From Candidatus Thiodiazotropha endoloripes (GTDB lineage Bacteria; Pseudomonadota; Gammaproteobacteria; Chromatiales; Chromatiaceae): DNA of 64,000 nt. The DNA is taken from the NCBI RefSeq assembly GCF_001708965.1, contig NZ_LVJW01000003.1, positions 1,426,001 through 1,490,000 on the forward strand. The letters are read 5' to 3'. The position numbers and the translations under genes were made by a program. This document shows positions 1 through 64,000 of the stretch, one piece after another (the first letter of the stretch is position 1; the number at the start of each line of letters is the position of its first letter). A model generated the notes under the pieces. That model made no database searches. It was not told where the DNA came from and saw nothing but the letters and a program-made list of their open reading frames with translations.

Positions 1-1
1 T

Positions 2-868
2 ACTTACGATGATCATAATCGGTTGGTGGGTTTTACCAAGACCGGGACCACGGCCAGCTACGGCTATAATGGCAAGGGAGAGCGGGTACGCAAAACCGTC
101 AATGGTACCATCACCCGGTTCCGGTTCGGGCCGAGTGGGGCGCTGTTGGGTGAGTATGACCAGAGTGGTCAGGCGATCCAGGAGTATGTCTATTTAGAAG
201 GGCAGCCAGTGGCGCAATTGCAAGGAATAGCGCCTGTTCAGGTCGCTTATCTGCATACCGATCATCTGGGTGCGGTGGTTAAGGCGACGGATGGTGCAGG
301 GAGTGTGGTTTGGGATAGTGATCGTAGGCCGTTTGGAGAGCGGGCTGTGACGGTTGCTCAGGTTGAAATGCAGTTGGGGTTCCCCGGGCAGTACTTTGAT
401 GAAGAGACAGGGAGCTATTACAACTACTTTAGGGATTATGATCCGACGACAGGTAGATATCTGCAATCTGATCCTATTGGCCTTGAAGGCGGACTGAATA
501 CCTACTCTTACGTTTTAAATAACCCTTTACGATGGGCTGATCCTACTGGCGAAGCTGTTCCTTTAGTTTGGTGGGGAGCGAGTGGTATTGCAACAGTAGT
601 AGTTGGTTGGGGCGCATCAAATGCTTGGCAAGATAGTTCTGATTGGGACGGTATATTACCAGATGGAACCTTTCCTGATTCTGCAGCCGATGATCGCCCC
701 GATTGTCCCCCTGAAAATGACGATGATGACTGTGAGAAAGAAATGAAAGTTTGCCATAGGAAATGTGCAGATAACTGCACGGGTATGGGTTATGGTAGCA
801 GTGCAAATGCATGTTATCGGCGCTGTGTGCGAACATGTCTTCCGGGGCACTGCGCCGAGAATTATTAA
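2..868 (+). CDS. RHS repeat-associated core protein, C-terminal part
   Basis: The reading frame is open from the first bases, so this is the 3' end of a larger RHS/YD-repeat gene that starts left of the window. Its first codons already read as a YD repeat. The conserved core end is present (DPTTGRYLQSDPIGLEGG, then NNPLRWADPTGE). RHS proteins form a shell around a polymorphic C-terminal toxin, often exported by T6SS or a signal peptide. After the DPTG junction comes a variable tail of about 100 residues: a hydrophobic stretch, an acidic linker and nine cysteines in the last 56 residues. I do not recognise this tail as a known toxin domain. The next small gene is a candidate immunity gene. Confidence 0.88.
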   Translation, partial: TYDDHNRLVGFTKTGTTASYGYNGKGERVRKTVNGTITRFRFGPSGALLGEYDQSGQAIQEYVYLEGQPVAQLQGIAPVQVAYLHTDHLGAVVKATDGAGSVVWDSDRRPFGERAVTVAQVEMQLGFPGQYFDEETGSYYNYFRDYDPTTGRYLQSDPIGLEGGLNTYSYVLNNPLRWADPTGEAVPLVWWGASGIATVVVGWGASNAWQDSSDWDGILPDGTFPDSAADDRPDCPPENDDDDCEKEMKVCHRKCADNCTGMGYGSSANACYRRCVRTCLPGHCAENY

Positions 869-892
869 TTATATATTATCTGGTGCTGAACG

Positions 893-1129
893 ATGAGTGA
901 GGAGCTATCTATAGAATATGCAAAAAAAATCTTGACTACGCTCAATAAGCTTGATGTGTGTGTAGGTGGATTAGATGATTTGTATACTAAACTTGATGGG
1001 CTATCTAAATCAGAGATCAAGAGGGAATTAAAGAGAGAAATAGGTGAAGTGATGTTTGTGTCTTATGAGCTTGTGGGGCTTGTTGTTCGGCAGCATCCTA
1101 GTTTAGACCCTGACTCGGATTCTAGCTGA
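893..1129 (+). CDS. small protein after RHS gene, candidate immunity protein
   Basis: A 78-residue, charged, probably helical protein that starts 24 nt after the RHS stop on the same strand. No family is recognised. Position alone suggests immunity, since RHS toxins are normally followed by a small cognate immunity gene. No clear ribosome binding site precedes the ATG. Its 3' end overlaps the convergent ATPase gene by 8 nt. The existence of the gene is likely; the function is inferred from neighbourhood only. Confidence 0.6.
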   Translation: MSEELSIEYAKKILTTLNKLDVCVGGLDDLYTKLDGLSKSEIKRELKREIGEVMFVSYELVGLVVRQHPSLDPDSDSS

Positions 1130-1892
1130 GTAATTCTTTTAATATAGTTTCAGGTTTGTTGATGAAGCCTTTAGTCACTAAATAGTTATCCGTTTTCATG
1201 TATTCTACATGCTGTATTTTTCCATCCGATATTTCGTATATTTTTGAGTTTGGATAGGCAAGGATGATGGGGGAATGTGTGGCGATTATAAACTGCGAGT
1301 TATTTTCTGCGAGTTCATGGATTCTTCGAAGTGTTGCTAATTGACGTGTTGGTGATAAAGCGGCTTCTGGTTCGTCAAGTATATATAAGCCATTCCCGCC
1401 AAAACGGTGCATAAATAAAGAAAAGAAAGATTCTCCATGCGATTGATTATGAAGAGACAAGCCGCCATATGAGTTTTTTATGGGTGGTCCGAAATCTGGT
1501 TCCTCATCTAGTTCGTCAATGTTGCTTGCGACATTGTAAAAGCTCTCTGCTCTCAGAAAAAATCCATCCTGAGCCCTTCGGAAACTTTTAGATAGCCGGA
1601 TATATTCATTCAGGTTGGAGTGTGATTTTCTTGTTGAAAATCTGAAGTTTTTAGTTCCTCCTTCTGGATTAAATCCCCAAGCTGCAGCGATAGCTTCGAG
1701 TAAAGTGGATTTGCCTGTTCCGTTTTCCCCGATTATAAAGGTTACCGCCGGATGAAAGGTCAGTTTGTCTAGGTTGCGGATGACTGGTAAAGAAAAGGGA
1801 TACTCGTCGAAAGAATGAATTTTCTCCCGTAATAAGTGCATCTCTAGTAGATAATGTGAAGCATTGATAGCTTTCACTTCTTTTTTACTCAC
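1122..1892 (-). CDS. AAA/ABC-type ATPase (COG3910-like)
   Basis: A 256-residue single-domain ATPase. Walker A is GENGTGKS at residues 55-62. A signature-like segment QSHGES comes next, then Walker B and D-loop in LYILDEPEAALS, and the switch histidine in IIATHSP. This is the compact AAA_21-type, SMC-like layout found in stand-alone ATPases and some defence cassettes such as OLD/Septu-type proteins. The start is a GTG. No nuclease or TOPRIM partner lies beside it, so its role is unknown. It is convergent with the RHS/immunity pair. Confidence 0.8.
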   Translation of the reverse strand: MSKKEVKAINASHYLLEMHLLREKIHSFDEYPFSLPVIRNLDKLTFHPAVTFIIGENGTGKSTLLEAIAAAWGFNPEGGTKNFRFSTRKSHSNLNEYIRLSKSFRRAQDGFFLRAESFYNVASNIDELDEEPDFGPPIKNSYGGLSLHNQSHGESFFSLFMHRFGGNGLYILDEPEAALSPTRQLATLRRIHELAENNSQFIIATHSPIILAYPNSKIYEISDGKIQHVEYMKTDNYLVTKGFINKPETILKELLS

Positions 1893-2093
1893 TTGGTCCG
1901 TTTATCATTTGCTTGATCAGAAATTTGACTGCCATATCCGCATGGTACTATATGGTAGTCGTACAAGAAAACCCTGCTTGAAAGTGAGCAAGGTTCTTCA
2001 GGTCAGGATAACTGTAAAATACGAAAAGCAAATACTGGGACTTCCATAAAATTTAGGTCTTGCACGTACGGTAGTTTTTTTGATTTTGCTAAC

Positions 2094-2181
2094 TGGTCAG
2101 CCTGCTCTTAGTGGTCAATAGCAGCAGGCTGGTCAGCCCTTACCGGTTTGGGTGGTCAGTTCTTGCCAGAATGGTGGTCAT
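2094..2181. repeat. five TGGTCA direct repeats, possible IS21-type terminus
   Basis: TGGTCA occurs at 2094, 2112, 2130, 2153 and 2175, always in the same orientation, at 18-23 bp spacing and often followed by G. IS21-family elements carry multiple transposase-binding repeats of about this size at their ends. No istA or istB gene is present, so this would be a solo end or remnant. The family assignment is inference from the repeat layout. Confidence 0.4.
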
Positions 2182-2289
2182 TTGGGTGCAGCACCTGCAG
2201 TTTATGAGCTAGTTTGATAAGACCTCAGTATAAAGAGGGAGGAATGAATGTATATGGATCAAGATTATGGCGTTATCAGATTGTAAAAC

Positions 2290-2625
2290 GACAACACCCC
2301 TCATGATCTACGACCGTCCGGCTCCAATTGCCATAGGTGGTTCAGTTCACAAGGGGTCTTAATGACAGATTAGCTACAGGCTAAGAACATGTCAACGGGT
2401 CCATGGCTGATTACCGAGTTCGAAGTAGACTCAGCGCAGACCACCGGGAGTATCGGCGTCGATGGTCCTGTTGGCTCTGAGCCTCCCTCAGAACAGGGCG
2501 CTAAGCCTAAGGACAGCATAAACCAAAAAGAAAAGGCCTACCAACATGAACTCGGGTTAGAAGCCCGAGGGGCTGGCAAGCCTTGTAGGAATCAGGATAA
2601 CTCTGATCCTTCCTCTAAGTCTAGG
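2290..2625 (+). ncRNA. candidate structured non-coding RNA, class unknown
   Basis: About 335 nt with many nested complementary segments and a higher GC content than its surroundings. Visible stems are ACCCCT/AGGGGT (2296/2352), a two-part stem CTGTT-CTGAG/CTCAG-AACAG (2468-2496), CCTAC/GTAGG (2537/2585) enclosing CTCGGG/CCCGAG (2551-2569), and a final hairpin at 2587-2614. I cannot assign a class. IscB/HEARO-type omega RNA, a group II intron fragment or an island-specific RNA are all possible, but no nuclease or reverse transcriptase lies next to it. The strand is assumed. Confidence 0.4.
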
Positions 2626-2660
2626 TAATTACTGATATATATCCAATATGCATAAATAAC

Positions 2661-2810
2661 CTATTGAGATTCCTTAGAAATTTCATTTTGGATCAGCCAT
2701 ACAACCCAGTTACTTAGTGTTCTACCTTCCTTGTCAGCTAGTTTCTTGGCCTCTTCCTTTAGTTCCGGTTCGATCCTTATCTGGATAAATTCTGTTTTTG
2801 ATGGTGTCAT
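2661..2810 (-). CDS. 49-residue ribbon-helix-helix (Arc/CopG-like) regulator
   Basis: A very short gene read on the minus strand from ATG at 2810 to TAG at 2661. The product has the RHH layout: a short strand with alternating residues (TEFIQIRIEP), then a charged helix (ELKEEAKKLADKEG), the RTLSNWV turn and a second helix. Such proteins bind DNA as dimers and often autoregulate or control a divergent operon. It is divergent from the four-gene operon at 2893, and the 82-bp gap holds a candidate promoter. Toxin-antitoxin antitoxins can look like this, but no toxin is adjacent on the same strand. Confidence 0.7.
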   Translation of the reverse strand: MTPSKTEFIQIRIEPELKEEAKKLADKEGRTLSNWVVWLIQNEISKESQ

Positions 2811-2819
2811 GACGATGTA

Positions 2820-2847
2820 TTGACATTCTCTGTTGTTAAGCTAGTAT
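2820..2847 (+). promoter_or_regulatory. candidate sigma-70 promoter for the 2893 operon
   Basis: TTGACA at 2820-2825 is followed after 16 bp by TAGTAT at 2842-2847, about 45 bp before the first gene of the four-gene operon. It lies in the gap shared with the divergent RHH regulator, so it is a natural target for that protein. Confidence 0.35.
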
Positions 2848-2892
2848 GTAATTGTAGCACATTGTCATTACATTATAACTAGGGATATCATT

Positions 2893-3210
2893 ATGGACAC
2901 ACCTATTCACAGTGTTGCTCTAGCACTGGAAAATATCTATCAGAGGCTTTATCACATTGAGGCCGCTACAACCCTTTTACAGCAGATTGAGTGTGGGGAT
3001 ATAGAGGATCTCCAGGTAACTCATGTTACTTTTACGACGCTAGTATCAGAAGCGTTAACAGATGCCATGTCTGGTATTTTCGACGAATGTGATGAGATAA
3101 GTTCCTATTTAGAAGAACAAGGGGGAGAGCGTTTCTTGAAACTGGCTGAGAAAGCTAAACAGATTCAATTGACCGAGCTTTCGGGAAAACATGGGGAGTT
3201 GCTGTCATGA
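2893..3210 (+). CDS. unknown small helical protein, operon gene 1
   Basis: 105 residues, acidic, predicted helical, with no family recognised. It is first in a tightly packed four-gene operon (2893-4059) in which each stop overlaps the next start by 4 nt (ATGA), implying translational coupling. AGGGA lies 8 nt before the ATG. The hydrophobic pattern (ALENIYQRLYHIEAA; ALTDAMSGIFDECDEI) faintly resembles that of the next two products, so these may be diverged paralogues. The setting is an integrated island with a phage-like gene style. Confidence 0.7.
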   Translation: MDTPIHSVALALENIYQRLYHIEAATTLLQQIECGDIEDLQVTHVTFTTLVSEALTDAMSGIFDECDEISSYLEEQGGERFLKLAEKAKQIQLTELSGKHGELLS

Positions 3211-3527
3211 GTCAAATATCAGAGCTAATCAGTAGTCTACCTACAATCCCTGATTCTCAGACCACTCCACTGAGTTCGTTAGAATACGAACGCCTAAGAA
3301 AGCTGAGCACCATATGTAATAGTGAGATATACAGCATCACACTTGGGATTGCTGCCATTGGTAACATATATAGTGACGTAGCTCATCAGATCCAGGATGA
3401 AGAAACGATTAATATTGGTCAGTTGCTGGCAGTCTTAGCTGGTACAGTGGACGGATTGCGTAATATAGAGTCAAAAGTCAGCTCTGTAGTGGATAGCCAT
3501 CATGGGGCGATTGGGGGTGAGACATGA
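3207..3527 (+). CDS. unknown small helical protein, operon gene 2
   Basis: 106 residues, no recognised family. A polar N-terminus of about 30 residues is followed by two amphipathic helices (SEIYSITLGIAAIGNIYSDV and QLLAVLAGTVDGLRNIES). The start overlaps the previous stop in an ATGA. Its fold pattern appears similar to genes 1 and 3 of the operon. There is no signal peptide and no clear membrane segment, so it is probably cytoplasmic. Confidence 0.7.
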   Translation: MSQISELISSLPTIPDSQTTPLSSLEYERLRKLSTICNSEIYSITLGIAAIGNIYSDVAHQIQDEETINIGQLLAVLAGTVDGLRNIESKVSSVVDSHHGAIGGET

Positions 3528-3778
3528 CACTAAAAGAACTCGAAATGATGCAACGCTCCCTAAATGGCATTAACGGTATTAGCGAGGTTATGGATTTCAT
3601 GGCACTTTATCAAAAGGATAGAGCGTTAAGAGAGCGAAACCCTGGTGTAGCGGTTTACATCCATGTAGACAGTATTAACCTCTGTCTTCGTGATGCACTT
3701 TCCACATTGTCAACGTTGGCGTGTAGTGAGGCCATAAATATCAATGTCGAGAACCTCATGGAAGGAGATGAGTCATGA
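3524..3778 (+). CDS. unknown small protein, operon gene 3
   Basis: 84 residues, mostly helical, no recognised family. It overlaps gene 2 by 4 nt at its start and gene 4 by 4 nt at its end. The C-terminal half (SINLCLRDALSTLSTLACSEA) has the same helix-turn pattern as genes 1 and 2. The tight coupling suggests that the four products act together or in fixed stoichiometry. Confidence 0.68.
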   Translation: MTLKELEMMQRSLNGINGISEVMDFMALYQKDRALRERNPGVAVYIHVDSINLCLRDALSTLSTLACSEAININVENLMEGDES

Positions 3779-4059
3779 CAGATGTAATCCAAATATCTGA
3801 CTTTAGGTGTGGGTCCACCAGGCAAAGGAGTAAACCGGCTAAAAAGAAAACTTCTCGACCTCAGAATGCGATATCAAAAGCTGACAAAGCAGAACTCGAC
3901 GAACGTATGAAGGCAATCACTCGCCGGTTTAGGCACCCGGAATTGGCTAAACAACATATTACCCGTGACATTAGGAAGAGCTGCGGTGTGGGTAGATATT
4001 ACCACATAACGCCAAGTCAAATGACCAGCTATATAGAAGAGCTGGATAGCAAAGAGTAG
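3775..4059 (+). CDS. basic DNA-binding-like small protein, operon gene 4
   Basis: 94 residues, last gene of the operon. The N-terminal third is rich in Lys/Arg (RQRSKPAKKKTSRP). The C-terminus (RDIRKSCGVGRYYHITPSQM) resembles the short helical motif at the end of some phage antirepressor/ORF6-type proteins, where a Gly-Val plus Tyr and a proline-led helix recur. That resemblance is from memory and weak. The basic charge suggests nucleic-acid binding. No recombinase or primase motif is present. Confidence 0.68.
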   Translation: MTDVIQISDFRCGSTRQRSKPAKKKTSRPQNAISKADKAELDERMKAITRRFRHPELAKQHITRDIRKSCGVGRYYHITPSQMTSYIEELDSKE

Positions 4060-4317
4060 AAGGCTTATGTGTTTGCCCGCTTGCGCTATGTCTTATCCTC
4101 CTAGAACGACAGCAATCTCGAAACTGTTTTCATCGATTGTGACTTTGATATCGACCGGTTTATAGATCGGGTTGTTGAGTAACTTTAAATCCAGAAGTAT
4201 TGGCCAAGGAAGGCTCAGTATCAAATTGACCAAGAATATAGAGCAATCCGGTATATTCCTCTAAGTATGAATAGATAGACCCAGAAATGATCTATCTATT
4301 TATCATGTTTCTATATG

Positions 4318-5280
4318 TTAGTATGGTTTGTATGTGCAGGTGTAAACATAATAACCATAACCACATTGATTACCTCTTCTTCCATATACATCAGTTCTAG
4401 TTAGAAAACCATTTGGGCATTGACTTCGTGCATAAGCATCTGGGTCACCACACCCTACAAATAACCAATTAGGATGTGCAAATTGTGCATGCTCTCCTCT
4501 CATTACTTTAAATGTTTGGACGCGTAAGTTGTTAACAAAAGATTGTGCTCTATTTGCAAGTGAATTTGTTAATGCGATAGCGTTTGTTATTTCATTTTTT
4601 ACGATAGATATTTGGGTGTCAACATATTGATCTTGTAAATTAGCGGATACTGATACTATTGAAAGACTTTCACCAAAATCTAAAGGAGGCTTATTACTAT
4701 ATCCGACTGCTCGAACATATACAGCAGGCCGTTTTAATGGGTTATAAAAAGCGGTCCCATCGTCCACTCCTAAATAGTGCAATTTGTTGGGAATCTTTGA
4801 CAAGTTAAATAGTGATACATTTCTCGAATTTAAACCATCAACAGAAATCACTATAATACTATCAAATCTATTACGTGAGTCCTGATAATATCCCATGATA
4901 GGCATACTTGTAATATCTCGAACAATGCCCCATCGTCCGGGTCTAACTGAAGAGGGATCTAAAGAATAGATATGTCCAGATGTACTTTGCCATTTAATCC
5001 AACCATCATGACTTCTTTCTAATAGTAACTGATTAAGTGGTTTGGTCGGATCGTTTGAAAAAGTTTTTCCATGTACAATTTTATACGGACGATTAGAAAG
5101 ATCAGTAAGGTCATCTATAGGTTCATCACCTGTGAGCATTAGGTCTGATGAAGATGAGTTTGCATCTGACTTGTTGTTAACTTCTGTATCAGCTTCTTCC
5201 TTATTATTTTCAGCAACTACATCCTGTATAAAAAATGTACAAAGTAATAGAGTCATACTACTATATTTCTTAATATTCAT
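4318..5280 (-). CDS. secreted hypothetical protein with Cys-rich C-terminus
   Basis: 320 residues beginning with a signal peptide (MNIKKYSSMTLLLCTFFIQ, cleavage near VVA-EN), so it is exported. A Ser/Asp/Asn-rich low-complexity linker follows (about 25-50), then an unrecognised domain. The C-terminal 50 residues contain four cysteines (VGCGDPDAY, RSQCPNG, NQCGYGYY, YTCTYKPY) likely to form disulfides in the periplasm or outside. It stands alone, convergent with the four-gene operon. A structural or adhesive role is possible but unsupported. Confidence 0.72.
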   Translation of the reverse strand: MNIKKYSSMTLLLCTFFIQDVVAENNKEEADTEVNNKSDANSSSSDLMLTGDEPIDDLTDLSNRPYKIVHGKTFSNDPTKPLNQLLLERSHDGWIKWQSTSGHIYSLDPSSVRPGRWGIVRDITSMPIMGYYQDSRNRFDSIIVISVDGLNSRNVSLFNLSKIPNKLHYLGVDDGTAFYNPLKRPAVYVRAVGYSNKPPLDFGESLSIVSVSANLQDQYVDTQISIVKNEITNAIALTNSLANRAQSFVNNLRVQTFKVMRGEHAQFAHPNWLFVGCGDPDAYARSQCPNGFLTRTDVYGRRGNQCGYGYYVYTCTYKPY

Positions 5281-5587
5281 AACACCTAACTCCCTTCCAT
5301 TATAAACTGCTATAAAATTTTAGGATTTTTAAGTAATGCCTCTATAAGACTAGTGTATGCTTGTCAGTTTCGCTATGTACAAGTTATGTATAGCACGCGC
5401 ATGAGGAAAGAGTATGGAGACTGAGAGGAGGTTTGATTAACAATCTATCTGTCGTCATATAAGTTTTTAGTTTTTTTATTAAGTACTTTAAAAGGCCGGT
5501 TAAGTACCTCTATGTATATAGAGATGAGATAATATTATTAGTTTAACTAAAACAATCTATTAATTAATATGAGTTTGTGAAATAACA
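5281..5587. other. intergenic, one palindromic site
   Basis: An AT-rich gap between two divergently transcribed genes. It holds a perfect palindrome CTCTATGTATATAGAG at 5508-5523, 65 bp before the HEPN-like gene, which could be an operator. No gene is seen. Confidence 0.35.
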
Positions 5588-6367
5588 ATGAACCAAGAAG
5601 ATGCAATGAATCTATTGATTCAATGGCTCCGAGATCCGAATCATGGTGGTTACGGTTCTTATGGATATGACATATATATTCCTAACCTTCTGCGCGGATT
5701 TCTAATTCAAGAGTATAGAAATGATCAGCAAGCATTGGAAATGAGGATACGCGAACTCATTCCAGTATTCTATGCCGTAGGGTGGGAATTGTGTCGCCGA
5801 GGAATTCTACGGCCTGGTGTAAACAAGCACCAGGCACAAGCTACAGAAGAAGGGAGTGCTGGCGCTGGTTATTCAATAACTCCATTCGGAGCGCAATGGT
5901 TAGAAGAGGCTGACCATGATAATTGGGTTCCAACAGAGCCCGGTCGCTTCGCTGAGATGTTGGCCGAATATCGAGATCTTTTTGGTGTTGGGTTTCATCA
6001 GAGAAGCCAGGAAGCCATTAAATGTTATGGTGCTCATGCATATGTTGCATGTGCGGCTATGTGTGGAGCTGCTGCCGAATCGGTTATTTTGGCTGCTGCT
6101 ATTCATAAAACTGATGAAGACAGGGTGTTATCACAGTATAAAGCAGCTAGTGGGCGTAAAAGAATTGAAAATCTTTTAGTCGGCAAGGCGAGGACGCAAC
6201 TTAAAGATGAATATGCAGGGTATTCTGTATTACTTCGTTACTGGCGAGATGAATCAGCCCATGGAACACAATCCAGTGTCCAAGATAATGAGGCTTATAC
6301 ATCTTTAGCACTATTACTTAGATTGTGTAAGTTTATTAACGATCATTGGTTAGAATTAACGCAGTAA
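5588..6367 (+). CDS. HEPN-like C-terminal domain protein
   Basis: 259 residues, probably cytoplasmic. The N-terminal part (1-140) is unrecognised. The C-terminal part (about 145-255) is an all-helical region with the Rx4H motif RDESAH followed by G, as in HEPN domains, preceded by an Ala-rich helix (AYVACAAMCGAAAESVILAA). HEPN proteins include toxin, abortive-infection and CRISPR-associated RNases, but many relatives of this type are non-catalytic and of unknown role. It sits alone in an island, which would suit a defence function; that is inference. Confidence 0.7.
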   Translation: MNQEDAMNLLIQWLRDPNHGGYGSYGYDIYIPNLLRGFLIQEYRNDQQALEMRIRELIPVFYAVGWELCRRGILRPGVNKHQAQATEEGSAGAGYSITPFGAQWLEEADHDNWVPTEPGRFAEMLAEYRDLFGVGFHQRSQEAIKCYGAHAYVACAAMCGAAAESVILAAAIHKTDEDRVLSQYKAASGRKRIENLLVGKARTQLKDEYAGYSVLLRYWRDESAHGTQSSVQDNEAYTSLALLLRLCKFINDHWLELTQ

Positions 6368-6386
6368 CATTGTTACGGCCATACAA

Positions 6387-7028
6387 TTAAAGCTTCTCAC
6401 AGTACAGGAGTGCAACATTCGTAGGGCGAGTTTCAATATCACCACCACCATCTATAGTAACACTGTGATTATGTTCGCCAGCTGGCTCTGTGGGGCCGCG
6501 AGACTCACGATTATCGTTGTTCCCATATTTGGTTCTAATCCCCGTCTGCCCAGCATTATTATGTATATGACGGCCATTCGTAGTTGTAAATCCAGAGAAA
6601 CCTTTTTGTGGCAAAGCCGTTGCTGAATCTTGGATGCTACCAGGTTTTCTAATCCCGTCAGGGTCTACTTTCTTGATCCCATTGTCTATGCCTCTGATAA
6701 ACCGGCCATAAGCTGGCTTATATTCTTGCCATCCAGATGGACATCTTGTTCCATTGAACGCAATAATCGCACCTATAAACTGTTGTGTGAGGAAATCAGA
6801 CAACCCTGTATTATTATCCGGTGAGCTAAGTTCGATAGCTTTTGTTACTTCGCTTCTTAGTAGATTTAGGTCTTTCTCAACTGTACGCTTTATTCCTACC
6901 TGAAAGTCATAAATTGTATAAGAGAACGCAATAGTCATAATGAAAAGGAAAGCGATTGTAGAAAACAATGACAACTTGTAAAATTTTAGTTTTTCTTCTG
7001 GGCTATTCATAAGATTTTCCAGAGACAT
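6387..7028 (-). CDS. membrane-anchored protein with phage tail-collar-like C-terminus
   Basis: 213 residues. One membrane helix near the N-terminus (about 20-41, LSLFSTIAFLFIMTIAFSYT) is followed by a short coiled region. The C-terminal domain resembles the tail-collar/receptor-binding tip of phage fibres: GAIIAFNGTRCPSGW near residue 87, FIRGID, HIHNNAG, GEHNHSV, and a final TRPTNVALLYCEKL. Such domains bind metal through histidines and form trimers. Fusion to a membrane anchor is unusual. It overlaps the upstream membrane-protein gene by 26 nt, so the pair is probably co-expressed. Confidence 0.75.
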   Translation of the reverse strand: MSLENLMNSPEEKLKFYKLSLFSTIAFLFIMTIAFSYTIYDFQVGIKRTVEKDLNLLRSEVTKAIELSSPDNNTGLSDFLTQQFIGAIIAFNGTRCPSGWQEYKPAYGRFIRGIDNGIKKVDPDGIRKPGSIQDSATALPQKGFSGFTTTNGRHIHNNAGQTGIRTKYGNNDNRESRGPTEPAGEHNHSVTIDGGGDIETRPTNVALLYCEKL

Positions 7029-7506
7029 ATGAAAAGAGTATGATCATAAAACTTGAAAGGAAAGCAAATATCGCAATCGAAAAAACAAATGCTAAGGCCT
7101 CAACACCCTTTACTTTAACTGCAGTAATTAGAATTATGGACGATACATCTAGGGAAATAGCTACAAGTAGCAGTTTGTTCCATATACGATTAGAATCATT
7201 TAGTGATCCAAGTTGAGAGAATTCTAAAGTTATAAAAATAAGTAACATCGATACGACAAGAGTAGCGCTCAGGCCAGCAAGAGGAGAATTGATGAGTTCT
7301 ATTAAACTTGCCGTAATTGAAACAACGAAAGGAATAAAAAATATCATTGCAACTACACCCCAAGTATCTAGGAAGTGTTGTGGCGAAAATACTTTCTGTA
7401 CAAGTCTATGATTAGCTGCTTGAACGAAGGCTGCGATTGATTGGATTAGATATCCAAATAACAAAATCACTGATACTACTAAAACGACACTACTTATTAC
7501 CTCCAT
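7003..7506 (-). CDS. hypothetical multi-pass membrane protein
   Basis: 167 residues with four hydrophobic segments (about 5-27, 48-70, 78-97, 112-160), so an inner-membrane protein of unknown family. It lies directly upstream of, and overlaps by 26 nt, the collar-domain protein. This suggests a two-component membrane module in which this protein supports or anchors the second. Confidence 0.68.
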   Translation of the reverse strand: MEVISSVVLVVSVILLFGYLIQSIAAFVQAANHRLVQKVFSPQHFLDTWGVVAMIFFIPFVVSITASLIELINSPLAGLSATLVVSMLLIFITLEFSQLGSLNDSNRIWNKLLLVAISLDVSSIILITAVKVKGVEALAFVFSIAIFAFLSSFMIILFSYVSGKSYE

Positions 7507-7788
7507 TTTTGTTCTCCATTATAACTTGGCTTTTTTATTCTTCTTTACATTATGGCGTTATATTGATGATGCTTATAACAAATTCCATTACTTGAAAATT
7601 GATATTGATTTTAGAATAGTAGAGATGAACTATGAGAGAAGCTAGTCCCTCGGGTAGAGGCTTACTCTCTTTGGGAAGATAGAATAGCAGAATTATAATT
7701 GATTGTGGTAATCCTGATCATTGTACTGAGATGGCTTTATACTGAATTTCAATAGAACCGTCTCCTTACGAAAACCCGCCCAGCTTCA

Positions 7789-7974
7789 TCAAATTGACTG
7801 CAACGTCTGATCGCTCGACGCCCAGTCCCGTTCCATAAGAGCACTAACGTAAACGCCTTTACAGCGTATCCCATTATATGTGGCACTACATCTTTCATTG
7901 ATTTTGCAAGAATTAAAGGTCGCTACTCCACAAATAGTGTAACTTCCAATGGGCATGTTTCGATTTTTGACCAT
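7789..7974 (-). CDS. possible small Cys-containing protein
   Basis: An ATG at 7974 preceded by GAGGG at suitable spacing opens a 61-codon frame with four cysteines (SYTIC, FNSC, ERC, GIRC). No family is recognised and nothing confirms expression. A longer TTG-started version would begin at 8007. Confidence 0.28.
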   Translation of the reverse strand: MVKNRNMPIGSYTICGVATFNSCKINERCSATYNGIRCKGVYVSALMERDWASSDQTLQSI

Positions 7975-8007
7975 AGTTAGCCCTCGAATTTCTATGGAGA
8001 TTAACAA

Positions 8008-8447
8008 GAGGCGTTTTATGATCTAAACGATACAAAATAAGATGACAACTCAGCAAAGTAGAAATAGAGTAATAATATGCCTTTGCATATACATCTGATT
8101 CGAGAACTAAGTTTTTAGAGTCATAGTCAGTTTGAGCGATATGGAGGGAGGCAGGCTTCCAAGAGAGTTAGAGTAGTTAAAACTGCTAGGTTGGTTTAAT
8201 AGTAATTAAAGTGGTTATTTTGTTAGAATTCATAAAAAAAAGCAGAAAAACAATAACATAGAACTATGTGTCTATTTTTTATCCTTACCCCACAAAATGT
8301 TATAGTTATATTTTTGTGAAAATCAGAAAAATAAAAAAACAATAAAAAACAATAGGATAAGTATTTTAAGTAAGAAAATGATGGACCTCGCTCGAAAGAG
8401 ATTGTAAATTATGAATTATGACACCATATATGGTGCGTGGTGTGTTT
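8008..8447. other. AT-rich intergenic region upstream of hicA
   Basis: Very AT-rich, with several poly-A/T runs around 8236-8360. It should contain the toxin-antitoxin promoter, but I see no convincing -35/-10 pair or operator. No gene is supported. Confidence 0.4.
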
Positions 8448-8732
8448 ATGGACTATGATGAACTTGTTGCGCGATTGGAGCAATCAGGCAATAACACAAG
8501 ATGTAACGACCTAAAAGCTTGGCTTGAAGATGCTGGATTCAATTTAAAGCAAGGAAAAGGTAATCATTTTGTCATAACTCACCCGCAGATTGATGGTTTT
8601 ACAACAGGTAGCTTCGATTGTGGACATGGAACAAACAAGCCTGTGAAAAAGCCGTATATTACTAAGATTTTAAATCATATAGTAAAACGCTACGAAGAAG
8701 AGATTCGTAATTACTTGGAGAGTAAAAAATGA
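8448..8732 (+). CDS. hicA: HicA-like mRNA interferase toxin
   Basis: A 94-residue HicA-type toxin of the double-stranded-RNA-binding-like fold that cleaves mRNA in the translation context. The catalytic histidine lies in GKGNHFVITHP. The GSFDCGHGTNK segment and the helix KPYITKILN match the longer HicA subfamily. I chose the ATG at 8448 because relatives start with M-x-x-x-EL; an upstream ATG at 8418 is possible. The stop overlaps the hicB start in an ATGA (8729-8732). It is the first gene of a three-gene cassette with HicB and a SecB-like chaperone. Confidence 0.85.
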   Translation: MDYDELVARLEQSGNNTRCNDLKAWLEDAGFNLKQGKGNHFVITHPQIDGFTTGSFDCGHGTNKPVKKPYITKILNHIVKRYEEEIRNYLESKK

Positions 8733-9223
8733 GCGTTTTTGATCCGCGCCAATATGCAATCACCATTCAGAACATTGAGATTGATGGGGATAATTTCTAC
8801 GAAGCAACAGTGCGTGAACTCCCAGATTTGAGAGATTATAGTGATAGTTCTGATGGTGCATATGAACTCGCTATTGATTCTATTGCGACAGCATATGAGA
8901 TGTATAGAGAAGAGGGTAGGGCTTTCCCTCAACCACAGAAATCAAATGATTTCTGGGATTTTAGTGGAAGAGTGACTCTTCGCATGGGCAAAAGTCTACA
9001 TGCTAGGGTTGCAAAATCTGCAGAATATGAAGGAGTTAGTATTAACTCCTATATTTGCACTGTGCTCGCCTACCATACTGGACGTCGACTTGGTGAACGG
9101 CCAGGCAGTGGCTATGGAGAAAAAGTCTTTCCTGTTGAAAGTGAGGTGCCTAGTGCAAGTTCTGGAATGACTAACGTGGTTCCTATTGATGTTTGCACTA
9201 GGCTAAGTGGTACCTATAACTAA
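8729..9223 (+). CDS. hicB: HicB antitoxin with C-terminal extension
   Basis: 164 residues. Residues 1-70 form the partial RNase-H-like HicB fold (YAITIQNIEIDGDNFYEATV, ELPDLRDYSD). Residues 78-118 are a ribbon-helix-helix DNA-binding segment (SGRVTLRMGKSLHARVAKSA, then SINSYI). A Gly/Ser/Val-rich tail of about 45 residues follows that ordinary HicB proteins lack. In toxin-antitoxin-chaperone systems the antitoxin carries a C-terminal chaperone-addiction region bound by the SecB-like protein, and this tail is a candidate. It neutralises HicA and probably represses the operon. Confidence 0.85.
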   Translation: MSVFDPRQYAITIQNIEIDGDNFYEATVRELPDLRDYSDSSDGAYELAIDSIATAYEMYREEGRAFPQPQKSNDFWDFSGRVTLRMGKSLHARVAKSAEYEGVSINSYICTVLAYHTGRRLGERPGSGYGEKVFPVESEVPSASSGMTNVVPIDVCTRLSGTYN

Positions 9224-9244
9224 GTCTCTTTACAAAGAAATGAT

Positions 9245-9739
9245 ATGTCAGAAGAAGAGTATTTCCAAAAAGCTAAGGATCATTTGATCCCAAGAGATAT
9301 TTACTTAAGAGACTCTAAACTGCATTTTAATAAGAACTTTGAACCCAAGTATTATATTGGTCAACTAGCTTCCCAACTTAAGTTCCAATCTAAAGGCACT
9401 CAGACAGCTACAATCACTGAAAAGCAGGGTGAAAAAGAAGTAAGTATTCGGCTATTTAGGGCAGAAATGGAACTAGGTGTACGGATAGTCGACCCACAAA
9501 TTTCCTCTATTGAAGATCAAGACTCAGAAAAAGCACTAGACTGTATAAAGGCAGAACTGACAGGGAATTTTATTGCAGAGTATATTATTGATATAGATGA
9601 TATTGAATCTGAAGCGCTTAAATTATTTGCTGATCGTAATGTGACTTACCATATTTGGCCGTTTTGGAGGGAATTTGTCATGGACATGATGCAGCGTTCC
9701 AGACTTCCTAGGGTCGTTATGCCAACATTACAAATATAA
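9245..9739 (+). CDS. SecB-like chaperone, third gene of TAC module
   Basis: 164 residues resembling SecB-like chaperones. The N-terminal beta-rich part (YIGQLASQLKFQSKG, RAEMELGVRIVD) is followed by the typical end: YHIWPFWREFVMDMMQRSRL, then P-R-V-V-M-P-T-L. Chromosomal SecB hands unfolded precursors to SecA. Copies next to toxin-antitoxin genes protect the antitoxin. It starts 21 nt after hicB on the same strand, so it is probably co-transcribed, and an IS110 element lies just downstream. The family call is by pattern, not by alignment. Confidence 0.75.
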   Translation: MSEEEYFQKAKDHLIPRDIYLRDSKLHFNKNFEPKYYIGQLASQLKFQSKGTQTATITEKQGEKEVSIRLFRAEMELGVRIVDPQISSIEDQDSEKALDCIKAELTGNFIAEYIIDIDDIESEALKLFADRNVTYHIWPFWREFVMDMMQRSRLPRVVMPTLQI

Positions 9740-9775
9740 CAAGCGACTGTGGCGTCAACCCGACTAATAAAAAGA

Positions 9776-10729
<954 letters not shown>

Positions 10730-10741
10730 TCACCCTTGCTA

Positions 10742-10885
10742 AATTCGGGCTTGAAGCCCATTCGACTGTTCGAGATAAATCGGGTCGGTTCAGTGCCCCC
10801 GCTTGTTAACGGTCTTATAGACCTGTGCATCATCGGGCTACTGAACCGGTAACTTGCTGCTACAAGTTACGGGCTTCATTTTATC
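10742..10885 (-). ncRNA. probable IS110 bridge (seek) RNA region
   Basis: A non-coding segment immediately upstream of the transposase, read on the minus strand. It folds into successive stems: GTAACTTG/CAAGTTAC (10849-10870), a long stem GGTTCAGT/ACTGAACC (10787/10840) enclosing GGTCT/AGACC (10811-10823), and GGGCTTGAAGCCC (10747-10759). IS110-group elements encode a bridge RNA in this position, with internal loops that pair to target and donor DNA. The location and structure fit; the exact ends and loop specificities are not determined. Confidence 0.6.
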
Positions 10886-10889
10886 AACT

Positions 10890-11195
10890 CTCCATTTAGA
10901 GGCAGGGATCGGCTATCAGTACTCAAATTCAACCATACAAGTGTAATCAAGTTCTCTTCGGCGATTATTATTCTGAATGATTATTATTTAAACTTGACGG
11001 TGCGAATAGCACTGTTGGTGATCATATTAAAATACTCCCATAACAAAACATTGTGCGAATGAAGCAGTGTCGAAATAATTAACACATCGAATTCGTAGTA
11101 AATGATATCAAACTGAAATATAAAGAAAATATAATCTGGCGTCTTTTTTGCTAGAGGCTAAATGGAATTAATAAAAGTGCAAACATGGAGTTGTA
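10890..11195. other. intergenic, no supported gene
   Basis: About 300 bp of AT-rich sequence between the IS110 element and the PEP-CTERM gene. Nothing beyond the ribosome binding site GGAG at 11185-11188 is recognised. Confidence 0.4.
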
Positions 11196-11873
11196 ATGAA
11201 AACACAGTATATCCTCAACATATTATCCTTACTTCTAGTTTCCTCTTTCTTCAACTTAGCTCAGGCAACAGCTCTATATTACACATTCGAAAGCACTGGA
11301 ACGTTCGATAGTCTAGGAAATGGTAATCCCATAAATGAACCAGTCCAGTATATTTTTCGGGTAGATGGTACTCACAATTCCACTTTATCTAGAGTTAGTG
11401 AGACTGGCTATCAGACTTATAGAATGGACTTTGATGCGACCTTATTAAGTGGTACAGGCTTAGAAATCAGTAAAGACCAGCGTGATACTACTTTCGGTGG
11501 GTATGCTTCTTACAATCCTGGAAGAGGCTATTTTGAGCTTTCTTTAGGTTTATATGCATATGGAGCAAATGCTGTACTTACTCTTCATCCGCATATCTTT
11601 AATTCTTCTATACCAAGTGAAATTTTGACTTCTTACGAGGCCTTTACAGAATGGGCGGTTACTAATCTATATGCATACGATCATCGCCTCAGTATCGAGA
11701 ATCCAGATAGTGTACAAGGTAGAGATGATTACCAAGTTACTGGGCAACCTATTGTTCTTACATCAATTTCTGAAAAATCACCTACTTCTGTACCAGAGCC
11801 TGAAACCTATTTATTGTTTGGACTAGGATTATTGGTATTCAATGTCATTAGAAGGAACAAACAACTAGTGTAG
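11196..11873 (+). CDS. PEP-CTERM sorting-domain protein
   Basis: 225 residues. A signal peptide (1-25, ending AQA) and a classical PEP-CTERM tail: VPEPETYLLFGLGLLVFNV followed by RRNK. Such proteins are exported, recognised by an exosortase at the inner membrane, cut near the PEP motif and linked to extracellular polysaccharide or the envelope. The middle domain is beta-rich and unrecognised. The start is well supported by GGAG 5 nt before the ATG. The stop codon lies inside one arm of a long imperfect inverted repeat. No exosortase gene is in the window. Confidence 0.88.
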   Translation: MKTQYILNILSLLLVSSFFNLAQATALYYTFESTGTFDSLGNGNPINEPVQYIFRVDGTHNSTLSRVSETGYQTYRMDFDATLLSGTGLEISKDQRDTTFGGYASYNPGRGYFELSLGLYAYGANAVLTLHPHIFNSSIPSEILTSYEAFTEWAVTNLYAYDHRLSIENPDSVQGRDDYQVTGQPIVLTSISEKSPTSVPEPETYLLFGLGLLVFNVIRRNKQLV

Positions 11874-11985
11874 GTCGCCTAACAGTATGTAACTTATAAA
11901 CGCAGTGTTTTTGACTATTATATTGCCGAAACCCAGTAAAATAGGGAGATTCTACTGTTACATAATTAGTGACGACCTACACTAG
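11865..11985. repeat. long imperfect inverted repeat after PEP-CTERM gene
   Basis: Arms at 11865-11893 and 11957-11985 share 13 bp (CTAGTGTAGGTCG) and 8 bp (TATGTAAC) in inverted orientation, with an unmatched 8-nt segment between. The spacer is 63 bp. The left arm includes the stop codon of the PEP-CTERM gene. It may be a transcription terminator-like structure or the footprint of a small mobile element at the island edge. Confidence 0.5.
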
Positions 11986-12125
11986 CTTAACGCAATCGTA
12001 TTCAGAAGAGAGCTAGTTGTCATGTAAAACTAATACAGCTAGGCTCTTCTATGACGAATGAGGTACTTACGCTAATTGGGACACAGTATTTTGAGTTGTG
12101 TTTAGATGACTGAGAATGGGCGTGA

Positions 12126-12146
12126 GGGGGTATATTTGGGGGTATA
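12126..12146 (+). repeat. GGGGGTATA direct repeats, possible integrase arm sites
   Basis: GGGGGTATA occurs twice, at 12126-12134 and 12138-12146, a 12-bp period, 52 bp before the tRNA-Lys 3' fragment. Tyrosine integrases use short direct repeats flanking the attachment core, so these are candidate arm-type sites. Confidence 0.4.
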
Positions 12147-12197
12147 ATATAATTATGTTGATAATAAATATAATAAAAACAAATGGATACAAGTAAA

Positions 12198-12220
12198 TTC
12201 GATTCCTGCACGACCCACCA
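12198..12220 (+). other. tRNA-Lys 3'-end fragment, island attachment site
   Basis: These 23 bp match the T-loop through the CCA end of a bacterial tRNA-Lys: TTCGATTCCTGC, then ACGACCC, then ACCA. The bases before it (AGTAAA) do not continue the T-stem, so this is not a tRNA gene but a 3' fragment. Integrases that target tRNA genes leave such a copy at the far end of the island, in the same orientation as the intact gene. The intact tRNA-Lys should lie to the left, outside the window. The sequence after 12220 would be the ancestral chromosome. Confidence 0.75.
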
Positions 12221-12657
12221 TCTTATCAAAAACTTAGCTGGGCTAACCTGATGCTGCTTTAGAGGAAGCCCAGAACAACAACTGCATTCAACTCGACATG
12301 ACGGGTGTAATAACCCACTACTTCTTGTGCTTTGCTGTCAGGAAACTTCCCATCTGCCCATGGGTACCTTGATTGTATAACGTACAAATCAAACTGCTTT
12401 GCATCGATGTTCTGGCATGGGATTACCCATTTAGCCATCATTTCAGTCTGATGTTCTCATTGGGCCATTCTTGCTCATCAGTATGAAGTCACAGAGTTAA
12501 CTGCTTGATATCAGATTACGACTGCAAACACACATTAGGTATCAAGAAAATCGCCTATCATCCGCTATCAAGATAACGTCGAATATCACGGCAATAACTG
12601 GGATTTATTGCAACTGTCAATATGGAGGTTATCCGTCATAGCAAGGTGTAGATAATA
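12221..12657. other. intergenic to the right of the attachment site
   Basis: 437 bp between the tRNA-Lys fragment and the GGDEF gene. A minus-strand open frame of 60 codons exists at 12259-12441 but shows no recognisable domain or ribosome binding site. Nothing else is supported. Confidence 0.35.
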
Positions 12658-13689
12658 ATGAATACAATTCCCTATAGAGAAGATGACTATACCAAGGCAT
12701 CAGAATATTTACGTTTGGTGATTGCCTTCCTCTCCAAACAAACCGTCCCCCCATCACCCCTTAATTTTCGGATTGGATATGACTATGTCACGGGCAGAAA
12801 CCAGAAGTTGAAGGCATCGATCGATGCTTTGTTGGAAGCAGAACCGGTACTATCAACCGAGTTGCTTTGGGAAGCCTATCGAGAGTTCTTCATTCAGGAT
12901 GATGCAGCATTGGAGAATATACGGCAGGAACTGCAAAATATTATTGTCAATATTCAGAGTGAATTTGAAAACTCCGGCGGGAATCTTACCAGTTATGTCA
13001 ATAAGCTCAGTCACTTTTCAACAATTCTGAACAGCCCGATCTCCCCTGAGGCAATGTCGATCGAAGTTCAAAAGGTGATAGACGATACCCGCACTATGGA
13101 GCAGTCCCAGCAAAAGATGGAAGCTCAGATGTCCAATGTCCTGTCTGAAGTGGAGTCACTGCGTAAAGAGTTACAACAAGTGAAAGAAGAGTCTCTGACG
13201 GATCCATTGACTGGTCTCTCCAACCGGAGAGCATTCGATGCAGAGATCGAACATCATATGGTTTTAGCTCAGGAACAGAAAATACCGTTATCGATCATGT
13301 TGATCGATATCGACCATTTTAAAATCTTCAATGACACCTATGGCCATCTGGTGGGGGATAAAGTGCTTCGTTTCTTGTCCGCAACCCTCAAACACTGTCT
13401 TAAAGAGAAGGGAATTGCATCCCGATTCGGCGGTGAGGAGTTCGCTGTGATACTGCCACAGACTAGACTGAGTGACGCGGATGCCATAGCAGAACAGATT
13501 CGACAATCTATCGCCTCTATTGAACTGAAAGACAGGGTCAATAGTGAGAATTATGGCAATGTGACGGTCTCTATCGGTATCGCCCAGTGTGACATGAATG
13601 AACGCTCGGACCAGCTGATTCAACGGGTTGATGAGGCACTCTATCGTGCCAAAGGTCAGGGCAGGAACCGGGTTGAGAAAGCGGCATGA
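12658..13689 (+). CDS. diguanylate cyclase (GGDEF domain)
   Basis: 343 residues, cytoplasmic. An N-terminal helical domain of about 140 residues (unassigned) and a coiled coil (about 140-180) lead into a GGDEF domain starting at DPLTGLSNRRAFD. The active-site motif is GGEEF at residues 258-262, a catalytically competent variant, so it should make cyclic di-GMP from two GTP. The inhibitory RxxD site is absent: the equivalent residues are KEKG. No product inhibition through that site is expected. A c-di-GMP riboswitch lies 2.5 kb downstream and an EAL protein 13 kb away. Confidence 0.93.
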   Translation: MNTIPYREDDYTKASEYLRLVIAFLSKQTVPPSPLNFRIGYDYVTGRNQKLKASIDALLEAEPVLSTELLWEAYREFFIQDDAALENIRQELQNIIVNIQSEFENSGGNLTSYVNKLSHFSTILNSPISPEAMSIEVQKVIDDTRTMEQSQQKMEAQMSNVLSEVESLRKELQQVKEESLTDPLTGLSNRRAFDAEIEHHMVLAQEQKIPLSIMLIDIDHFKIFNDTYGHLVGDKVLRFLSATLKHCLKEKGIASRFGGEEFAVILPQTRLSDADAIAEQIRQSIASIELKDRVNSENYGNVTVSIGIAQCDMNERSDQLIQRVDEALYRAKGQGRNRVEKAA

Positions 13690-13725
13690 TCAGTTGTTTT
13701 TAACAGTATAGTGAGATTTTGCTAG

Positions 13726-13755
13726 GGCCTATTGGATTAGTGTTAACAGGCTCTA
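13726..13755 (+). repeat. dispersed 30-bp repeat, copy 1
   Basis: A 30-bp segment beginning GGCCTATTGGATTAG that matches 32417-32446 at 27 of 30 positions. Here it is part of a weak hairpin (CCTATT...AATAGG). Both copies lie just after plus-strand genes, so it may be a REP-like or termination-related repeat. Confidence 0.5.
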
Positions 13756-13974
13756 ATAGGACTGATCAATCAGGCGTATTGAATAGATTTGTAAGGTTGT
13801 ATAAAGCCACTTCATAGCGCACACGTTTTACTCAATGTATCTTCAGAACTCATGCCGCAGATCAGTTTGTGACCTTTCAGGAGCCGCTGATTTCCAGTCC
13901 GTCGCTCTGAACCTGCATAGATCTCCTTCCCGTTTTCACTTTACATGTTTGATGGGATAAGTGTTTTTTGTGGA

Positions 13975-13999
13975 CTAAAAAATGGGGCCGAAGCCCCAT
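13975..13999 (-). terminator. intrinsic terminator of the VPLPA-CTERM gene
   Basis: Stem ATGGGGC/GCCCCAT at 13982-13999 with a 4-nt loop, followed in the minus direction by a run of T. It ends right after the stop codon at 14002. Confidence 0.85.
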
Positions 14000-14001
14000 C
14001 T

Positions 14002-14676
14002 TCAATCGATTCTTTTCCGGTAACTGAAACCAAGCAGTCCCAATAGACCCGATCCAAACAGCAGGAGTGCAGGGGGAATCGGTACAGGCGCAACGGATTC
14101 GAGTGTAAGAAGTGAGCTAAACACCGAAGAGGCCCCGGTTGAGTCATAGGTCGACTCCAGTGCGCTGATCGGGGAGGTGCCGATTATCCAGTCAACAAAG
14201 GACATTCCACCTGAATAGATCTGAACAAGATTATTTGCAGATCCACCAAGAAAGGATACCCAGTCATCAGATGGATTGGTTGAAGATGTGATATCAAGAC
14301 CACGATTGTACTCGTCTACATAGCCAGGCCCGTTGTAGTAACCGCCATCCACTTCACCGAGTCCACCGCTGATCAGATCCACATAGAAATAGTCGATTGT
14401 ATGGTTAGCCGTTGTGGAATCATCATATGTTGTGATAGTTCCATTATTCGTTGTCCTGATTCCCTGTCTCGTGGTATCGACTAAAAACGAGTAGGAGATT
14501 GTGCTACCGATAGCGAGGCCGGAATCGCTTATTGCTCCTGTGTTATCGGAGAAATTGTTTGCGATGATTTCGCCAGTGAATGTGTAAACTGAAGCTGCGG
14601 TTGAATAACCACTGATAGTGATCAGACCTAAAAAAAACAATCCTAGTGATTTCTTCATGAAATGATTCCTCTCCAA
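14002..14676 (-). CDS. VPLPA-CTERM-type sorting-domain protein
   Basis: 224 residues. A signal peptide (1-27) and a C-terminal tail VPIPPALLLFGSGLLGLLG plus YRKR, which is the VPLPA variant of exosortase sorting signals rather than the PEP form. It is expected to be exported, processed at the membrane and displayed at the surface. The middle domain is Ser/Thr/Gly-rich and unrecognised. It ends in a strong terminator and stands as a single gene. A palindrome 74 bp upstream of the start may be its operator. The start could be a few codons later (MKKSLGLFFLG). Confidence 0.85.
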   Translation of the reverse strand: MERNHFMKKSLGLFFLGLITISGYSTAASVYTFTGEIIANNFSDNTGAISDSGLAIGSTISYSFLVDTTRQGIRTTNNGTITTYDDSTTANHTIDYFYVDLISGGLGEVDGGYYNGPGYVDEYNRGLDITSSTNPSDDWVSFLGGSANNLVQIYSGGMSFVDWIIGTSPISALESTYDSTGASSVFSSLLTLESVAPVPIPPALLLFGSGLLGLLGFSYRKRID

Positions 14677-15183
14677 TATCTACCTTCCTGGCGTGTCCAT
14701 AATCTATGTCCATTCGTGTGCAAACTATTAAATTAAGAATGGGTTGGCAATGGGTAATACTACCCATTTGGAACAATTACTCTGGATCACAGTTGGATAT
14801 TCCAAACAGACTCTGGCGCTATATCGATGGTTAAAATTCATAGCCTTGAGTCATAACGGGTTGTCACTTTTTAGCAGATGGATATGTCGATTTTTTTTAC
14901 ATTTAGCGAAAAGAATAAAAATCTTATTACTCAATGAACTGTTTTATAAAGCAAAAAATTGAAGGCATGGGAATTGCACCTTATTTGGTGGTATACCCGA
15001 ATCATGCTATGCATGGATTCAATGGGTGCAGTAAATAATTTTATAAGGGTAGGCGCATCACTTAATTTCAGGTGGTCCATCGCCAGATTCCTGTATGCCC
15101 ATGACAGCCAATATCAATAACTAAAGAATCATTGTCGCGGGTCGCTACAGGCTACAGAAGCAGGTGATAATTTGCTTCACAAT
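14677..15183. other. intergenic with palindromic operator candidate
   Basis: A perfect palindrome ATGGGTA-ATAC-TACCCAT lies at 14750-14767, upstream of the VPLPA-CTERM gene. The rest (to about 15180) is AT-rich and then of mixed composition, with no supported gene. It should include the promoter of the riboswitch-controlled transcript. Confidence 0.45.
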
Positions 15184-15279
15184 GTGTTCGAAAGGGCAAA
15201 CCCATCGAAAGGTGGGGACGCAAAATCACAGTCTAAGGGTGGCTGAGCCGCCTATGACCGACGGATTACCGAAAACGCG
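15184..15279 (+). promoter_or_regulatory. cyclic di-GMP-I (GEMM) riboswitch
   Basis: The conserved parts of the class I c-di-GMP aptamer are present in order: AAAGGGCAAACC, a GAAA tetraloop (15207-15210), GGTGGGGACGCAAA, a second hairpin (GGGTGGCTGAGCCGCC), and CGGATTACCGAA, which supplies the tetraloop-receptor side. The P1 strands GTGTTCG (15185) and CGAAAACGC (15270) pair. The aptamer binds c-di-GMP in the leader of the downstream secreted-protein gene. The expression platform in 15280-15376 is not resolved. Confidence 0.88.
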
Positions 15280-15376
15280 ATATGTCACCGGGCAACTGCT
15301 CTGTTGACATAATCAGACCAATACCTAGTGTTGTGCGTCTTGTCGTTTCGAACTCCTATGGGTTGTTAGGGGAAGA

Positions 15377-15751
15377 ATGATGTACACACGGTCCAAAGCA
15401 CAATTAACTTTCCACGGTTTGGTACTGCTGCTCATGACTACAGCATTCAATGCGGTAGCGAGTGACCATTATCATAATGTAATGTCCAACAGTGCGGATC
15501 AGCAGAAATGGGTATGCGATTATTCTCGAGGGTATGATGACGTACTCTATCTGCGCTGCGACAATCTGATAAGCCTCTATAATGACCCTTTGATCATGGA
15601 AGGGGATTACCAGGATAACTCAACCAAATATATTCCGATCTGGCGCAAGCCAAGCAATCCGCAAGGGGCATTGAAACTGGTTAAAGCTGTGCTGTGTAAT
15701 CAGGATGCTGAATGCAGTGTGCAGATGAAATCCCTGTATGCTGCCAGATAA
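15377..15751 (+). CDS. small secreted protein under riboswitch control
   Basis: 124 residues with a signal peptide (about 1-29, ending AVAS). The mature part has four cysteines (WVCDY, LRCDN, LCNQ, ECSV), likely two disulfides, and no family that I recognise. GGGGAAG precedes the ATG. It is preceded by a c-di-GMP riboswitch, which places it among genes that change with the motile/biofilm decision, such as adhesion or envelope factors. It ends in a shared bidirectional terminator. Confidence 0.8.
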   Translation: MMYTRSKAQLTFHGLVLLLMTTAFNAVASDHYHNVMSNSADQQKWVCDYSRGYDDVLYLRCDNLISLYNDPLIMEGDYQDNSTKYIPIWRKPSNPQGALKLVKAVLCNQDAECSVQMKSLYAAR

Positions 15752-15778
15752 ATAGTTCACTTAACGGATAAATAGAAA

Positions 15779-15814
15779 TACCAATTCCACTTACCTTTGT
15801 AAGTGGGGTTGGTA
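15779..15814. terminator. bidirectional terminator hairpin
   Basis: An imperfect 16-bp stem TACCAATTCCACTTAC/GTAAGTGGGGTTGGTA with a 4-nt loop lies between two convergent genes. A-rich sequence on the left gives T residues on the minus strand. Confidence 0.65.
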
Positions 15815-16972
15815 TCATCTGTTCATCTTGTAAACGCCAATCTCTTCATATTCGTTTTTACCCATAGGTTTCAAGACTAGAAAATATCCATCTTTCAGTT
15901 TTTGAAATGAGAGATCTTTGATGATTGAATCATGGGTGAAAATAACCAGGTTGCCTTTCCCTTCGTAACTGCCAATGCGGGTGTCCAGCTCAGCAGCATA
16001 GTTATCAGCCTGGTTTGATGAAAGCTTTTCGTTTGAAGCCAGATAGTCATGTGTTTCAGCCTGACCGAAAGCTGTCAGTGCGGTCTCCTTAGCAAGGCAG
16101 TAAGGACTGGATAGGACCTGCTCTACTCTAACACCCCTGGATTTGAAGAGTTTACCAACTTTACGGGCTTCTGCTTTGCCTTTTACAGATAAGTTGGCTT
16201 TGCTGCTGCATGAGGTATCGTTAAGTAACGCAGTTGTTCTATCCTTATTGTTTTCCAGTGTTGGTGAATTCATGACGACTACCAGACCGCCATCTTCCAG
16301 GTGTGCCCAAACCTGGTACAGCAGTCTGATATAGCTGACCAAACCATCGACTTCCTCATTAGTCAGTATGCCTTTCCAGCCTGGCATGTAGTCTCCTTTT
16401 CCCTCAAGAATATCCTTGGTCAGAGTCTTATTACTAAAGTCATCTGTTTTACCTGGGTTTGTAAGATCGATAGGAACAACGCCAATAAGATTGGTTAAGG
16501 CACCATCCCCAACACCTTCTACACCGTGGCAGATTGAGCAATAGCGCTGATAGAGTTCATAGCCGAGCTCCGGGTCACCGGGTAGATCATGTTTGGTGGT
16601 GCTGAGAAAGCGCAAATAGGCAATCAATGCTGAGATTTGGCTCTGATTGAGCACCTCTTTCCATTTCGGCATATCCTTGCTGATTTTACCGTGTCTTGAT
16701 CTCAGAGACTTGGGAACATTTTTGTCCCCGGTAATGATAACTTGCAGACCGTAATCACTCATCGTTGGTACATAGTCGGTGAGATCCTCCGCTTCGATCT
16801 TCATTTTCTTCGCCAGAGGGCCATATCCTTTACCATCCATACCATGACAGATCATGCAGTGTGATATGTAGAGTTTTCTGCCCTCGAACGCAGGGGATGG
16901 ATTGGCAAGTGCTGCAGGAGCAGCTGCGATCAGAAGGGTGAAAAAAGCCAATACCTGAGTGACAAGTTTCAT
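15815..16972 (-). CDS. dihaem cytochrome c fused to degenerate histidine-phosphatase domain
   Basis: 385 residues: a signal peptide (1-23) and two class I cytochrome c domains with CMICH (39-43) and CSICH (145-149), each followed by a likely Met ligand (DMPKW near 101, DYMPGW near 196). Residues 228-385 resemble the phosphoglycerate-mutase/SixA histidine phosphatase fold: SSPYCLAKETA matches the SSP-x-x-RA-x-x-T-A motif and VIFTHDS the second His motif. However, the catalytic RHG is replaced by MNS (VVVMNSPT). Periplasmic electron carriage is likely; the fused domain is probably non-catalytic. It is the last gene of the cytochrome cluster. Confidence 0.87.
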   Translation of the reverse strand: MKLVTQVLAFFTLLIAAAPAALANPSPAFEGRKLYISHCMICHGMDGKGYGPLAKKMKIEAEDLTDYVPTMSDYGLQVIITGDKNVPKSLRSRHGKISKDMPKWKEVLNQSQISALIAYLRFLSTTKHDLPGDPELGYELYQRYCSICHGVEGVGDGALTNLIGVVPIDLTNPGKTDDFSNKTLTKDILEGKGDYMPGWKGILTNEEVDGLVSYIRLLYQVWAHLEDGGLVVVMNSPTLENNKDRTTALLNDTSCSSKANLSVKGKAEARKVGKLFKSRGVRVEQVLSSPYCLAKETALTAFGQAETHDYLASNEKLSSNQADNYAAELDTRIGSYEGKGNLVIFTHDSIIKDLSFQKLKDGYFLVLKPMGKNEYEEIGVYKMNR

Positions 16973-17043
16973 AGTTTAACCCCAAGAAGATAGCGTGTGA
17001 TTCGAGTCAATACTTTTCACCGAAATTAAGTCAAACCAGATCA

Positions 17044-18855
17044 TCAATAGTCAAAACCATTGTGAACCGTTCCATGGCAATCCAGCCAACAGCTTCCGCT
17101 GTGTACACCTGTATCCAACCAGGTAGGTTCGAGATAATCACCGGTACCTGTGATTGTTCTGATCTGTCCGCCAATGTTGGATGAGGTGAGGAAATTAATC
17201 AGATGGCGATTCGATGCGGATCCATGGGGGTCATGGCAATTGACACACCCCAGATTTTCTGCAACTACGTGTTCCGTATGTGGAAAGGATTGATCTGTAA
17301 ATAAATTACCTGAATCATGACATTTGAAGCAGAGATCGTTTGAGAGCGTTGTGGAACTGGCAGGGTCAATATCATAAGTTTGGGCCATAATCCCTTGATG
17401 GATCGAACCATGCGGACCTGCAGGCCCCAGGCCACCGGCAGCAGGCGAAGTGTTACTGCTGTGGCAGTCACTGCAATAGATCTGTCCGCTAAAAGTGGTG
17501 AGAGGGATGTCGTTACGAAGACTGGGTACTTCGCTATTGTTTGAAGGATCGTTTTCCACGATGGGATGGTATGAAACCAGGGCCGGGTTGCCTGAATTCA
17601 CTTTGTCACGGATATTGTAAACGCCATCAGCCCTAACCATATTGTAACTATCCGCGGTTGAACAGCGCTGGTTATCACATGCACTTTTTCCGGGTACGCC
17701 ATGGCATTTAAAACAGACTTCGTACTCGAAGTCCGCTTCCTGCTTAAAATTACCGTTGGCGTCTATACCAGTGACACCGATCATGCTGCCATTAACAGCA
17801 GGTGCAACTGAGTGACCGCCACCCATCGGGTTCGTCGGATTGAATGAGATCATTGGCGCTTCACTGAAACTGGCGTGGGGGTTATGGCAGTCTTCGCACT
17901 CCACATGCCAGGGCATCATTAGAGGATTTTCGGTGCGTGCAGAGTGTTCGTCATTAAGGGCAATCTCAACCGGGTGGTGATAAATTTTCTGCATTTCGGT
18001 CTGGATATCGGTCTGCGCGACTGTACCATTATGGCAGAGGTAGCAAGTATCCTCCTCTATGCCTTTGATCAGTCTTTCCGGTGTTGCGGCATTGTGGGGT
18101 GTATGGCAGTTCATACAAGCGTTCGCTTGTACGGTCAGTCCTGTCCATTCAGGCTTACGTTCTGACCAGGGATTGGTGCCTTGGGGTGTCGCGGTTGAGG
18201 TTGCATGCGAACTATTGGACCAGATCCAGGCAGTACCTGCTCCTTCAGGCCTTGGCATATGGCAGGTGACACACAGATCACCGTTCGTAGTTGATTTATG
18301 CAGAAATGGGGGATGAATGTTCTCATGGGCATCATGGCATGAGGAGCAGTGAAGCTCATTGTTTCGTAGTGGTAGATCCACATTGTTTGGGTGCACCAGA
18401 TCAGGATCGGTATTCAAAAGAGTAGGATTGTAGATAATGGATACCGGATGATCATCAGATAGATCTGTACCCAACAGAGCACGATCAGTGATATATGTGG
18501 TACTTAAATCGGTGATCGTACCCGGTCTACCAATATTACCCAAGGCGATGGTGCCATCATGACAAGACAGGCAAAGAACTGATGACGAACTCATGGTGCC
18601 TGCATCGGCATGTGTCGTACTACTGAGATAGTCGATATAGACCCCAGTAGAGGATCTGTTCCATAATGGTGAATCCGGTGCAGAGGCATGTGGGGTATGA
18701 CAAAAAATGCAGATTCGATCCTCAGTGTTGCTTTTAACCGTAAACTGACCGCTTGAGGAGAGGTTATGCGCCGTCTCAGCAATGCCTGCCAGAGTGATAC
18801 CGGGAATCGTCGTCATTAGTAGAAATAGAAGATAGATATTTCGCATATCATTCAT
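17044..18855 (-). CDS. dodecahaem c-type cytochrome (doubled CXXCH family)
   Basis: 603 residues with a signal peptide (1-23). Eleven CXXCH sites are visible: CIFCH, CLSCH, CSSCH, CVTCH, CMNCH, CYLCH, CEDCH, CFKCH, CSDCH, CFKCH and CVNCH. A terminal CX3CH (CWLDCH) makes twelve candidate haems. The first third is homologous to the 208-residue tetrahaem protein at 22983 (shared CHTPH, LCLSCHDGT, LGTDLS-DDHP). Many sites have CH-x-PH, giving bis-His pairs. It is likely a periplasmic or surface electron wire. It overlaps the NHL lipoprotein gene by 8 nt, so translation is coupled. Confidence 0.92.
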   Translation of the reverse strand: MNDMRNIYLLFLLMTTIPGITLAGIAETAHNLSSSGQFTVKSNTEDRICIFCHTPHASAPDSPLWNRSSTGVYIDYLSSTTHADAGTMSSSSVLCLSCHDGTIALGNIGRPGTITDLSTTYITDRALLGTDLSDDHPVSIIYNPTLLNTDPDLVHPNNVDLPLRNNELHCSSCHDAHENIHPPFLHKSTTNGDLCVTCHMPRPEGAGTAWIWSNSSHATSTATPQGTNPWSERKPEWTGLTVQANACMNCHTPHNAATPERLIKGIEEDTCYLCHNGTVAQTDIQTEMQKIYHHPVEIALNDEHSARTENPLMMPWHVECEDCHNPHASFSEAPMISFNPTNPMGGGHSVAPAVNGSMIGVTGIDANGNFKQEADFEYEVCFKCHGVPGKSACDNQRCSTADSYNMVRADGVYNIRDKVNSGNPALVSYHPIVENDPSNNSEVPSLRNDIPLTTFSGQIYCSDCHSSNTSPAAGGLGPAGPHGSIHQGIMAQTYDIDPASSTTLSNDLCFKCHDSGNLFTDQSFPHTEHVVAENLGCVNCHDPHGSASNRHLINFLTSSNIGGQIRTITGTGDYLEPTWLDTGVHSGSCWLDCHGTVHNGFDY

Positions 18856-19855
18856 CCACCTTCAGGTATTGAAAAACCTGGATGCGTTGATTATAAGAGT
18901 CGGCGACAAATATTTTGTCATTCCACACGGCTAATCCTGTCGGCATCTGGAACTCTCCATGTTGTCTGCCGGTGTTGCCAAACTCAAGTAAAAACTCACC
19001 GTTTTGGGTAAAAATCTGAACTCTATTCGCCAGTGCATCGGCGATATAGATATGTCCATCAGAGTCAACCGCTATTCCCTTTGACTGGGTCAGGTAACCG
19101 GAAGCGTCTCCTTGCTTGCCAAAGGTTGATATATGTTGCCCATTACTATCGAATATTTGAACCCTGAAGTTCATGGTGTCGTTGACAAAGAGTTTCTTAT
19201 CCGAGGCTGCCAGATGACTTGGGTAGTTAAACTCTAGATCATTTTCACCCCGCTCACCGATTTTGAATAAGTAGTTTCCTACTAGATCATAAGCAAAGAC
19301 CTTGTGAGCCAATGTATCTGCAATGAATAATCGTTGCTGGGATGGATTTAATGACAGGCTGGTAGGGCGCTCTAACCCTTCGATTATGTGTTGAAGCTTA
19401 TTGCTGGAATCCAAAACAAATACTTTATTTAATTTTGAATCAGCAATGAAAAGCCGGTGACTATCAATGGCCACACTGATCGGTGATTCCAGTTGGTTCT
19501 CACCGACACGCTCTATTCTATTGTGGGTCTGCTTGTTGAGATCGTATAAATGCACCACAGCTGCATCCGGATCTGCTATTGCAAGCCTGTTCTCAAAGAC
19601 TGCAAGTGCATAGGGGCGTGCTAGATTTTGATCATCTGCACCAGTAAAGAGGTCAAGTAATTTAGTGAATATAGATTTTTCTATGCCCAGGTCCTGGGCA
19701 TTACTGAAAGCTGTAATAAACTCTATTCTCGCTGGTTCCGGTGCTGAAGGCCAGACAATCCTTTGGCTATCTTTTGCGGGCACGAAGGTAACCGGGCCTG
19801 TAGACGAGCAAGCGGTAAGCAAGAGGAAAATTGTCAGTAAGATAAGTCTACTCAC
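18848..19855 (-). CDS. NHL-repeat beta-propeller lipoprotein 1
   Basis: 335 residues. A lipoprotein signal with lipobox LLTAC (Cys16), then about six NHL repeats recognisable by recurring RLFIADTLAHKVFAYD-like units (IADP, IADS, VADSYNQRIQVF). NHL propellers in the envelope serve as protein-docking scaffolds. It is encoded between the beta-barrel gene (4-nt overlap at 19852-19855) and the dodecahaem cytochrome (8-nt overlap), so it is probably part of the same complex. It is paralogous to the lipoprotein at 24131: both have VWP-x-x-PE-x-x-x-I after the anchor. Confidence 0.9.
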   Translation of the reverse strand: MSRLILLTIFLLLTACSSTGPVTFVPAKDSQRIVWPSAPEPARIEFITAFSNAQDLGIEKSIFTKLLDLFTGADDQNLARPYALAVFENRLAIADPDAAVVHLYDLNKQTHNRIERVGENQLESPISVAIDSHRLFIADSKLNKVFVLDSSNKLQHIIEGLERPTSLSLNPSQQRLFIADTLAHKVFAYDLVGNYLFKIGERGENDLEFNYPSHLAASDKKLFVNDTMNFRVQIFDSNGQHISTFGKQGDASGYLTQSKGIAVDSDGHIYIADALANRVQIFTQNGEFLLEFGNTGRQHGEFQMPTGLAVWNDKIFVADSYNQRIQVFQYLKVDE

Positions 19856-21867
19856 AATATTCTCCGCCTCAACGTGATCATCAGTCGATCCTCGTTGGTC
19901 TCGGTCGTATCACTGTTATCTGAATTGGTCACTTCGCGACGATCATGGTTGTATTTGAAGTCCAGGTCGAGTTTACGGTAACGCCATTGAGCAAGAATCC
20001 CGGCTGTGAAGAATTCATCGTCTTTGCGTCCCCCTGCGATGGCTGAGCCGACATCCTTTCTCTTCCAACCGCTTATGGTCGGTCGGATCGTCAGATTTCT
20101 ACTGGCTTGCCAATTTACGATGAAATCAACGCGATAGAGGTCAGTGTCGAGAAAATCCTGTTCTGTAAATGATTGGGTGGCATTTAAACTCCAATTGATG
20201 CTCTGTCCGCCTCTGCGTGCGGTTGGGGTCCACGAAAACCGCTGATTGAAAGAATATGTGGTCGATTCGAACCCACCGGTCTCGGTATAGCGTCTTTCAG
20301 CACCGATTACCGTGTCAATATTGATCGGTTTGAAATGAAACTCAAGATCGGTGTAAGTATTACGCGTGTTCTGTAGAAAACTTTCGCTTGCTCCAGCGAT
20401 GAGCTTGTCATCCGATTTACTGTCACTATGTGAAAGTCTTACCCAATCGTAATCAATGGTGAAATGGTAATTGGTGAATACTGTGGAGAACTCCTGCGTA
20501 GGCAGTATTTCCGCGTCATAGCTTACCAGTATGGTATCTCCGGAATTTATTCTGCCGCCGGGAACTATCTGCAGCTGAGTCAGATCACCAGACAGATCGA
20601 TAATCGTATAATCTGTATTTTCGTCATATACGGTTATTCCATCACTATCTGTAACAACGATGGTGCTTGTTATGATAAATCGTTGTTCGAGTAGGATTGC
20701 CCCGGTAAAAGGAACTGATTGACTCTCATCGATGACATCGATGGTTCCAAGTGTGGAAACCCTGTCTGTCTCCTGGTATGAAGCGCGGACACCAGCACTG
20801 ATGTGAGCGCCCAAAAGCTTGTTCTTTGTATAGCGTGTCTCCAGACCTACTCGCCACTTATCCTCCTCCAGGTCGTCTGATTCGCGTTTGTTGAGATTGG
20901 CATAGCCCATGCTGTTGAGGTTATTGTAGAGTCTGTGGTGAAGCTCGAATCTGCCGCCGTGCTCTGTATTTTCTATGGTCTGCTCAGTGGATTGATAGTG
21001 ATATGAGGTACGGCTGTGAACATTGTCCAGGTGTTGTATCCTCGCACTCTCACTCACTGTTAGACGTTCATTGGCATTGAAACCTGTACGGTCCGAGTAG
21101 TTAAGGTTCGAATCAAGCTGACTGTTTCGTCCCCATAACAGGTGGTGTGAGATATTTGCTCTGTCCAGTTCGTAATCCTGGTTTCGTGAAATGATACGGT
21201 CATCCAGTTCGTCATGGGTAAGGTGAACACTCAGTTTGCTGCTTCGTCCCTTGAGATTCCAACTTTTTAAAAGCTCGTCGCGTTCGGTAACCGGATTCGT
21301 CAGACTTGAACGAAACTCTTCATCAAGCGTCTTCTCTTCATAGGAGAGACTCATTGGAAAGGCTGAATTTTTCCAGTTAAGGGTTGCTGCAAAAGATTCG
21401 ATATCTGTGTCGAAACGACTACCGAGTGAGCCTGTATTCAGGCTTGTATTCTTTTGTGCGGATAGATCCAGTCCGAAAGGCCCAGGTGTTCCTTGCAGTA
21501 GGCTGGTCTGAAGTAAATAGTTGAACAATTCACCATCGTATTCCTCAACGGTATCGTCGGTTTCAACTTCAGTCCAGGTATAGAGTGGTTCTATATCGAT
21601 GAGAAACCAGGCAATCCTGGGGTCCAACAGATATCCCATCTGGGCAATTCTCAAGCCTGCCTGCCACTCAATCTCTTCAGATTCGAAACCATTCCGTGTT
21701 TTCGTGCCATCAAATTTCACCACTGCATCCAATTCAGTGGGGTAGAGTACGAAACTACTGTTTGATTCGGCAGAGAGCCTCTCACTCCAGAAAAAAGTTA
21801 TCGTGGCAAAAAACCAAATGAATGCCAGAGGCATCATGGATCTTGTCATGACCTCCAGGGGAAGCAT
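19852..21867 (-). CDS. outer-membrane beta-barrel protein, conduit porin candidate
   Basis: 671 residues with a long hydrophobic signal region (1-34) and a mature part made of alternating polar/hydrophobic strands (WNLKGRSSKLSVHLTHDEL, SHSDSKS, LDLDFKYNHDRRE), typical of large outer-membrane barrels. The C-terminus ends RRRIL rather than in Phe/Trp, a small deviation. It lies inside a cytochrome/NHL lipoprotein operon, 5 nt after a trihaem cytochrome gene. This matches porin-cytochrome conduits, in which a barrel holds a multihaem protein across the outer membrane. The barrel call is good; the conduit role is inferred. Confidence 0.8.
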   Translation of the reverse strand: MLPLEVMTRSMMPLAFIWFFATITFFWSERLSAESNSSFVLYPTELDAVVKFDGTKTRNGFESEEIEWQAGLRIAQMGYLLDPRIAWFLIDIEPLYTWTEVETDDTVEEYDGELFNYLLQTSLLQGTPGPFGLDLSAQKNTSLNTGSLGSRFDTDIESFAATLNWKNSAFPMSLSYEEKTLDEEFRSSLTNPVTERDELLKSWNLKGRSSKLSVHLTHDELDDRIISRNQDYELDRANISHHLLWGRNSQLDSNLNYSDRTGFNANERLTVSESARIQHLDNVHSRTSYHYQSTEQTIENTEHGGRFELHHRLYNNLNSMGYANLNKRESDDLEEDKWRVGLETRYTKNKLLGAHISAGVRASYQETDRVSTLGTIDVIDESQSVPFTGAILLEQRFIITSTIVVTDSDGITVYDENTDYTIIDLSGDLTQLQIVPGGRINSGDTILVSYDAEILPTQEFSTVFTNYHFTIDYDWVRLSHSDSKSDDKLIAGASESFLQNTRNTYTDLEFHFKPINIDTVIGAERRYTETGGFESTTYSFNQRFSWTPTARRGGQSINWSLNATQSFTEQDFLDTDLYRVDFIVNWQASRNLTIRPTISGWKRKDVGSAIAGGRKDDEFFTAGILAQWRYRKLDLDFKYNHDRREVTNSDNSDTTETNEDRLMITLRRRIL

Positions 21868-21872
21868 GATGC

Positions 21873-22217
21873 CTACTGCTCTTCGAGAAGGTGACAGCGG
21901 TTACAATTGGCAAATCCATCGTCAAAGGCATCTGTACCATTATGGCAAACAGCACAGGTCTTGCCTTCTTTCATTATGTCCTTATTGATCGTAGTGGTCC
22001 CGGTTTTCATCTCAAATATCGTGTTGTGACAGGCATCACAGCGGTAATTGAGTCGATGGATCCAATGGGGAAAGATTGATGGTGGGAATGATTTCAGTTT
22101 TTCAGGATCACCACCTTCTCGAGTGTATTGAATATCACCAGGGGCTGCGGTCAGCAATGAACCGTATAAGAAAAGAGATATTAATGTTGTTGTTAGAACA
22201 CAAGTGTACTTGCGCAT
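21873..22217 (-). CDS. trihaem cytochrome c7-like protein
   Basis: 114 residues: a signal peptide (1-24) and three CXXCH sites (CDACH, CAVCH, CNRCH) with histidines placed for bis-His ligation (FPHWIHRLNYRC). This is the size and layout of cytochrome c7/c3-type periplasmic shuttles. It sits directly before the barrel gene, which fits a periplasmic feeder to an outer-membrane conduit. Confidence 0.9.
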   Translation of the reverse strand: MRKYTCVLTTTLISLFLYGSLLTAAPGDIQYTREGGDPEKLKSFPPSIFPHWIHRLNYRCDACHNTIFEMKTGTTTINKDIMKEGKTCAVCHNGTDAFDDGFANCNRCHLLEEQ

Positions 22218-22269
22218 ACCTTCACCAATTATTTACCCTGAAAGCACTACAGCGGTAGTGTCTTTTAGA

Positions 22270-22962
22270 TTATTCGTCTTCTTCTTCCTCTTCCTCGTCG
22301 TCACTGTTGATATGGCAGCGGTCACATGCTTTCAGAGAGAATGAGACTTTCTTTTTACCGTGACAGGCACCACAGGAAGCTCCCCGCTTCATCTCTTTCA
22401 TCGTTGCAGGATTTCTTCGATAGGGGTAGAGCGTGGGATTATGACAATTCTTGCACCCAAGCCACTCGGTGTGTGCGGAGTGGGGGAAAAAGGCATCATC
22501 CTCCCGCTCTTCACCTGGAATGATAAAATCCCATTGGAAGGCTCTAGCCCATAATGCGCGAGGGTCTTTTCCGGCACGGGGTCTTATCATTCCCTGTTTC
22601 AAAGCCATGGACCAATCGACATTGTCTTCTTCATCTTTGGGTAGGATTTCCTCCACCCTCTCCCATTCCTTGATCGACTCAATCTCTGGTCTTGGGCCAG
22701 TATCAGCAGGTTGTTGGAAATATCCAGCAGAGAAATTAGCTGATTGACCTGCTTTCAATCCTTTTGTTTGAGCCTCAATCAGTGCGGTTTGTCGTTTCAA
22801 TTCCTGCTCTGCCAACTCTTTGGCTGTCGGTGGCTGAATATCGAAAAATACCTGTTTGGACTCTGTACTGCAGGAAGCAATCAATAACAGAGAGGACACA
22901 ACCAGGATAATGGATATTACCCTGGTTATGCCGAATGTCTCTCTGTTCCCAATGCGAATCAC
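22270..22962 (-). CDS. trihaem cytochrome c lipoprotein
   Basis: 230 residues. The lipobox is LIASC (Cys31). A linker of about 130 residues precedes a C-terminal trihaem domain with CKNCH, CGACH and CDRCH, and the very end is a run of Asp/Glu. The haem domain resembles the trihaem protein encoded next to it (FPHSAHTEWLGC versus FPHWIHRLNYRC), suggesting duplication. Lipid anchoring places it at the inner face of the outer membrane or on the surface. It belongs to the same minus-strand cluster. Confidence 0.9.
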   Translation of the reverse strand: MIRIGNRETFGITRVISIILVVSSLLLIASCSTESKQVFFDIQPPTAKELAEQELKRQTALIEAQTKGLKAGQSANFSAGYFQQPADTGPRPEIESIKEWERVEEILPKDEEDNVDWSMALKQGMIRPRAGKDPRALWARAFQWDFIIPGEEREDDAFFPHSAHTEWLGCKNCHNPTLYPYRRNPATMKEMKRGASCGACHGKKKVSFSLKACDRCHINSDDEEEEEEDE

Positions 22963-22982
22963 GGGATGTATACGCTGTGTGA

Positions 22983-23609
22983 TTACTTAATGTGGCAGGC
23001 CAGACAGAGTGCGCTGCCAGCATTACTCATTCGAAGGAATGGCTCATTGGTATTGTCATGCACAGAGTGGCATGTACCACACTCAACCTGATCCCCGGTT
23101 CCGCCGAACAGTTGCAGACCATTGACCTGTGAATTAACGGCAGCAACAAAATCAGGATCCTGTGTCGCGTTATAGGTCAGTGAGATCGGGTGGTCGTTGC
23201 TCAGATCTGTACCAAGACTGTCACCCAGAAAAAAGATCCCATCGGGTCCAGTGATGCCAGTTGGAAAATTAATCAACTGATCAGCAGCAACGGTTCCATC
23301 ATGACAGCTGAGGCACGCAAGGGAGACGCCCGCCGGTGAACCGGCAATGGTCATATCCAAAGAGGGACTGCTGTACATGGTGTAGGTGGCCACTGTATCT
23401 TGATGATTCCATAATGGGGTCGTACTGTTTGTGGTACTGGCATTATGGGGCGTGTGGCAGTAAGCACAGATTTGTGTATTACCGGCCTGGGTCAAGAGTG
23501 TTGTTTGACTTCGAAGGTCATGTGATGTGTTGGCAATATCTGCAATTGCTGATGTGGCTAGCAGGGCAAGTGAGGCAAAAATACTACCCAGGATTGCTGT
23601 TCTTCTCAT
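22983..23609 (-). CDS. tetrahaem c-type cytochrome (doubled CXXCH family)
   Basis: 208 residues with a signal peptide (1-23, ending AIA). Four CXXCH sites: CAYCH, CLSCH, CGTCH, CLACH. It is clearly homologous to the N-terminal third of the 603-residue cytochrome: both contain CHTPH, TPLWN/SPLWN, CLSCHDGT and GTDLSNDHPIS-like segments. It is first in the cytochrome cluster, only 20 nt from the next gene. The leader carries an inverted repeat that may bind a regulator. Confidence 0.92.
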   Translation of the reverse strand: MRRTAILGSIFASLALLATSAIADIANTSHDLRSQTTLLTQAGNTQICAYCHTPHNASTTNSTTPLWNHQDTVATYTMYSSPSLDMTIAGSPAGVSLACLSCHDGTVAADQLINFPTGITGPDGIFFLGDSLGTDLSNDHPISLTYNATQDPDFVAAVNSQVNGLQLFGGTGDQVECGTCHSVHDNTNEPFLRMSNAGSALCLACHIK

Positions 23610-24130
23610 GCCATTCCTCCTTTCAGGGTATAGGATGATGCACCAGCTCCATTTGAGTGCTTTACGTTATTTCTATTCTTACATTTAGGGGTACTTCTAC
23701 TGCATGTGGCCTTGCTGCCTTGTTGTCCAGCAGTTCTTAGGCTTTCTTAAGGTTCTCTTAAGAAATGGGAAATAAATCCCACATCGATAGTAATATTATG
23801 ACAACGCTATATTAAGGTCAATGGTTTTGAGGAATTTAATTGGTTTTACTTAGCTATTATTTTTAGATTTTATGATTTGAGAGCGATCTTAGAAATATCA
23901 AGTAAAATACTGGGTATTTTTAACTTCGTGGTGATACTTGGGCATTCAAATCTGATCGCTTTATTGAGTGAATTATCAAGCGGTATTATTAAGAATTCAT
24001 TAAGAAATATTAAGTCGGAATTAATTCGTGTCGACACAGCTCGACTAAAACTTGCGTTAGTGCCACTTTGGCACTAACTGTTTTCATCTCTGAAATGAGG
24101 AAGTGAATCGAGTTTTCACGAATATCGCTT
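23610..24130. other. intergenic upstream of the cytochrome operon
   Basis: 521 bp, AT-rich. It contains a perfect 9-bp inverted repeat TTTCTTAAG-GTTCT-CTTAAGAAA (23743-23765), next to TGGGA-AATAAA-TCCCA, about 140-170 bp before the tetrahaem gene start. A hairpin lies at 24056-24078 (listed separately). No gene is supported. Confidence 0.5.
24056..24078 (-). terminator. possible terminator after NHL lipoprotein 2
   Basis: A perfect 10-bp stem GTTAGTGCCA/TGGCACTAAC with a 3-nt loop lies 53 bp after the stop of the 24131 gene. The T-run in the minus direction is short (GTTTTAG), so termination may be partial. Confidence 0.5.
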
Positions 24131-25234
24131 TTATTCTGCCTCTCCTAAATACTCAAACATCTGGATACGCTGATTCAATTGATCAGCTACAAAGATTTTA
24201 TTATTTTTGTCCACATGAGCTCCTGCAGGCAGATAGAAGCCTCCCGGTCCGGTACCTGGCTTACCGACGGTGAGTAGAAGTTGGCCTCCCTGATTGAAGA
24301 TCTGCATATTGTTGAATGCGGCATCGATAGTGTAGATGTGGCCTTCAAGGTCGACACCGATTCCTTTGAGTCGGCTGAATTGTCCACGACCATCACCAAG
24401 GTTGCCGAAACCGTTCAGATATTTTCCCTGTTGATCAAAAATCTGAACGCGAAAATTCATTGTATCGGCAAGATATATCTGACCCTTTTCATCAATGGTA
24501 ATGTTGGTGGGATAGTTGAATTTTCCCTTCTCGGAACCTCGGTCGCCAATGGTAAAATCCACGTCACCATTCTTATTAAAAACAATGACTTGGTGCTTTT
24601 TTGAGTCGACTACATAGAGTTGTTGGGTGGTGTCGTTGAATGTCAGCCCGACGGGTGAAACGAGGACATCACTGCCTCCAAATGCATTAATGAACTGCCC
24701 GTCTTTACTGTACATCACGACCCGATGATCTATGACATCACTGACATATACGTTGCCGGCAGAGTCGGTAGTTACGCCTGTTGGTTTTTTCAGCGTTCCT
24801 GGACCACTGGTGCCCAGGAACTCCATGGTTTCTCTATTGAGGTCGAATACCACAAGTCCGGAAATGCCCGTGTCAGCAACATAAACCCGGCCTTGAGAAT
24901 CGCTGAATACACCATAGGGTTTGACCAGGGCTCGGGTTTCCTCCTCCTCTTTCCCAAGAAACCACTCACGAAGCCCCATTCCTTGGCCACTATCGAAAGA
25001 GTCTGAGGACTTCAAGCTGCCGAGATAGCGTATTTTGGGCTTCTCTGGTGGCGCTGGCCAAACATAATTTCCAGCATCAGCCTGTTGACCTTGGGCAGAT
25101 GGGCCTGGAGAAGCGCAGCCTGAAACCAGAATGATGATCGATACCAATAGAATAAGCTGTAACAGTACTCTCTTTTGATATCTGTGTTGCGAGTGGTAAT
25201 CAGATACAGGTCTGGATCTCACGATTTCCTCCAT
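24131..25234 (-). CDS. NHL-repeat beta-propeller lipoprotein 2
   Basis: 367 residues. A basic N-terminal region is followed by a lipoprotein signal with lipobox LVSGC (Cys40). Six NHL-type blades follow (GRVYVADTGISGLVVFD, GNVYVSDVIDHRVVMY, LYVVDSKKHQVIVF, GQIYLADTMNFRVQIFD, GHIYTIDAAFNNMQIF, KIFVADQLNQRIQMFEY). It is a paralogue of the lipoprotein at 18848 and lies upstream of the tetrahaem gene on the same strand. It is likely an envelope scaffold for the same electron-transfer system, although a hairpin and about 520 bp separate it from the operon. Confidence 0.9.
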   Translation of the reverse strand: MEEIVRSRPVSDYHSQHRYQKRVLLQLILLVSIIILVSGCASPGPSAQGQQADAGNYVWPAPPEKPKIRYLGSLKSSDSFDSGQGMGLREWFLGKEEEETRALVKPYGVFSDSQGRVYVADTGISGLVVFDLNRETMEFLGTSGPGTLKKPTGVTTDSAGNVYVSDVIDHRVVMYSKDGQFINAFGGSDVLVSPVGLTFNDTTQQLYVVDSKKHQVIVFNKNGDVDFTIGDRGSEKGKFNYPTNITIDEKGQIYLADTMNFRVQIFDQQGKYLNGFGNLGDGRGQFSRLKGIGVDLEGHIYTIDAAFNNMQIFNQGGQLLLTVGKPGTGPGGFYLPAGAHVDKNNKIFVADQLNQRIQMFEYLGEAE

Positions 25235-25500
25235 ATAGCTGGAATGACAGCTGCTGTTTTTGTATTAGTGGAGCTGATCTAGTAGGCTAAAATCTATGGT
25301 AGCTCAATATTTGTATTTCAGGAAACCGTAACAGTAGTCCACGGAAACTGATTTGGGTATAACTAAAACTCAAATAAACTATACCTTAAAACGACCAGCT
25401 GAATTTACCGGCGCAGGATTATACTCCATCAGAAAAAGATTGATGGCAGCTCCGGTTTGCCATTCAAAATAGTATCGGCTCCTCATTATCAGAGAGAATT

Positions 25501-26220
25501 ATGTCAAACCTTAGTGCGTTAATTTTCGTGATTATGCTATATGTCTTCCAAACTGCCTCAGCAGAGGAGGTGGGTACCGGCTCAGGTACTGTCGTAGAAA
25601 TGATGGATGTGGAGAATTATACCTATCTCAGGCTTGAAGGGCGAAATAGTTGGATTGCAACCACTCTTCTACCGATAAAGATAGGTGAGAAGATCGTCTA
25701 CAAGGGTGGTATGGAGATGAGAGATTTCTACAGTAAATCACTGGACAGGTTTTTCGACTCAATTATTTTTGTAGAAAGTGTAAGTCAAACTGGTGTCGGT
25801 GATATGGACAGTCTACACAGGTCAGTTTCTGGTAAGCATGAAGTTGATATAAAGTCATTATCCAAAAAAGATGCTGTTAAGTCTCCAGAGCCGGGTGAGA
25901 TTACTCCACTCCCTGATGGTATGACCATCGGGGAAATTGTCTCCAATGCTATGGAATTAAATGAAAAGAGTGTTGCCTTCAACGCAAAGGTTATCAAAGT
26001 CAACCTGAATATAGTGGGTAAGAACTGGATAACATTGCAGGATGGTACTGGTCAAGGACCTAATACTAAATTGATTGCTACCTCTCAGGAGATGATTTCA
26101 CCAGGTGCCAGGGTTACAGTACAAGGGGTGGTTCGAAATAACGTGGATATCGGTGCCGGTTACAAGTATAAAGTATTACTTGAACAGGCAAAATTCGTAC
26201 TTAATGATGAAACGCAATGA
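25501..26220 (+). CDS. periplasmic OB-fold protein, NrfJ-like
   Basis: 239 residues with a signal peptide (1-22, ending ASA). It has two OB-like halves. The first (25-95) has GSGTVVEMMDVENYTYLRLE, KIGEKIVYKGG and SKSLDRFFDSIIFVE, as in NrfJ-type proteins. The second (130-235) has GEIVSNAMELNEKSVAFNAK and WITLQDGTG. NrfJ-like proteins occur beside cytochrome c and nitrite-reductase genes with unclear function. It diverges from the NHL/cytochrome locus, which suits an accessory role in the envelope. Confidence 0.78.
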   Translation: MSNLSALIFVIMLYVFQTASAEEVGTGSGTVVEMMDVENYTYLRLEGRNSWIATTLLPIKIGEKIVYKGGMEMRDFYSKSLDRFFDSIIFVESVSQTGVGDMDSLHRSVSGKHEVDIKSLSKKDAVKSPEPGEITPLPDGMTIGEIVSNAMELNEKSVAFNAKVIKVNLNIVGKNWITLQDGTGQGPNTKLIATSQEMISPGARVTVQGVVRNNVDIGAGYKYKVLLEQAKFVLNDETQ

Positions 26221-26872
26221 AACTTAAAAGATATTAAATGAGTCACTCAGTTTCAAAATGAGCTGCCAATCAGATTTAAAATATAAAATGGTTTTTGGCT
26301 ACAATTGAGGTATCAATTGTTGAGAAAGAAAACCTACAAAAAGGAGTATAAATTCTAATCCTTAAACTTCTCTATTACTGATTCAAGCTGGCACAGTCGA
26401 AAGTGTAATTAATGTGTTTGTTTAGATGCCACAATGTCTTTTCGGACTTTTTCCTAAATTATTTGACAGGCTTTACCTGTTGCTTTTTGAAATCCTTATG
26501 AATTGACGCTAGTGATAGCAAAATATTGTGCAGCCGCAATAACTCACTTTGAACTCGTCTTGCGCCAAGATTACGGGAATTCCTAAGGTCTCCATATCAA
26601 TAGTGATTTTGGCGTTGAGTGATGAGTGCGCTACGCTTCCACTTTCTCAAAGTGGGACTAGAGATACCGCATAGCCTGTTAACAAAGCCTACATCATCAG
26701 ACTCTTCATAAAGGTGAATCCATTGTATTCTTTGCAACACCCAATGATAATGAAAGGATGTCTATGAATCACACTGATTAATATATTTAGATAGGTTAGA
26801 TATGCTTGAGCGTTATACTATTTAAAAAATCGTACATACCCTGTTATCCTATATATAATTCAAAGAATAATT
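26221..26872. other. intergenic, no supported gene
   Basis: 652 bp of AT-rich sequence between the OB-fold gene and the convergent EAL gene. A small hairpin CCACTTT/AAAGTGG lies near 26639. Nothing else is recognised. Confidence 0.4.
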
Positions 26873-28906
26873 TCAATGCTCAACTAGTGATGCATCTCTT
26901 CTGTTAGCAGACCCATATTTTTTAATCAACTGATCAAGAGGCAGAGGTCTGTCGAAAAAATAGCCTTGAAAATACATTTTTGCGTCGAGACACTGTAGTT
27001 TATTCAAAATGTGTTCACTCTCGACATACTCCATGACAATAGGAGTAATGCTTAGGGTATTGGCAATTTTTGTTATGGTTTCGATGACTTCAAAGACTTT
27101 GTCATCTTTATCAATTTGGCGTACGAGACTACCGTCTATCTTCAATACCTTGACCACTTCTCGCTCTGCCAATCCGATAAGCTGGAATAAGTTAGAATAA
27201 CCTGAGCCAAAGTCATCCAGTGAGAAGGCGATATTGTGCTCTCTTGCCAGATATTCAACAGGAGAAGTGTCACCCATAAACAGTTGTTCAGTTATTTCAA
27301 CAACCAATGAAACAGTATGTCTCTGTAATTCTTCAGATAATGAAATTAAGGCATTAATAATCTCTTCGTGTTGGAATGATGTCGGATAGATATTGATACT
27401 GACACTGTCTACTATTCCCTCTAATTGATTTGCATATTGGGAAATCCTCTGTATCACAAAATGGTCGAGAGCCATCATTTTGTCTTCATTCACCAGGTAC
27501 TGCAAAAAAGCCTCAGCAGCAAGATATCCCTCATTGGTTGGTGCTCTGACTAAAGCTTCAAGGCTGACCATATCATTTTTCTGTACACCGATTATAGGTT
27601 GGAAGAATACCTCAAGTGTTCTGTCATCCAGGGCCTTCGAGGCAAAAGCAGCAACAGACTCAGCCTCAATTGCAGATTGGTAAAGTAATTCCACTTTTTG
27701 CTGTGTGATGAGTTCAAAATTATGCTTTGTTTTATAGAAAGAAAGTTGACGAAGCATTGAGATTTTTTGTTTTGGATAATTGTTCAATGCATTGAGGTTT
27801 ATGGCAATAGCCCGACTTTTCATTCCAGATTCTTTTGCCAATTTAAAAAGAAATGCATGTAATTTTTCTTCTAAAAAATGGGGAATATCTATATCTTCAC
27901 TATTATCCGGGTTTTGTAAAAGTACACGTATTTCATTATCACTTGTAAATAAAACACCATCGAGTTTAGCATCAGATAAACACTCTAAGATTTTCAGGTT
28001 AAGCTGATCTATATTTTCTGTGTTCTTGCCACTAAGAGCCCATTTAGCCAATCTTATCGAGAGAAAGTAATAGAGTTGTTCATCTATGTCTGATTTCTCA
28101 TCTACGTACTCGAAGAAATATTTCTCTTCATGGTTTTTATATAAGAGTTGTAAATTTTGAATGTTTTGACGTAATTCTAGAACGGCTTGATACAATAGAG
28201 ACCAATGTGAAAATGCTAATTCATAATCAGAATTGTGTACAAATGTGAGGATGTATGTGAACTCTTGGTGTATCTTTCTATGGGATAAATAGATTCTTGC
28301 GTGTTGAGCATCTTTATCTTCACCTGTGCTTTGAAGTAATAACTCAAACTCCATTTTTTTCAGCCATTCAGCAAAATGACACTCAAGGTGATTTGTTTCA
28401 GGTAGAACTTTTGTTTTTTTAGTAAGATAGGCTACGATCTCTTCTAGCCAATGGAGATGTAATGTCAAAGGGGAATTAGGATTTTCGGGTGATTGAGAGG
28501 CAAGTAATCTGACATTGTCGAGAGATCGGTAAAAGTAGGCTTTTGCTATTGCGTTTTTTATCACTTCAGCTTGCTTATTGACCATATCCGCTGTTGCTTT
28601 TAATTTTTGTTTTCTAACAGCTTTATTGATTTCTGAAGCAGCAAAGTCAACTATTTTTACAACATCAACAAAAGGTGGTTGATATTTCTCATAGAGACTA
28701 TCACCAACCACAACAAAATGATCAAATATTTTCTGTTCGGGTTGCTCTAAAAGATTAAAAAGTTCGTTAGATTCAAAACCAGTTATCGATATGAAGTCGT
28801 TAATATTTTGAAAATATTGATTAAAAAGCGGGTGAGATGCCAGCTTGGTCGTCAATTTGAACGAAATACTCTTTAAAATGCCAATGGTCATAGTCGAATT
28901 GTTCAT
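26873..28906 (-). CDS. EAL-domain c-di-GMP phosphodiesterase
   Basis: 677 residues, cytoplasmic. Residues 1-420 are a long helical region I cannot assign. Residues about 425-665 form an EAL domain: FFQPI, the signature SLEALVR, SINIYPTSF (metal-site Asn), VVEITE, SLDDFGSGYSN, VLKIDGSLV, VMEYVES and FQGYFFDRPLP. All usual metal and catalytic acidic residues are present; the usual EGVE is EYVE, keeping both Glu. It should hydrolyse c-di-GMP to pGpG, opposing the GGDEF protein at 12658. The large N-terminus probably senses an unknown cue. Confidence 0.93.
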   Translation of the reverse strand: MNNSTMTIGILKSISFKLTTKLASHPLFNQYFQNINDFISITGFESNELFNLLEQPEQKIFDHFVVVGDSLYEKYQPPFVDVVKIVDFAASEINKAVRKQKLKATADMVNKQAEVIKNAIAKAYFYRSLDNVRLLASQSPENPNSPLTLHLHWLEEIVAYLTKKTKVLPETNHLECHFAEWLKKMEFELLLQSTGEDKDAQHARIYLSHRKIHQEFTYILTFVHNSDYELAFSHWSLLYQAVLELRQNIQNLQLLYKNHEEKYFFEYVDEKSDIDEQLYYFLSIRLAKWALSGKNTENIDQLNLKILECLSDAKLDGVLFTSDNEIRVLLQNPDNSEDIDIPHFLEEKLHAFLFKLAKESGMKSRAIAINLNALNNYPKQKISMLRQLSFYKTKHNFELITQQKVELLYQSAIEAESVAAFASKALDDRTLEVFFQPIIGVQKNDMVSLEALVRAPTNEGYLAAEAFLQYLVNEDKMMALDHFVIQRISQYANQLEGIVDSVSINIYPTSFQHEEIINALISLSEELQRHTVSLVVEITEQLFMGDTSPVEYLAREHNIAFSLDDFGSGYSNLFQLIGLAEREVVKVLKIDGSLVRQIDKDDKVFEVIETITKIANTLSITPIVMEYVESEHILNKLQCLDAKMYFQGYFFDRPLPLDQLIKKYGSANRRDASLVEH

Positions 28907-29342
28907 GAACTTATGACTGGAGAGTGCTTTCTGTTACGAATGATTAACCACAGTATAACTATGTTTGAATGATGTTCATAACTTGGTCATCTTTTATAGA
29001 TTTACAACAAAAAAAGACAATCAAGATATTTAATATTCAATAAAAACAAATAGATAACTAGGAATAAAATGATGAAAACAAAAAGATAAGGGACATGGAT
29101 CAATTGCTTTCTTAAGCTAATCTTAATGTAGTAGGAATTTAACGCATAAAATCTGTTTTATCTAATATCCTGTGAGTTCAAGTTACTATTGTTGTAATTC
29201 ATGGATCAAGAAAGGAAGAGAATAGATTTGCTGTATAGATGGAAGGAGGATGGCAAACAAAAAACTCTATTGTTGAGTAACAAACAAGAGTTATGGCACA
29301 TATTATTTAATAGGAAATAGTACAACTGTACTTAACTGGCAA
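28907..29342. other. intergenic, no supported gene
   Basis: 436 bp of AT-rich DNA between the EAL gene start and the response-regulator stop. No gene or clear regulatory motif is seen. Confidence 0.4.
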
Positions 29343-29750
29343 CTATTCCCAAAGTTCAAGAATGGTCGCAATAGCTCGTGTAAATTCACTGAATGAATGG
29401 GGTTTCACGATATAGTCATCAACATCATATTCAAAGGCTGCATCTCTATCCTTGGGTTCATTGGAAGAGGTCAATACAATAATACGTTGATCGGATAAAT
29501 TTGGATCATTTCTGATTTTATGCAGGAACTCAATTCCACTCATTTTAGGTAAGTTCAAATCCAGTAAAATCAGTGCTGGAGTAACCTGCTTTTCACCATG
29601 ATCACCACGCAGCATATTAAATGCCTCATGGCCAGTTCGGGCTATGAACAGTGGATTAGATATCTTGTTCTTTTTTAGTGCACGTTGAACTGTCATTATA
29701 TCGACACGATCGTCCTCAATAAGCAATATGGATTCAGTTTTGTTCAACAT
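29343..29750 (-). CDS. single-domain response regulator (Rcp1/CheY-like)
   Basis: 135 residues, a receiver domain only. The acidic pocket is IEDDRVD, the phospho-acceptor is Asp64 in LLDLNLPKM, with Thr94 (VLTSS) and Lys116 (IVKPHS). The long loop after helix 2 (RGDHGEKQVTPA) is typical of the Rcp1-like group that pairs with phytochrome-type kinases. It starts 6 nt after the kinase gene, so it is the cognate partner. Output is probably through protein interaction. Confidence 0.94.
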   Translation of the reverse strand: MLNKTESILLIEDDRVDIMTVQRALKKNKISNPLFIARTGHEAFNMLRGDHGEKQVTPALILLDLNLPKMSGIEFLHKIRNDPNLSDQRIIVLTSSNEPKDRDAAFEYDVDDYIVKPHSFSEFTRAIATILELWE

Positions 29751-29756
29751 GAAATA

Positions 29757-31802
29757 TTACCCGGTCAGTTTACCTTCAATTTTATTATAAACCTGAATAT
29801 CTTCTACAGGTGTATAAGGCCATAAGAAAGTAAAGCAAGCGCCTTTATTTACAGCGGAATTCAGCTGTATCGAACCACCATGCTCTATAACTATTTTTTT
29901 AACAAGAGCTAATCCGATACCGGTACTGTTGTTATAGTCACTCGATTTGAGAGTTTGAAACATCTTGAAAACCTTATCATGGTACTCAGAGGCAATACCC
30001 TGGCCGTTGTCACATACAGTAAACTCATAATAGTCTCCTACCTGCTTACTGCTAATACGTATTTTACCTTTACTTCCACCATGGTGTTTTAAACTGTTTC
30101 CGATGAGGTTGGAGAAAACCTGTCCAAGCTGAAGTCGGTCTGCTTTCAATATTGGCATTTCACCCTTGATCTTAATTGTGAAACCCTTCTGAGGCGAAAG
30201 CGAGTCAGTGATTTCCTGTATCAGTTCACGTGTATCAATTATGGCCTCAACGTCGGATGTTTTTCCTACTCTAGAGTATTCCAGCAGTCCCTCTATCAGG
30301 TCATGCATTCGTCTGACACGATCCCTGAGTAGAGCAAGCTGTTCTTTTGAGGAGTTGTCTAATTTGTCTGTAAGATCTTCCTCAATCCATTCTGCAAGAT
30401 TGCTAACTGCTCTAAGTGGGGCTTTAAGGTCATGAGAGGTTACATAGGCAAATTGTTCCAAATATTCTGCCCTACGCTCGGCTTCTTCTGTACGCGAAGC
30501 GATATGGTGTTCCAAAGTCTCGTTAAGGTTCTGCAATTCGGTTTCAGCAGCTTTTCTCTCCATAACTTCCTGATTCAGTTCCTCAACAGTTGAGCGAAGC
30601 AGGGCGGTTCTCTCTGCAACCTGATGGCGTATCTGGTTTGTTTGCCCAACCAGGTTGGCCGTATAGATCGTGAGTAATGCAGTGAAGGCAAAACCGCCAA
30701 TAAGAATAATCCAACTGGTGAAAGTCTTGGCTTCAAATTTATCAAATACAGGTGTACACAGAACACTCCAAGATAGGTTTTCAACCACTATCTTCTGTAA
30801 ATAATTGATTCCTGACTCCTCAAGATCAGACGTAGAGAGCAGATCATGTTGTCGGCTTCTTGAGTAATGGGTATATAAAAGTGTCTCATCTGTGGTTGTA
30901 TCCCCTTGATAGAACCTGATATCGACAGATCCTGGTCTAAGGTTTTCAAGTGCACGTTCAATTATTTCACCGATATTGAAAATACCCAGTGCATAACCGC
31001 GCAGGTGATTCTGAACTGTTTCAGACTGCTCTTCATCACTCTTTACAAAGACGGGAACGACAACAGCAATTCCTGAAACCGATTGTTGTGTTTGTGAGTC
31101 TATATTCGATCGGTTGGCAATCTGTATTGTTCCCTTGCTGATACTCTCCTCGAATAGAGATTTTACCTGACTATCGGTTCCGATATTCAAGCCAAGCATC
31201 GGTTTATTATCCTGGTAAGGTTGCACATATAAAATAGGATAATAAACGTGACCTTTCGCTTTTCTGCTTATTGATTGACCAGAGGTCGTCAACTCTTTTA
31301 TATTAAATGGAGGGAAACCTCTTCTGGCAAAATTCAGAAATTCATCATAACTGTCAAAATCTACTTTAGGTACCCATGCGAGGGTTTCAATTCCAGCCTG
31401 ATTCTTCAAAGCTGGCCCTACAAATTTCCTAAATTCTCTTCGCCCTACAATTTCAGAAGCTTCAATAAAGCTGGCGATATCCTGAATAATACCGAGTGAG
31501 AACTTAATCTCTCTCTGGATCAGTAAAATCCTGTCCTGGGCAGTTTCATGAAAAGCAATCTCAGCCTGTTGTTTTTCCCAGTTCATAGATTGCATGAACA
31601 GGCCTACAGATATTATCAAGCCGATCAGAGCAACCAAAGCAACAGGATAGTACCCCCATAGGATGGAGTTGGTGCTGGCATTTTCTTTGTAAAAACCTGC
31701 ATAGAAACTGCCCATCATATGGTTTGCAATCCATCCTCGAAATTTGGATAGATTCTCTATAATGATGGCTGCAGTAGTTGTAAACAGACGATTATTAGGC
31801 AT
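29757..31802 (-). CDS. CHASE-domain sensor histidine kinase
   Basis: 681 residues. The first transmembrane helix (about 50-70) is followed by a periplasmic CHASE domain (about 78-300; LETLAWVPKV-like segment IETLAWVPKV, then FPPFNIKE). A second transmembrane helix (about 365-385), a coiled coil and HisKA with the phospho-acceptor in YVTSHDLKAPL (near 457) come next. HATPase_c follows with the N box NLIGNSLKHH, CDNGQGI and GIGLALVKKI. It senses small extracellular ligands in related proteins; the ligand here is unknown. It is in an operon with the following single-domain regulator. Confidence 0.94.
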   Translation of the reverse strand: MPNNRLFTTTAAIIIENLSKFRGWIANHMMGSFYAGFYKENASTNSILWGYYPVALVALIGLIISVGLFMQSMNWEKQQAEIAFHETAQDRILLIQREIKFSLGIIQDIASFIEASEIVGRREFRKFVGPALKNQAGIETLAWVPKVDFDSYDEFLNFARRGFPPFNIKELTTSGQSISRKAKGHVYYPILYVQPYQDNKPMLGLNIGTDSQVKSLFEESISKGTIQIANRSNIDSQTQQSVSGIAVVVPVFVKSDEEQSETVQNHLRGYALGIFNIGEIIERALENLRPGSVDIRFYQGDTTTDETLLYTHYSRSRQHDLLSTSDLEESGINYLQKIVVENLSWSVLCTPVFDKFEAKTFTSWIILIGGFAFTALLTIYTANLVGQTNQIRHQVAERTALLRSTVEELNQEVMERKAAETELQNLNETLEHHIASRTEEAERRAEYLEQFAYVTSHDLKAPLRAVSNLAEWIEEDLTDKLDNSSKEQLALLRDRVRRMHDLIEGLLEYSRVGKTSDVEAIIDTRELIQEITDSLSPQKGFTIKIKGEMPILKADRLQLGQVFSNLIGNSLKHHGGSKGKIRISSKQVGDYYEFTVCDNGQGIASEYHDKVFKMFQTLKSSDYNNSTGIGLALVKKIVIEHGGSIQLNSAVNKGACFTFLWPYTPVEDIQVYNKIEGKLTG

Positions 31803-31935
31803 CTTTATAATGTATCAACTTGCCAGTAGAACTAATCATATCAGTTTAAGATACAATAGCCTATAAAGAGTTATTAAAGAGAAGTGCGAAAAAAATACAT
31901 AAAAACAATAAGATAGCTGGCTCAGTTTTGGTTGT

Positions 31936-32166
31936 ATGGAGGGCCTGCCAGAGTTATTCATGCCGCCTTCAAGCTACAGAGAGTTAAAAGAGCAACATAA
32001 TCAGCTAGACTCATGGATTGTTGTAATATCACAAAATGATGATCAGCTCATTGAATCTGAGATATCAGATTTACACAGTGAAAATTCTCAAAGGAATCCC
32101 CCCGATCTGCAAACCCGGAATAGAGTAAAAAGAGCATACTTGAGCCAAGCCTATGAAATTGGATAG
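31936..32166 (+). CDS. hypothetical 76-residue protein
   Basis: A charged, soluble small protein with no recognised domain. No clear ribosome binding site precedes the ATG. Its end overlaps the next small membrane-protein gene by 14 nt, which is the main support. Confidence 0.4.
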   Translation: MEGLPELFMPPSSYRELKEQHNQLDSWIVVISQNDDQLIESEISDLHSENSQRNPPDLQTRNRVKRAYLSQAYEIG

Positions 32167-32410
32167 CGATACAACAATGATAGACAGATTGGCCCTGGGT
32201 CTTTTCAATGCAATTGTCGGTTTCATAACAGGACTGATCCTCTGGCTGGCAATAAACAGTCTGTTTATTTCCAGTACAACTTTGATACCTTTCGAAGCGG
32301 TACTCTGGTTTACTTTGATCACGGCAATACTGGGCATGATCGTGCATGATGCACTTTTAACTACTTTTTACGTGCGTATTTGGCGTTTTCTGGTGGCATG
32401 GTTTCGATAA
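32153..32410 (+). CDS. small two-helix membrane protein
   Basis: 85 residues with two hydrophobic helices (about 14-36 and 45-66) and a basic tail, so an inner-membrane protein. The family is unknown. It overlaps the previous small gene by 14 nt. A dispersed 30-bp repeat follows directly after its stop. Confidence 0.58.
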   Translation: MKLDSDTTMIDRLALGLFNAIVGFITGLILWLAINSLFISSTTLIPFEAVLWFTLITAILGMIVHDALLTTFYVRIWRFLVAWFR

Positions 32411-32416
32411 TACTAT

Positions 32417-32446
32417 GGCCTATTGGAATAGTGTTAAACGGCTCTA
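32417..32446 (+). repeat. dispersed 30-bp repeat, copy 2
   Basis: Matches 13726-13755 at 27 of 30 positions, with differences at positions 12, 22 and 23. It starts 7 bp after a plus-strand stop codon, like copy 1, which follows the GGDEF gene. Confidence 0.5.
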
Positions 32447-32610
32447 GAGATTAGCCTATTCAAGGTGTGATGCAATTATCAACGAAATGGTAAACTACAG
32501 GTTAATCTGACTGATCCCTTTTTACTGGAACAAAACAGCCTATTTCCAGCTAATATTTGGATTTACACCATCTACACTTTCAAGAAATACTGAATATCAG
32601 GAGGCAGGTC

Positions 32611-32970
32611 ATGACAGAACGTTACCATGGGAGTTGCCATTGCGGTGCGGTCCGCTTCTCTTTTGAAGGTGAAGAGATTGTAAAAGGTTTACGCTGCAAC
32701 TGTTCCCTCTGCACTCGCAAAGGTGCAATGATGAGCAGTGAGGCAATACCTCCTGATCAGTTTTCTTATGAGTCTGATGATCAGACACTTGGAAGCTATC
32801 AGTTCGGGTTAAAAACAGCCCGCCACTACTTCTGTAATCAATGCGGTATCTATACTTTTCATGAAACGGCCAGAATGCCAGGGCACTTTCGCGTGAACCT
32901 GGGCTGTATTGAAGGAATCGACCCATTTACCCTTGAGTATGATCTGTTCGATGGAAAACACCTGCTCTAA
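32611..32970 (+). CDS. GFA-family (CENP-V/GFA domain) zinc protein
   Basis: 119 residues. The start at 32611 is chosen because AGGAGG lies 6 nt upstream. The zinc-binding cysteines appear in the family order: CHCGAVRFSF, CNCSLC, and FCNQCGIYTFH, plus the GCIEG segment. The family includes the enzyme that adds formaldehyde to glutathione, but most bacterial members have no proven substrate, so only the fold is secure. It is a single gene. Confidence 0.9.
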   Translation: MTERYHGSCHCGAVRFSFEGEEIVKGLRCNCSLCTRKGAMMSSEAIPPDQFSYESDDQTLGSYQFGLKTARHYFCNQCGIYTFHETARMPGHFRVNLGCIEGIDPFTLEYDLFDGKHLL

Positions 32971-33012
32971 GTATCAATTCATACTCCCATATCAAAGATT
33001 TCATTAGCGCAA

Positions 33013-33738
33013 GTGGTTGTTCGAAAGAATAAGGGTAAGTGTGGTATTGTTCAGTTGCTGGAATTAGTGTTTCGCCTGATTTTTAAGTTTGTATTAGGTG
33101 TAAGCATACTCGTCATCACGACCATCGTACTGCTTCGCTATTTCGATCCTCCAACCTGGTCATGGAAGATTCAGAGAGAGTTCAGCAGGCCAATGGCTTA
33201 TCCGCAAGTGATACGCCACACATGGGTCAGTCTGGATAGGATCGCACCTTCGGTGCAATTAGCTATAGTGGCTGCAGAAGACCAGCGTTTTCCATATCAT
33301 TACGGAATTGATCCAGAAGCGATCATAGATGCATTGGAAGAGGCGGACAGGGGTAAGCGATTACGTGGCGCAAGTACACTGACCCAACAGACTGCCAAAA
33401 ACCTGTTTCTCTGGTCAAACAGAGATTTCGCCAGAAAAGTCTTGGAGATGGGCATCGCGCTGTTGCTTGAGCTATTTTGGAATAAACAGCGAATTCTAGA
33501 GGTTTATCTGAATATTGCTGAATTTGGTCCTGGGGTTTTTGGAGTTGGTGCCGCCAGTGATTACTGGTTTCAGGTACCGGTTGGTGAGCTATCCAACAGA
33601 CAGGCCGCCAGACTTGCGGCCGTTCTACCCAATCCCTGGCGTTATCGTGCGCATCCTCCCTCTCCTTATGTGGTTGAGCGCTCCCGTTGGATTGAGCAGC
33701 AGATGGAGCAATTGGGATATGCCTGGCTGCACCTATAG
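33013..33738 (+). CDS. mtgA: monofunctional biosynthetic peptidoglycan transglycosylase
   Basis: 241 residues, GT51 family. An N-terminal membrane anchor (about 17-40) is followed by the glycosyltransferase domain: catalytic Glu in AIVAAEDQRFPYHYG, then GASTLTQQTAKNLFLW, KQRILEVYLNIAEFG, GVGAASDYWF, and LAAVLPNP. It polymerises lipid II into glycan strands on the periplasmic side and has no transpeptidase domain. The start is GTG at 33013 with a weak ribosome binding site, so a nearby alternative start is possible. Confidence 0.95.
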   Translation: MVVRKNKGKCGIVQLLELVFRLIFKFVLGVSILVITTIVLLRYFDPPTWSWKIQREFSRPMAYPQVIRHTWVSLDRIAPSVQLAIVAAEDQRFPYHYGIDPEAIIDALEEADRGKRLRGASTLTQQTAKNLFLWSNRDFARKVLEMGIALLLELFWNKQRILEVYLNIAEFGPGVFGVGAASDYWFQVPVGELSNRQAARLAAVLPNPWRYRAHPPSPYVVERSRWIEQQMEQLGYAWLHL

Positions 33739-33831
33739 GAGGTCTATACACTGCTTTGCAAATGGTTGACAATCAAGCAGTCATGTTCAAAACGAGTAAT
33801 TGATGCTCTACTGTAACCTATCGATATCAGA

Positions 33832-34251
33832 CTACTGTTTCGTGCAGGGCCCCAATCTTTCACCAGTGGTTTTAGAGCGCATTTGTAAACCCTGAGAGTT
33901 GATATTGATATTTCCTTCAGCTCGATCCCCGTAGTAGGTGATATCTCCCTGGCTGGTAGTTGCCATACCATTCTGGGAGCAGGTGATATTCCAGGAGACT
34001 GTATCACCTTCAGTTTTCAGATCGATGGTTTCACAGTTCTGTCCCAGTTCACTGTCCTTCGGCACAAAGTCAGCCTGACTGATACAGGTGGTATAGGAAG
34101 TGGGGGGGAGCTGCATTGGCATGCCGGGCATATCCATAACGGCAGTCCACTGCCACAAACCCGGATTCATATTGACTTCCGATGCTGCAGCTACCACTGA
34201 GAGCGTGTTGCTCGATAATAATGAGATAAGCAAGAGCGCTTTTAACTTCAT
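33832..34251 (-). CDS. DUF3617 periplasmic protein
   Basis: 139 residues with a signal peptide (1-22) and the DUF3617 pattern: PGLWQWTAVMDMPGMPMQ, TTCISQADF, CETIDLKTEGD, ITCSQNG, and a final PCTKQ. Four or five cysteines probably form disulfides. The function of the family is unknown. It is convergent with mtgA. Confidence 0.85.
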   Translation of the reverse strand: MKLKALLLISLLSSNTLSVVAAASEVNMNPGLWQWTAVMDMPGMPMQLPPTSYTTCISQADFVPKDSELGQNCETIDLKTEGDTVSWNITCSQNGMATTSQGDITYYGDRAEGNININSQGLQMRSKTTGERLGPCTKQ

Positions 34252-34533
34252 TGGGTTATCCCGCGATGATTGGTTGGAAAGGCTGATTATGCCGTAGTCC
34301 AGGGTATGCTGCTTGGGTTGATTATCCCTGTGTCATCGAAATATACCGCTATTTGATAATAATTTACATGCACATGTTCGGGTTTATATTGCCGGAACCA
34401 CGCCTAGTAGAGTCGATCGATTGGATCAGTTTCACAAATTTGGCCTGTAACTTGCAGATTTCTTAAACGCAAATATCAGAAAACCTGGGTCAGATCGGAT
34501 CTGTACACCACCATAGAGATTAGGAGAGTTGCG

Positions 34534-35340
34534 TTGGCCATTTATATCTGGATTGGACTGCTTTCAATATCTGTAGTTGTCTCCGTAACGATTCAGTTGA
34601 TGGCACCAGGATCAGGCTTGATCGCCATCGTATCCGGGCTGTTTCTGGTCGTAGGCGGGACACTTCTGACCACAATCATGAGTCATTCCCTGAACGCTGT
34701 GATGGCTATGTGGCAGCTGGTGAGTGATTTTCGAAAGCCGACTGCGGATCAGGGAGATGAAGAGGAAGAGTCATTTCGACGCTTTCTCCAGGCGGCAAAC
34801 TTTTTCCGCCGCGGTGAAATTCGGCCGGCAGAGGCGGTTACCCAGCGGATATCCGCTCCTCTACTGCGTCGAGGAACCCAACTGGTTCTCGATGGATTCC
34901 CGCGGGATCAGGTGAATTTGGCACTTCAGCGGCAAATTGCGGAAGATCGCGATCATCTTCGCAGGCCGGCTGATATTCTCAGGGCAATGGGCGGATATGC
35001 CCCGGCATTCGGTATGCTGGGGACCCTGCTGGGGTTGGTACAGATGCTGTTTGGTCTCGGTTCTGGAGACCTGGCATCTATTGGCGCTGCCATGGGGTTT
35101 GCCATGTTGACCACCGTTTATGGATTGGTGCTGGCCAATCTGGTGTTTAAACCGATGGCAAGCAAATTCGAGCAGCGAGGTAGGCAATTAATCAGCCGCC
35201 GGGTCGCTCACCTGCAGGCAGTCATGATGCTTTGTGATCGGCAACACTCTGAACTGATCCGAGAGATGATGGATGAAGCCTCGGCAAATCAGGATATCCA
35301 GCAGGCGGCAGTCCAACTGAAACTGGTCGCTTCACAGTAG
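34534..35340 (+). CDS. MotA/TolQ/ExbB proton-channel family protein
   Basis: 268 residues, MotA-like. Two N-terminal membrane helices (about 3-22 and 28-50), a cytoplasmic loop (50-150), and two further helices (about 153-172 and 185-206; GYAPAFGMLGTLLGLVQML, GFAMLTTVYGLVLANL). It starts with TTG at 34534, with AGGAG upstream at proper spacing. With the MotB-like protein 12 nt downstream it should form a peptidoglycan-anchored stator or force generator. No flagellar gene is nearby, so it could be a second stator set or a non-flagellar system. Confidence 0.9.
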   Translation: MAIYIWIGLLSISVVVSVTIQLMAPGSGLIAIVSGLFLVVGGTLLTTIMSHSLNAVMAMWQLVSDFRKPTADQGDEEEESFRRFLQAANFFRRGEIRPAEAVTQRISAPLLRRGTQLVLDGFPRDQVNLALQRQIAEDRDHLRRPADILRAMGGYAPAFGMLGTLLGLVQMLFGLGSGDLASIGAAMGFAMLTTVYGLVLANLVFKPMASKFEQRGRQLISRRVAHLQAVMMLCDRQHSELIREMMDEASANQDIQQAAVQLKLVASQ

Positions 35341-35352
35341 GGGGAAGGATCG

Positions 35353-36075
35353 ATGGTATCACAGAGCAGTGATGGTCCTTTGAACGACATCTCCTGGTAT
35401 CAGTGGGAGAGTGACAATACTGATGCGAACTGGTTGTTGACCTATGTAGATGTGCTGAGTGTTATCCTGGCCATGCTGGTGGTTTTGCTGGGTCAAATGG
35501 CGGTCCGTCAGATGCAGCCTATTGAAGAGCAGAATCAAATTGCATCGACCTACAGCCAGCCTGAGACACCTGTACCAGCCACCATTCCACAACCCACCGA
35601 GGTCGTTGAGGAAACCCCATCACAATCCCAGCCTGACAACAGCGCGGTGACCAGGCTGACTGCGGCCATCGAGCAGCGCTTTGATGATGAAGTCAAAGTG
35701 GTTCAGCGTGAGCTCGGTGTCTCTCTTGAGATTGCCGATGTGATTCTTTTTCATTCCGGCAAGGCTGAACTGTTACCTGAAGCCCAGCCCGTATTGAGTC
35801 GGCTTGCCATGACCCTTCAGGAGATCGGTGAAGCGGATATTGCCGTGGAAGGGCATACGGATGACCGGCCGATTCTTGGTGGTCCTTTTCAATCCAATTG
35901 GGAACTGGCTGCAGCGCGGGCCAATGCAGTAACCCGGTTTTTATTGGATCAGGGATTTTCACCGAAACATCTGCGTTCGGTCAGCTACGCCGATTCTCAA
36001 CCGGTTGCCGATAACAGCAATGCTGGTGGACGGGCAGAAAACCGAAGAGTTAATCTGCGAGTGGATTTTCTCTGA
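35353..36075 (+). CDS. MotB-like/OmpA-domain stator protein
   Basis: 240 residues. One membrane helix (about 27-48) starts with NWLLTYVDVLSVILAMLVV and carries Asp33 at the position of the ion-binding Asp of MotB. A Pro/Gln-rich linker follows (55-95). The C-terminal OmpA/MotB peptidoglycan-binding domain has FHSGKAELLPEA, VEGHTDD, NWELAAARANAV and GRAENRRVNL. It pairs with the MotA-like gene immediately upstream. Confidence 0.9.
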   Translation: MVSQSSDGPLNDISWYQWESDNTDANWLLTYVDVLSVILAMLVVLLGQMAVRQMQPIEEQNQIASTYSQPETPVPATIPQPTEVVEETPSQSQPDNSAVTRLTAAIEQRFDDEVKVVQRELGVSLEIADVILFHSGKAELLPEAQPVLSRLAMTLQEIGEADIAVEGHTDDRPILGGPFQSNWELAAARANAVTRFLLDQGFSPKHLRSVSYADSQPVADNSNAGGRAENRRVNLRVDFL

Positions 36076-36186
36076 CAGAAGAGCCGGGCATCTGCAAACC
36101 CTCGAGATCCGATAATCAGGCCGCAGGCATGTCGATTAATCCGCTGTTGCCTTGGTCGAGCTTCCAGCCTATAACAGCCACACGGA

Positions 36187-37944
36187 TCACTGTTTTGAAC
36201 CCGCGCTGGAGCGCTTTTTGGGCTTTCTTTTCTTAGGTTTTTTCTTTTCAGACCTGTTGCTTCTTTTGGCTGGTTTTTCCGCTTTTGCAAGGCGGGAAAT
36301 CTTCAGGCGTTGCCCACAGACCCAGGCCTTTCTGAGATCCTGAAAGATCTCATGGGGCATACCGACCGGTAGATCGACCAGGCTGAAATCGTTTTGAATA
36401 TCGATATGACCAATATGCTCCGCGTCAAGACCCGCCTCATTGGCAATTGCGCCAACAATATTGCCAGGCTTTACATCGTGATCATGGCCCACTTCGATGC
36501 GAAAGCGTTCCATACCTGAAGGCGCGGCGGAGCTGGTAACGTGACTTTTTTGATCACTTCGCACCCGTTTGCTGTTTCTCTCTCTGGAAGGCTCACTGTT
36601 TTTGGGTCTGCTTTTTTCGGCTTGAAGCAGTAAAGGTTTGTCGCCAAGTGACATTTTAGCCAGAGCCGCAGCAATATCGATAGCCGGTACATCGTGCTCC
36701 TGTTGGTACTGTTCCAACAGGCCCTGCATAAAATCGAGCTCTTCAGATGCCAGGGTATCGCTGATTCGCTGCTTGAATGCTGCGATCCGTTGATTGTTGA
36801 CGGTTTCGGTACTGGGCAGAGTCAATTGTTCGATTTTTTGCCGGGTCGACTTCTCGATCGTGCCCAACATACGCCTCTCCCGGGGGGCAACAAACAGAAT
36901 TGCGTCACCGGTTCTACCGGCACGTCCGGTTCGTCCAATACGATGTACATAGGACTCGGCATCGTATGGGATATCGAAGTTGATGACATGGCTGATCCGC
37001 TCTACATCCAGACCTCGGGCAGCGACATCGGTTGCTACCAGAATATCGAGTGCGCCTCGTTTCAGTCGTTCAACCATCTGTTCCCGCTGCTTTTGCACCA
37101 TGTCACCATTCAATGCAGCGGCACTATAGCCTCTCGCAGAGAGTCTTTCAGCCAGCTCGGTGGTGGCCGTCTTGGTACGAACAAAGATGATAATGGCGTC
37201 AAACGGTTCGACTTCAAGAATCCTGGTCAAGGCATCCAGCTTATGCAGTCCTTTGACCAGCCAGTAACGCTGCCTGATGGTTTCAGCGGTGGCCGTTTTG
37301 CTTTTAATAGCAATTTCATGGGGTTGATTGAGATGACGCCTAGCAATATGGCGTATCTCTTTCGGCATGGTGGCGGAGAAGAGAGCGATCTGCCTCTCCG
37401 GATTGGTCTGCTCGAGTATCCACTCCACATCATCGATAAAGCCCATGCGCAACATCTCATCAGCTTCATCCAGTACCAGGGTCTGAATATTATCCAGTTT
37501 GAGTGTGCCTTTGCGCATATGGTCCATGACCCGGCCGGGTGTTCCGACGACCACATGAACACCCCGTTTCAATTGGCGGATCTGGCCGCCATAATCCTGA
37601 CCGCCGTAGATTGGCAGGACATGAAAATCCTGCATCTGCGACGCATAGCGCTGAAATGCCTCGGCAACCTGGATGGCCAGTTCCCGGGTTGGGGTCAGCA
37701 CCATAACCTGAACATGGCGCTGTTTCAGGTTCAGGCGAGCCAGCAGTGGCAGGGCAAAGGCGGCGGTTTTACCGGTCCCTGTAGGTGCATGTCCCAGCAA
37801 ATCGTCCCCGGCCAGCAAATATGGGATGGTTTGCGCCTGGATCGGGGAGGGGGTTTCATAGCCTACTTTATCCAGTGCACTGAGAAGCTGTTTGGGCAGA
37901 TCAAACTCATTGAAGCTGGTGGCTGCGGGATCTTCGTGGGACAT
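36187..37944 (-). CDS. deaD: DEAD-box ATP-dependent RNA helicase
   Basis: 585 residues. The Q motif (FNEFDLPKQLLSALDKVGYE) is followed by motif I (APTGTGKT), PTRELA, TPGR, the DEAD box in VLDEADEML, SAT, VATDVAARGLD and HRIGRTGRAGRTG. The C-terminal part (about 465-540) is a DbpA-type RNA-binding domain (VGHDHDVKPGNIVGAIANEA). A very basic Lys/Arg/Ser tail ends the protein. DeaD/CsdA unwinds structured RNA in ribosome assembly and cold adaptation. Confidence 0.95.
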   Translation of the reverse strand: MSHEDPAATSFNEFDLPKQLLSALDKVGYETPSPIQAQTIPYLLAGDDLLGHAPTGTGKTAAFALPLLARLNLKQRHVQVMVLTPTRELAIQVAEAFQRYASQMQDFHVLPIYGGQDYGGQIRQLKRGVHVVVGTPGRVMDHMRKGTLKLDNIQTLVLDEADEMLRMGFIDDVEWILEQTNPERQIALFSATMPKEIRHIARRHLNQPHEIAIKSKTATAETIRQRYWLVKGLHKLDALTRILEVEPFDAIIIFVRTKTATTELAERLSARGYSAAALNGDMVQKQREQMVERLKRGALDILVATDVAARGLDVERISHVINFDIPYDAESYVHRIGRTGRAGRTGDAILFVAPRERRMLGTIEKSTRQKIEQLTLPSTETVNNQRIAAFKQRISDTLASEELDFMQGLLEQYQQEHDVPAIDIAAALAKMSLGDKPLLLQAEKSRPKNSEPSRERNSKRVRSDQKSHVTSSAAPSGMERFRIEVGHDHDVKPGNIVGAIANEAGLDAEHIGHIDIQNDFSLVDLPVGMPHEIFQDLRKAWVCGQRLKISRLAKAEKPAKRSNRSEKKKPKKRKPKKRSSAGSKQ

Positions 37945-38088
37945 TAAGGATTCCTGGTGGGAGCAGATGAAGCGGCCATAGGCATGGCCGGGCCGTGAAG
38001 TATAATGGTCTGTTTACTGATTACAATAGCCAATATTACAGTCAGTATGCACTTTTATTAACAAGGCGCGTTTAATTCCGGAGCTAAA

Positions 38089-38544
38089 ATGTCATTGCAG
38101 AGGATCTGGGTCGATGCCGATGCCTGCCCAAAACCGATAAAAGAGATTCTGTTTCGCGCCTCTGACAGGGTCCGTATTCCTGTTGTACTGGTCGCCAATC
38201 AGGCATTACAGGTTCCCCCTTCAGAACTGATCCGCTCAGTGCAGGTCTCGGCTGGTTTTGATGTGGCGGACGACTACATTGTGCAACAGGCACAACCTGG
38301 GGAATTGGTGATTACCGCCGATATACCCTTGGCTGCGGACGTCATCGAGAAGGGCTGTTTTGTTCTGACTCCCCGGGGTGAGCGCTATACGGCTGATAAT
38401 ATCCGTCAGCGTCTGGCGATGCGGGACTTCCTGGATACCATGCGGGGTAGTGGTGTGGATACTGGGGGACCGGCAGCGTTCAGTCATTCAGATCGCCAGG
38501 CTTTCGCCAACCAGCTCGACCGACTGCTTGCCAGGGCTGGTTGA
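38089..38544 (+). CDS. yaiI: YaiI/YqxD family (UPF0178) protein
   Basis: 151 residues, the full family length. It opens with [15 protein letters not shown] and contains VTADIPLA-like [16 protein letters not shown] and [12 protein letters not shown]; the C-terminus has the [19 protein letters not shown] segment. The acidic residues and fold resemble PIN-like nucleases, but the biochemical role is not established. A single gene. Confidence 0.93.
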
Positions 38545-38629
38545 CAGACCCTGATCCAGGAGCAAATAGATTACAGTGAGTCTCGGTCAACCAGCGCAGA
38601 CAGTAGACCTTTTGCCGGGCGGGTGACGA

Positions 38630-38926
38630 CTACTTGAATAGATCCTCAGCGGCCTGGCGCAAAGAATCTTCTGATCGGTTTGCTTTTTCTGACAGTGGTA
38701 CCAGTGTTGGCTCAAACAACTCGCAGAAATTGGCTTTCTCTTTATCCAGCACCCGTTCAACACTGGGTTCTTCACATTGATTGGGACGGCTGGGGGCATA
38801 CCAACGGCAGTTACGGCAAACCCGAGTCGGTTTGCCACAGGAGAGACAGCCGGCCTCGCGGCCAAAATCGGCTGTCTGCAATTCATGGCCACAATGCCAA
38901 CATTTACCTTTTATAAGGTTGTTCAC
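38630..38926 (-). CDS. zinc-ribbon protein in Sco/CtaA cluster
   Basis: 98 residues, GTG start 2 nt after the Sco gene. Cysteine pairs CWHC, CLSC and CRNC at the N-terminus form a probable zinc ribbon, with CE and FCELF further on. I do not recognise a named family. Its tight coupling to sco and ctaA suggests a link to oxidase or copper handling, but that is only neighbourhood. Confidence 0.75.
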   Translation of the reverse strand: MNNLIKGKCWHCGHELQTADFGREAGCLSCGKPTRVCRNCRWYAPSRPNQCEEPSVERVLDKEKANFCELFEPTLVPLSEKANRSEDSLRQAAEDLFK

Positions 38927-38928
38927 AG

Positions 38929-39594
38929 CTATTTTCCCAATCTGGCATGGTCAGTGATGCTGAGAAAATCATTGGCCATTTTCTGTGGATCATGGGGCGG
39001 GCTGAAATAGGCATGGTATTGGCCCTGCGGATCGACAAGAATGATTGAGGCAGAGTGATCCATCACATAGCCCATAGCACTGTCCTCAGTTTCAACCCGT
39101 TGATAGAGAATGCCCAATGGTTTGGTCAGTTTCTCAAGCGCCGGTTCCGGGCCGGTGGCACCGAGGAATTCCGGATTGAAATAGGTGACATACTCAGCAA
39201 GTCGTTCCAGCGAGTCTCTTTGTGGATCCACGGAAACGAATGTGATTTTGTAGGGATCAGTTTGCTGTTCCCTTTTCAGCAGGTCATTCATTTCACTGAA
39301 CAGAGACATGGTGGTAGGACAGATATCGGGACAGTAGGTATAGCCAAAACTCATGAAGGTCCATTGTCCGAGCAGACTCTGATTGTCGAATGTCTCGCCA
39401 TGGTGGTTGGAGAGGGAGAATGGTTTCAGGGAACGTAATTCCGGAAGCAGGGTTGCCTGTTCGGTTGCCAAGGGTTGGATTGATTCTTCAGTCTTGGATC
39501 CTTGCAGGTAGGACCAAACCAGCAATCCACCGAGTAAGGCAGAGATTCCAAGCAATGCAGTTATCCCCAGGCGAGGGGTGGCGTTTTCCGACAT
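38929..39594 (-). CDS. SCO1/SenC family copper chaperone
   Basis: 221 residues. An N-terminal membrane anchor (about 12-31) precedes a thioredoxin-like domain with the copper-binding CPDIC pair (FGYTYCPDICP) and the distal His in YVMDHSASI. Sco proteins deliver copper to, or reduce, the CuA site of cytochrome c oxidase in the periplasm. It lies 3 nt after ctaA, an oxidase-assembly pair. Confidence 0.94.
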   Translation of the reverse strand: MSENATPRLGITALLGISALLGGLLVWSYLQGSKTEESIQPLATEQATLLPELRSLKPFSLSNHHGETFDNQSLLGQWTFMSFGYTYCPDICPTTMSLFSEMNDLLKREQQTDPYKITFVSVDPQRDSLERLAEYVTYFNPEFLGATGPEPALEKLTKPLGILYQRVETEDSAMGYVMDHSASIILVDPQGQYHAYFSPPHDPQKMANDFLSITDHARLGK

Positions 39595-39597
39595 GTG

Positions 39598-40605
39598 CTA
39601 TTCCCGTTGTCTCGACACCCAGATCAGTGTCACCAAAATCAATAACAGAATGGCTGCGCCACCATTGTGAGCAACTGCAACATTCAGCGGTAAATGACCT
39701 ACTACATTGGTGATACCAAGGCCAATTTGCAATATGAGGATTAATGTAAGCAGATATCCGATGCTTTGCAATGAACGCGCTGAGCTCTTCCTTATCAACC
39801 AGTAGGTTAATATACCCAGAGTAATTAGGGTTATTAGGGCGCCCACTCTATGAGTGACATGTATGGCCGTACGGGCTTCGGTTTCCAGCACGCCGAATTC
39901 ATAGTTGATACCCAGCCCGCGCCAGATCACAAACGCCTCTTTGAAATCCATATCAGGCCACCATTGCCCGGCATAACAGGTTGGAAAATCGGTACATCCC
40001 AGCGCGGCATAGTTGCTGCTGGTCCAGCCACCCAGCGTGATCTGCATCAACAGTATGAAAAGCGAGAAGTAAATCCATCGCCTGAGAGATCTGCTGGTCT
40101 CCACCGTGTGCAGATGGTCGATGGGTCGCACTCTTAGCAACAGTAACCAGAGCAGGGCAAGGGTGGCAAAGCCACCCAGCAGATGAGCCGTCACGATGGC
40201 TGGTTTGACCAGCAGAGTTACAGTCCACATCCCCAGCAGGGCCTGAAATATTACCAGCAACAACAGTACGCCAGGGAGTATTACAGGCTGACGGGCGATT
40301 GCCCGGTTTGTCCAGGCGAGTATCGCGAGGAGCAAAATGAATAGACCCAGGGTGCCCGCCATATACCGATGGATCATCTCTTTCCAGGCTTTGGATTGAT
40401 CGAACGCCTGATCGGTTGAGACCACCTCAGCCGATTCACTGGGAACGATGAGTTGCCCGTAGCATCCTGGCCAGTCCGGACAACCAAGACCGGCATCCGA
40501 GAGCCGCACATAGGCACCAAGCAGTATGACGCAAAACGCCAGCAGACAGGTCATCAGGACTAGACGATATTGAACTCGAAACAGCAAGGCCGGGTCTTTC
40601 CGCAT
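39598..40605 (-). CDS. ctaA: haem A synthase (COX15/CtaA)
   Basis: 335 residues with about eight membrane helices. The conserved haem-ligand histidines appear as HRYMAGTLG, HLLGGFATLA, HVTHRVGAL and VAHNGGAAI; LSDAGLGCPDWPGCYG marks the N-terminal family motif. It oxidises the C8 methyl of haem O to make haem A for aa3-type oxidases. It is co-transcribed with sco; cyoE, which supplies haem O, is at the right end of the window. Confidence 0.95.
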   Translation of the reverse strand: MRKDPALLFRVQYRLVLMTCLLAFCVILLGAYVRLSDAGLGCPDWPGCYGQLIVPSESAEVVSTDQAFDQSKAWKEMIHRYMAGTLGLFILLLAILAWTNRAIARQPVILPGVLLLLVIFQALLGMWTVTLLVKPAIVTAHLLGGFATLALLWLLLLRVRPIDHLHTVETSRSLRRWIYFSLFILLMQITLGGWTSSNYAALGCTDFPTCYAGQWWPDMDFKEAFVIWRGLGINYEFGVLETEARTAIHVTHRVGALITLITLGILTYWLIRKSSARSLQSIGYLLTLILILQIGLGITNVVGHLPLNVAVAHNGGAAILLLILVTLIWVSRQRE

Positions 40606-41040
40606 GGTCTCCTCAACGCAATGGGTGAGACGGCTGCTCGCATCCTGAATGAGATGGGGAAATAATTTTCATTCCCACTGCAGCTTATTATAATGGTGCC
40701 AGCCTAATATGAGTGCTGAACGTGAGTCAAATCAACGGCAAGCTTGTTTTGTTCTCTCTGTTCACCGGTGAATTGGTGGATTTCGCCTAGGTGATGTTTG
40801 AAGCTCCTAACATTTTGATTATTATAAAGACCAAATGCATTGTACCTGTCGGCAGGCAAACAGAGTGCAAACAAAAAAAGGTAGCAGGGCGTTCACATTG
40901 GGATTCTTCTTCAAGGGTACTCTGATATGGTGGAAGTAGGTGCCGGTTGAGCCTCTTGGCGCCGACTTACCAATCGTGTACAGATTACTGTTTTCTTTTA
41001 CCGGGCTTAACCTCTCAATCCTAACTGGAGATTATTCGCG
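40606..41040. other. intergenic between divergent ctaA and oxidase-like gene
   Basis: 435 bp that should hold promoters for both directions. I see no clear operator, RNA or gene. Confidence 0.4.
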
Positions 41041-42411
41041 TTGATTCCTTCCGAATGTGAGGATTTTGCACTACAGGCAGCGAGTGAGCGCAGACAAAAG
41101 CTGGCACTCAGATGGTTGCAATTGGGTGTATTGGCTCTGGCACTGGCGGGTCTGTTTGCACTGTTGCTGGTCCTTTCCCGGGTTCCTGGAAGTGAAGCCT
41201 TTTTTATCTGGATTGATTTTTTTAAAACCGCCCTGGTGATACACGTAGATCAATCGGTACTGATCTGGTTCCTGGCGATGAGTGCGTTGGTCTGGTGTCT
41301 GACCTCACCGGATGAGAACAGGTTGCGGATTGTTGAATCGGTCGCTTATCTATCAGCACTCAGTGGTGCACTGGGTATAGCCGTCTCCGCTTTTTTAGGC
41401 GATGGCGCTCCATTGATGAATAACTATGTACCGGTTCTACAGCGTCCAGGTTTTTTCCTGATGCTGGGGTTGTTTGGAATCGGCATTACCCTGCAGGCAT
41501 TGATTCGGCTGGGCAACTTTCGTCCGAGACAGTGGTTGGGTAATAGACCTGATATCCCTGGTCTGGCCAGCTGGACTGTATCACTGGCGATCGTAATCTC
41601 CTTACTGGCTCTACTCATTGCTTGGTTTCAGATGCCTGACGAGGTGGAGGGACAGGCCTACTATGAGTATCTGTTTTGGGGGGCAGGACACAGCTTACAG
41701 TTCGCTTATACTCAGTTGGTTATTCTCGCATGGATTCTCCTGGCACGCGCCAGTGGAGTAACACTTCCGGGGAGTTCACGTTGGTATGCGTGGATTTTGA
41801 TGATTGGTGTAGTGCCAGTTTTGTTCACGCCAGTCATCTATATGGTTCATGAAACAGTGAGCCTTGAGTCAAGGTCGGCCTTTACCGATTTGATGAAATA
41901 TGGAGGAGGTCTCGCGGTAATCCCTGCAGGTTTTTTGATACTCAGTGGATTGATTCGTGCCGATCGTTCAAACTCTGAATATAAACCTTTGCGTGCTGCA
42001 CTCTGGATGTCTCTGCTGCTTTTCTTCTCCGGTGGTGCATTGGCACTCTTTATTTCCGGTCTCAATACCATGATCCCGGCCCACTATCATGGATCGATCG
42101 TCGGTGTGACTCTAGCTCTGATGGGGTTGGGATATCTTCTACTGCCCAAGCTGGGCTACCCATTGCCCAAAGGCCGGATGGTTGAGCTGCAACCCTGGAT
42201 CTATGGTATTGGCCAACTGTTGCATATCAGTGGTCTGGCAGCATCCGGCATGATGGGTATTCAGCGCAAAACAGCAGGAACAGCACAGGGCCTGGAGAGT
42301 GTCTGGGCAAAAGCGTCGATGGGGGTTATGGGGATCGGTGGACTACTGGCGGTGATCGGTGGAATCCTCTTCGTGTGGATTATGCTGCGTGCTTTTCTAC
42401 GTGGCAGGTAA
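41041..42411 (+). CDS. haem-copper-oxidase subunit I-like membrane protein
   Basis: 456 residues with about twelve membrane helices. Features recall haem-copper oxidase/NOR subunit I: His in TM2 (LVIHVDQSVLIW), His in the sixth-helix position (FWGAGHSLQFAYTQ), HYH in the tenth-helix position (IPAHYHGSIVGV) and GQLLHISG later. The usual His-His pair of CuB is only one His here (YMVHETVSLE), so the CuB site looks incomplete. No subunit II follows. It diverges from ctaA/sco. It may be an atypical oxidase or a related haem protein; the start is TTG at 41041. Confidence 0.72.
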   Translation: MIPSECEDFALQAASERRQKLALRWLQLGVLALALAGLFALLLVLSRVPGSEAFFIWIDFFKTALVIHVDQSVLIWFLAMSALVWCLTSPDENRLRIVESVAYLSALSGALGIAVSAFLGDGAPLMNNYVPVLQRPGFFLMLGLFGIGITLQALIRLGNFRPRQWLGNRPDIPGLASWTVSLAIVISLLALLIAWFQMPDEVEGQAYYEYLFWGAGHSLQFAYTQLVILAWILLARASGVTLPGSSRWYAWILMIGVVPVLFTPVIYMVHETVSLESRSAFTDLMKYGGGLAVIPAGFLILSGLIRADRSNSEYKPLRAALWMSLLLFFSGGALALFISGLNTMIPAHYHGSIVGVTLALMGLGYLLLPKLGYPLPKGRMVELQPWIYGIGQLLHISGLAASGMMGIQRKTAGTAQGLESVWAKASMGVMGIGGLLAVIGGILFVWIMLRAFLRGR

Positions 42412-42417
42412 GCCAAA

Positions 42418-42825
42418 TTAGTTTCTAACTTCGGTACGCAGGATTGGGAATTTGCTCTTACCAAAGTTGATGATCAGGGTGATCTGTTCCTTCCCATAAA
42501 AGGTATGTTCGATATCGACCGGATGTCTTTTTTCACCATCTGCGAACAGGGCAACAATATACTTCCGATCCAACAGGCGCTGGGATGACGATTGGTTCAG
42601 AATAGTCATAGTCGCCCAGCGTTCACCCAGTTGATTGCTCATGAAAAGACTGCTGATGATTTTGAAATCACCGATTTTTGGCAGCAGATCATCCGCATCG
42701 GTAAATTCGAGGTAGAGTGATCCGGGTATCGGATCATCAAGCGTTAATACTTCATTCTCTGGAATCTCTTCGGCTTGGGTGCCAAGCGACAGCATGAGAA
42801 GAAGCAGTGAGATTAATAGAGGCAT
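42418..42825 (-). CDS. periplasmic hypothetical protein
   Basis: 135 residues with a signal peptide (1-18, ending TQA) and a beta-rich mature part of unknown family. It is convergent with the oxidase-like gene, separated by 6 bp. No cofactor motif is visible. Confidence 0.72.
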   Translation of the reverse strand: MPLLISLLLLMLSLGTQAEEIPENEVLTLDDPIPGSLYLEFTDADDLLPKIGDFKIISSLFMSNQLGERWATMTILNQSSSQRLLDRKYIVALFADGEKRHPVDIEHTFYGKEQITLIINFGKSKFPILRTEVRN

Positions 42826-43330
42826 CGATAACTTCCTTATTTGGCATTGTTTCTATTGTCTGAAATTTGAAATCCTGTCTGTGTTTCAGATCTTGGATTC
42901 AGAGTTTTCAGGTCATTGCAAACCTTGGATTGCTTCATTGTTGAAAACTACTGAATAGTTTCGACTTCGATCTGCCTGAAAGTTTCATAAAATATACAAT
43001 CTCTCCTGATTTTTTAGTTGTTGCTGCTTATTTGTGTGGGTTCTGATGTATAACCCTTCATCTTCTAAGCGGATACTGGGATCCATGATGGTGATTCCCG
43101 GATCCCATCCTTCACAGGGAAGATGGGGATTCTGATCATCAGTGCTGAATTTCTATTATTGAATGGTTGCGCTGATTAGCGTTCATTTGCGGCTATAGAT
43201 AGACTCACTTCCCACAAATATTGTAGTCGATAGCGGGTTTTAGAGTGTACCAGCAGTGAATAAGCCCGGATATTTCACCTTTAACGGGGATGACAAAATG
43301 AAATATCCAGGTGGGAGAGATTGTTGTTTG
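42826..43330. other. intergenic with inverted repeats
   Basis: 505 bp without a gene. GGATATTTCA (43268-43277) and TGAAATATCC (43299-43308) form a perfect 10-bp inverted repeat just downstream of the RTX gene, possibly its terminator. GGGATCC/GGATCCC near 43078-43107 is another pair. Confidence 0.45.
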
Positions 43331-44275
43331 TTACCGGGCCGAAATAGGCTTCAGGATCATACCTGGTCCGACCGGCATGGTGGAAACCTGGTCATCATTA
43401 CCTTGAATGATGCGATCCCAGCCCTTACCCCCATTCAGGTAATCATTGCCATAACCGCCCACCAAACGATCCCAGCCTTTGCCGCCATGGATGATATCGT
43501 TGCCAGATCCACCACGTAAATGGTCATCACCTTTGTTGCCTTGAATTCGGTCATTTCCGCTACCACCATCGATATAGTCGTTGCCTTTACCGCCAGTTAT
43601 GAGGTCATTGCCCCACTGGCCGTAAATGGTATCACTGCCTTTGCCACCATGAATGGTATCGTTGCCAAAGCCGCCAAAGATCCGGTCTCTGCCTTTGTTC
43701 CCCTGGATATTGTCATTGCCGCAACCGCCATCGATGGTGTCGTTACCTTTGCCGCCACTGATCGAGTCATTGCCACAACCGCCTTTGATGGTGTCGTTGC
43801 CTTTACCACCGACAATACGATCATTGCCACAGCCACCATAGAGTTTGTCGCTGCCTTTACCGCCATTGATGTAATCGTTGCCACCACCACCATAAATTTT
43901 ATCGTTGCCTTTACCGCCAATCAGCTTGTCATCGCCACAGCTGCCGTAAATTGTGTCATTTCCCTTACCTCCATCGATTGTGATGCTGGTTTTTGGTCCA
44001 TAGAGCTGGTATCCGGACATGGTAATGGTGTCATTGCCCCTGCCGCCTTTGATGACCAGGTTTTTCGCCTGTTCAGCGGTAAAATTGTAATCTTTACCAT
44101 TGACGTTGACTTTAACCGAACCATCCATATTCTGGTGGACATGGATTTTGTCGTTACCACCTCTGGCATCCAGTACAACTTTACCGGTATTGAATTTCAT
44201 GCCGAAGGGACCATTCCGGTTCCCCATATCGACTCTGGTGGAGTTTCGATCGATTATCTTACTGAAAAAGCCCAT
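43331..44275 (-). CDS. RTX (GGxGxD) calcium-binding repeat protein
   Basis: 314 residues. After an N-terminal part of about 90 residues, roughly 22 nonapeptide units of the GGxGNDxIx type fill the rest of the protein and would form calcium-bound parallel beta rolls. Units alternate GGKGND and GG[C/G/F/S/Y]GND, an 18-residue higher-order repeat. Four units carry Cys (GSCGDD and three GGCGND), which is rare in RTX proteins. There is no signal peptide; type I secretion is usual for the family, but no ABC transporter is nearby and the C-terminus is not a clear secretion signal. Confidence 0.9.
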   Translation of the reverse strand: MGFFSKIIDRNSTRVDMGNRNGPFGMKFNTGKVVLDARGGNDKIHVHQNMDGSVKVNVNGKDYNFTAEQAKNLVIKGGRGNDTITMSGYQLYGPKTSITIDGGKGNDTIYGSCGDDKLIGGKGNDKIYGGGGNDYINGGKGSDKLYGGCGNDRIVGGKGNDTIKGGCGNDSISGGKGNDTIDGGCGNDNIQGNKGRDRIFGGFGNDTIHGGKGSDTIYGQWGNDLITGGKGNDYIDGGSGNDRIQGNKGDDHLRGGSGNDIIHGGKGWDRLVGGYGNDYLNGGKGWDRIIQGNDDQVSTMPVGPGMILKPISAR

Positions 44276-45052
44276 GTGTTACTCCTTGATGTGTTATTGG
44301 ATTACTGATCCCTGAATGAAGATTGAGCTTGCCTGAATCAATTAAACTATTTATCAATAAGGATCTGTAGATGGGAATCCCCCTAGCTAGGGTTATCCTG
44401 TATAACTGAATAATTACAACAGGTTAGTAAATATAAGAATCCGCGTGTAGGCGCGGATTCAAAGGGGAAGGACGAGAGACAGGTCAGATAAGCTACTTGT
44501 TTCAGGATGTTGGTGATGACAACCTGTTAATTCATCTGGACTTTGAGTATCTGAATGATCTCTTCTGGCGAACTGTTTTCAATGAGTATTCCAAGTTTCT
44601 GAGCATCATTGGCGTAGTTCTCTATTTTTATTCGTCGCTGATTCCTCCCGTGCGGCTGTTGCTGCTCGTTGTAGATTTCGTTTGATTGGTGTTTTGGTGA
44701 AATCTGGTGGAACAATGAATCATGGCTGACCTCCCTGATCGGTTTAGTTCTCCGTTTTTAGATTCCAACAACCCCTTGATGTAACAAGATGGGGATTACC
44801 CTAGCGTTGACTGGACCGATGGTAGGTACCCTGAAGATCAAATGAAGATAGGTAACCAAGTGATTTTCTATGAAAAATTGCATGTGTAAATGTAAAGGGT
44901 ATGGCAGCAGTTTGGTGCCCCACAATTTAAGAAAATTCGATTTAGCGCATCTCAGAGGCCTATGGTCAGTGTCTGTAAACACGAATTTGATCGGCCCTTA
45001 TTGAGGCAAAATCCGAACATCCTTTTCCCTTAAGTCAAAATTGAGACCTAAA
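44276..45052. other. intergenic with hairpin and weak small frames
   Basis: About 780 bp with no confidently coding frame. A perfect 9-bp stem GAATCCGCG/CGCGGATTC lies at 44437-44460. On the minus strand GGGAGG precedes an ATG at 44724 that opens only 31 Thr/Ser-rich codons, and a TTG-started 62-codon frame spans 44527-44715; neither is convincing. Confidence 0.4.
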
Positions 45053-45426
45053 GTGAAATATCTGAAATCAGTAATTGCCAGCCTATTGGCATTCTCTCCA
45101 TTGATCAACAATGCAGCAGAGCTTGAGATAAATAGACCCAATACCGCAGTAAGCCTGCCAATGGAGGGAGGAAAAGGGGTACTTTCTATACAGTGGATAA
45201 TGATCGATTCAATGTGGTGGTTGCTTTTACTGTGGGATCCGATGAAAAAGAGAAACTCGTCAGGCAGGTAATTCAGATGACTGATGATCAGACGTATCGT
45301 GTCTCCATCGGTGGCTTTGGTAGTGATCAAAAAGCAACAACGATCAAACTGACACGTAAAAACAAGGTCATTCTGGCTCGTGTGGTCTCATGTGCCAGCA
45401 GAGCGGCAATATCAAACTGTCTCTAG
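45053..45426 (+). pseudogene. frameshifted secreted-protein gene
   Basis: The 5' part reads as a signal peptide (VKYLKSVIASLLAFSPLINN, then AAELEINRPN) in one frame. From about 45180 the coding pattern continues in another frame (TFYTVDNDRFNVVVAFTVG to SCASRAAISNCL). Restoring one G in the GGGG run at 45176-45179 would join them into a single exported protein of about 125 residues. It is either a genuine inactivating deletion or a sequencing/assembly error in a homopolymer. No family is recognised. Confidence 0.55.
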
Positions 45427-45456
45427 AGTTGATCAGACCTGGTTGTTGGATGAGGA

Positions 45457-46350
45457 CTATAGAGTGTCCATCAGGATGCCTAGAAAAATCAGACTGGGTG
45501 TAATCAATGTCAGTATGACATTCCGGCCCAGGCTTGCAATCAATTGATTCCGATCGTGGGTATCATCTTTTATGACTTGATATATCTTGTATACCAATCC
45601 GGCGGTCAGCAGACAGAGTAGGGTGGTCACCGGTAAATGATTCAGCATGACCCCTGAAATTATCGCCAGGTAGGCAGAAAGAGTAAAAGTCAAGAACACT
45701 CGGGCTCTTTTCGGCGCATCCAATGAGATAGCATAGTTATTCCGTCCGATACTACGGTCAGCATCGATATCGGGTATTTGATTCAGTAAAAGAAGATTGT
45801 TAACCAGGAAGAAAGGTGCCAGTGAGAGTAACACGGCGGCGATGGATAGCTGACCTGTCAGGGCGTAGTGGGTGCCGACTACCATCAATGGGCCAAAACA
45901 GAGACCTGAAGCGATCAATACCAGAAAGCGGTAACGATTGATCCAACTGGTATAACTGATGATGATCAGAATGCCCAGAAGCCCAATGGGTAGCAACCCC
46001 CAGCCGGATACCTGTATCAGATAAAGTCCGCAGGCCAGTGTAATCAGGAGGGAGATTGTACCGATGATTAATGCCTGAGGTGCAAGATGCGGTTGCAGAA
46101 TCAAGGTACCACTACCCCCGCTAAAGGGTGTTCGGTCGGTTTTAGCATCCAATCCCGAATGAAAATCGAAATATTCATTCAGGGCATTGACGCTGACATG
46201 GGCCATCAAGGCTCCAAGCAGTACGACGCCAAGTACTCCCCAGGCGATGGGAAAACCAGAAAGAAGTGCGCTTCCTACACCCAAAGAGACACAGATCGGG
46301 GTTAGTACCAGGAAGTTTGGACGGGTAACACCCACAACCGGTAAAGGCAT
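45457..46350 (-). CDS. UbiA-family prenyltransferase, MenA-like
   Basis: 297 residues with about nine membrane helices; the start at 46350 (MPLPVVGVTRPNF) is preferred over upstream frames. The first Asp-rich motif is NALNEYFDFHSGLD followed by RTPFSGG, the second NQIPDIDADRSIGR. The sequence style is closest to 1,4-dihydroxy-2-naphthoate polyprenyltransferases of menaquinone synthesis, but other UbiA members are possible and no men gene is adjacent. The reaction would attach a polyprenyl chain to an aromatic or quinone head at the inner membrane. Confidence 0.85.
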   Translation of the reverse strand: MPLPVVGVTRPNFLVLTPICVSLGVGSALLSGFPIAWGVLGVVLLGALMAHVSVNALNEYFDFHSGLDAKTDRTPFSGGSGTLILQPHLAPQALIIGTISLLITLACGLYLIQVSGWGLLPIGLLGILIIISYTSWINRYRFLVLIASGLCFGPLMVVGTHYALTGQLSIAAVLLSLAPFFLVNNLLLLNQIPDIDADRSIGRNNYAISLDAPKRARVFLTFTLSAYLAIISGVMLNHLPVTTLLCLLTAGLVYKIYQVIKDDTHDRNQLIASLGRNVILTLITPSLIFLGILMDTL

Positions 46351-46425
46351 AATCAAGAGTCCTGTCTTATAACTGAATATTCTTACAATTAACCACTGGA
46401 AAACAACCACACGATACCACATCAA

Positions 46426-46933
46426 TGCCTATCTTTGATGGTTGCTCACCTCGCATAACCTGTTGGATTGGCTCTGTGATTTCCCTAAATAATGTGTGGA
46501 TATATATCTGTCTTCAATATTTTAAATCTATTACTACATTTTGTAATACGTCGTAAAAAAATAAACTTCTATTGTGACATGTGTGGTGCTCTATCGGTTT
46601 GGATCAGTTGGTGAACCTTGTTCAAAGGAACTTAAAGTAAAATCCAAAAAACTAAACTCCAGTAGACATTGATATTTCTTAGCATAAGCTGATTTGAAAT
46701 GATTGGGATTGTAATTCAACTTACTGCTATCCCATCAACATCTGTAGGGAGTGACACTCTTCTCCTATCGTGAGAGAAGTGCTGGGGGAGAGGGGGGCCA
46801 AACATGAATCGCGCATAGGCGAAACTCCAAATTCTGTTCTGGATCTACTCACATTTCATAGGTATTTTATTAAACGGTACTTGAATGATCAGCTACCGGA
46901 TAGAGATGACATCAGAATTGCGAAACTTATTCA
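46426..46933. other. intergenic, no supported gene
   Basis: About 500 bp of mixed composition. An imperfect hairpin CACTCTTCTC/GAGAGAAGTG near 46754-46781 is the only structure noticed. Confidence 0.4.
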
Positions 46934-47530
46934 ATGAAATACAACTTCAAGATCGTTGAGACCGACCCGGCCTATCGTGGATTTCTGAAAATCAACCGCT
47001 ACCGCCTAAAACATGATCTCTATATGGGGGGCGAGAGTGAGACCATCATTCGGGAACGGATCGAGGATATCGGGGCTGTATCTGTTCTCCTCTACGACCC
47101 ACGTCAGGACAAGGTGGTGCTGGTGGAACAGTTTCGAATCGGTGTGGCCGGATATCAGAATCCCCCCTGGATGCTGGAAACCATTGGTGGCCTGCAGGAT
47201 GGTGATGAAAGCGATGAGTCGGTAGCCAGAAGAGAGTCCCTTGAAGAGGCCAATTGCGAGATCGGCCGCCTGAAACGAATCTGTGAATTTGTCGTCAGCC
47301 CAGGCATATCGGTTGACCGCATCAAGCTATATTGTGGTGAGGTTGATGCAACCAATGCCGCTGGTGTGCACGGTTTGGATCATGAAGGTGAAGATATACG
47401 GGTTGTTGTCATGGATGCTGGTGAGGCGATTGGCGAACTCTACCAGGGGCGGGCGAACTCAACCAGTATCATTATTGCACTTCAATGGTTAGCAATGCAT
47501 CGGGAATCACTCAGACAAGACTGGTGTTGA
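46934..47530 (+). CDS. nudF: Nudix ADP-ribose pyrophosphatase
   Basis: 198 residues. The N-terminal beta-rich dimerisation part (MKYNFKIVETDPAYRGFLKI, LYMGGESETIIRERIE) is followed by the Nudix box G-LQDGD-E-SDESVAR-RESLEEAN. The usual Gly near the box end is Asn here. VSPGISVDRIKLYCGEVDA follows. It hydrolyses ADP-ribose to AMP and ribose-5-phosphate, or GDP-sugars in relatives. A single gene. Confidence 0.9.
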   Translation: MKYNFKIVETDPAYRGFLKINRYRLKHDLYMGGESETIIRERIEDIGAVSVLLYDPRQDKVVLVEQFRIGVAGYQNPPWMLETIGGLQDGDESDESVARRESLEEANCEIGRLKRICEFVVSPGISVDRIKLYCGEVDATNAAGVHGLDHEGEDIRVVVMDAGEAIGELYQGRANSTSIIIALQWLAMHRESLRQDWC

Positions 47531-47936
47531 GCTTTTAAGATTTATCAGATGCCTGAATCATGAGATTTCATTGAACTAAATCTTATTCGATCTTACGGAA
47601 TTAATTATAATCCTTATTGTTTATTAAGTTTTAACTTTTTATTGTTCCCCGCGATTTCATTTGAAATGTATTCTTCAAATCCTTTCATTATTAAGATGTA
47701 GATAGACAAGAAAACCCTTACAAACTCGTCAGAATGTACTCTATGTGCAAGCTCTAACCAAATAGCAATTAAGTAGGCCTGGATGCTAATTTGGTATTGT
47801 GATAATTCTCAATGCGTTATTTCAAGATGATATAAAATACTGACCATCTAAAATAAATCAGTTTGGTAGAGTGCTAAAAGATTTTTTCTCTTTAGTTAAA
47901 GGATAAGTGAAGGATATGGCTAATTAAAAAAGTATT
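47531..47936. other. AT-rich intergenic, nothing recognised
   Basis: About 400 bp, very AT-rich, between the nudF stop and the convergent GNAT gene. No RNA, repeat or gene is seen. Confidence 0.4.
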
Positions 47937-48893
47937 CTACAGATGTAACCGAGCCAGCTCACGATCCGGAGCACCGTACTCCCAAGCTTCATCAAACAAC
48001 GTCTGAAGCCGGCTTACGAAGTGCCGGTTGTTGTATCTTGCAGTGCCTATTACATTGGATGCCTGCTGTTTATAGAGGTATCCACAATCATCAGCGAGCA
48101 TAAAGTTCTCTTCTATATCGAGATGCTCATCGGAGGGTTTGCGGATTTCGATCACCGAGGGGAGGCGTTGTGCCAGATCAACCAGACGATGACCCTGTTG
48201 CACAATAAGGCTATTGTCCTGAACCAGGATTCGAATCCGGCTGAACTTCGATCGCATCGCAAGCTGCTTCACGGCATCATGGAATGAATCGGTGTCATAG
48301 ACGATCGGGTCGAGGTCATAACTGAACAGGCAAAGGTAACGTTTCGCTTGTCTCACCATCGATGCGGCGTGAATCTGGTGGTCTTCAACTCTGTTCAATT
48401 GAAACAGCTCATCGTCTTTACCCAGGGTGGCCAGTTTTAGATCATCAACGCTGGGTTGATCGGTTAATGAGAAGAACATCTTTCGATGGGGTATATCGGC
48501 TTCGTGGAAGATCTCTCCCTTGGCGATAAAACCGAATTTCGCATAGAAGGGTTCTGCTGAGGTCTGAGCATGCAGAAACAGTTGATCCTGGCCGACCCGG
48601 CTGGCTTGTTGCAGCAGTTCCAACAGCAGGGCGGTACCGATCCCCTGATTACGCCAGTCGGCCAGTACAGCCATTCGTCCGATCTGTCCACTGCCCAGTA
48701 GTCGTGCCGTGCCAATCGGTTGTTGTTGATTGTCCAGCGCGAGCAGGTGATAGGCGATAATGTCGTCATCATCCCACTCCATACTCTCCGGGACACCCTG
48801 TTCCTCGATGAATACAGGTTCTCTTACCTGACGCAGCAATTCCCGATCATCCGGCCATATCGCCTGGCGGATTGCGAAGTCGTTAGTTGCCAT
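47937..48893 (-). CDS. GNAT acetyltransferase fused to a second domain
   Basis: 318 residues. Residues 1-145 are an ElaA/YjcF-like GNAT domain with the acyl-CoA loop GRMAVLADWRNQGIGTAL and FYAKFGF. Residues about 160-318 form a second domain (AKRYLCLFSYDLDPIVYDTD, KFSRIRILVQDNSLIVQQGH, YNNRHFVSRLQTLFDEAWEYG) that recalls phospholipase-D-like folds without an HKD motif. The substrate is unknown. Confidence 0.85.
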   Translation of the reverse strand: MATNDFAIRQAIWPDDRELLRQVREPVFIEEQGVPESMEWDDDDIIAYHLLALDNQQQPIGTARLLGSGQIGRMAVLADWRNQGIGTALLLELLQQASRVGQDQLFLHAQTSAEPFYAKFGFIAKGEIFHEADIPHRKMFFSLTDQPSVDDLKLATLGKDDELFQLNRVEDHQIHAASMVRQAKRYLCLFSYDLDPIVYDTDSFHDAVKQLAMRSKFSRIRILVQDNSLIVQQGHRLVDLAQRLPSVIEIRKPSDEHLDIEENFMLADDCGYLYKQQASNVIGTARYNNRHFVSRLQTLFDEAWEYGAPDRELARLHL

Positions 48894-48995
48894 TGATGAT
48901 TACTCCTATCCTTTCTGCTTCCATACAGCTGTTTCAGCGGGCCGTTTTTTCAGCCTTGCTTCTTGTCCTGGACAATCTCATTGATTCAAGCGGAT

Positions 48996-50177
48996 TCAGT
49001 GCTCATCACTGAACAGAAAATGTCCTTCATTGTAGAGCCTGCAGAGCAGGCTCAGGTATTCAGGTTGTTCAAGCCACTCCTGCAGATAACCGAAATGCAA
49101 ATCCCGGTAGTGTGTGATGACCGGGAGAAACTCACCGGAAGAGCTGGGCAGGGTATAGCTGTTGCCGTTTATGTAGAGCGTATCCAGGCCATCTTTTTCA
49201 TAGCGGCTGAATGCCATTCGGCTGTGGCTGTTGCGATGGATTATCGCCTGTTCCCGGAATCGGTTGAGAAACGTCTGTTCAGTAAGAGGCTGCTCTACTG
49301 GAATAACCTGCAGGTGGGGTTTGGTTTCCGTTACCAGACGACCAAACCAGCGTTCATCCCGGTCGAGTCGATCCAGACAGCTCTGCAGTTTGGCTTTGAA
49401 GCCCTCAAGTGCTACAGGTTTGATCTCCGCTGGTGCGATTTGTGGTTTCAGCGCAGGATCACGGTAGCGTTGCTTCGGCAGTTGCTGTTCGATCCAGGAC
49501 TCAAACCAGGACGAAGCGATATCCTGCCAGGTCGGGGCACGAAACCCCACGGAACAGGTTATGGCTTCACCCTCGGCGATACCCCAATGGGCTACATTCG
49601 GTGGTAGATAGAGCATATCTCCCTCTTCCAGCAGCCACTCCTGCTCCGCTTCAAACTGGGGCAGGATGCGCAGGTCGAGTCCGGGTATATAGTCATTCTC
49701 ATCAACCGCCCGGGTGTGAATCTTCCAGCGTCGGCAACCTTTGGCCTGCAACAGAAAAACATCATAGTCATCGGTATGGGGGCCAACCGAACCCTGGTCA
49801 ACCGCATAACTGATCATGATGTCATCCAGACGCCAATCGGGTATGAAACGGAAGTAGTCCAACAGCTCTGCCACTTCCGGAATGTATTTGTCCACATCCT
49901 GGACCAGCAGTGTCCAGTGACTCTCAGGCAGTTCAGCGAAGAGTGACTCGGCGAAGGGGCCATAGCGTGCTTCCCAGGGTGTGGCACCATGCTTTTCCAG
50001 TACCAGGCGGGATTCGATCTCTTCGTCGCATGCCATGCCGGCCAGTTCATCGGCCTCTATATGGCATTTGAAGTCGGGCAGTGCCTGGCGAAATAAGAGG
50101 GGTTTTTTCTGCCAGTAGTTGGTCAGAAATTTGTCAGTATCTATGTTTTTTGGGAAGTTAAGTAAATGCATACCCAT
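48996..50177 (-). CDS. roxA: ribosomal protein uL16 arginine hydroxylase (RoxA/YcfD)
   Basis: About 393 residues, JmjC/cupin fold. The start at 50177 is preferred because GAGG lies 5-6 nt upstream. Fe(II)-binding HxD is in PHTDDYDVFLLQ and the distal His in NVAHWGIAEGEAITCSVGFR. HWQKKP-like NYWQKKPLLFRQALP marks the family N-terminus. This 2-oxoglutarate oxygenase hydroxylates an arginine of ribosomal protein L16. A winged-helix-type C-terminal part (about 290-393) follows. Confidence 0.92.
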   Translation of the reverse strand: MGMHLLNFPKNIDTDKFLTNYWQKKPLLFRQALPDFKCHIEADELAGMACDEEIESRLVLEKHGATPWEARYGPFAESLFAELPESHWTLLVQDVDKYIPEVAELLDYFRFIPDWRLDDIMISYAVDQGSVGPHTDDYDVFLLQAKGCRRWKIHTRAVDENDYIPGLDLRILPQFEAEQEWLLEEGDMLYLPPNVAHWGIAEGEAITCSVGFRAPTWQDIASSWFESWIEQQLPKQRYRDPALKPQIAPAEIKPVALEGFKAKLQSCLDRLDRDERWFGRLVTETKPHLQVIPVEQPLTEQTFLNRFREQAIIHRNSHSRMAFSRYEKDGLDTLYINGNSYTLPSSSGEFLPVITHYRDLHFGYLQEWLEQPEYLSLLCRLYNEGHFLFSDEH

Positions 50178-50192
50178 AGTGTACCTCATCAT

Positions 50193-50565
50193 GGATTCGG
50201 TACCATTTACTCAGCATGCAAAGTAGTGGTGGTCTGTGAGAAAAATTGTCAGCAACTCAGAACCACTCTCCCGCATGGGGAGAGGGGAGTTAGACTCCTC
50301 ACCTGATCTGCATGCTGAAGATGTTCGCTTTTTCTGAGCTTCATCTTTTAACTGCGTAATGTAATTCATGTTTCAAACACGAAGGAGAGGCGTGGCCAAG
50401 GAGAATCAATCCAAAAGGTCATAGTGATCGAAGTTAGTGGGGCAGCTGTGAGGTTGAATATGTTAGGCAGCAAGCCTGATACACATAATTGGCTCTATTC
50501 AATCCGCTACCTGTAGTAGCGGATTGAATGTTGGATTCGTGTTAAAAGCCCCTGACAGTTAATCC
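50193..50565. other. intergenic with long perfect hairpin
   Basis: A perfect 14-bp stem ATTCAATCCGCTAC/GTAGCGGATTGAAT with a 5-nt loop lies at 50497-50529, 36 bp after the purB stop. A smaller CTCTCCC/GGGGAGAG hairpin lies near 50269. No gene is supported. Confidence 0.5.
50497..50529 (-). terminator. terminator-like stem-loop after purB
   Basis: A perfect 14-bp inverted repeat with a 5-nt loop just downstream of purB. There is no T-run, so it may protect the mRNA end or act with other factors rather than as a classical intrinsic terminator. Confidence 0.45.
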
Positions 50566-51954
<1,389 letters not shown>

Positions 51955-52129
51955 TTAGAAAGGCGGGAATTATACCCGTTGAGTTGTAAGGGGTTAAGTC
52001 GGCTGATTTCTTTGTTTTGAAAAATAAATTAAAACATAAAGATAGGGTTATTATTTAATAATTGGGATTAATATATTTTTATCCCCTGTACCCACAAGCG
52101 GCTGGCTTTGCCTGTCAATCGCTCCTTTC

Positions 52130-52163
52130 GACTCTGCCTAACCAATAAAGGTTAGGCAGAGTC
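52130..52163 (-). terminator. terminator-like stem-loop after acnA
   Basis: A perfect 14-bp stem GACTCTGCCTAACC/GGTTAGGCAGAGTC with a 6-nt loop, 53 bp beyond the acnA stop. There is no pronounced T-run in the minus direction, as with the purB structure. Confidence 0.5.
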
Positions 52164-52215
52164 GCGCTTGGATGAGGCAAACGATTCTCAACTGGCTGCA
52201 GTGCAGAGGATCCCT

Positions 52216-54879
52216 TTATTTGCTGCTTTCAGAGGCCATCTTGCGCAGCACATAGTGCAGGATTCCCCCGTGTTTGAAATAGTCGACTTCATTGGGTGTA
52301 TCGATACGCACGGTGACGTCGAACTCCTTTTCACTGCCCTTATCGGATCTCGCCTTGACGGTGATGCGGTGGACAGTCTGTTCTCCCGGGTCAGGGATGA
52401 AGAATCGTTCCTCACCGGTCAGCTCCAGGGTATCCGCACTCTCTCCCGGTAGAAACTGTAACGGCAGTATGCCCATGCAGACCAGATTGGTACGATGAAT
52501 CCGCTCATAGCTTTCAGCAATTACCGCACGTACCCCTTGCAGGGCCGGTCCTTTTGCCGCCCAGTCACGGGAGGATCCGGATCCGTACTCCTTGCCGGCA
52601 ATCACAATCACCGGCACGGACTCCTCTTTGTAGCGCATGGCAGCATCGTAGATGCTCATCTCATCACCTGAAGGCAGATGACGGGTCACACCGCCTTCAC
52701 TCTCGGGCAGCAGGCGGTTGCGCAAGCGGATATTGGCGAAAGTACCCCGCATCATCACTTCATGATTGCCACGACGGGAGCCATAGGAGTTGAACTCATC
52801 CGCTTTCACCCCCAGCTCGGTCAGGTATGTACCTGCCGGGCTGTCGGCTTTGATGGCGCCTGCCGGTGAGATATGGTCAGTGGTGACTGAATCGCCAAGC
52901 CACGCCAGACATCGCGCCGCTTCGATATCGGTAATCGGATCCAGATCGAGCGAGATCTCTTCGAAGTAGGGCGGATGGCGGATGTAGGTCGAGTCGGGAT
53001 CCCACTGAAACTGGCTGCCGGCAGGGGCTTCCAGGGATTGCCAGCGGCTATCCCCGTCGAAAAGCCTGGCATAACTGGCAATGAAGCCCTCTCTGGTCAG
53101 GTTATCTGAAATCGCCTCAGCAATCTCTTTACTGCTAGGCCAGATATCCTTGAGTAACACCGGTTCTCCTTCTGTGTTGATGCCCAGGGGGTCATGATAC
53201 AGGTCGATATTCATCGTGCCGGCCAGGGCGTAGGCCACAACCAGAGGTGGTGATGCCAGGTAGTTCATTCTGACTTCTGCATGGACACGGCCTTCAAAAT
53301 TTCGGTTCCCGGAGAGTACCGAAGTGACCGTCAGGTCACCATCGCTGATCGCTTTGGAGACCTCTTCCGGCAATGGGCCGGAGTTGCCGATGCAGGTTGT
53401 ACAGCCATAACCGACCAGATCGAAGCCCAGGGTATCGAGTGGTTTGTCCAGGCCGGCCTGCTCCAGGTATTGCATCACCACCCGGGATCCCGGTCCGAGG
53501 GAGGTCTTGACCCAGGGTTTGACTGAAAGCCCAGATTCAACCGCCTTTTTAGCCAGTAAACCGGCTGCCATCATGACACTGGGATTTGATGTGTTGGTGC
53601 ATGAGGTGATTGCCGCAATGACAACATCGCCGTCGGTGATTTCAGTGGATGCACCATCAATATTGGTGGAGACGGTTTGACTCTCTCCACCGTTGAAAGC
53701 CTCAACAGCTTGCTCGAATTGTGCCTTGGCATCTTTCAGCGGCACCCGGTCCTGGGGACGCTTGGGCCCGGCGAGGCTGGGCTCGATTACAGAGAGATCG
53801 ATCTCCAGGGTCTCAGAGTATTCAGCCTCCGCGGAGTCTGCCGTGTGAAACATACCCTGGGCTTTGGCGTAGGCCTCTACCAGGGCGATCTGATCCTCTG
53901 ATCGATTGGTCAGGCGCAGATAGTCGAGAGTCTCCTGATCGACAGGAAACAGACCACATGTGGCGCCGTATTCGGGGGCCATATTGGCAATGGTGGCGCG
54001 ATCACCAAGCGGCATCTTGGCGATTGCGGGGCCATAGAATTCGACAAATTTACCTACCACACCATGCTCGCGCAGGCGTTCGACAATGGTTAACACCAGG
54101 TCAGTTGCCAGACTGCCTTCAGGAAGCTTGCCAACCAATTTGACCCCCACGACCTTAGGAACCAGCATTGAGATCGGCTGGCCCAGCATTGAGGCTTCAG
54201 CTTCGATACCGCCGACACCCCATCCAAGTACCCCGATACCATTTATCATGGTTGTGTGGGAGTCTGTACCGACCAAGGTATCGGGAAAGGCCAGGAGTTT
54301 GTCATCGCGCTGTTCTGAATAGACTACCCGAGCCAGGTATTCCAGATTGACCTGGTGTACGATGCCGGTGTCGGGTGGTACGACTTTGAGGCTGGAAAAG
54401 CCGCTCTGGCCCCATTTTAGAAATTGATAGCGCTCCCGGTTACGTTGAAATTCAATCTCAGCATTGAGATCGAAGGCATTGGCATCGCCGAAGTGATCAA
54501 CCTGTACCGAGTGGTCGATAACCAGTTCGGCCGCCTGGAGCGGATTGATATCGGTCGCGCTGCCACCCAGTGTGACCATGGCATCGCGCATCGCAGCCAG
54601 GTCGACAACCGCCGGTACACCAGTGAAATCCTGCATCAGAACCCGGGCAGGCCGATACTGAATCTCTCTGCTGGGCTCCGCTTGGGGATCCCAGTTGGCA
54701 ACCGCTTTGATATCCATTGCGGTAACGGTGACACCGTCTTCATGTCTCAACAGGTTTTCTAACAGGATACGAATCGAAACCGGTAGTCGGTCTGAATTCT
54801 CCAACGCATCCAGACGATAGATCTGATAGGCAGTTCCATTGACCATCAGCTCTTTTTCTGCACCAAAGCTGCTACTCAT
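52216..54879 (-). CDS. acnA: aconitate hydratase A
   Basis: 887 residues, cytosolic aconitase/IRP-type. [4Fe-4S] ligands lie in [14 protein letters not shown] and [14 protein letters not shown]; the swivel domain has [14 protein letters not shown] and [20 protein letters not shown] precedes the ATG. It interconverts citrate and isocitrate in the TCA/glyoxylate cycles. A palindrome AAACAGTA-TAT-TACTGTTT 24 bp upstream of the start may regulate it. A strong stem-loop follows the stop. Confidence 0.97.
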
Positions 54880-55267
54880 GCAATCCTCCTGTAGCTTTTA
54901 AAAAACAGTATATTACTGTTTGATTATTCGTGTTATTTATATTTCTTGCTGCTTCTCTTCAAGCAGGCCAGTAAGTCATACAGCGGGCGACACAGGCCAG
55001 TTGCCAGATTCCTGGTTAGCCGAATTACAGCCATTCAATGGTGATAATGTTCTGCTGGCTGTGATCTCTTGCACTATAGAAGGTAATCATCAGATTACTA
55101 TAGGAGGATCAAGTATGGAGCTTAGGATTCTACTGCCATTGACTATGGATAAGTCCGAATTTAGCGGAAATCAGAAGTGTTAAACGGCTTCGTCCGGATT
55201 GCAGAGTCCCGGCAGCCGCTTGGCTGACACATAGGTGCTCGACTGGGGATGCCAATCGGACTGGGAT
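54880..55267. other. acnA leader with palindromic operator candidate
   Basis: A perfect palindrome AAACAGTATATTACTGTTT spans 54903-54921, directly upstream of acnA. The remainder up to the hflD stop shows no gene. Confidence 0.5.
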
Positions 55268-55888
55268 TCAGAGTTTGTCGAGGAGGTTTTTGCAGTTATC
55301 GATGTAGTTGCTTCGGCTGAACAGCAGCTGTCGGCGACGTCCTCCAGTCTGGCGCCACAACATGGCAGATCGAATGCCGGACAGCAGCAGGGCTCGAATA
55401 CGATTCACGTTGTCGCTGTTCTGCAGATAGACAGTCTCCCCACTTACCATGATTCTTGGTTTGAGGGTGCTGATATTCTCCGCATAGATATCGGCCAGCG
55501 CACCCAGGATATTGCTGTGCGTGGCGGGAAAGTGAATCAGTCGGGCGGCGGTTTCGGTGATTCCGGCCCTGATCTTGTCCAGTCTTTGACGGTGTTTACT
55601 GAGCTTACGTTCCAACTGGATCAGACTCAGAACATAACGGGTCAACTCATCATCCCGGGTATCGGTTGCACTGAGTTGCTTGTAGGTCAGCTTTACACCC
55701 GGTGCGATATCATCCAGGCTGCCGTAGACATCGACCACACTTTTCGCATCGAGTTGAAAAAGACTGTTGATGCTGGTGGAGATTCTTTCAGTACTGATCA
55801 GGCCTTTACGGGCAACCTGCTGGACCAGGCCAGCGGCTTGAAAAACTCCCGATAAGGCGATGACGCGATCACTATCCTGAAACTTCAT
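55268..55888 (-). CDS. hflD: lysogenization regulator HflD homologue
   Basis: 206 residues, all-helical, matching HflD over its length (DRVIALSGVFQAAGLVQQVA, GSLDDIAPGVKLTYKQL, RIRALLLSGIRSAMLWRQTG). In E. coli it is a membrane-associated protein that affects lambda CII stability. It sits after mnmA as in many gammaproteobacteria, so the two are probably an operon. Confidence 0.93.
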   Translation of the reverse strand: MKFQDSDRVIALSGVFQAAGLVQQVARKGLISTERISTSINSLFQLDAKSVVDVYGSLDDIAPGVKLTYKQLSATDTRDDELTRYVLSLIQLERKLSKHRQRLDKIRAGITETAARLIHFPATHSNILGALADIYAENISTLKPRIMVSGETVYLQNSDNVNRIRALLLSGIRSAMLWRQTGGRRRQLLFSRSNYIDNCKNLLDKL

Positions 55889-55970
55889 GCTGTTCCTGAC
55901 TGAAGGTTGGCTGGTGTTGATATTCTACCATATTGGATCGAGGCGCCGGCGCAAAGTGTAGCCAGGCAAT

Positions 55971-57074
55971 TCAGGGTGAGGGGGCATCTGTCGACTCGAT
56001 AATACCGCCTCCAAGGCAGACTTGATCGTCATACAGAACCAGGGATTGACCAGGTGTTGCGGCACGTTGTGGTGAATCAAAGACCACTTCGCATTGCCCA
56101 CGCTCCATGGGATGCACCCGGCATGACTGCAACGGCTGGCGATGTCTGATCCTGGCCGTCGATTGGATCGGTCCAGCCGGGGCCCTGCCATCCACCCAAT
56201 GGAGCTGTCCGCAGATCAGTTTCTGACACATCAACAGTGGGTGTTGATGGCCCTGAACAGCAATCAGCACGTTACGATCAAGATCTTTAGCGGCAACAAA
56301 CCAGGGGGCTTCCGCCGCACCCTTGCGGCCACCGATACCCAGTCCCTGACGCTGGCCCAGTGTGTAGTACATCAGGCCCTGGTGTTGGCCGATCGTATGG
56401 CCTTCCGGATCTTCGATTACGCCAGGTTTAGCCGGTAAAAAACGCTGCAGAAAATCGCGGAATTTACGTTCACCGATGAAACAGATGCCGGTGCTGTCCT
56501 TCTTTTTATGATTGGGAAAGCCGGCCTCTTCGGCGATCCCTCTGACCTCTGTTTTGGTTAACCGGCCAAGCGGGAAGAGACTTTTTGAAAGCGCCTGCTG
56601 ACCCAGCATATAGAGAAAATAGGTCTGGTCCTTGCCTTCATCCAAAGCACGGGCCAGGTGGAAATACTCACCAGCCTTAGCAACTGAAGCGTAGTGGCCC
56701 GTGGCGATCGCATGGGCTTGCAACTGCTCCGTTGCATAGTCGAGAAATGCCTTGAACTTTATCTCCCGGTTACACAGAACATCCGGGTTGGGGGTCCTGC
56801 CGGCCCCATACTCCTGCAAAAAATAGGCAAACACCCGGTCCCAATACTCGCTTGAAAAGTTGATGGTGTGCAGTGGAATGCTTAATCGGTCGGCAACCGC
56901 CTGGGCATCCGCCAGATCCACGGCTGCCGAGCAGTAGTCCTGATCGTCATCCTCTTCCCAGTTCTTCATGAAGAGTCCTTCCACATCATAACCCTGCTGT
57001 TGCAACAACAGGGCGGCGACCGATGAGTCGACGCCACCGGAAAGACCGACAATTACCTTAGCTTTTTCTGACAT
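55971..57074 (-). CDS. mnmA: tRNA-specific 2-thiouridylase MnmA
   Basis: 367 residues; the start at 57074 gives the family N-terminus [19 protein letters not shown] with the PP-loop SGGVDSS. The two catalytic cysteines are in [12 protein letters not shown] and GICFIGER. It activates U34 of Lys, Glu and Gln tRNAs with ATP and inserts sulfur delivered by a relay. It overlaps the rluE gene by 17 nt upstream and precedes hflD. Confidence 0.96.
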
Positions 57075-57678
57075 GCTTGTGCTTTTTTCTCTGAACCTGG
57101 AGTTTTGCCGGTTGGTTATCCAGCATGACCCATTCACCAGGTTGTAGATGTTTCAACCGCCATTTACCGATCGATGTGCGAACCAGCCTCAGCGTAGGAT
57201 GGCCGATACTGGCCGTCATACGACGTACCTGACGGTTTCTTCCCTCCTGCAGTGCGATTTCAAGCCATTGGGTTGGTATCCTGGCGCGAAACCGCACCGG
57301 GGGATTCCTCGGCCATAGGGTTGGTTCGGCAATCTTTCTGACCTTTGCCGGCAGGGTGGGGCCATCTTTCAACACCACTCCCTGCTTCAGTTGCTCGATA
57401 CTCTGATCGCTGGGAATTCCTTCCACCTGCACCCAGTAGGTTTTCCAACTCTTTTTACCGGGACGGGTGATCTGCTGCTGTAGCTTTCCATCATCGGTGA
57501 GGATCACCAGGCCTTCACTCTCCCGATCCAATCGGCCGGCGGCATAGACCCCTTTGGTTTTGATGAAATCAGCCAGTGTAGGGCGTCCCTGGGCGTCGGT
57601 AAACTGGGTCAGAACACCGAAAGGTTTGTTAAGCAGAATCAACATTCGAGGGGAGCTGGGCGGTCGATATCCATACAA
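57058..57678 (-). CDS. rluE: 23S rRNA pseudouridine synthase RluE-like
   Basis: 206 residues, RsuA/RluE family. The catalytic motif [10 protein letters not shown] holds the Asp, with [11 protein letters not shown] before it and [21 protein letters not shown] after. RluE modifies U2457 in helix 89 of 23S rRNA. The S4 domain is absent, as in RluE. It overlaps mnmA by 17 nt, so expression is coupled. Confidence 0.92.
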
Positions 57679-57759
57679 AAAACTGTATGGTATCGGTTGC
57701 AGCCGAGCCTGGAAACCGTCAGTGTCGTTTCAGGATTGAGAAAACGGGCAGGGTAGACG

Positions 57760-57795
57760 TAAAAAAGCCGGGATAGCTAGGCTATACCGGCTTTT
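57760..57795 (-). terminator. intrinsic terminator of cspD
   Basis: A stem AAGCCGG-x-ATAG/CTAT-x-CCGGCTT with one mismatch, followed in the minus direction by six T (57761-57766). It lies 31 bp after the cspD stop. Confidence 0.85.
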
Positions 57796-57825
57796 GAACA
57801 GGAAAACTGTAACAGTGGACGATAC

Positions 57826-58050
57826 TTAGGATTGATCACCACTGGCAGCAACTTTTTGGATATTGGTTGCATGTAGACCTTTCGGACCCTGGCTTATATC
57901 GAATTGGACTTTCTGGCCCTCTTTCAGTGTTTTGTATCCATCCATATCAATCGATGAGAAATGGACAAAAACATCTTGATCTCCATCTTCTGGGGTTACA
58001 AAACCGTAGCCCTTGGCGTTGTTAAACCACTTTACGACTCCAGTCGCCAT
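57826..58050 (-). CDS. cspD: cold-shock domain protein
   Basis: 74 residues with the RNP motifs [10 protein letters not shown] and [10 protein letters not shown] in a five-strand OB fold. It is divergent from clpS-clpA, the same arrangement as cspD in enteric bacteria, hence the name; CspA-type function as an RNA chaperone is equally possible. It ends in a strong terminator. Confidence 0.93.
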
Positions 58051-58919
58051 AGCTATTACTCCTCACTATATACGAAAGCCCAGGATTGGTGGATCGCTCA
58101 TTGCGGGTTGCATGATCAGACTGATCTGAGCGAGTCATTCACTGCAACTCACAAGGTTGTTATATTTAGCAGAGAGGCATGAAACTACTCTGTCCACCAG
58201 CCTAAGCATCAACCTTTGGAAAAAATGCTTAGACCGTCAAATCAACGGCCAAAAAACCAGTGCTCTGGTTCTCTTTTCGGAACCATTCTCAACACTGTAG
58301 ATTGAAGTATAGTGTGCAGATTGTGTGGGTCAACAAATATCTGACTTTTAACAGTAAATTGTAATTTTTATAGGTAATTACCCTAATCTTTTTAACCTCG
58401 TTATCCAGGCTTACCCTTAACTGCTGCCGGTCAGTTTCCGGAGCTGTTATCAATTCACGATCTGCCTGATCGATCTGGTTTCAGTAAAACATCAGAACAG
58501 ACGTGAGTCCGGAAGGGATATTTTTTTATTATCACCTCTTGAATAAGGAACAAGCGGCCACAATATTACTGGAACAGTACCGCTCAGTGGTTTCTGGTGG
58601 GTTTCCAGGGAGATGGAAGCAAAAGAGCGCTCAAGTAAGATTGTGCATCGAGGATTAGGAGCTTTTTAAGCTTCCTATGGTCAATGTTAGGAATAATCAG
58701 ATTAATTATTGATATTTCAAATTATTGAAACGGAGCATGCAGGCGGTAATTACTGGTCAGCTGGAGATCGTTAGCACTGGATATGATGTGCAAGCGTGCT
58801 CTCTTTTTTTACTGCAGGGATTGGTTTGATGACAATGGATAGCCGGGCCAGGACAGGACAAGTAATCCGTAAAATAATTCCACTTTTCAGGCTCTGCAAG
58901 CCTGCTAGAATCACCCTTT
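58051..58919. other. long intergenic between cspD and clpS
   Basis: 869 bp without a supported gene. The cspD-proximal part probably holds a long cold-shock leader. No RNA gene, tRNA or clear operator is recognised. Confidence 0.4.
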
Positions 58920-59240
58920 ATGAGCGATAGAGAACAAATATCACATGACGATGGTCTAGCATTAGAGGAGGCGTCTCCCAAACTAAAAAGACCGCCACTG
59001 TATAAGGTTATTATCCTCAACGACGACTATACCCCTATGGAGTTCGTGGTTCAGGTTTTGGAAACCTTCTTTAACATGGACCGGGAGAAGGCAACCCGGG
59101 TAATGCTGCATGTACATACCCGGGGTGTAGGTGTCTGTGGTGTATTCACCAAAGACATTGCCGAGACCAAGGTCTCACAGGTTAACGACTACTCACGTAG
59201 CAACCAGCATCCGCTGATGTGCACCATGGAAGAGACCTGA
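58920..59240 (+). CDS. clpS: ClpS adaptor of ClpAP
   Basis: 106 residues. A flexible N-terminus (1-25) precedes the core with [20 protein letters not shown], the His-containing [13 protein letters not shown] and Asp/Asn residues of the N-degron pocket. It delivers N-end-rule substrates to ClpA. It starts the clpS-clpA operon, 22 nt before clpA. Confidence 0.97.
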
Positions 59241-59262
59241 GCGGTACTGACGGAGTTTTAAG

Positions 59263-61536
59263 ATGTTGAACAAAGAGCTGGAATTCACGCTAAATCAGGC
59301 CTTTAAAAGTGCTAAAGAGCGACAGCATGAGTTCATGACTGTGGATCATCTGCTGCTCGCGTTGCTGGATAACCCTTCAGCAGTCACCGTGCTGCGTGCC
59401 TGTGGCGCCGATATCGAAAAGATGCGGCAGAAGATACGCAGCTTCGTCGATGAGACAACGCCGTTGATCCCTGATGGGGACGATCGGGAGATTCAACCCA
59501 CCCTGGGTTTTCAACGGGTTTTGCAGCGTGCCGTATTTCATGTTCAGTCCTCCGGTAAAAATGAAGTCACCGGTGCCAATGTGCTGGTGGCGATCTTCAA
59601 TGAACAGGATTCCCAGGCGGTATTTTTCCTGAATGAACAGAAGGTAAGCCGACTGGATGTGGTCAACTACATCTCTCACGGTATCTCGAAACTGGATGAT
59701 GTGGGCCAAGAAGAGACACCGGTGGAACTCTCCAGCGAGAACAAAGGTGAGGAGCAGGCGAGTGCGCTCGACAACTATGCGACCAATCTCAATCACCTGG
59801 CGGAACAGGGCAAGATCGATCCACTGATCGGCAGGCACCATGAGATCGAACGCACCATCCAGATACTTTGCAGACGGCGTAAGAACAACCCTCTGCTGGT
59901 CGGAGAAGCGGGTGTCGGTAAAACCGCAATTGCAGAAGGATTGGCAAAAAAGATTGTCGATTCCGAGGTACCCGATATCCTGGCAACGGCCACCATCTAT
60001 GCGTTGGATCTGGGAACCCTGGTCGCCGGTACAAAATATCGGGGCGATTTCGAAAAGCGCCTGAAAGCCGTTCTGGCAGAACTCAAGCAGAAAAAAGATG
60101 TGGTGCTGTTCATCGATGAGATCCACACCATCATTGGTGCCGGAGCTGCATCCGGTGGGGTTATGGATGCCTCGAATCTGATCAAACCGGTGCTGGCCTC
60201 CGGCGAACTGCGCTGCATCGGTTCAACCACCTATCAGGAATTCCGTGGAATTTTTGAGAAGGACCGGGCACTGGCCCGCCGATTCCAGAAGATCGATGTG
60301 GAAGAGCCTACCGTTGAAGAGACGATTGAGATCCTGAAAGGTCTCAAATCCCGCTTCGAGGAGCACCACAATATCGAGTACACCCAGGATGCTCTGAACA
60401 GTGCTGCCGAATTGTCTGACAAATACATTAACGATCGACATCTGCCCGACAAGGCAATCGATGTGATCGATGAGGCGGGTGCGAACGTGCAACTGCAGCC
60501 GGAGGATGAGCGCAGAAAGATTATCGATGTGGACGAAGTTGAGGCAATTGTTGCCAAAATCGCTCGAATTCCACCGAAAAAGGTCTCCATGTCCGATACA
60601 GAATCCCTGCGTAATCTGACCCGAGACCTGAAGATGGTGGTGTTTGGTCAGGATCTGGCAATCGAGGCATTAACCGCTGCGATTCGTATGAACCGCTCCG
60701 GTCTGGTCAACGAAGGACGTCCGGTTGGTTCGTTCCTGTTTACCGGGCCGACCGGTGTTGGTAAGACCGAGATCACCCGGCAGCTGGCCAGAATCTTAAG
60801 CATGGAGCTGATCCGCTTCGACATGTCTGAATACATGGAGCGGCATACCGTATCAAGACTGATCGGTGCGCCTCCTGGCTATGTGGGATTTGATCAAGGT
60901 GGTCTGTTGACCGAAGAGATCGCCAAACACCCACACTGTGTCCTGCTGCTCGATGAGATCGAAAAGGCCCATCCGGATGTATTCAATCTGCTGCTTCAGG
61001 TGATGGATCACGGCACCCTGACCGATAACAATGGGCGGAAGGCCGATTTCAGAAATGTGGTGATCGTAATGACCACCAATGCCGGTGCTCAGGAGATGAG
61101 TCGCTCATCCATCGGTTTCAGTAAGCAGGACCATACCACTGACGGCATGGAAGTGATCAAAAAGATGTTCACACCTGAATTCAGAAACCGACTCGACGCG
61201 ATCATTCAGTTCTCCGGATTGACACCGGAGCATATCGCCAAGGTTGTGGACAAGTTTGTCTTTGAGCTGGAAGGTCAGCTACAGGAGAAGCATGTCAATC
61301 TGATCGTCGAAGCTGAAGCGAGAGTCTGGCTTGCGGAGCATGGATATGATCCACAGATGGGTGCGCGTCCCATGGCCCGTTTGATTCAGGACGAAATTAA
61401 AAAGCCCCTCGCTGAAGAGTTGCTGTTCGGAAAGCTGTCAGCGGGTGGAGCCGTCAGAGTGGATGTCGTGGAAGACAAGCTGGTTTTCGATATCGAGGGC
61501 GAACAGGTTGCCGATACCTCGATCGACGAAGGCTGA
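59263..61536 (+). CDS. clpA: ATP-dependent Clp protease ATPase subunit ClpA
   Basis: 757 residues. The N domain (1-145) is followed by D1 with Walker A GEAGVGKT and Walker B VLFIDEIHTI, and D2 with GPTGVGKT, LLLDEIEKAH and GARPMARLIQ. A sensor-2 end and acidic tail close the protein. It unfolds substrates and feeds ClpP, which is not in the window. All nucleotide-binding motifs are intact. Confidence 0.97.
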   Translation: MLNKELEFTLNQAFKSAKERQHEFMTVDHLLLALLDNPSAVTVLRACGADIEKMRQKIRSFVDETTPLIPDGDDREIQPTLGFQRVLQRAVFHVQSSGKNEVTGANVLVAIFNEQDSQAVFFLNEQKVSRLDVVNYISHGISKLDDVGQEETPVELSSENKGEEQASALDNYATNLNHLAEQGKIDPLIGRHHEIERTIQILCRRRKNNPLLVGEAGVGKTAIAEGLAKKIVDSEVPDILATATIYALDLGTLVAGTKYRGDFEKRLKAVLAELKQKKDVVLFIDEIHTIIGAGAASGGVMDASNLIKPVLASGELRCIGSTTYQEFRGIFEKDRALARRFQKIDVEEPTVEETIEILKGLKSRFEEHHNIEYTQDALNSAAELSDKYINDRHLPDKAIDVIDEAGANVQLQPEDERRKIIDVDEVEAIVAKIARIPPKKVSMSDTESLRNLTRDLKMVVFGQDLAIEALTAAIRMNRSGLVNEGRPVGSFLFTGPTGVGKTEITRQLARILSMELIRFDMSEYMERHTVSRLIGAPPGYVGFDQGGLLTEEIAKHPHCVLLLDEIEKAHPDVFNLLLQVMDHGTLTDNNGRKADFRNVVIVMTTNAGAQEMSRSSIGFSKQDHTTDGMEVIKKMFTPEFRNRLDAIIQFSGLTPEHIAKVVDKFVFELEGQLQEKHVNLIVEAEARVWLAEHGYDPQMGARPMARLIQDEIKKPLAEELLFGKLSAGGAVRVDVVEDKLVFDIEGEQVADTSIDEG

Positions 61537-61542
61537 TCGGCC

Positions 61543-61761
61543 TCAGCGAGCACGATAGGTGATGCGGCCCTTGGTCAGGTCGTAGGGGGTCAGCTGCACG
61601 GTTACCTTATCGCCGGTAAGGATACGAATGTAGTGTTTGCGCATTTTGCCGGAAATATGGGCAGTCACCACATGACCGTTTTCCAATTCCACTCGGAACA
61701 TGGTGTTGGGCAGAGTCTCGACAACCGTGCCTTCCATCTCGATAAAATCTTCTTTCGCCAT
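61543..61761 (-). CDS. infA: translation initiation factor IF-1
   Basis: 72 residues; the start at 61761 gives the universal [19 protein letters not shown]. It is an OB fold with [20 protein letters not shown] and [14 protein letters not shown]. It binds the ribosomal A site during initiation. Its 3' end is 6 bp from the clpA stop; clpA-infA convergence is common in this lineage. Confidence 0.97.
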
Positions 61762-62169
61762 ACTATCTCTATACTCAATATTGTGTGGGCCCCAACTGAG
61801 GGCTCTCAAAAACGGGCGGATTATAGCACAGGGCCCGCAACTGAAGTGCGCCATTATCAGTATATTTACGCGTATGGCAAGTGATTCTGCATCATTCCGC
61901 AGCTTGCGGGGGTGTAAATTCCCCGGTGATGTTTCAGCATGATGCTGTTTTTATGGCTTTTCCCAGAGCTGAACAGCTTACTTGTGGCATTTGATGCGGC
62001 TTGACACTGTTGCGCCAATACCGGCTTTTTCTACATAACTTTCTGATATTACTCTATAGAATCCACTTAGGGGATCTATCTGTATTGAGCGGTGAGCAGC
62101 GTCTGGTTACTCATTTGATAGGTTTATCGACTTCAGGTTTCGAATTTTTACAAATGTTATAAAAACATG
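61762..62169. other. intergenic, nothing recognised
   Basis: About 400 bp upstream of infA and after the DUF2333 gene. It should include the infA promoter. No structured RNA or tRNA is seen. Confidence 0.4.
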
Positions 62170-63261
62170 TCATCCCTGGCTGAGGAGGTTTCGCAAATCG
62201 ATTACCGCCGCGTTAGCTCTGGAAATGTAGGAAGCCATCACCAGCGAGTAGTTGGCGAAGATGCCAAATCCCTTACCATTCAATACCACAGGACTGCTGA
62301 TCGGTGCCTGGGTGGCTTCCAGTTCACGGATGATCTGTCGCAGACTGACCAGAGCATTCTTTTTGCGCAGGATTTCATAGAAATCGATCTCCACTGCCTG
62401 CAGGAAGTGAATCAGTGCCCAGGTCGAGCCTCTGGCTTCATAGAAAACGTCATCGATCTCCAGCCAGGGAGTCTGTACCCTCATCTGCTGATTAGTGGCT
62501 GTGGACTGGGAGGCCGAAGGGTCACCTGCCAGATCGGTATTGATCCGCTGTTGCCCGACACTGGCGCTCAAACGCTGAGAAAGACTGCCCAGCCTCTTTT
62601 CCACCACCGCCAGCCAATCCCGCAGATTATCGGCCCTGGCATAAAATTGGGTGTTTTGATTGCCATCCGCAGAGAGCCCTTTCAGATAACGCTCCAGTGC
62701 TACAATACCCTGTCTGTATTCACCCTCGGTGGATGGGAAAATCCAGGAGTCATTGCTGTAGTTGAACTGGGGCTCAGTGATGGCGAGATCCTTGTTTTCC
62801 AGGGATTGGGATTGGGAGCGGCTCATATCGTTTCTCAGCGAACGAGCCAGATCCCTGACCTGGGTGAGCACGCCGAACTCCCAATTCGGCATGTTGTCGA
62901 GAAACACACTGGGAGGCGTGATGTCGTTACTCAGATAGCCACCCGGTTTTTCTAACAGGGTTTTGATTGCCGTCAGCAGGGTCATGGTGGTGTAGGAGCC
63001 TGTTACCGGTTTCAGCTCCAGTTCCGCCAGTCGATCGTTACTGTGGCTGCGCACATCGAACGGTGGCGGCATGATGCTCCAGTAGACTCCGAGCAGAAAC
63101 AGGATGACGATCAGTGTGATGGTGGCCAGGCCACTCGCCCAGAGCTTACCTTTCTCCCGCAGAGTACGGGGATGGTAGAGGGATAGGATGCGATTGAACA
63201 TTGCCGCTGTTTGGCGGGCAATCCTGGCGAATATGTCCTTCACGGATGACCTTCCTTTCAT
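62170..63261 (-). CDS. DUF2333 membrane-anchored protein
   Basis: 363 residues. One membrane helix (about 43-63, ASGLATITLIVILFLLGVYW) precedes a large periplasmic part with the DUF2333 pattern (GYLSNDITPPSVFLDNMPNW, DDVFYEARGSTWALIHFLQA). The function of the family is unknown. Its distribution is mainly proteobacterial. A single gene. Confidence 0.85.
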   Translation of the reverse strand: MKGRSSVKDIFARIARQTAAMFNRILSLYHPRTLREKGKLWASGLATITLIVILFLLGVYWSIMPPPFDVRSHSNDRLAELELKPVTGSYTTMTLLTAIKTLLEKPGGYLSNDITPPSVFLDNMPNWEFGVLTQVRDLARSLRNDMSRSQSQSLENKDLAITEPQFNYSNDSWIFPSTEGEYRQGIVALERYLKGLSADGNQNTQFYARADNLRDWLAVVEKRLGSLSQRLSASVGQQRINTDLAGDPSASQSTATNQQMRVQTPWLEIDDVFYEARGSTWALIHFLQAVEIDFYEILRKKNALVSLRQIIRELEATQAPISSPVVLNGKGFGIFANYSLVMASYISRANAAVIDLRNLLSQG

Positions 63262-63397
63262 TGAGATTGAAATATTCCCTGGCTCAGATTGCCAGCCGCG
63301 AATTTCACAACCCGCAAAGAATTATCTCACGATTCTCTTGGAGACATACCCTATATGGTGTCGAGAGCTTGAGAATTCAAGCTCATTTTACAATTGT

Positions 63398-64000
63398 TCA
63401 GATCAGCATGATGTAGTGATCTGCCAGTAACAGTGTGAAGAGCAGGCTCAAATAGAGGATTGAGTAGCCAAAGGTTTTCATCGCATGGGTACGACCCGGG
63501 CTATGCAGCAGTTTGACTGCGTGATAGACAAAACCGATACCAAGTGCGATGGCACCGCTCAAATAGAGATAGCCACTCATATGCACCACGAAGGGCAGCA
63601 GCGTAACGGCCAGCAACATGATGCTGTAGATCAGAATCTGCTGCTTGGTAAAGTCGACACCATGGGTTACCGGCAACATCGGAATGTCCGCCTTGGCATA
63701 GTCATCGCGCCGGTGGATCGCCAGCGGCCAGAAGTGGGGTGGGGTCCATACAAAGATGATCAACATCAGCAGAAAGGCCTCGATGGTCACCTCGCCGGTA
63801 ATCGCAGCCCAACCGAGCAGTGGAGGCGCAGCACCGGCCAAGCCCCCCCAGACGATATTTTGCGGAGTGGTGCGTTTCAGAAAACGGGTATAGATCAGTG
63901 CATAACCGATCAGCGCCAGGAATGTCAGCAGTGCAGTCAGCGGATTTACCAGGAAATAGAGCATGGAGATCGAAACCATACCCAGTAACAGGGCAAAACT
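63398..64000 (-). CDS. cyoE: protohaem IX farnesyltransferase CyoE/CtaB, C-terminal part
   Basis: The frame is open to the right edge, so the N-terminus lies outside. Visible are the second half of the UbiA-type membrane protein: [52 protein letters not shown] and three more helices. It makes haem O from protohaem and farnesyl diphosphate, the substrate of the CtaA enzyme encoded at 39598. Confidence 0.95.

Follow-up and report, generated by a model that had tools for sequence, protein, structure and literature searches.

To our knowledge, it is an open question how cells export extracellular cytochrome filaments and connect to them. The question is raised in concrete form by a locus in Candidatus Thiodiazotropha, a symbiont of lucinid clams, where genes for several multiheme cytochromes surround one for an outer-membrane barrel. 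Here we ask whether these genes encode a conduit of a known kind, and whether a nanowire might be attached to it.

A cytochrome locus in a lucinid symbiont

We analyzed a 64,000-nucleotide stretch of contig NZ_LVJW01000003.1 (the window). The eight genes that a preliminary description had assigned to a single minus-strand locus are confirmed in place, as are the overlaps of 4 nt between the barrel and NHL2 genes (19852-19855) and of 8 nt between those for NHL2 and the cytochrome J (18848-18855); all genes listed here lie on the minus strand. The same description credited the five cytochromes with 4, 3, 3, 12 and 2 heme sites, about 24 altogether. Four of these numbers stand, while the 12 sites of J comprise 11 CXXCH motifs and one CX3CH, giving a CXXCH total of 23 (T4, 4; T3L, 3; T3, 3; J, 11; D2, 2). 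These counts lie beyond chance, because 2000 residue shuffles per cytochrome yielded means of only 0.001 to 0.06 CXXCH per shuffle. Among the 161 window open reading frames of at least 70 aa, those starting outside 15.8-25.3 kb contain no CXXCH. A promoter scan returned 15 sites versus 18.4 expected, which is no signal, and 16 terminator-like sites were found versus 8.0 expected.

Two genes encode NHL-repeat (beta-propeller type) lipoproteins, NHL1 (24131..25234; 367 aa; PF01436, E 5.9e-28) and NHL2 (18848..19855; 335 aa; PF01436, E 5.5e-26), whose lipoboxes read ...LVSGC and ...LLTAC in the sequence; they are paralogous, as had been proposed (E 2.8e-62). Both trihemes fit the c7 model TIGR04257. 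T3 (21873..22217; 114 aa; E 2.6e-18) begins with what appears by eye to be a signal peptide and is probably periplasmic. T3L (22270..22962; 230 aa; TIGR04257, E 6.1e-18; PF14522, E 8e-13) joins a long linker to a C-terminal triheme c7 domain and is the one cytochrome of the five in which we read a lipobox (...IASC). The last protein, D2 (15815..16972; 385 aa), has the two heme sites ascribed to it, and its assignment is corrected to a cbb3-type cytochrome (PF13442, E 1.8e-21) with a C-terminal SixA-like (phosphohistidine phosphatase-like) domain (NF004841, E 1.4e-15, below cut-off). SixA-type domains are expected to begin with an RHG motif; by eye, this motif is missing at the domain start in all 11 aligned D2 sequences, that of the window included.

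A parts list shared with the Uet pathway

Judged by its parts list, the locus belongs with the Uet-like porin-cytochrome conduits. Passages on the Uet clusters of Tenderiales and Gallionella list a tetraheme cytochrome, trihemes, a barrel, NHL proteins, an undecaheme cytochrome and a peptidylprolyl isomerase (PMC10734462), and those on Ca. Tenderia electrophaga report triheme and undecaheme genes (PMC5371394). The counterpart of the tetraheme UetA is T4 (22983..23609; 208 aa, four CXXCH). J corresponds to UetJ by heme count alone (11 CXXCH and one CX3CH), and the barrel UetC and the two NHL proteins UetHI have counterparts by description, with a partial model and family conservation for the barrel. 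Uet is described with three trihemes, UetDEG, whereas our locus has only two, and no Pfam match to the peptidylprolyl isomerase UetB appeared among ten locus and flanking proteins. The proposal of a distinct, new type of conduit is therefore not supported: with two parts missing, the list agrees with the Uet pathway as those passages present it (PMC10734462).

Several other conduits share some features with the locus. MtrAB, MtoAB and PioAB have in common with the locus a barrel and a multiheme wire, but the window barrel is without PF11854. In Ca. Dechloromonas occultata, the occ and undecaheme genes form one cluster. Passages on this undecaheme or occ gene cluster (PMC13264449, PMC8258643) allow a likeness by description, since it too is undecaheme-centered and multiheme. 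PCC3 systems, which the passages describe with a periplasmic cytochrome of 21-27 hemes (PMC10734462, PMC5566968), likewise combine a predicted outer-membrane porin with multiheme proteins, but the largest cytochrome here has 12 sites.

T4 and J resemble the OmcE nanowire subunit

T4 was rightly described as a tetraheme protein, and its family had been overlooked. Sequence homology assigns it, along its full length, to the OmcE nanowire family: in phmmer searches of PDB chains it matched the OmcE filament chain 7tfs_A of Geobacter sulfurreducens (E 2.2e-35, residues 7-208 of 208) and 9yuq_N (E 1.1e-28). The preliminary reading of J (17044..18855; 603 aa) as a dodecaheme cytochrome holds if the CX3CH is counted, and it too had missed an OmcE-like N-terminus, where residues 11-200 match 7tfs_A (E 9e-25). 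J is thus an OmcE-like domain with four hemes (about residues 11-200) fused to an eight-heme domain with seven CXXCH and the CX3CH, located at residue 589. All 12 aligned sequences, window J among them, carry the CX3CH residues unchanged, and the motif lies within the last 40 residues in 78 of 80 wider J homologues. Against the DmsE-type model TIGR03508, J scored 71.5 bits (cut-off 192.2); its structure prediction, from a shallow 12-sequence alignment, had a mean pLDDT of 26. The Uet passages draw no link from UetA or UetJ to OmcE (PMC10734462), in contrast to what we find for T4 and J.

Alignments of separate OmcE-like proteins (A-type, one per locus, n = 54) and J-type sequences (n = 81) retain the four CXXCH histidines throughout. 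Four further histidines, kept in 52, 53, 54 and 54 of the 54 A-type and in 80, 80, 81 and 81 of the 81 J-type sequences, are likely distal heme ligands; T4 and the J N-domain share all eight positions with the OmcE filament (PDB 7tfs). At residue 69, the histidine of a WNH motif is present in 46 of 54 A-type versus 5 of 81 J-type sequences. Arginine occupies this position in both PDB relatives (WNR in OmcE) and in the window's J, and the T4 group therefore departs from OmcE near the first heme. In OmcE itself, according to passages on its structure, heme 2 takes a histidine ligand from the neighboring subunit (PMC12203936); in our alignments any of the four retained histidines is a candidate for such a bridge.

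This departure leaves room for a conduit without nanowires, in which J would span the barrel and T4 would serve as a monomeric surface or periplasmic carrier that never polymerizes, and homology to OmcE is no proof of filaments. However, that homology covers all of T4 and the ligand histidines are retained; moreover, a separate OmcE-like gene is found in J's stretch in 46 of the 50 loci described below. We consider such a nanowire-free system possible but rather unlikely. A filament of T4, whose gene differs in setting from that of OmcE by accompanying a barrel and J, is nonetheless a prediction.

The N-domains of J form a single clade (81 of 81, no A-type sequence within it, support 1.0), and support was 0.82 after the addition of 11 proteins from Geobacter-class genomes. 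Among 11 Geobacter-class regions, chosen for showing half-matches or full matches to J, six contain a split J: its halves are adjoining genes that follow an NHL gene, and seven CXXCH plus the CX3CH are present in each C-half. A family barrel was found in none of these six regions, two of which end at contig ends; J, then, may not have a barrel partner in every case. The literature passages on these systems mention neither the OmcE membership of T4 nor the fused build of J nor its split form.

Conservation of the module

Our sample comprised 80 J loci, most from metagenome-assembled genomes (MAGs), of which 50 include 6 kb or more of sequence upstream of J. One of the 80, from Aestuariivivens sediminis S-DT1-15, which is recorded as a strain, contains NHL, J, OmcE-like and barrel genes. 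Barrel and cytochromes co-occur across these relatives, and the expectation that the genes are conserved together is borne out. Within the whole retrieved stretch, the barrel and an NHL gene are each present in 50 of 50 loci. Up to 6 kb from J, the numbers are 49 for the barrel, 50 for NHL and 37 for the OmcE-like gene, which is absent or farther away in 13 loci; on J's strand they are 49, 49 and 43. When 6 kb were available on both sides, the OmcE-like gene was missing in 3 of 39 loci. A triheme gene accompanies J in 9 of the 50 loci and a 5-CXXCH gene in 28. Of 12 genus-level regions, 9 hold all eight genes in an identical order. Pairwise distances of J, barrel and A-type proteins correlate over 51 loci (r 0.65, 0.59 and 0.43; Mantel tests without species-tree control), which weakly backs co-inheritance, as shared descent alone could produce such values. 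For the J N-domain, taken as J up to residue 230 although its start sites are unverified, the values were 0.25-0.37 and carry no weight here.

The distribution also bears on whether the locus might instead be a redox system acting on a soluble or host-related substrate in symbiosis, with no extracellular electron transfer. The bacterium is an animal symbiont, and the locus is patchy in its genus, a search of 21 other genomes giving 11 clear barrel homologues. D2, an accessory part, has clear homologues in only 6 of the 80 J loci, all from Thiodiazotropha or tubeworm/clam symbionts. The core module, however, occurs in many other bacteria under about a dozen phylum-level names, mostly environmental MAGs, and we judge a purely symbiotic role improbable.

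An outer-membrane barrel distinct by Pfam from MtrB/PioB

The large outer-membrane barrel reported amid the locus (19852..21867; 671 aa) is upheld by a partial AlphaFold model and family conservation, and by Pfam it is distinct from MtrB/PioB. A Pfam search with the window barrel gave no family at E<=0.1, PF11854 (MtrB/PioB) included; PF11854 is also absent from 36 family members at E<=0.01, and a profile of the 36 barrels found no match among PDB sequences at E<=1. One of the 36 gave a weak match to DUF6695 (E 0.0014). In the AlphaFold model, based on a shallow 12-sequence alignment (mean pLDDT 42), strands with block pLDDT 61-84 are confined to residues 511-650. Foldseek with this poor model was uninformative, its matches being porins of a generic kind, ushers and a weak hit to MtrB (E 1.9e-3, TM 0.21). 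A family profile built iteratively on the same 80 loci recognized 55 relatives at the first pass and 65 at the last. Residues 391-453 (20509..20697) are similar to a portion of NF052337, a model for a phage tail-tube family (E 6e-07, below cut-off), and 15 of the 36 barrel family members match this model as well. The segment may form a sandwich-like insert, and we do not read the match as a sign of phage origin.

A barrel of this kind could also be mainly an usher-like export or assembly machine for T4, with the NHL proteins as assembly factors and the wire fed by another route. Its separation from MtrB/PioB by Pfam, its conserved insert-like segment and the constant presence of an NHL gene would fit such a machine. 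Yet the barrel is accompanied by J with its 12 heme sites and, in part of the loci, by the triheme and 5-CXXCH genes counted above, and the usher matches are weak and come from a poor model. We therefore hold an export machine to be quite unlikely, if somewhat less so than a symbiotic redox system.

A proposed conduit and its possible nanowire

The reading we favor, and think probable, is that these genes specify an outer-membrane electron conduit of the Uet-like kind, with a member of the OmcE nanowire family as its outermost cytochrome. The inner-membrane quinone pool would be linked to it through a NapC/NirT-type cytochrome encoded outside the locus. Four PF03264 matches above cut-off occur in the genome to which the window belongs, all outside the locus, and in one Desulfuromonadales relative (L036) a NapC/NirT gene (E 1.7e-75) lies about 1.3 kb upstream of the NHL gene on the same strand. 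Electrons would then cross the periplasm through T3 and the lipid-tethered T3L to J, which, held inside the barrel, would exchange them with T4, the outermost carrier at the cell surface. The NHL lipoproteins may be assembly or scaffold factors. Flow could run either way, for electron disposal in anoxic sediment or for uptake from minerals or neighbors.

J combines an OmcE-like unit with an eight-heme domain and so could act as a base for T4, perhaps a wired one on which T4 subunits stack. Extending this, we tentatively propose that OmcE-type nanowires have their missing outer-membrane socket in this module: J, locked in a dedicated barrel without a Pfam family, would nucleate and feed a T4 filament, and the NHL proteins would aid export or assembly. 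The base would be old, spanning about a dozen phyla, and clam and tubeworm symbionts would possess nanowires. This larger proposal is speculative, and we rate it well below the conduit itself.

Implications

In the literature searched, we found no joint treatment of lucinid symbionts and extracellular electron transfer, and among the matches listed no electron-transfer literature joined OmcE or cytochrome nanowires with NHL proteins. The recurrent OmcE-like gene, the fusion of an OmcE-like and a multiheme domain, and the barrel together offer concrete candidates for the connector, and related gene sets in many bacteria may reveal how nanowires plug into the cell. Our findings suggest that chemosynthetic animal symbionts are able to trade electrons with solids or neighbors in the sediment.

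Gene content of the locus

The minus-strand locus at 15.8-25.3 kb encodes, in order, NHL1 (367 aa), the tetrahaem cytochrome T4 (208 aa), the trihaem proteins T3L (230 aa) and T3 (114 aa), a 671-aa barrel, NHL2 (335 aa), the UetJ-like cytochrome J (603 aa) and the dihaem cytochrome D2 (385 aa). The preliminary description had read it as a candidate porin-cytochrome conduit, and rechecking the window sequence showed every gene, coordinate and overlap it named to be present as stated. Its haem counts also held, except for the 12 sites given for J, which we refine to 11 CXXCH motifs and one CX3CH at residue 589. The residues of this CX3CH are invariant in all 12 aligned sequences, the window's J among them, and the motif falls inside the final 40 residues in 78 of 80 J homologues (the best 80 of 564 relatives). 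CXXCH was nearly absent from residue-shuffled versions of these proteins.

T4 matches OmcE, the Geobacter cytochrome filament subunit, along almost its whole length (7tfs_A, E 2.2e-35; 9yuq_N, E 1.1e-28), and residues 11-200 of J also match OmcE (E 9e-25). The c7 trihaem domain TIGR04257 is present in both T3 and T3L. NHL1 and NHL2 are NHL proteins with lipobox cysteines read by eye; in both, and in T3L, the cysteine is followed by Ala or Ser. This arrangement marks outer-membrane lipoproteins, which suggests that location for all three. A Pfam search assigned the window barrel to no family, a profile built from 36 diverse barrels matched no PDB sequence, and MtrB_PioB matched none of the 36 barrel family members. 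Barrel residues 391-453 (20509-20697, minus strand) form a conserved segment that resembles a phage tail-tube family model in 15/36 barrels. Elsewhere in the window's genome, a separate region (L113, G000:C6:863439-863801) matches MtrB_PioB weakly, above cut-off only together with its neighbours in the frame.

D2 (15815-16972) fuses a dihaem cytochrome to a SixA-like domain. By eye, 11/11 aligned sequences lack the RHG motif that would be expected where that domain begins, and a pseudo-phosphatase domain is possible. We treat D2 as accessory because a longer gap separates it from the other genes in several of the 12 genus regions fetched, and because clear homologues (E ≤ 1e-136) are confined to six Thiodiazotropha, clam and tubeworm symbiont loci among the best 80 of 564 J loci; two further loci of these 80 (L038 and L070) have weaker matches with three CXXCH. 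T4 is preceded by a 521-nt gap (23610-24130), and an AGGAGG site stands immediately before the gene, which suggests that T4 might be transcribed from a start of its own. Two ORFs at 11196-11873 and 14002-14676 end in tails that we take to be PEP-CTERM-like.

J as a fusion protein

By sequence, J is a fusion of an OmcE-like domain and a multihaem half. Four non-CXXCH histidines are kept in 52, 53, 54 and 54 of 54 separate T4-like OmcE relatives (A-type; one sequence per locus, 59 found) and in 80, 80, 81 and 81 of 81 J N-domains. In a tree, the J N-domains form one clade with no A-type member inside. The two groups differ at one position, the last of WNH, which is His in 46/54 A-type sequences versus 5/81 J.

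The J profile matches 145/195 genomes (E ≤ 1e-3), many through one half only, in the class of a Desulfuromonadales MAG carrying J locus L036, which is also Geobacter's class. Among 11 regions picked from these matches rather than drawn at random, six have an NHL gene followed by a four-haem OmcE-like gene and a gene with seven CXXCH plus CX3CH, two carry the complete module including a fused J, and in three there are OmcE-like genes and no J (two of these match 7tfs_A: L148, E 9.7e-44; L152, E 1.9e-35). That the two halves of J are encoded as separate neighbours elsewhere argues that they touch. The barrel profile found nothing in the nine Geobacter-class regions without fused J. A region of one Geobacter-class genome (L150, 9059-17179) contains a 2706-aa ORF with 57 CXXCH adjoining an OmcE-like gene.

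Conservation within the genus and class

The window, from a genome of 4.46 Mb in 12 contigs, comes from a Candidatus Thiodiazotropha, a genus that published abstracts place in lucinid clams. The barrel was found in 13/56 genomes searched, its own included: it is clear in 11/21 other same-genus genomes, weak in one more (G006, 22% identity) and absent from all 34 searched outside the genus. Nine of the 12 regions fetched have all eight genes in identical order, and two end at contig ends but agree. The remaining region, from G006, diverges: it holds T4, NHL, barrel, NHL and J, and T3, T3L and D2 gave no match there. This locus (L027, 5306-16986) is followed by more multihaem genes and by one for a cytochrome b561-type protein, and the whole is perhaps a complete quinone-to-surface chain. 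The G006 genome has eight matches to T4, its own J included. J from a record titled Ca. T. taylori is 95% identical to the window's. At class level, J is patchy, occurring in 13/369 genomes drawn, its own counted (E ≤ 1e-60).

Conservation across phyla

By record title, the best 80 of 564 confirmed J relatives span several classes of Proteobacteria, Bacteroidetes, Planctomycetes, Verrucomicrobia, Nitrospirae, Calditrichota, Ignavibacteria, KSB1, Zixibacteria, Hydrogenedentes, Nitrospinota, BRC1, Myxococcales and others, most being MAGs in which binning errors are possible; three (L029-L031) are duplicate genomes of the genus comparison. The 80 include tubeworm endosymbionts (Escarpia, Lamellibrachia; J at 64% identity). 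A barrel was labelled in 65 of these 80 loci, many on short contigs, by a profile trained iteratively on the same loci (55 found, then 65), so the 65 are not an independent count. Run on the window, the profile matched the one barrel only.

Where at least 6 kb was available upstream of J (n=50), the fetched stretch has a barrel in 50/50, NHL in 50/50 and an OmcE-like gene in 46/50. With 6 kb on both sides (n=39), the figures are 39/39, 39/39 and 36/39, the OmcE-like gene being missing at L051, L078 and L088. Stricter counts for the 50 give 49, 50 and 37 within 6 kb of J, and 49, 49 and 43 on its strand. The order NHL, T4, trihaem, trihaem, barrel, NHL, J recurs in several proteobacterial loci; in many other J loci a five-CXXCH gene precedes the barrel, and in several Bacteroidetes and Calditrichota loci NHL and J come first. 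Two betaproteobacterial loci (L038, 468-3434; L050, 1421-3097) have sensor kinase genes upstream of the module, and in L038 a sigma-54 activator gene adjoins it.

Relation to Uet and a proposed electron route

Compared with the undecaheme electron transfer (Uet) parts list in excerpts of PMC10734462, every Uet protein class but the PPIase is present in the locus, with two trihaem proteins rather than three. Because of these two differences we class it, by parts list, as Uet-like and stop short of calling it a Uet member. An excerpt of PMC13264449 mentions another undecaheme system. Neither the link to OmcE, nor J's fused architecture, nor the broad conservation appears in the literature excerpts that the analysis covered.

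The analysis establishes protein families, ligand conservation and gene order, and the electron route proposed here is inferred. Electrons would pass, in either direction, through a quinol dehydrogenase, T3/T3L, J in the barrel and T4. The first step is supported by L036, whose module has a NapC/NirT gene upstream on its own strand; the window's genome has four PF03264 matches over cut-off, all outside the locus. Since haem 2 of OmcE receives a histidine from the neighbouring subunit, according to an excerpt of PMC12203936, the OmcE-like domain of J might in principle complete a stack of T4 subunits at its end.
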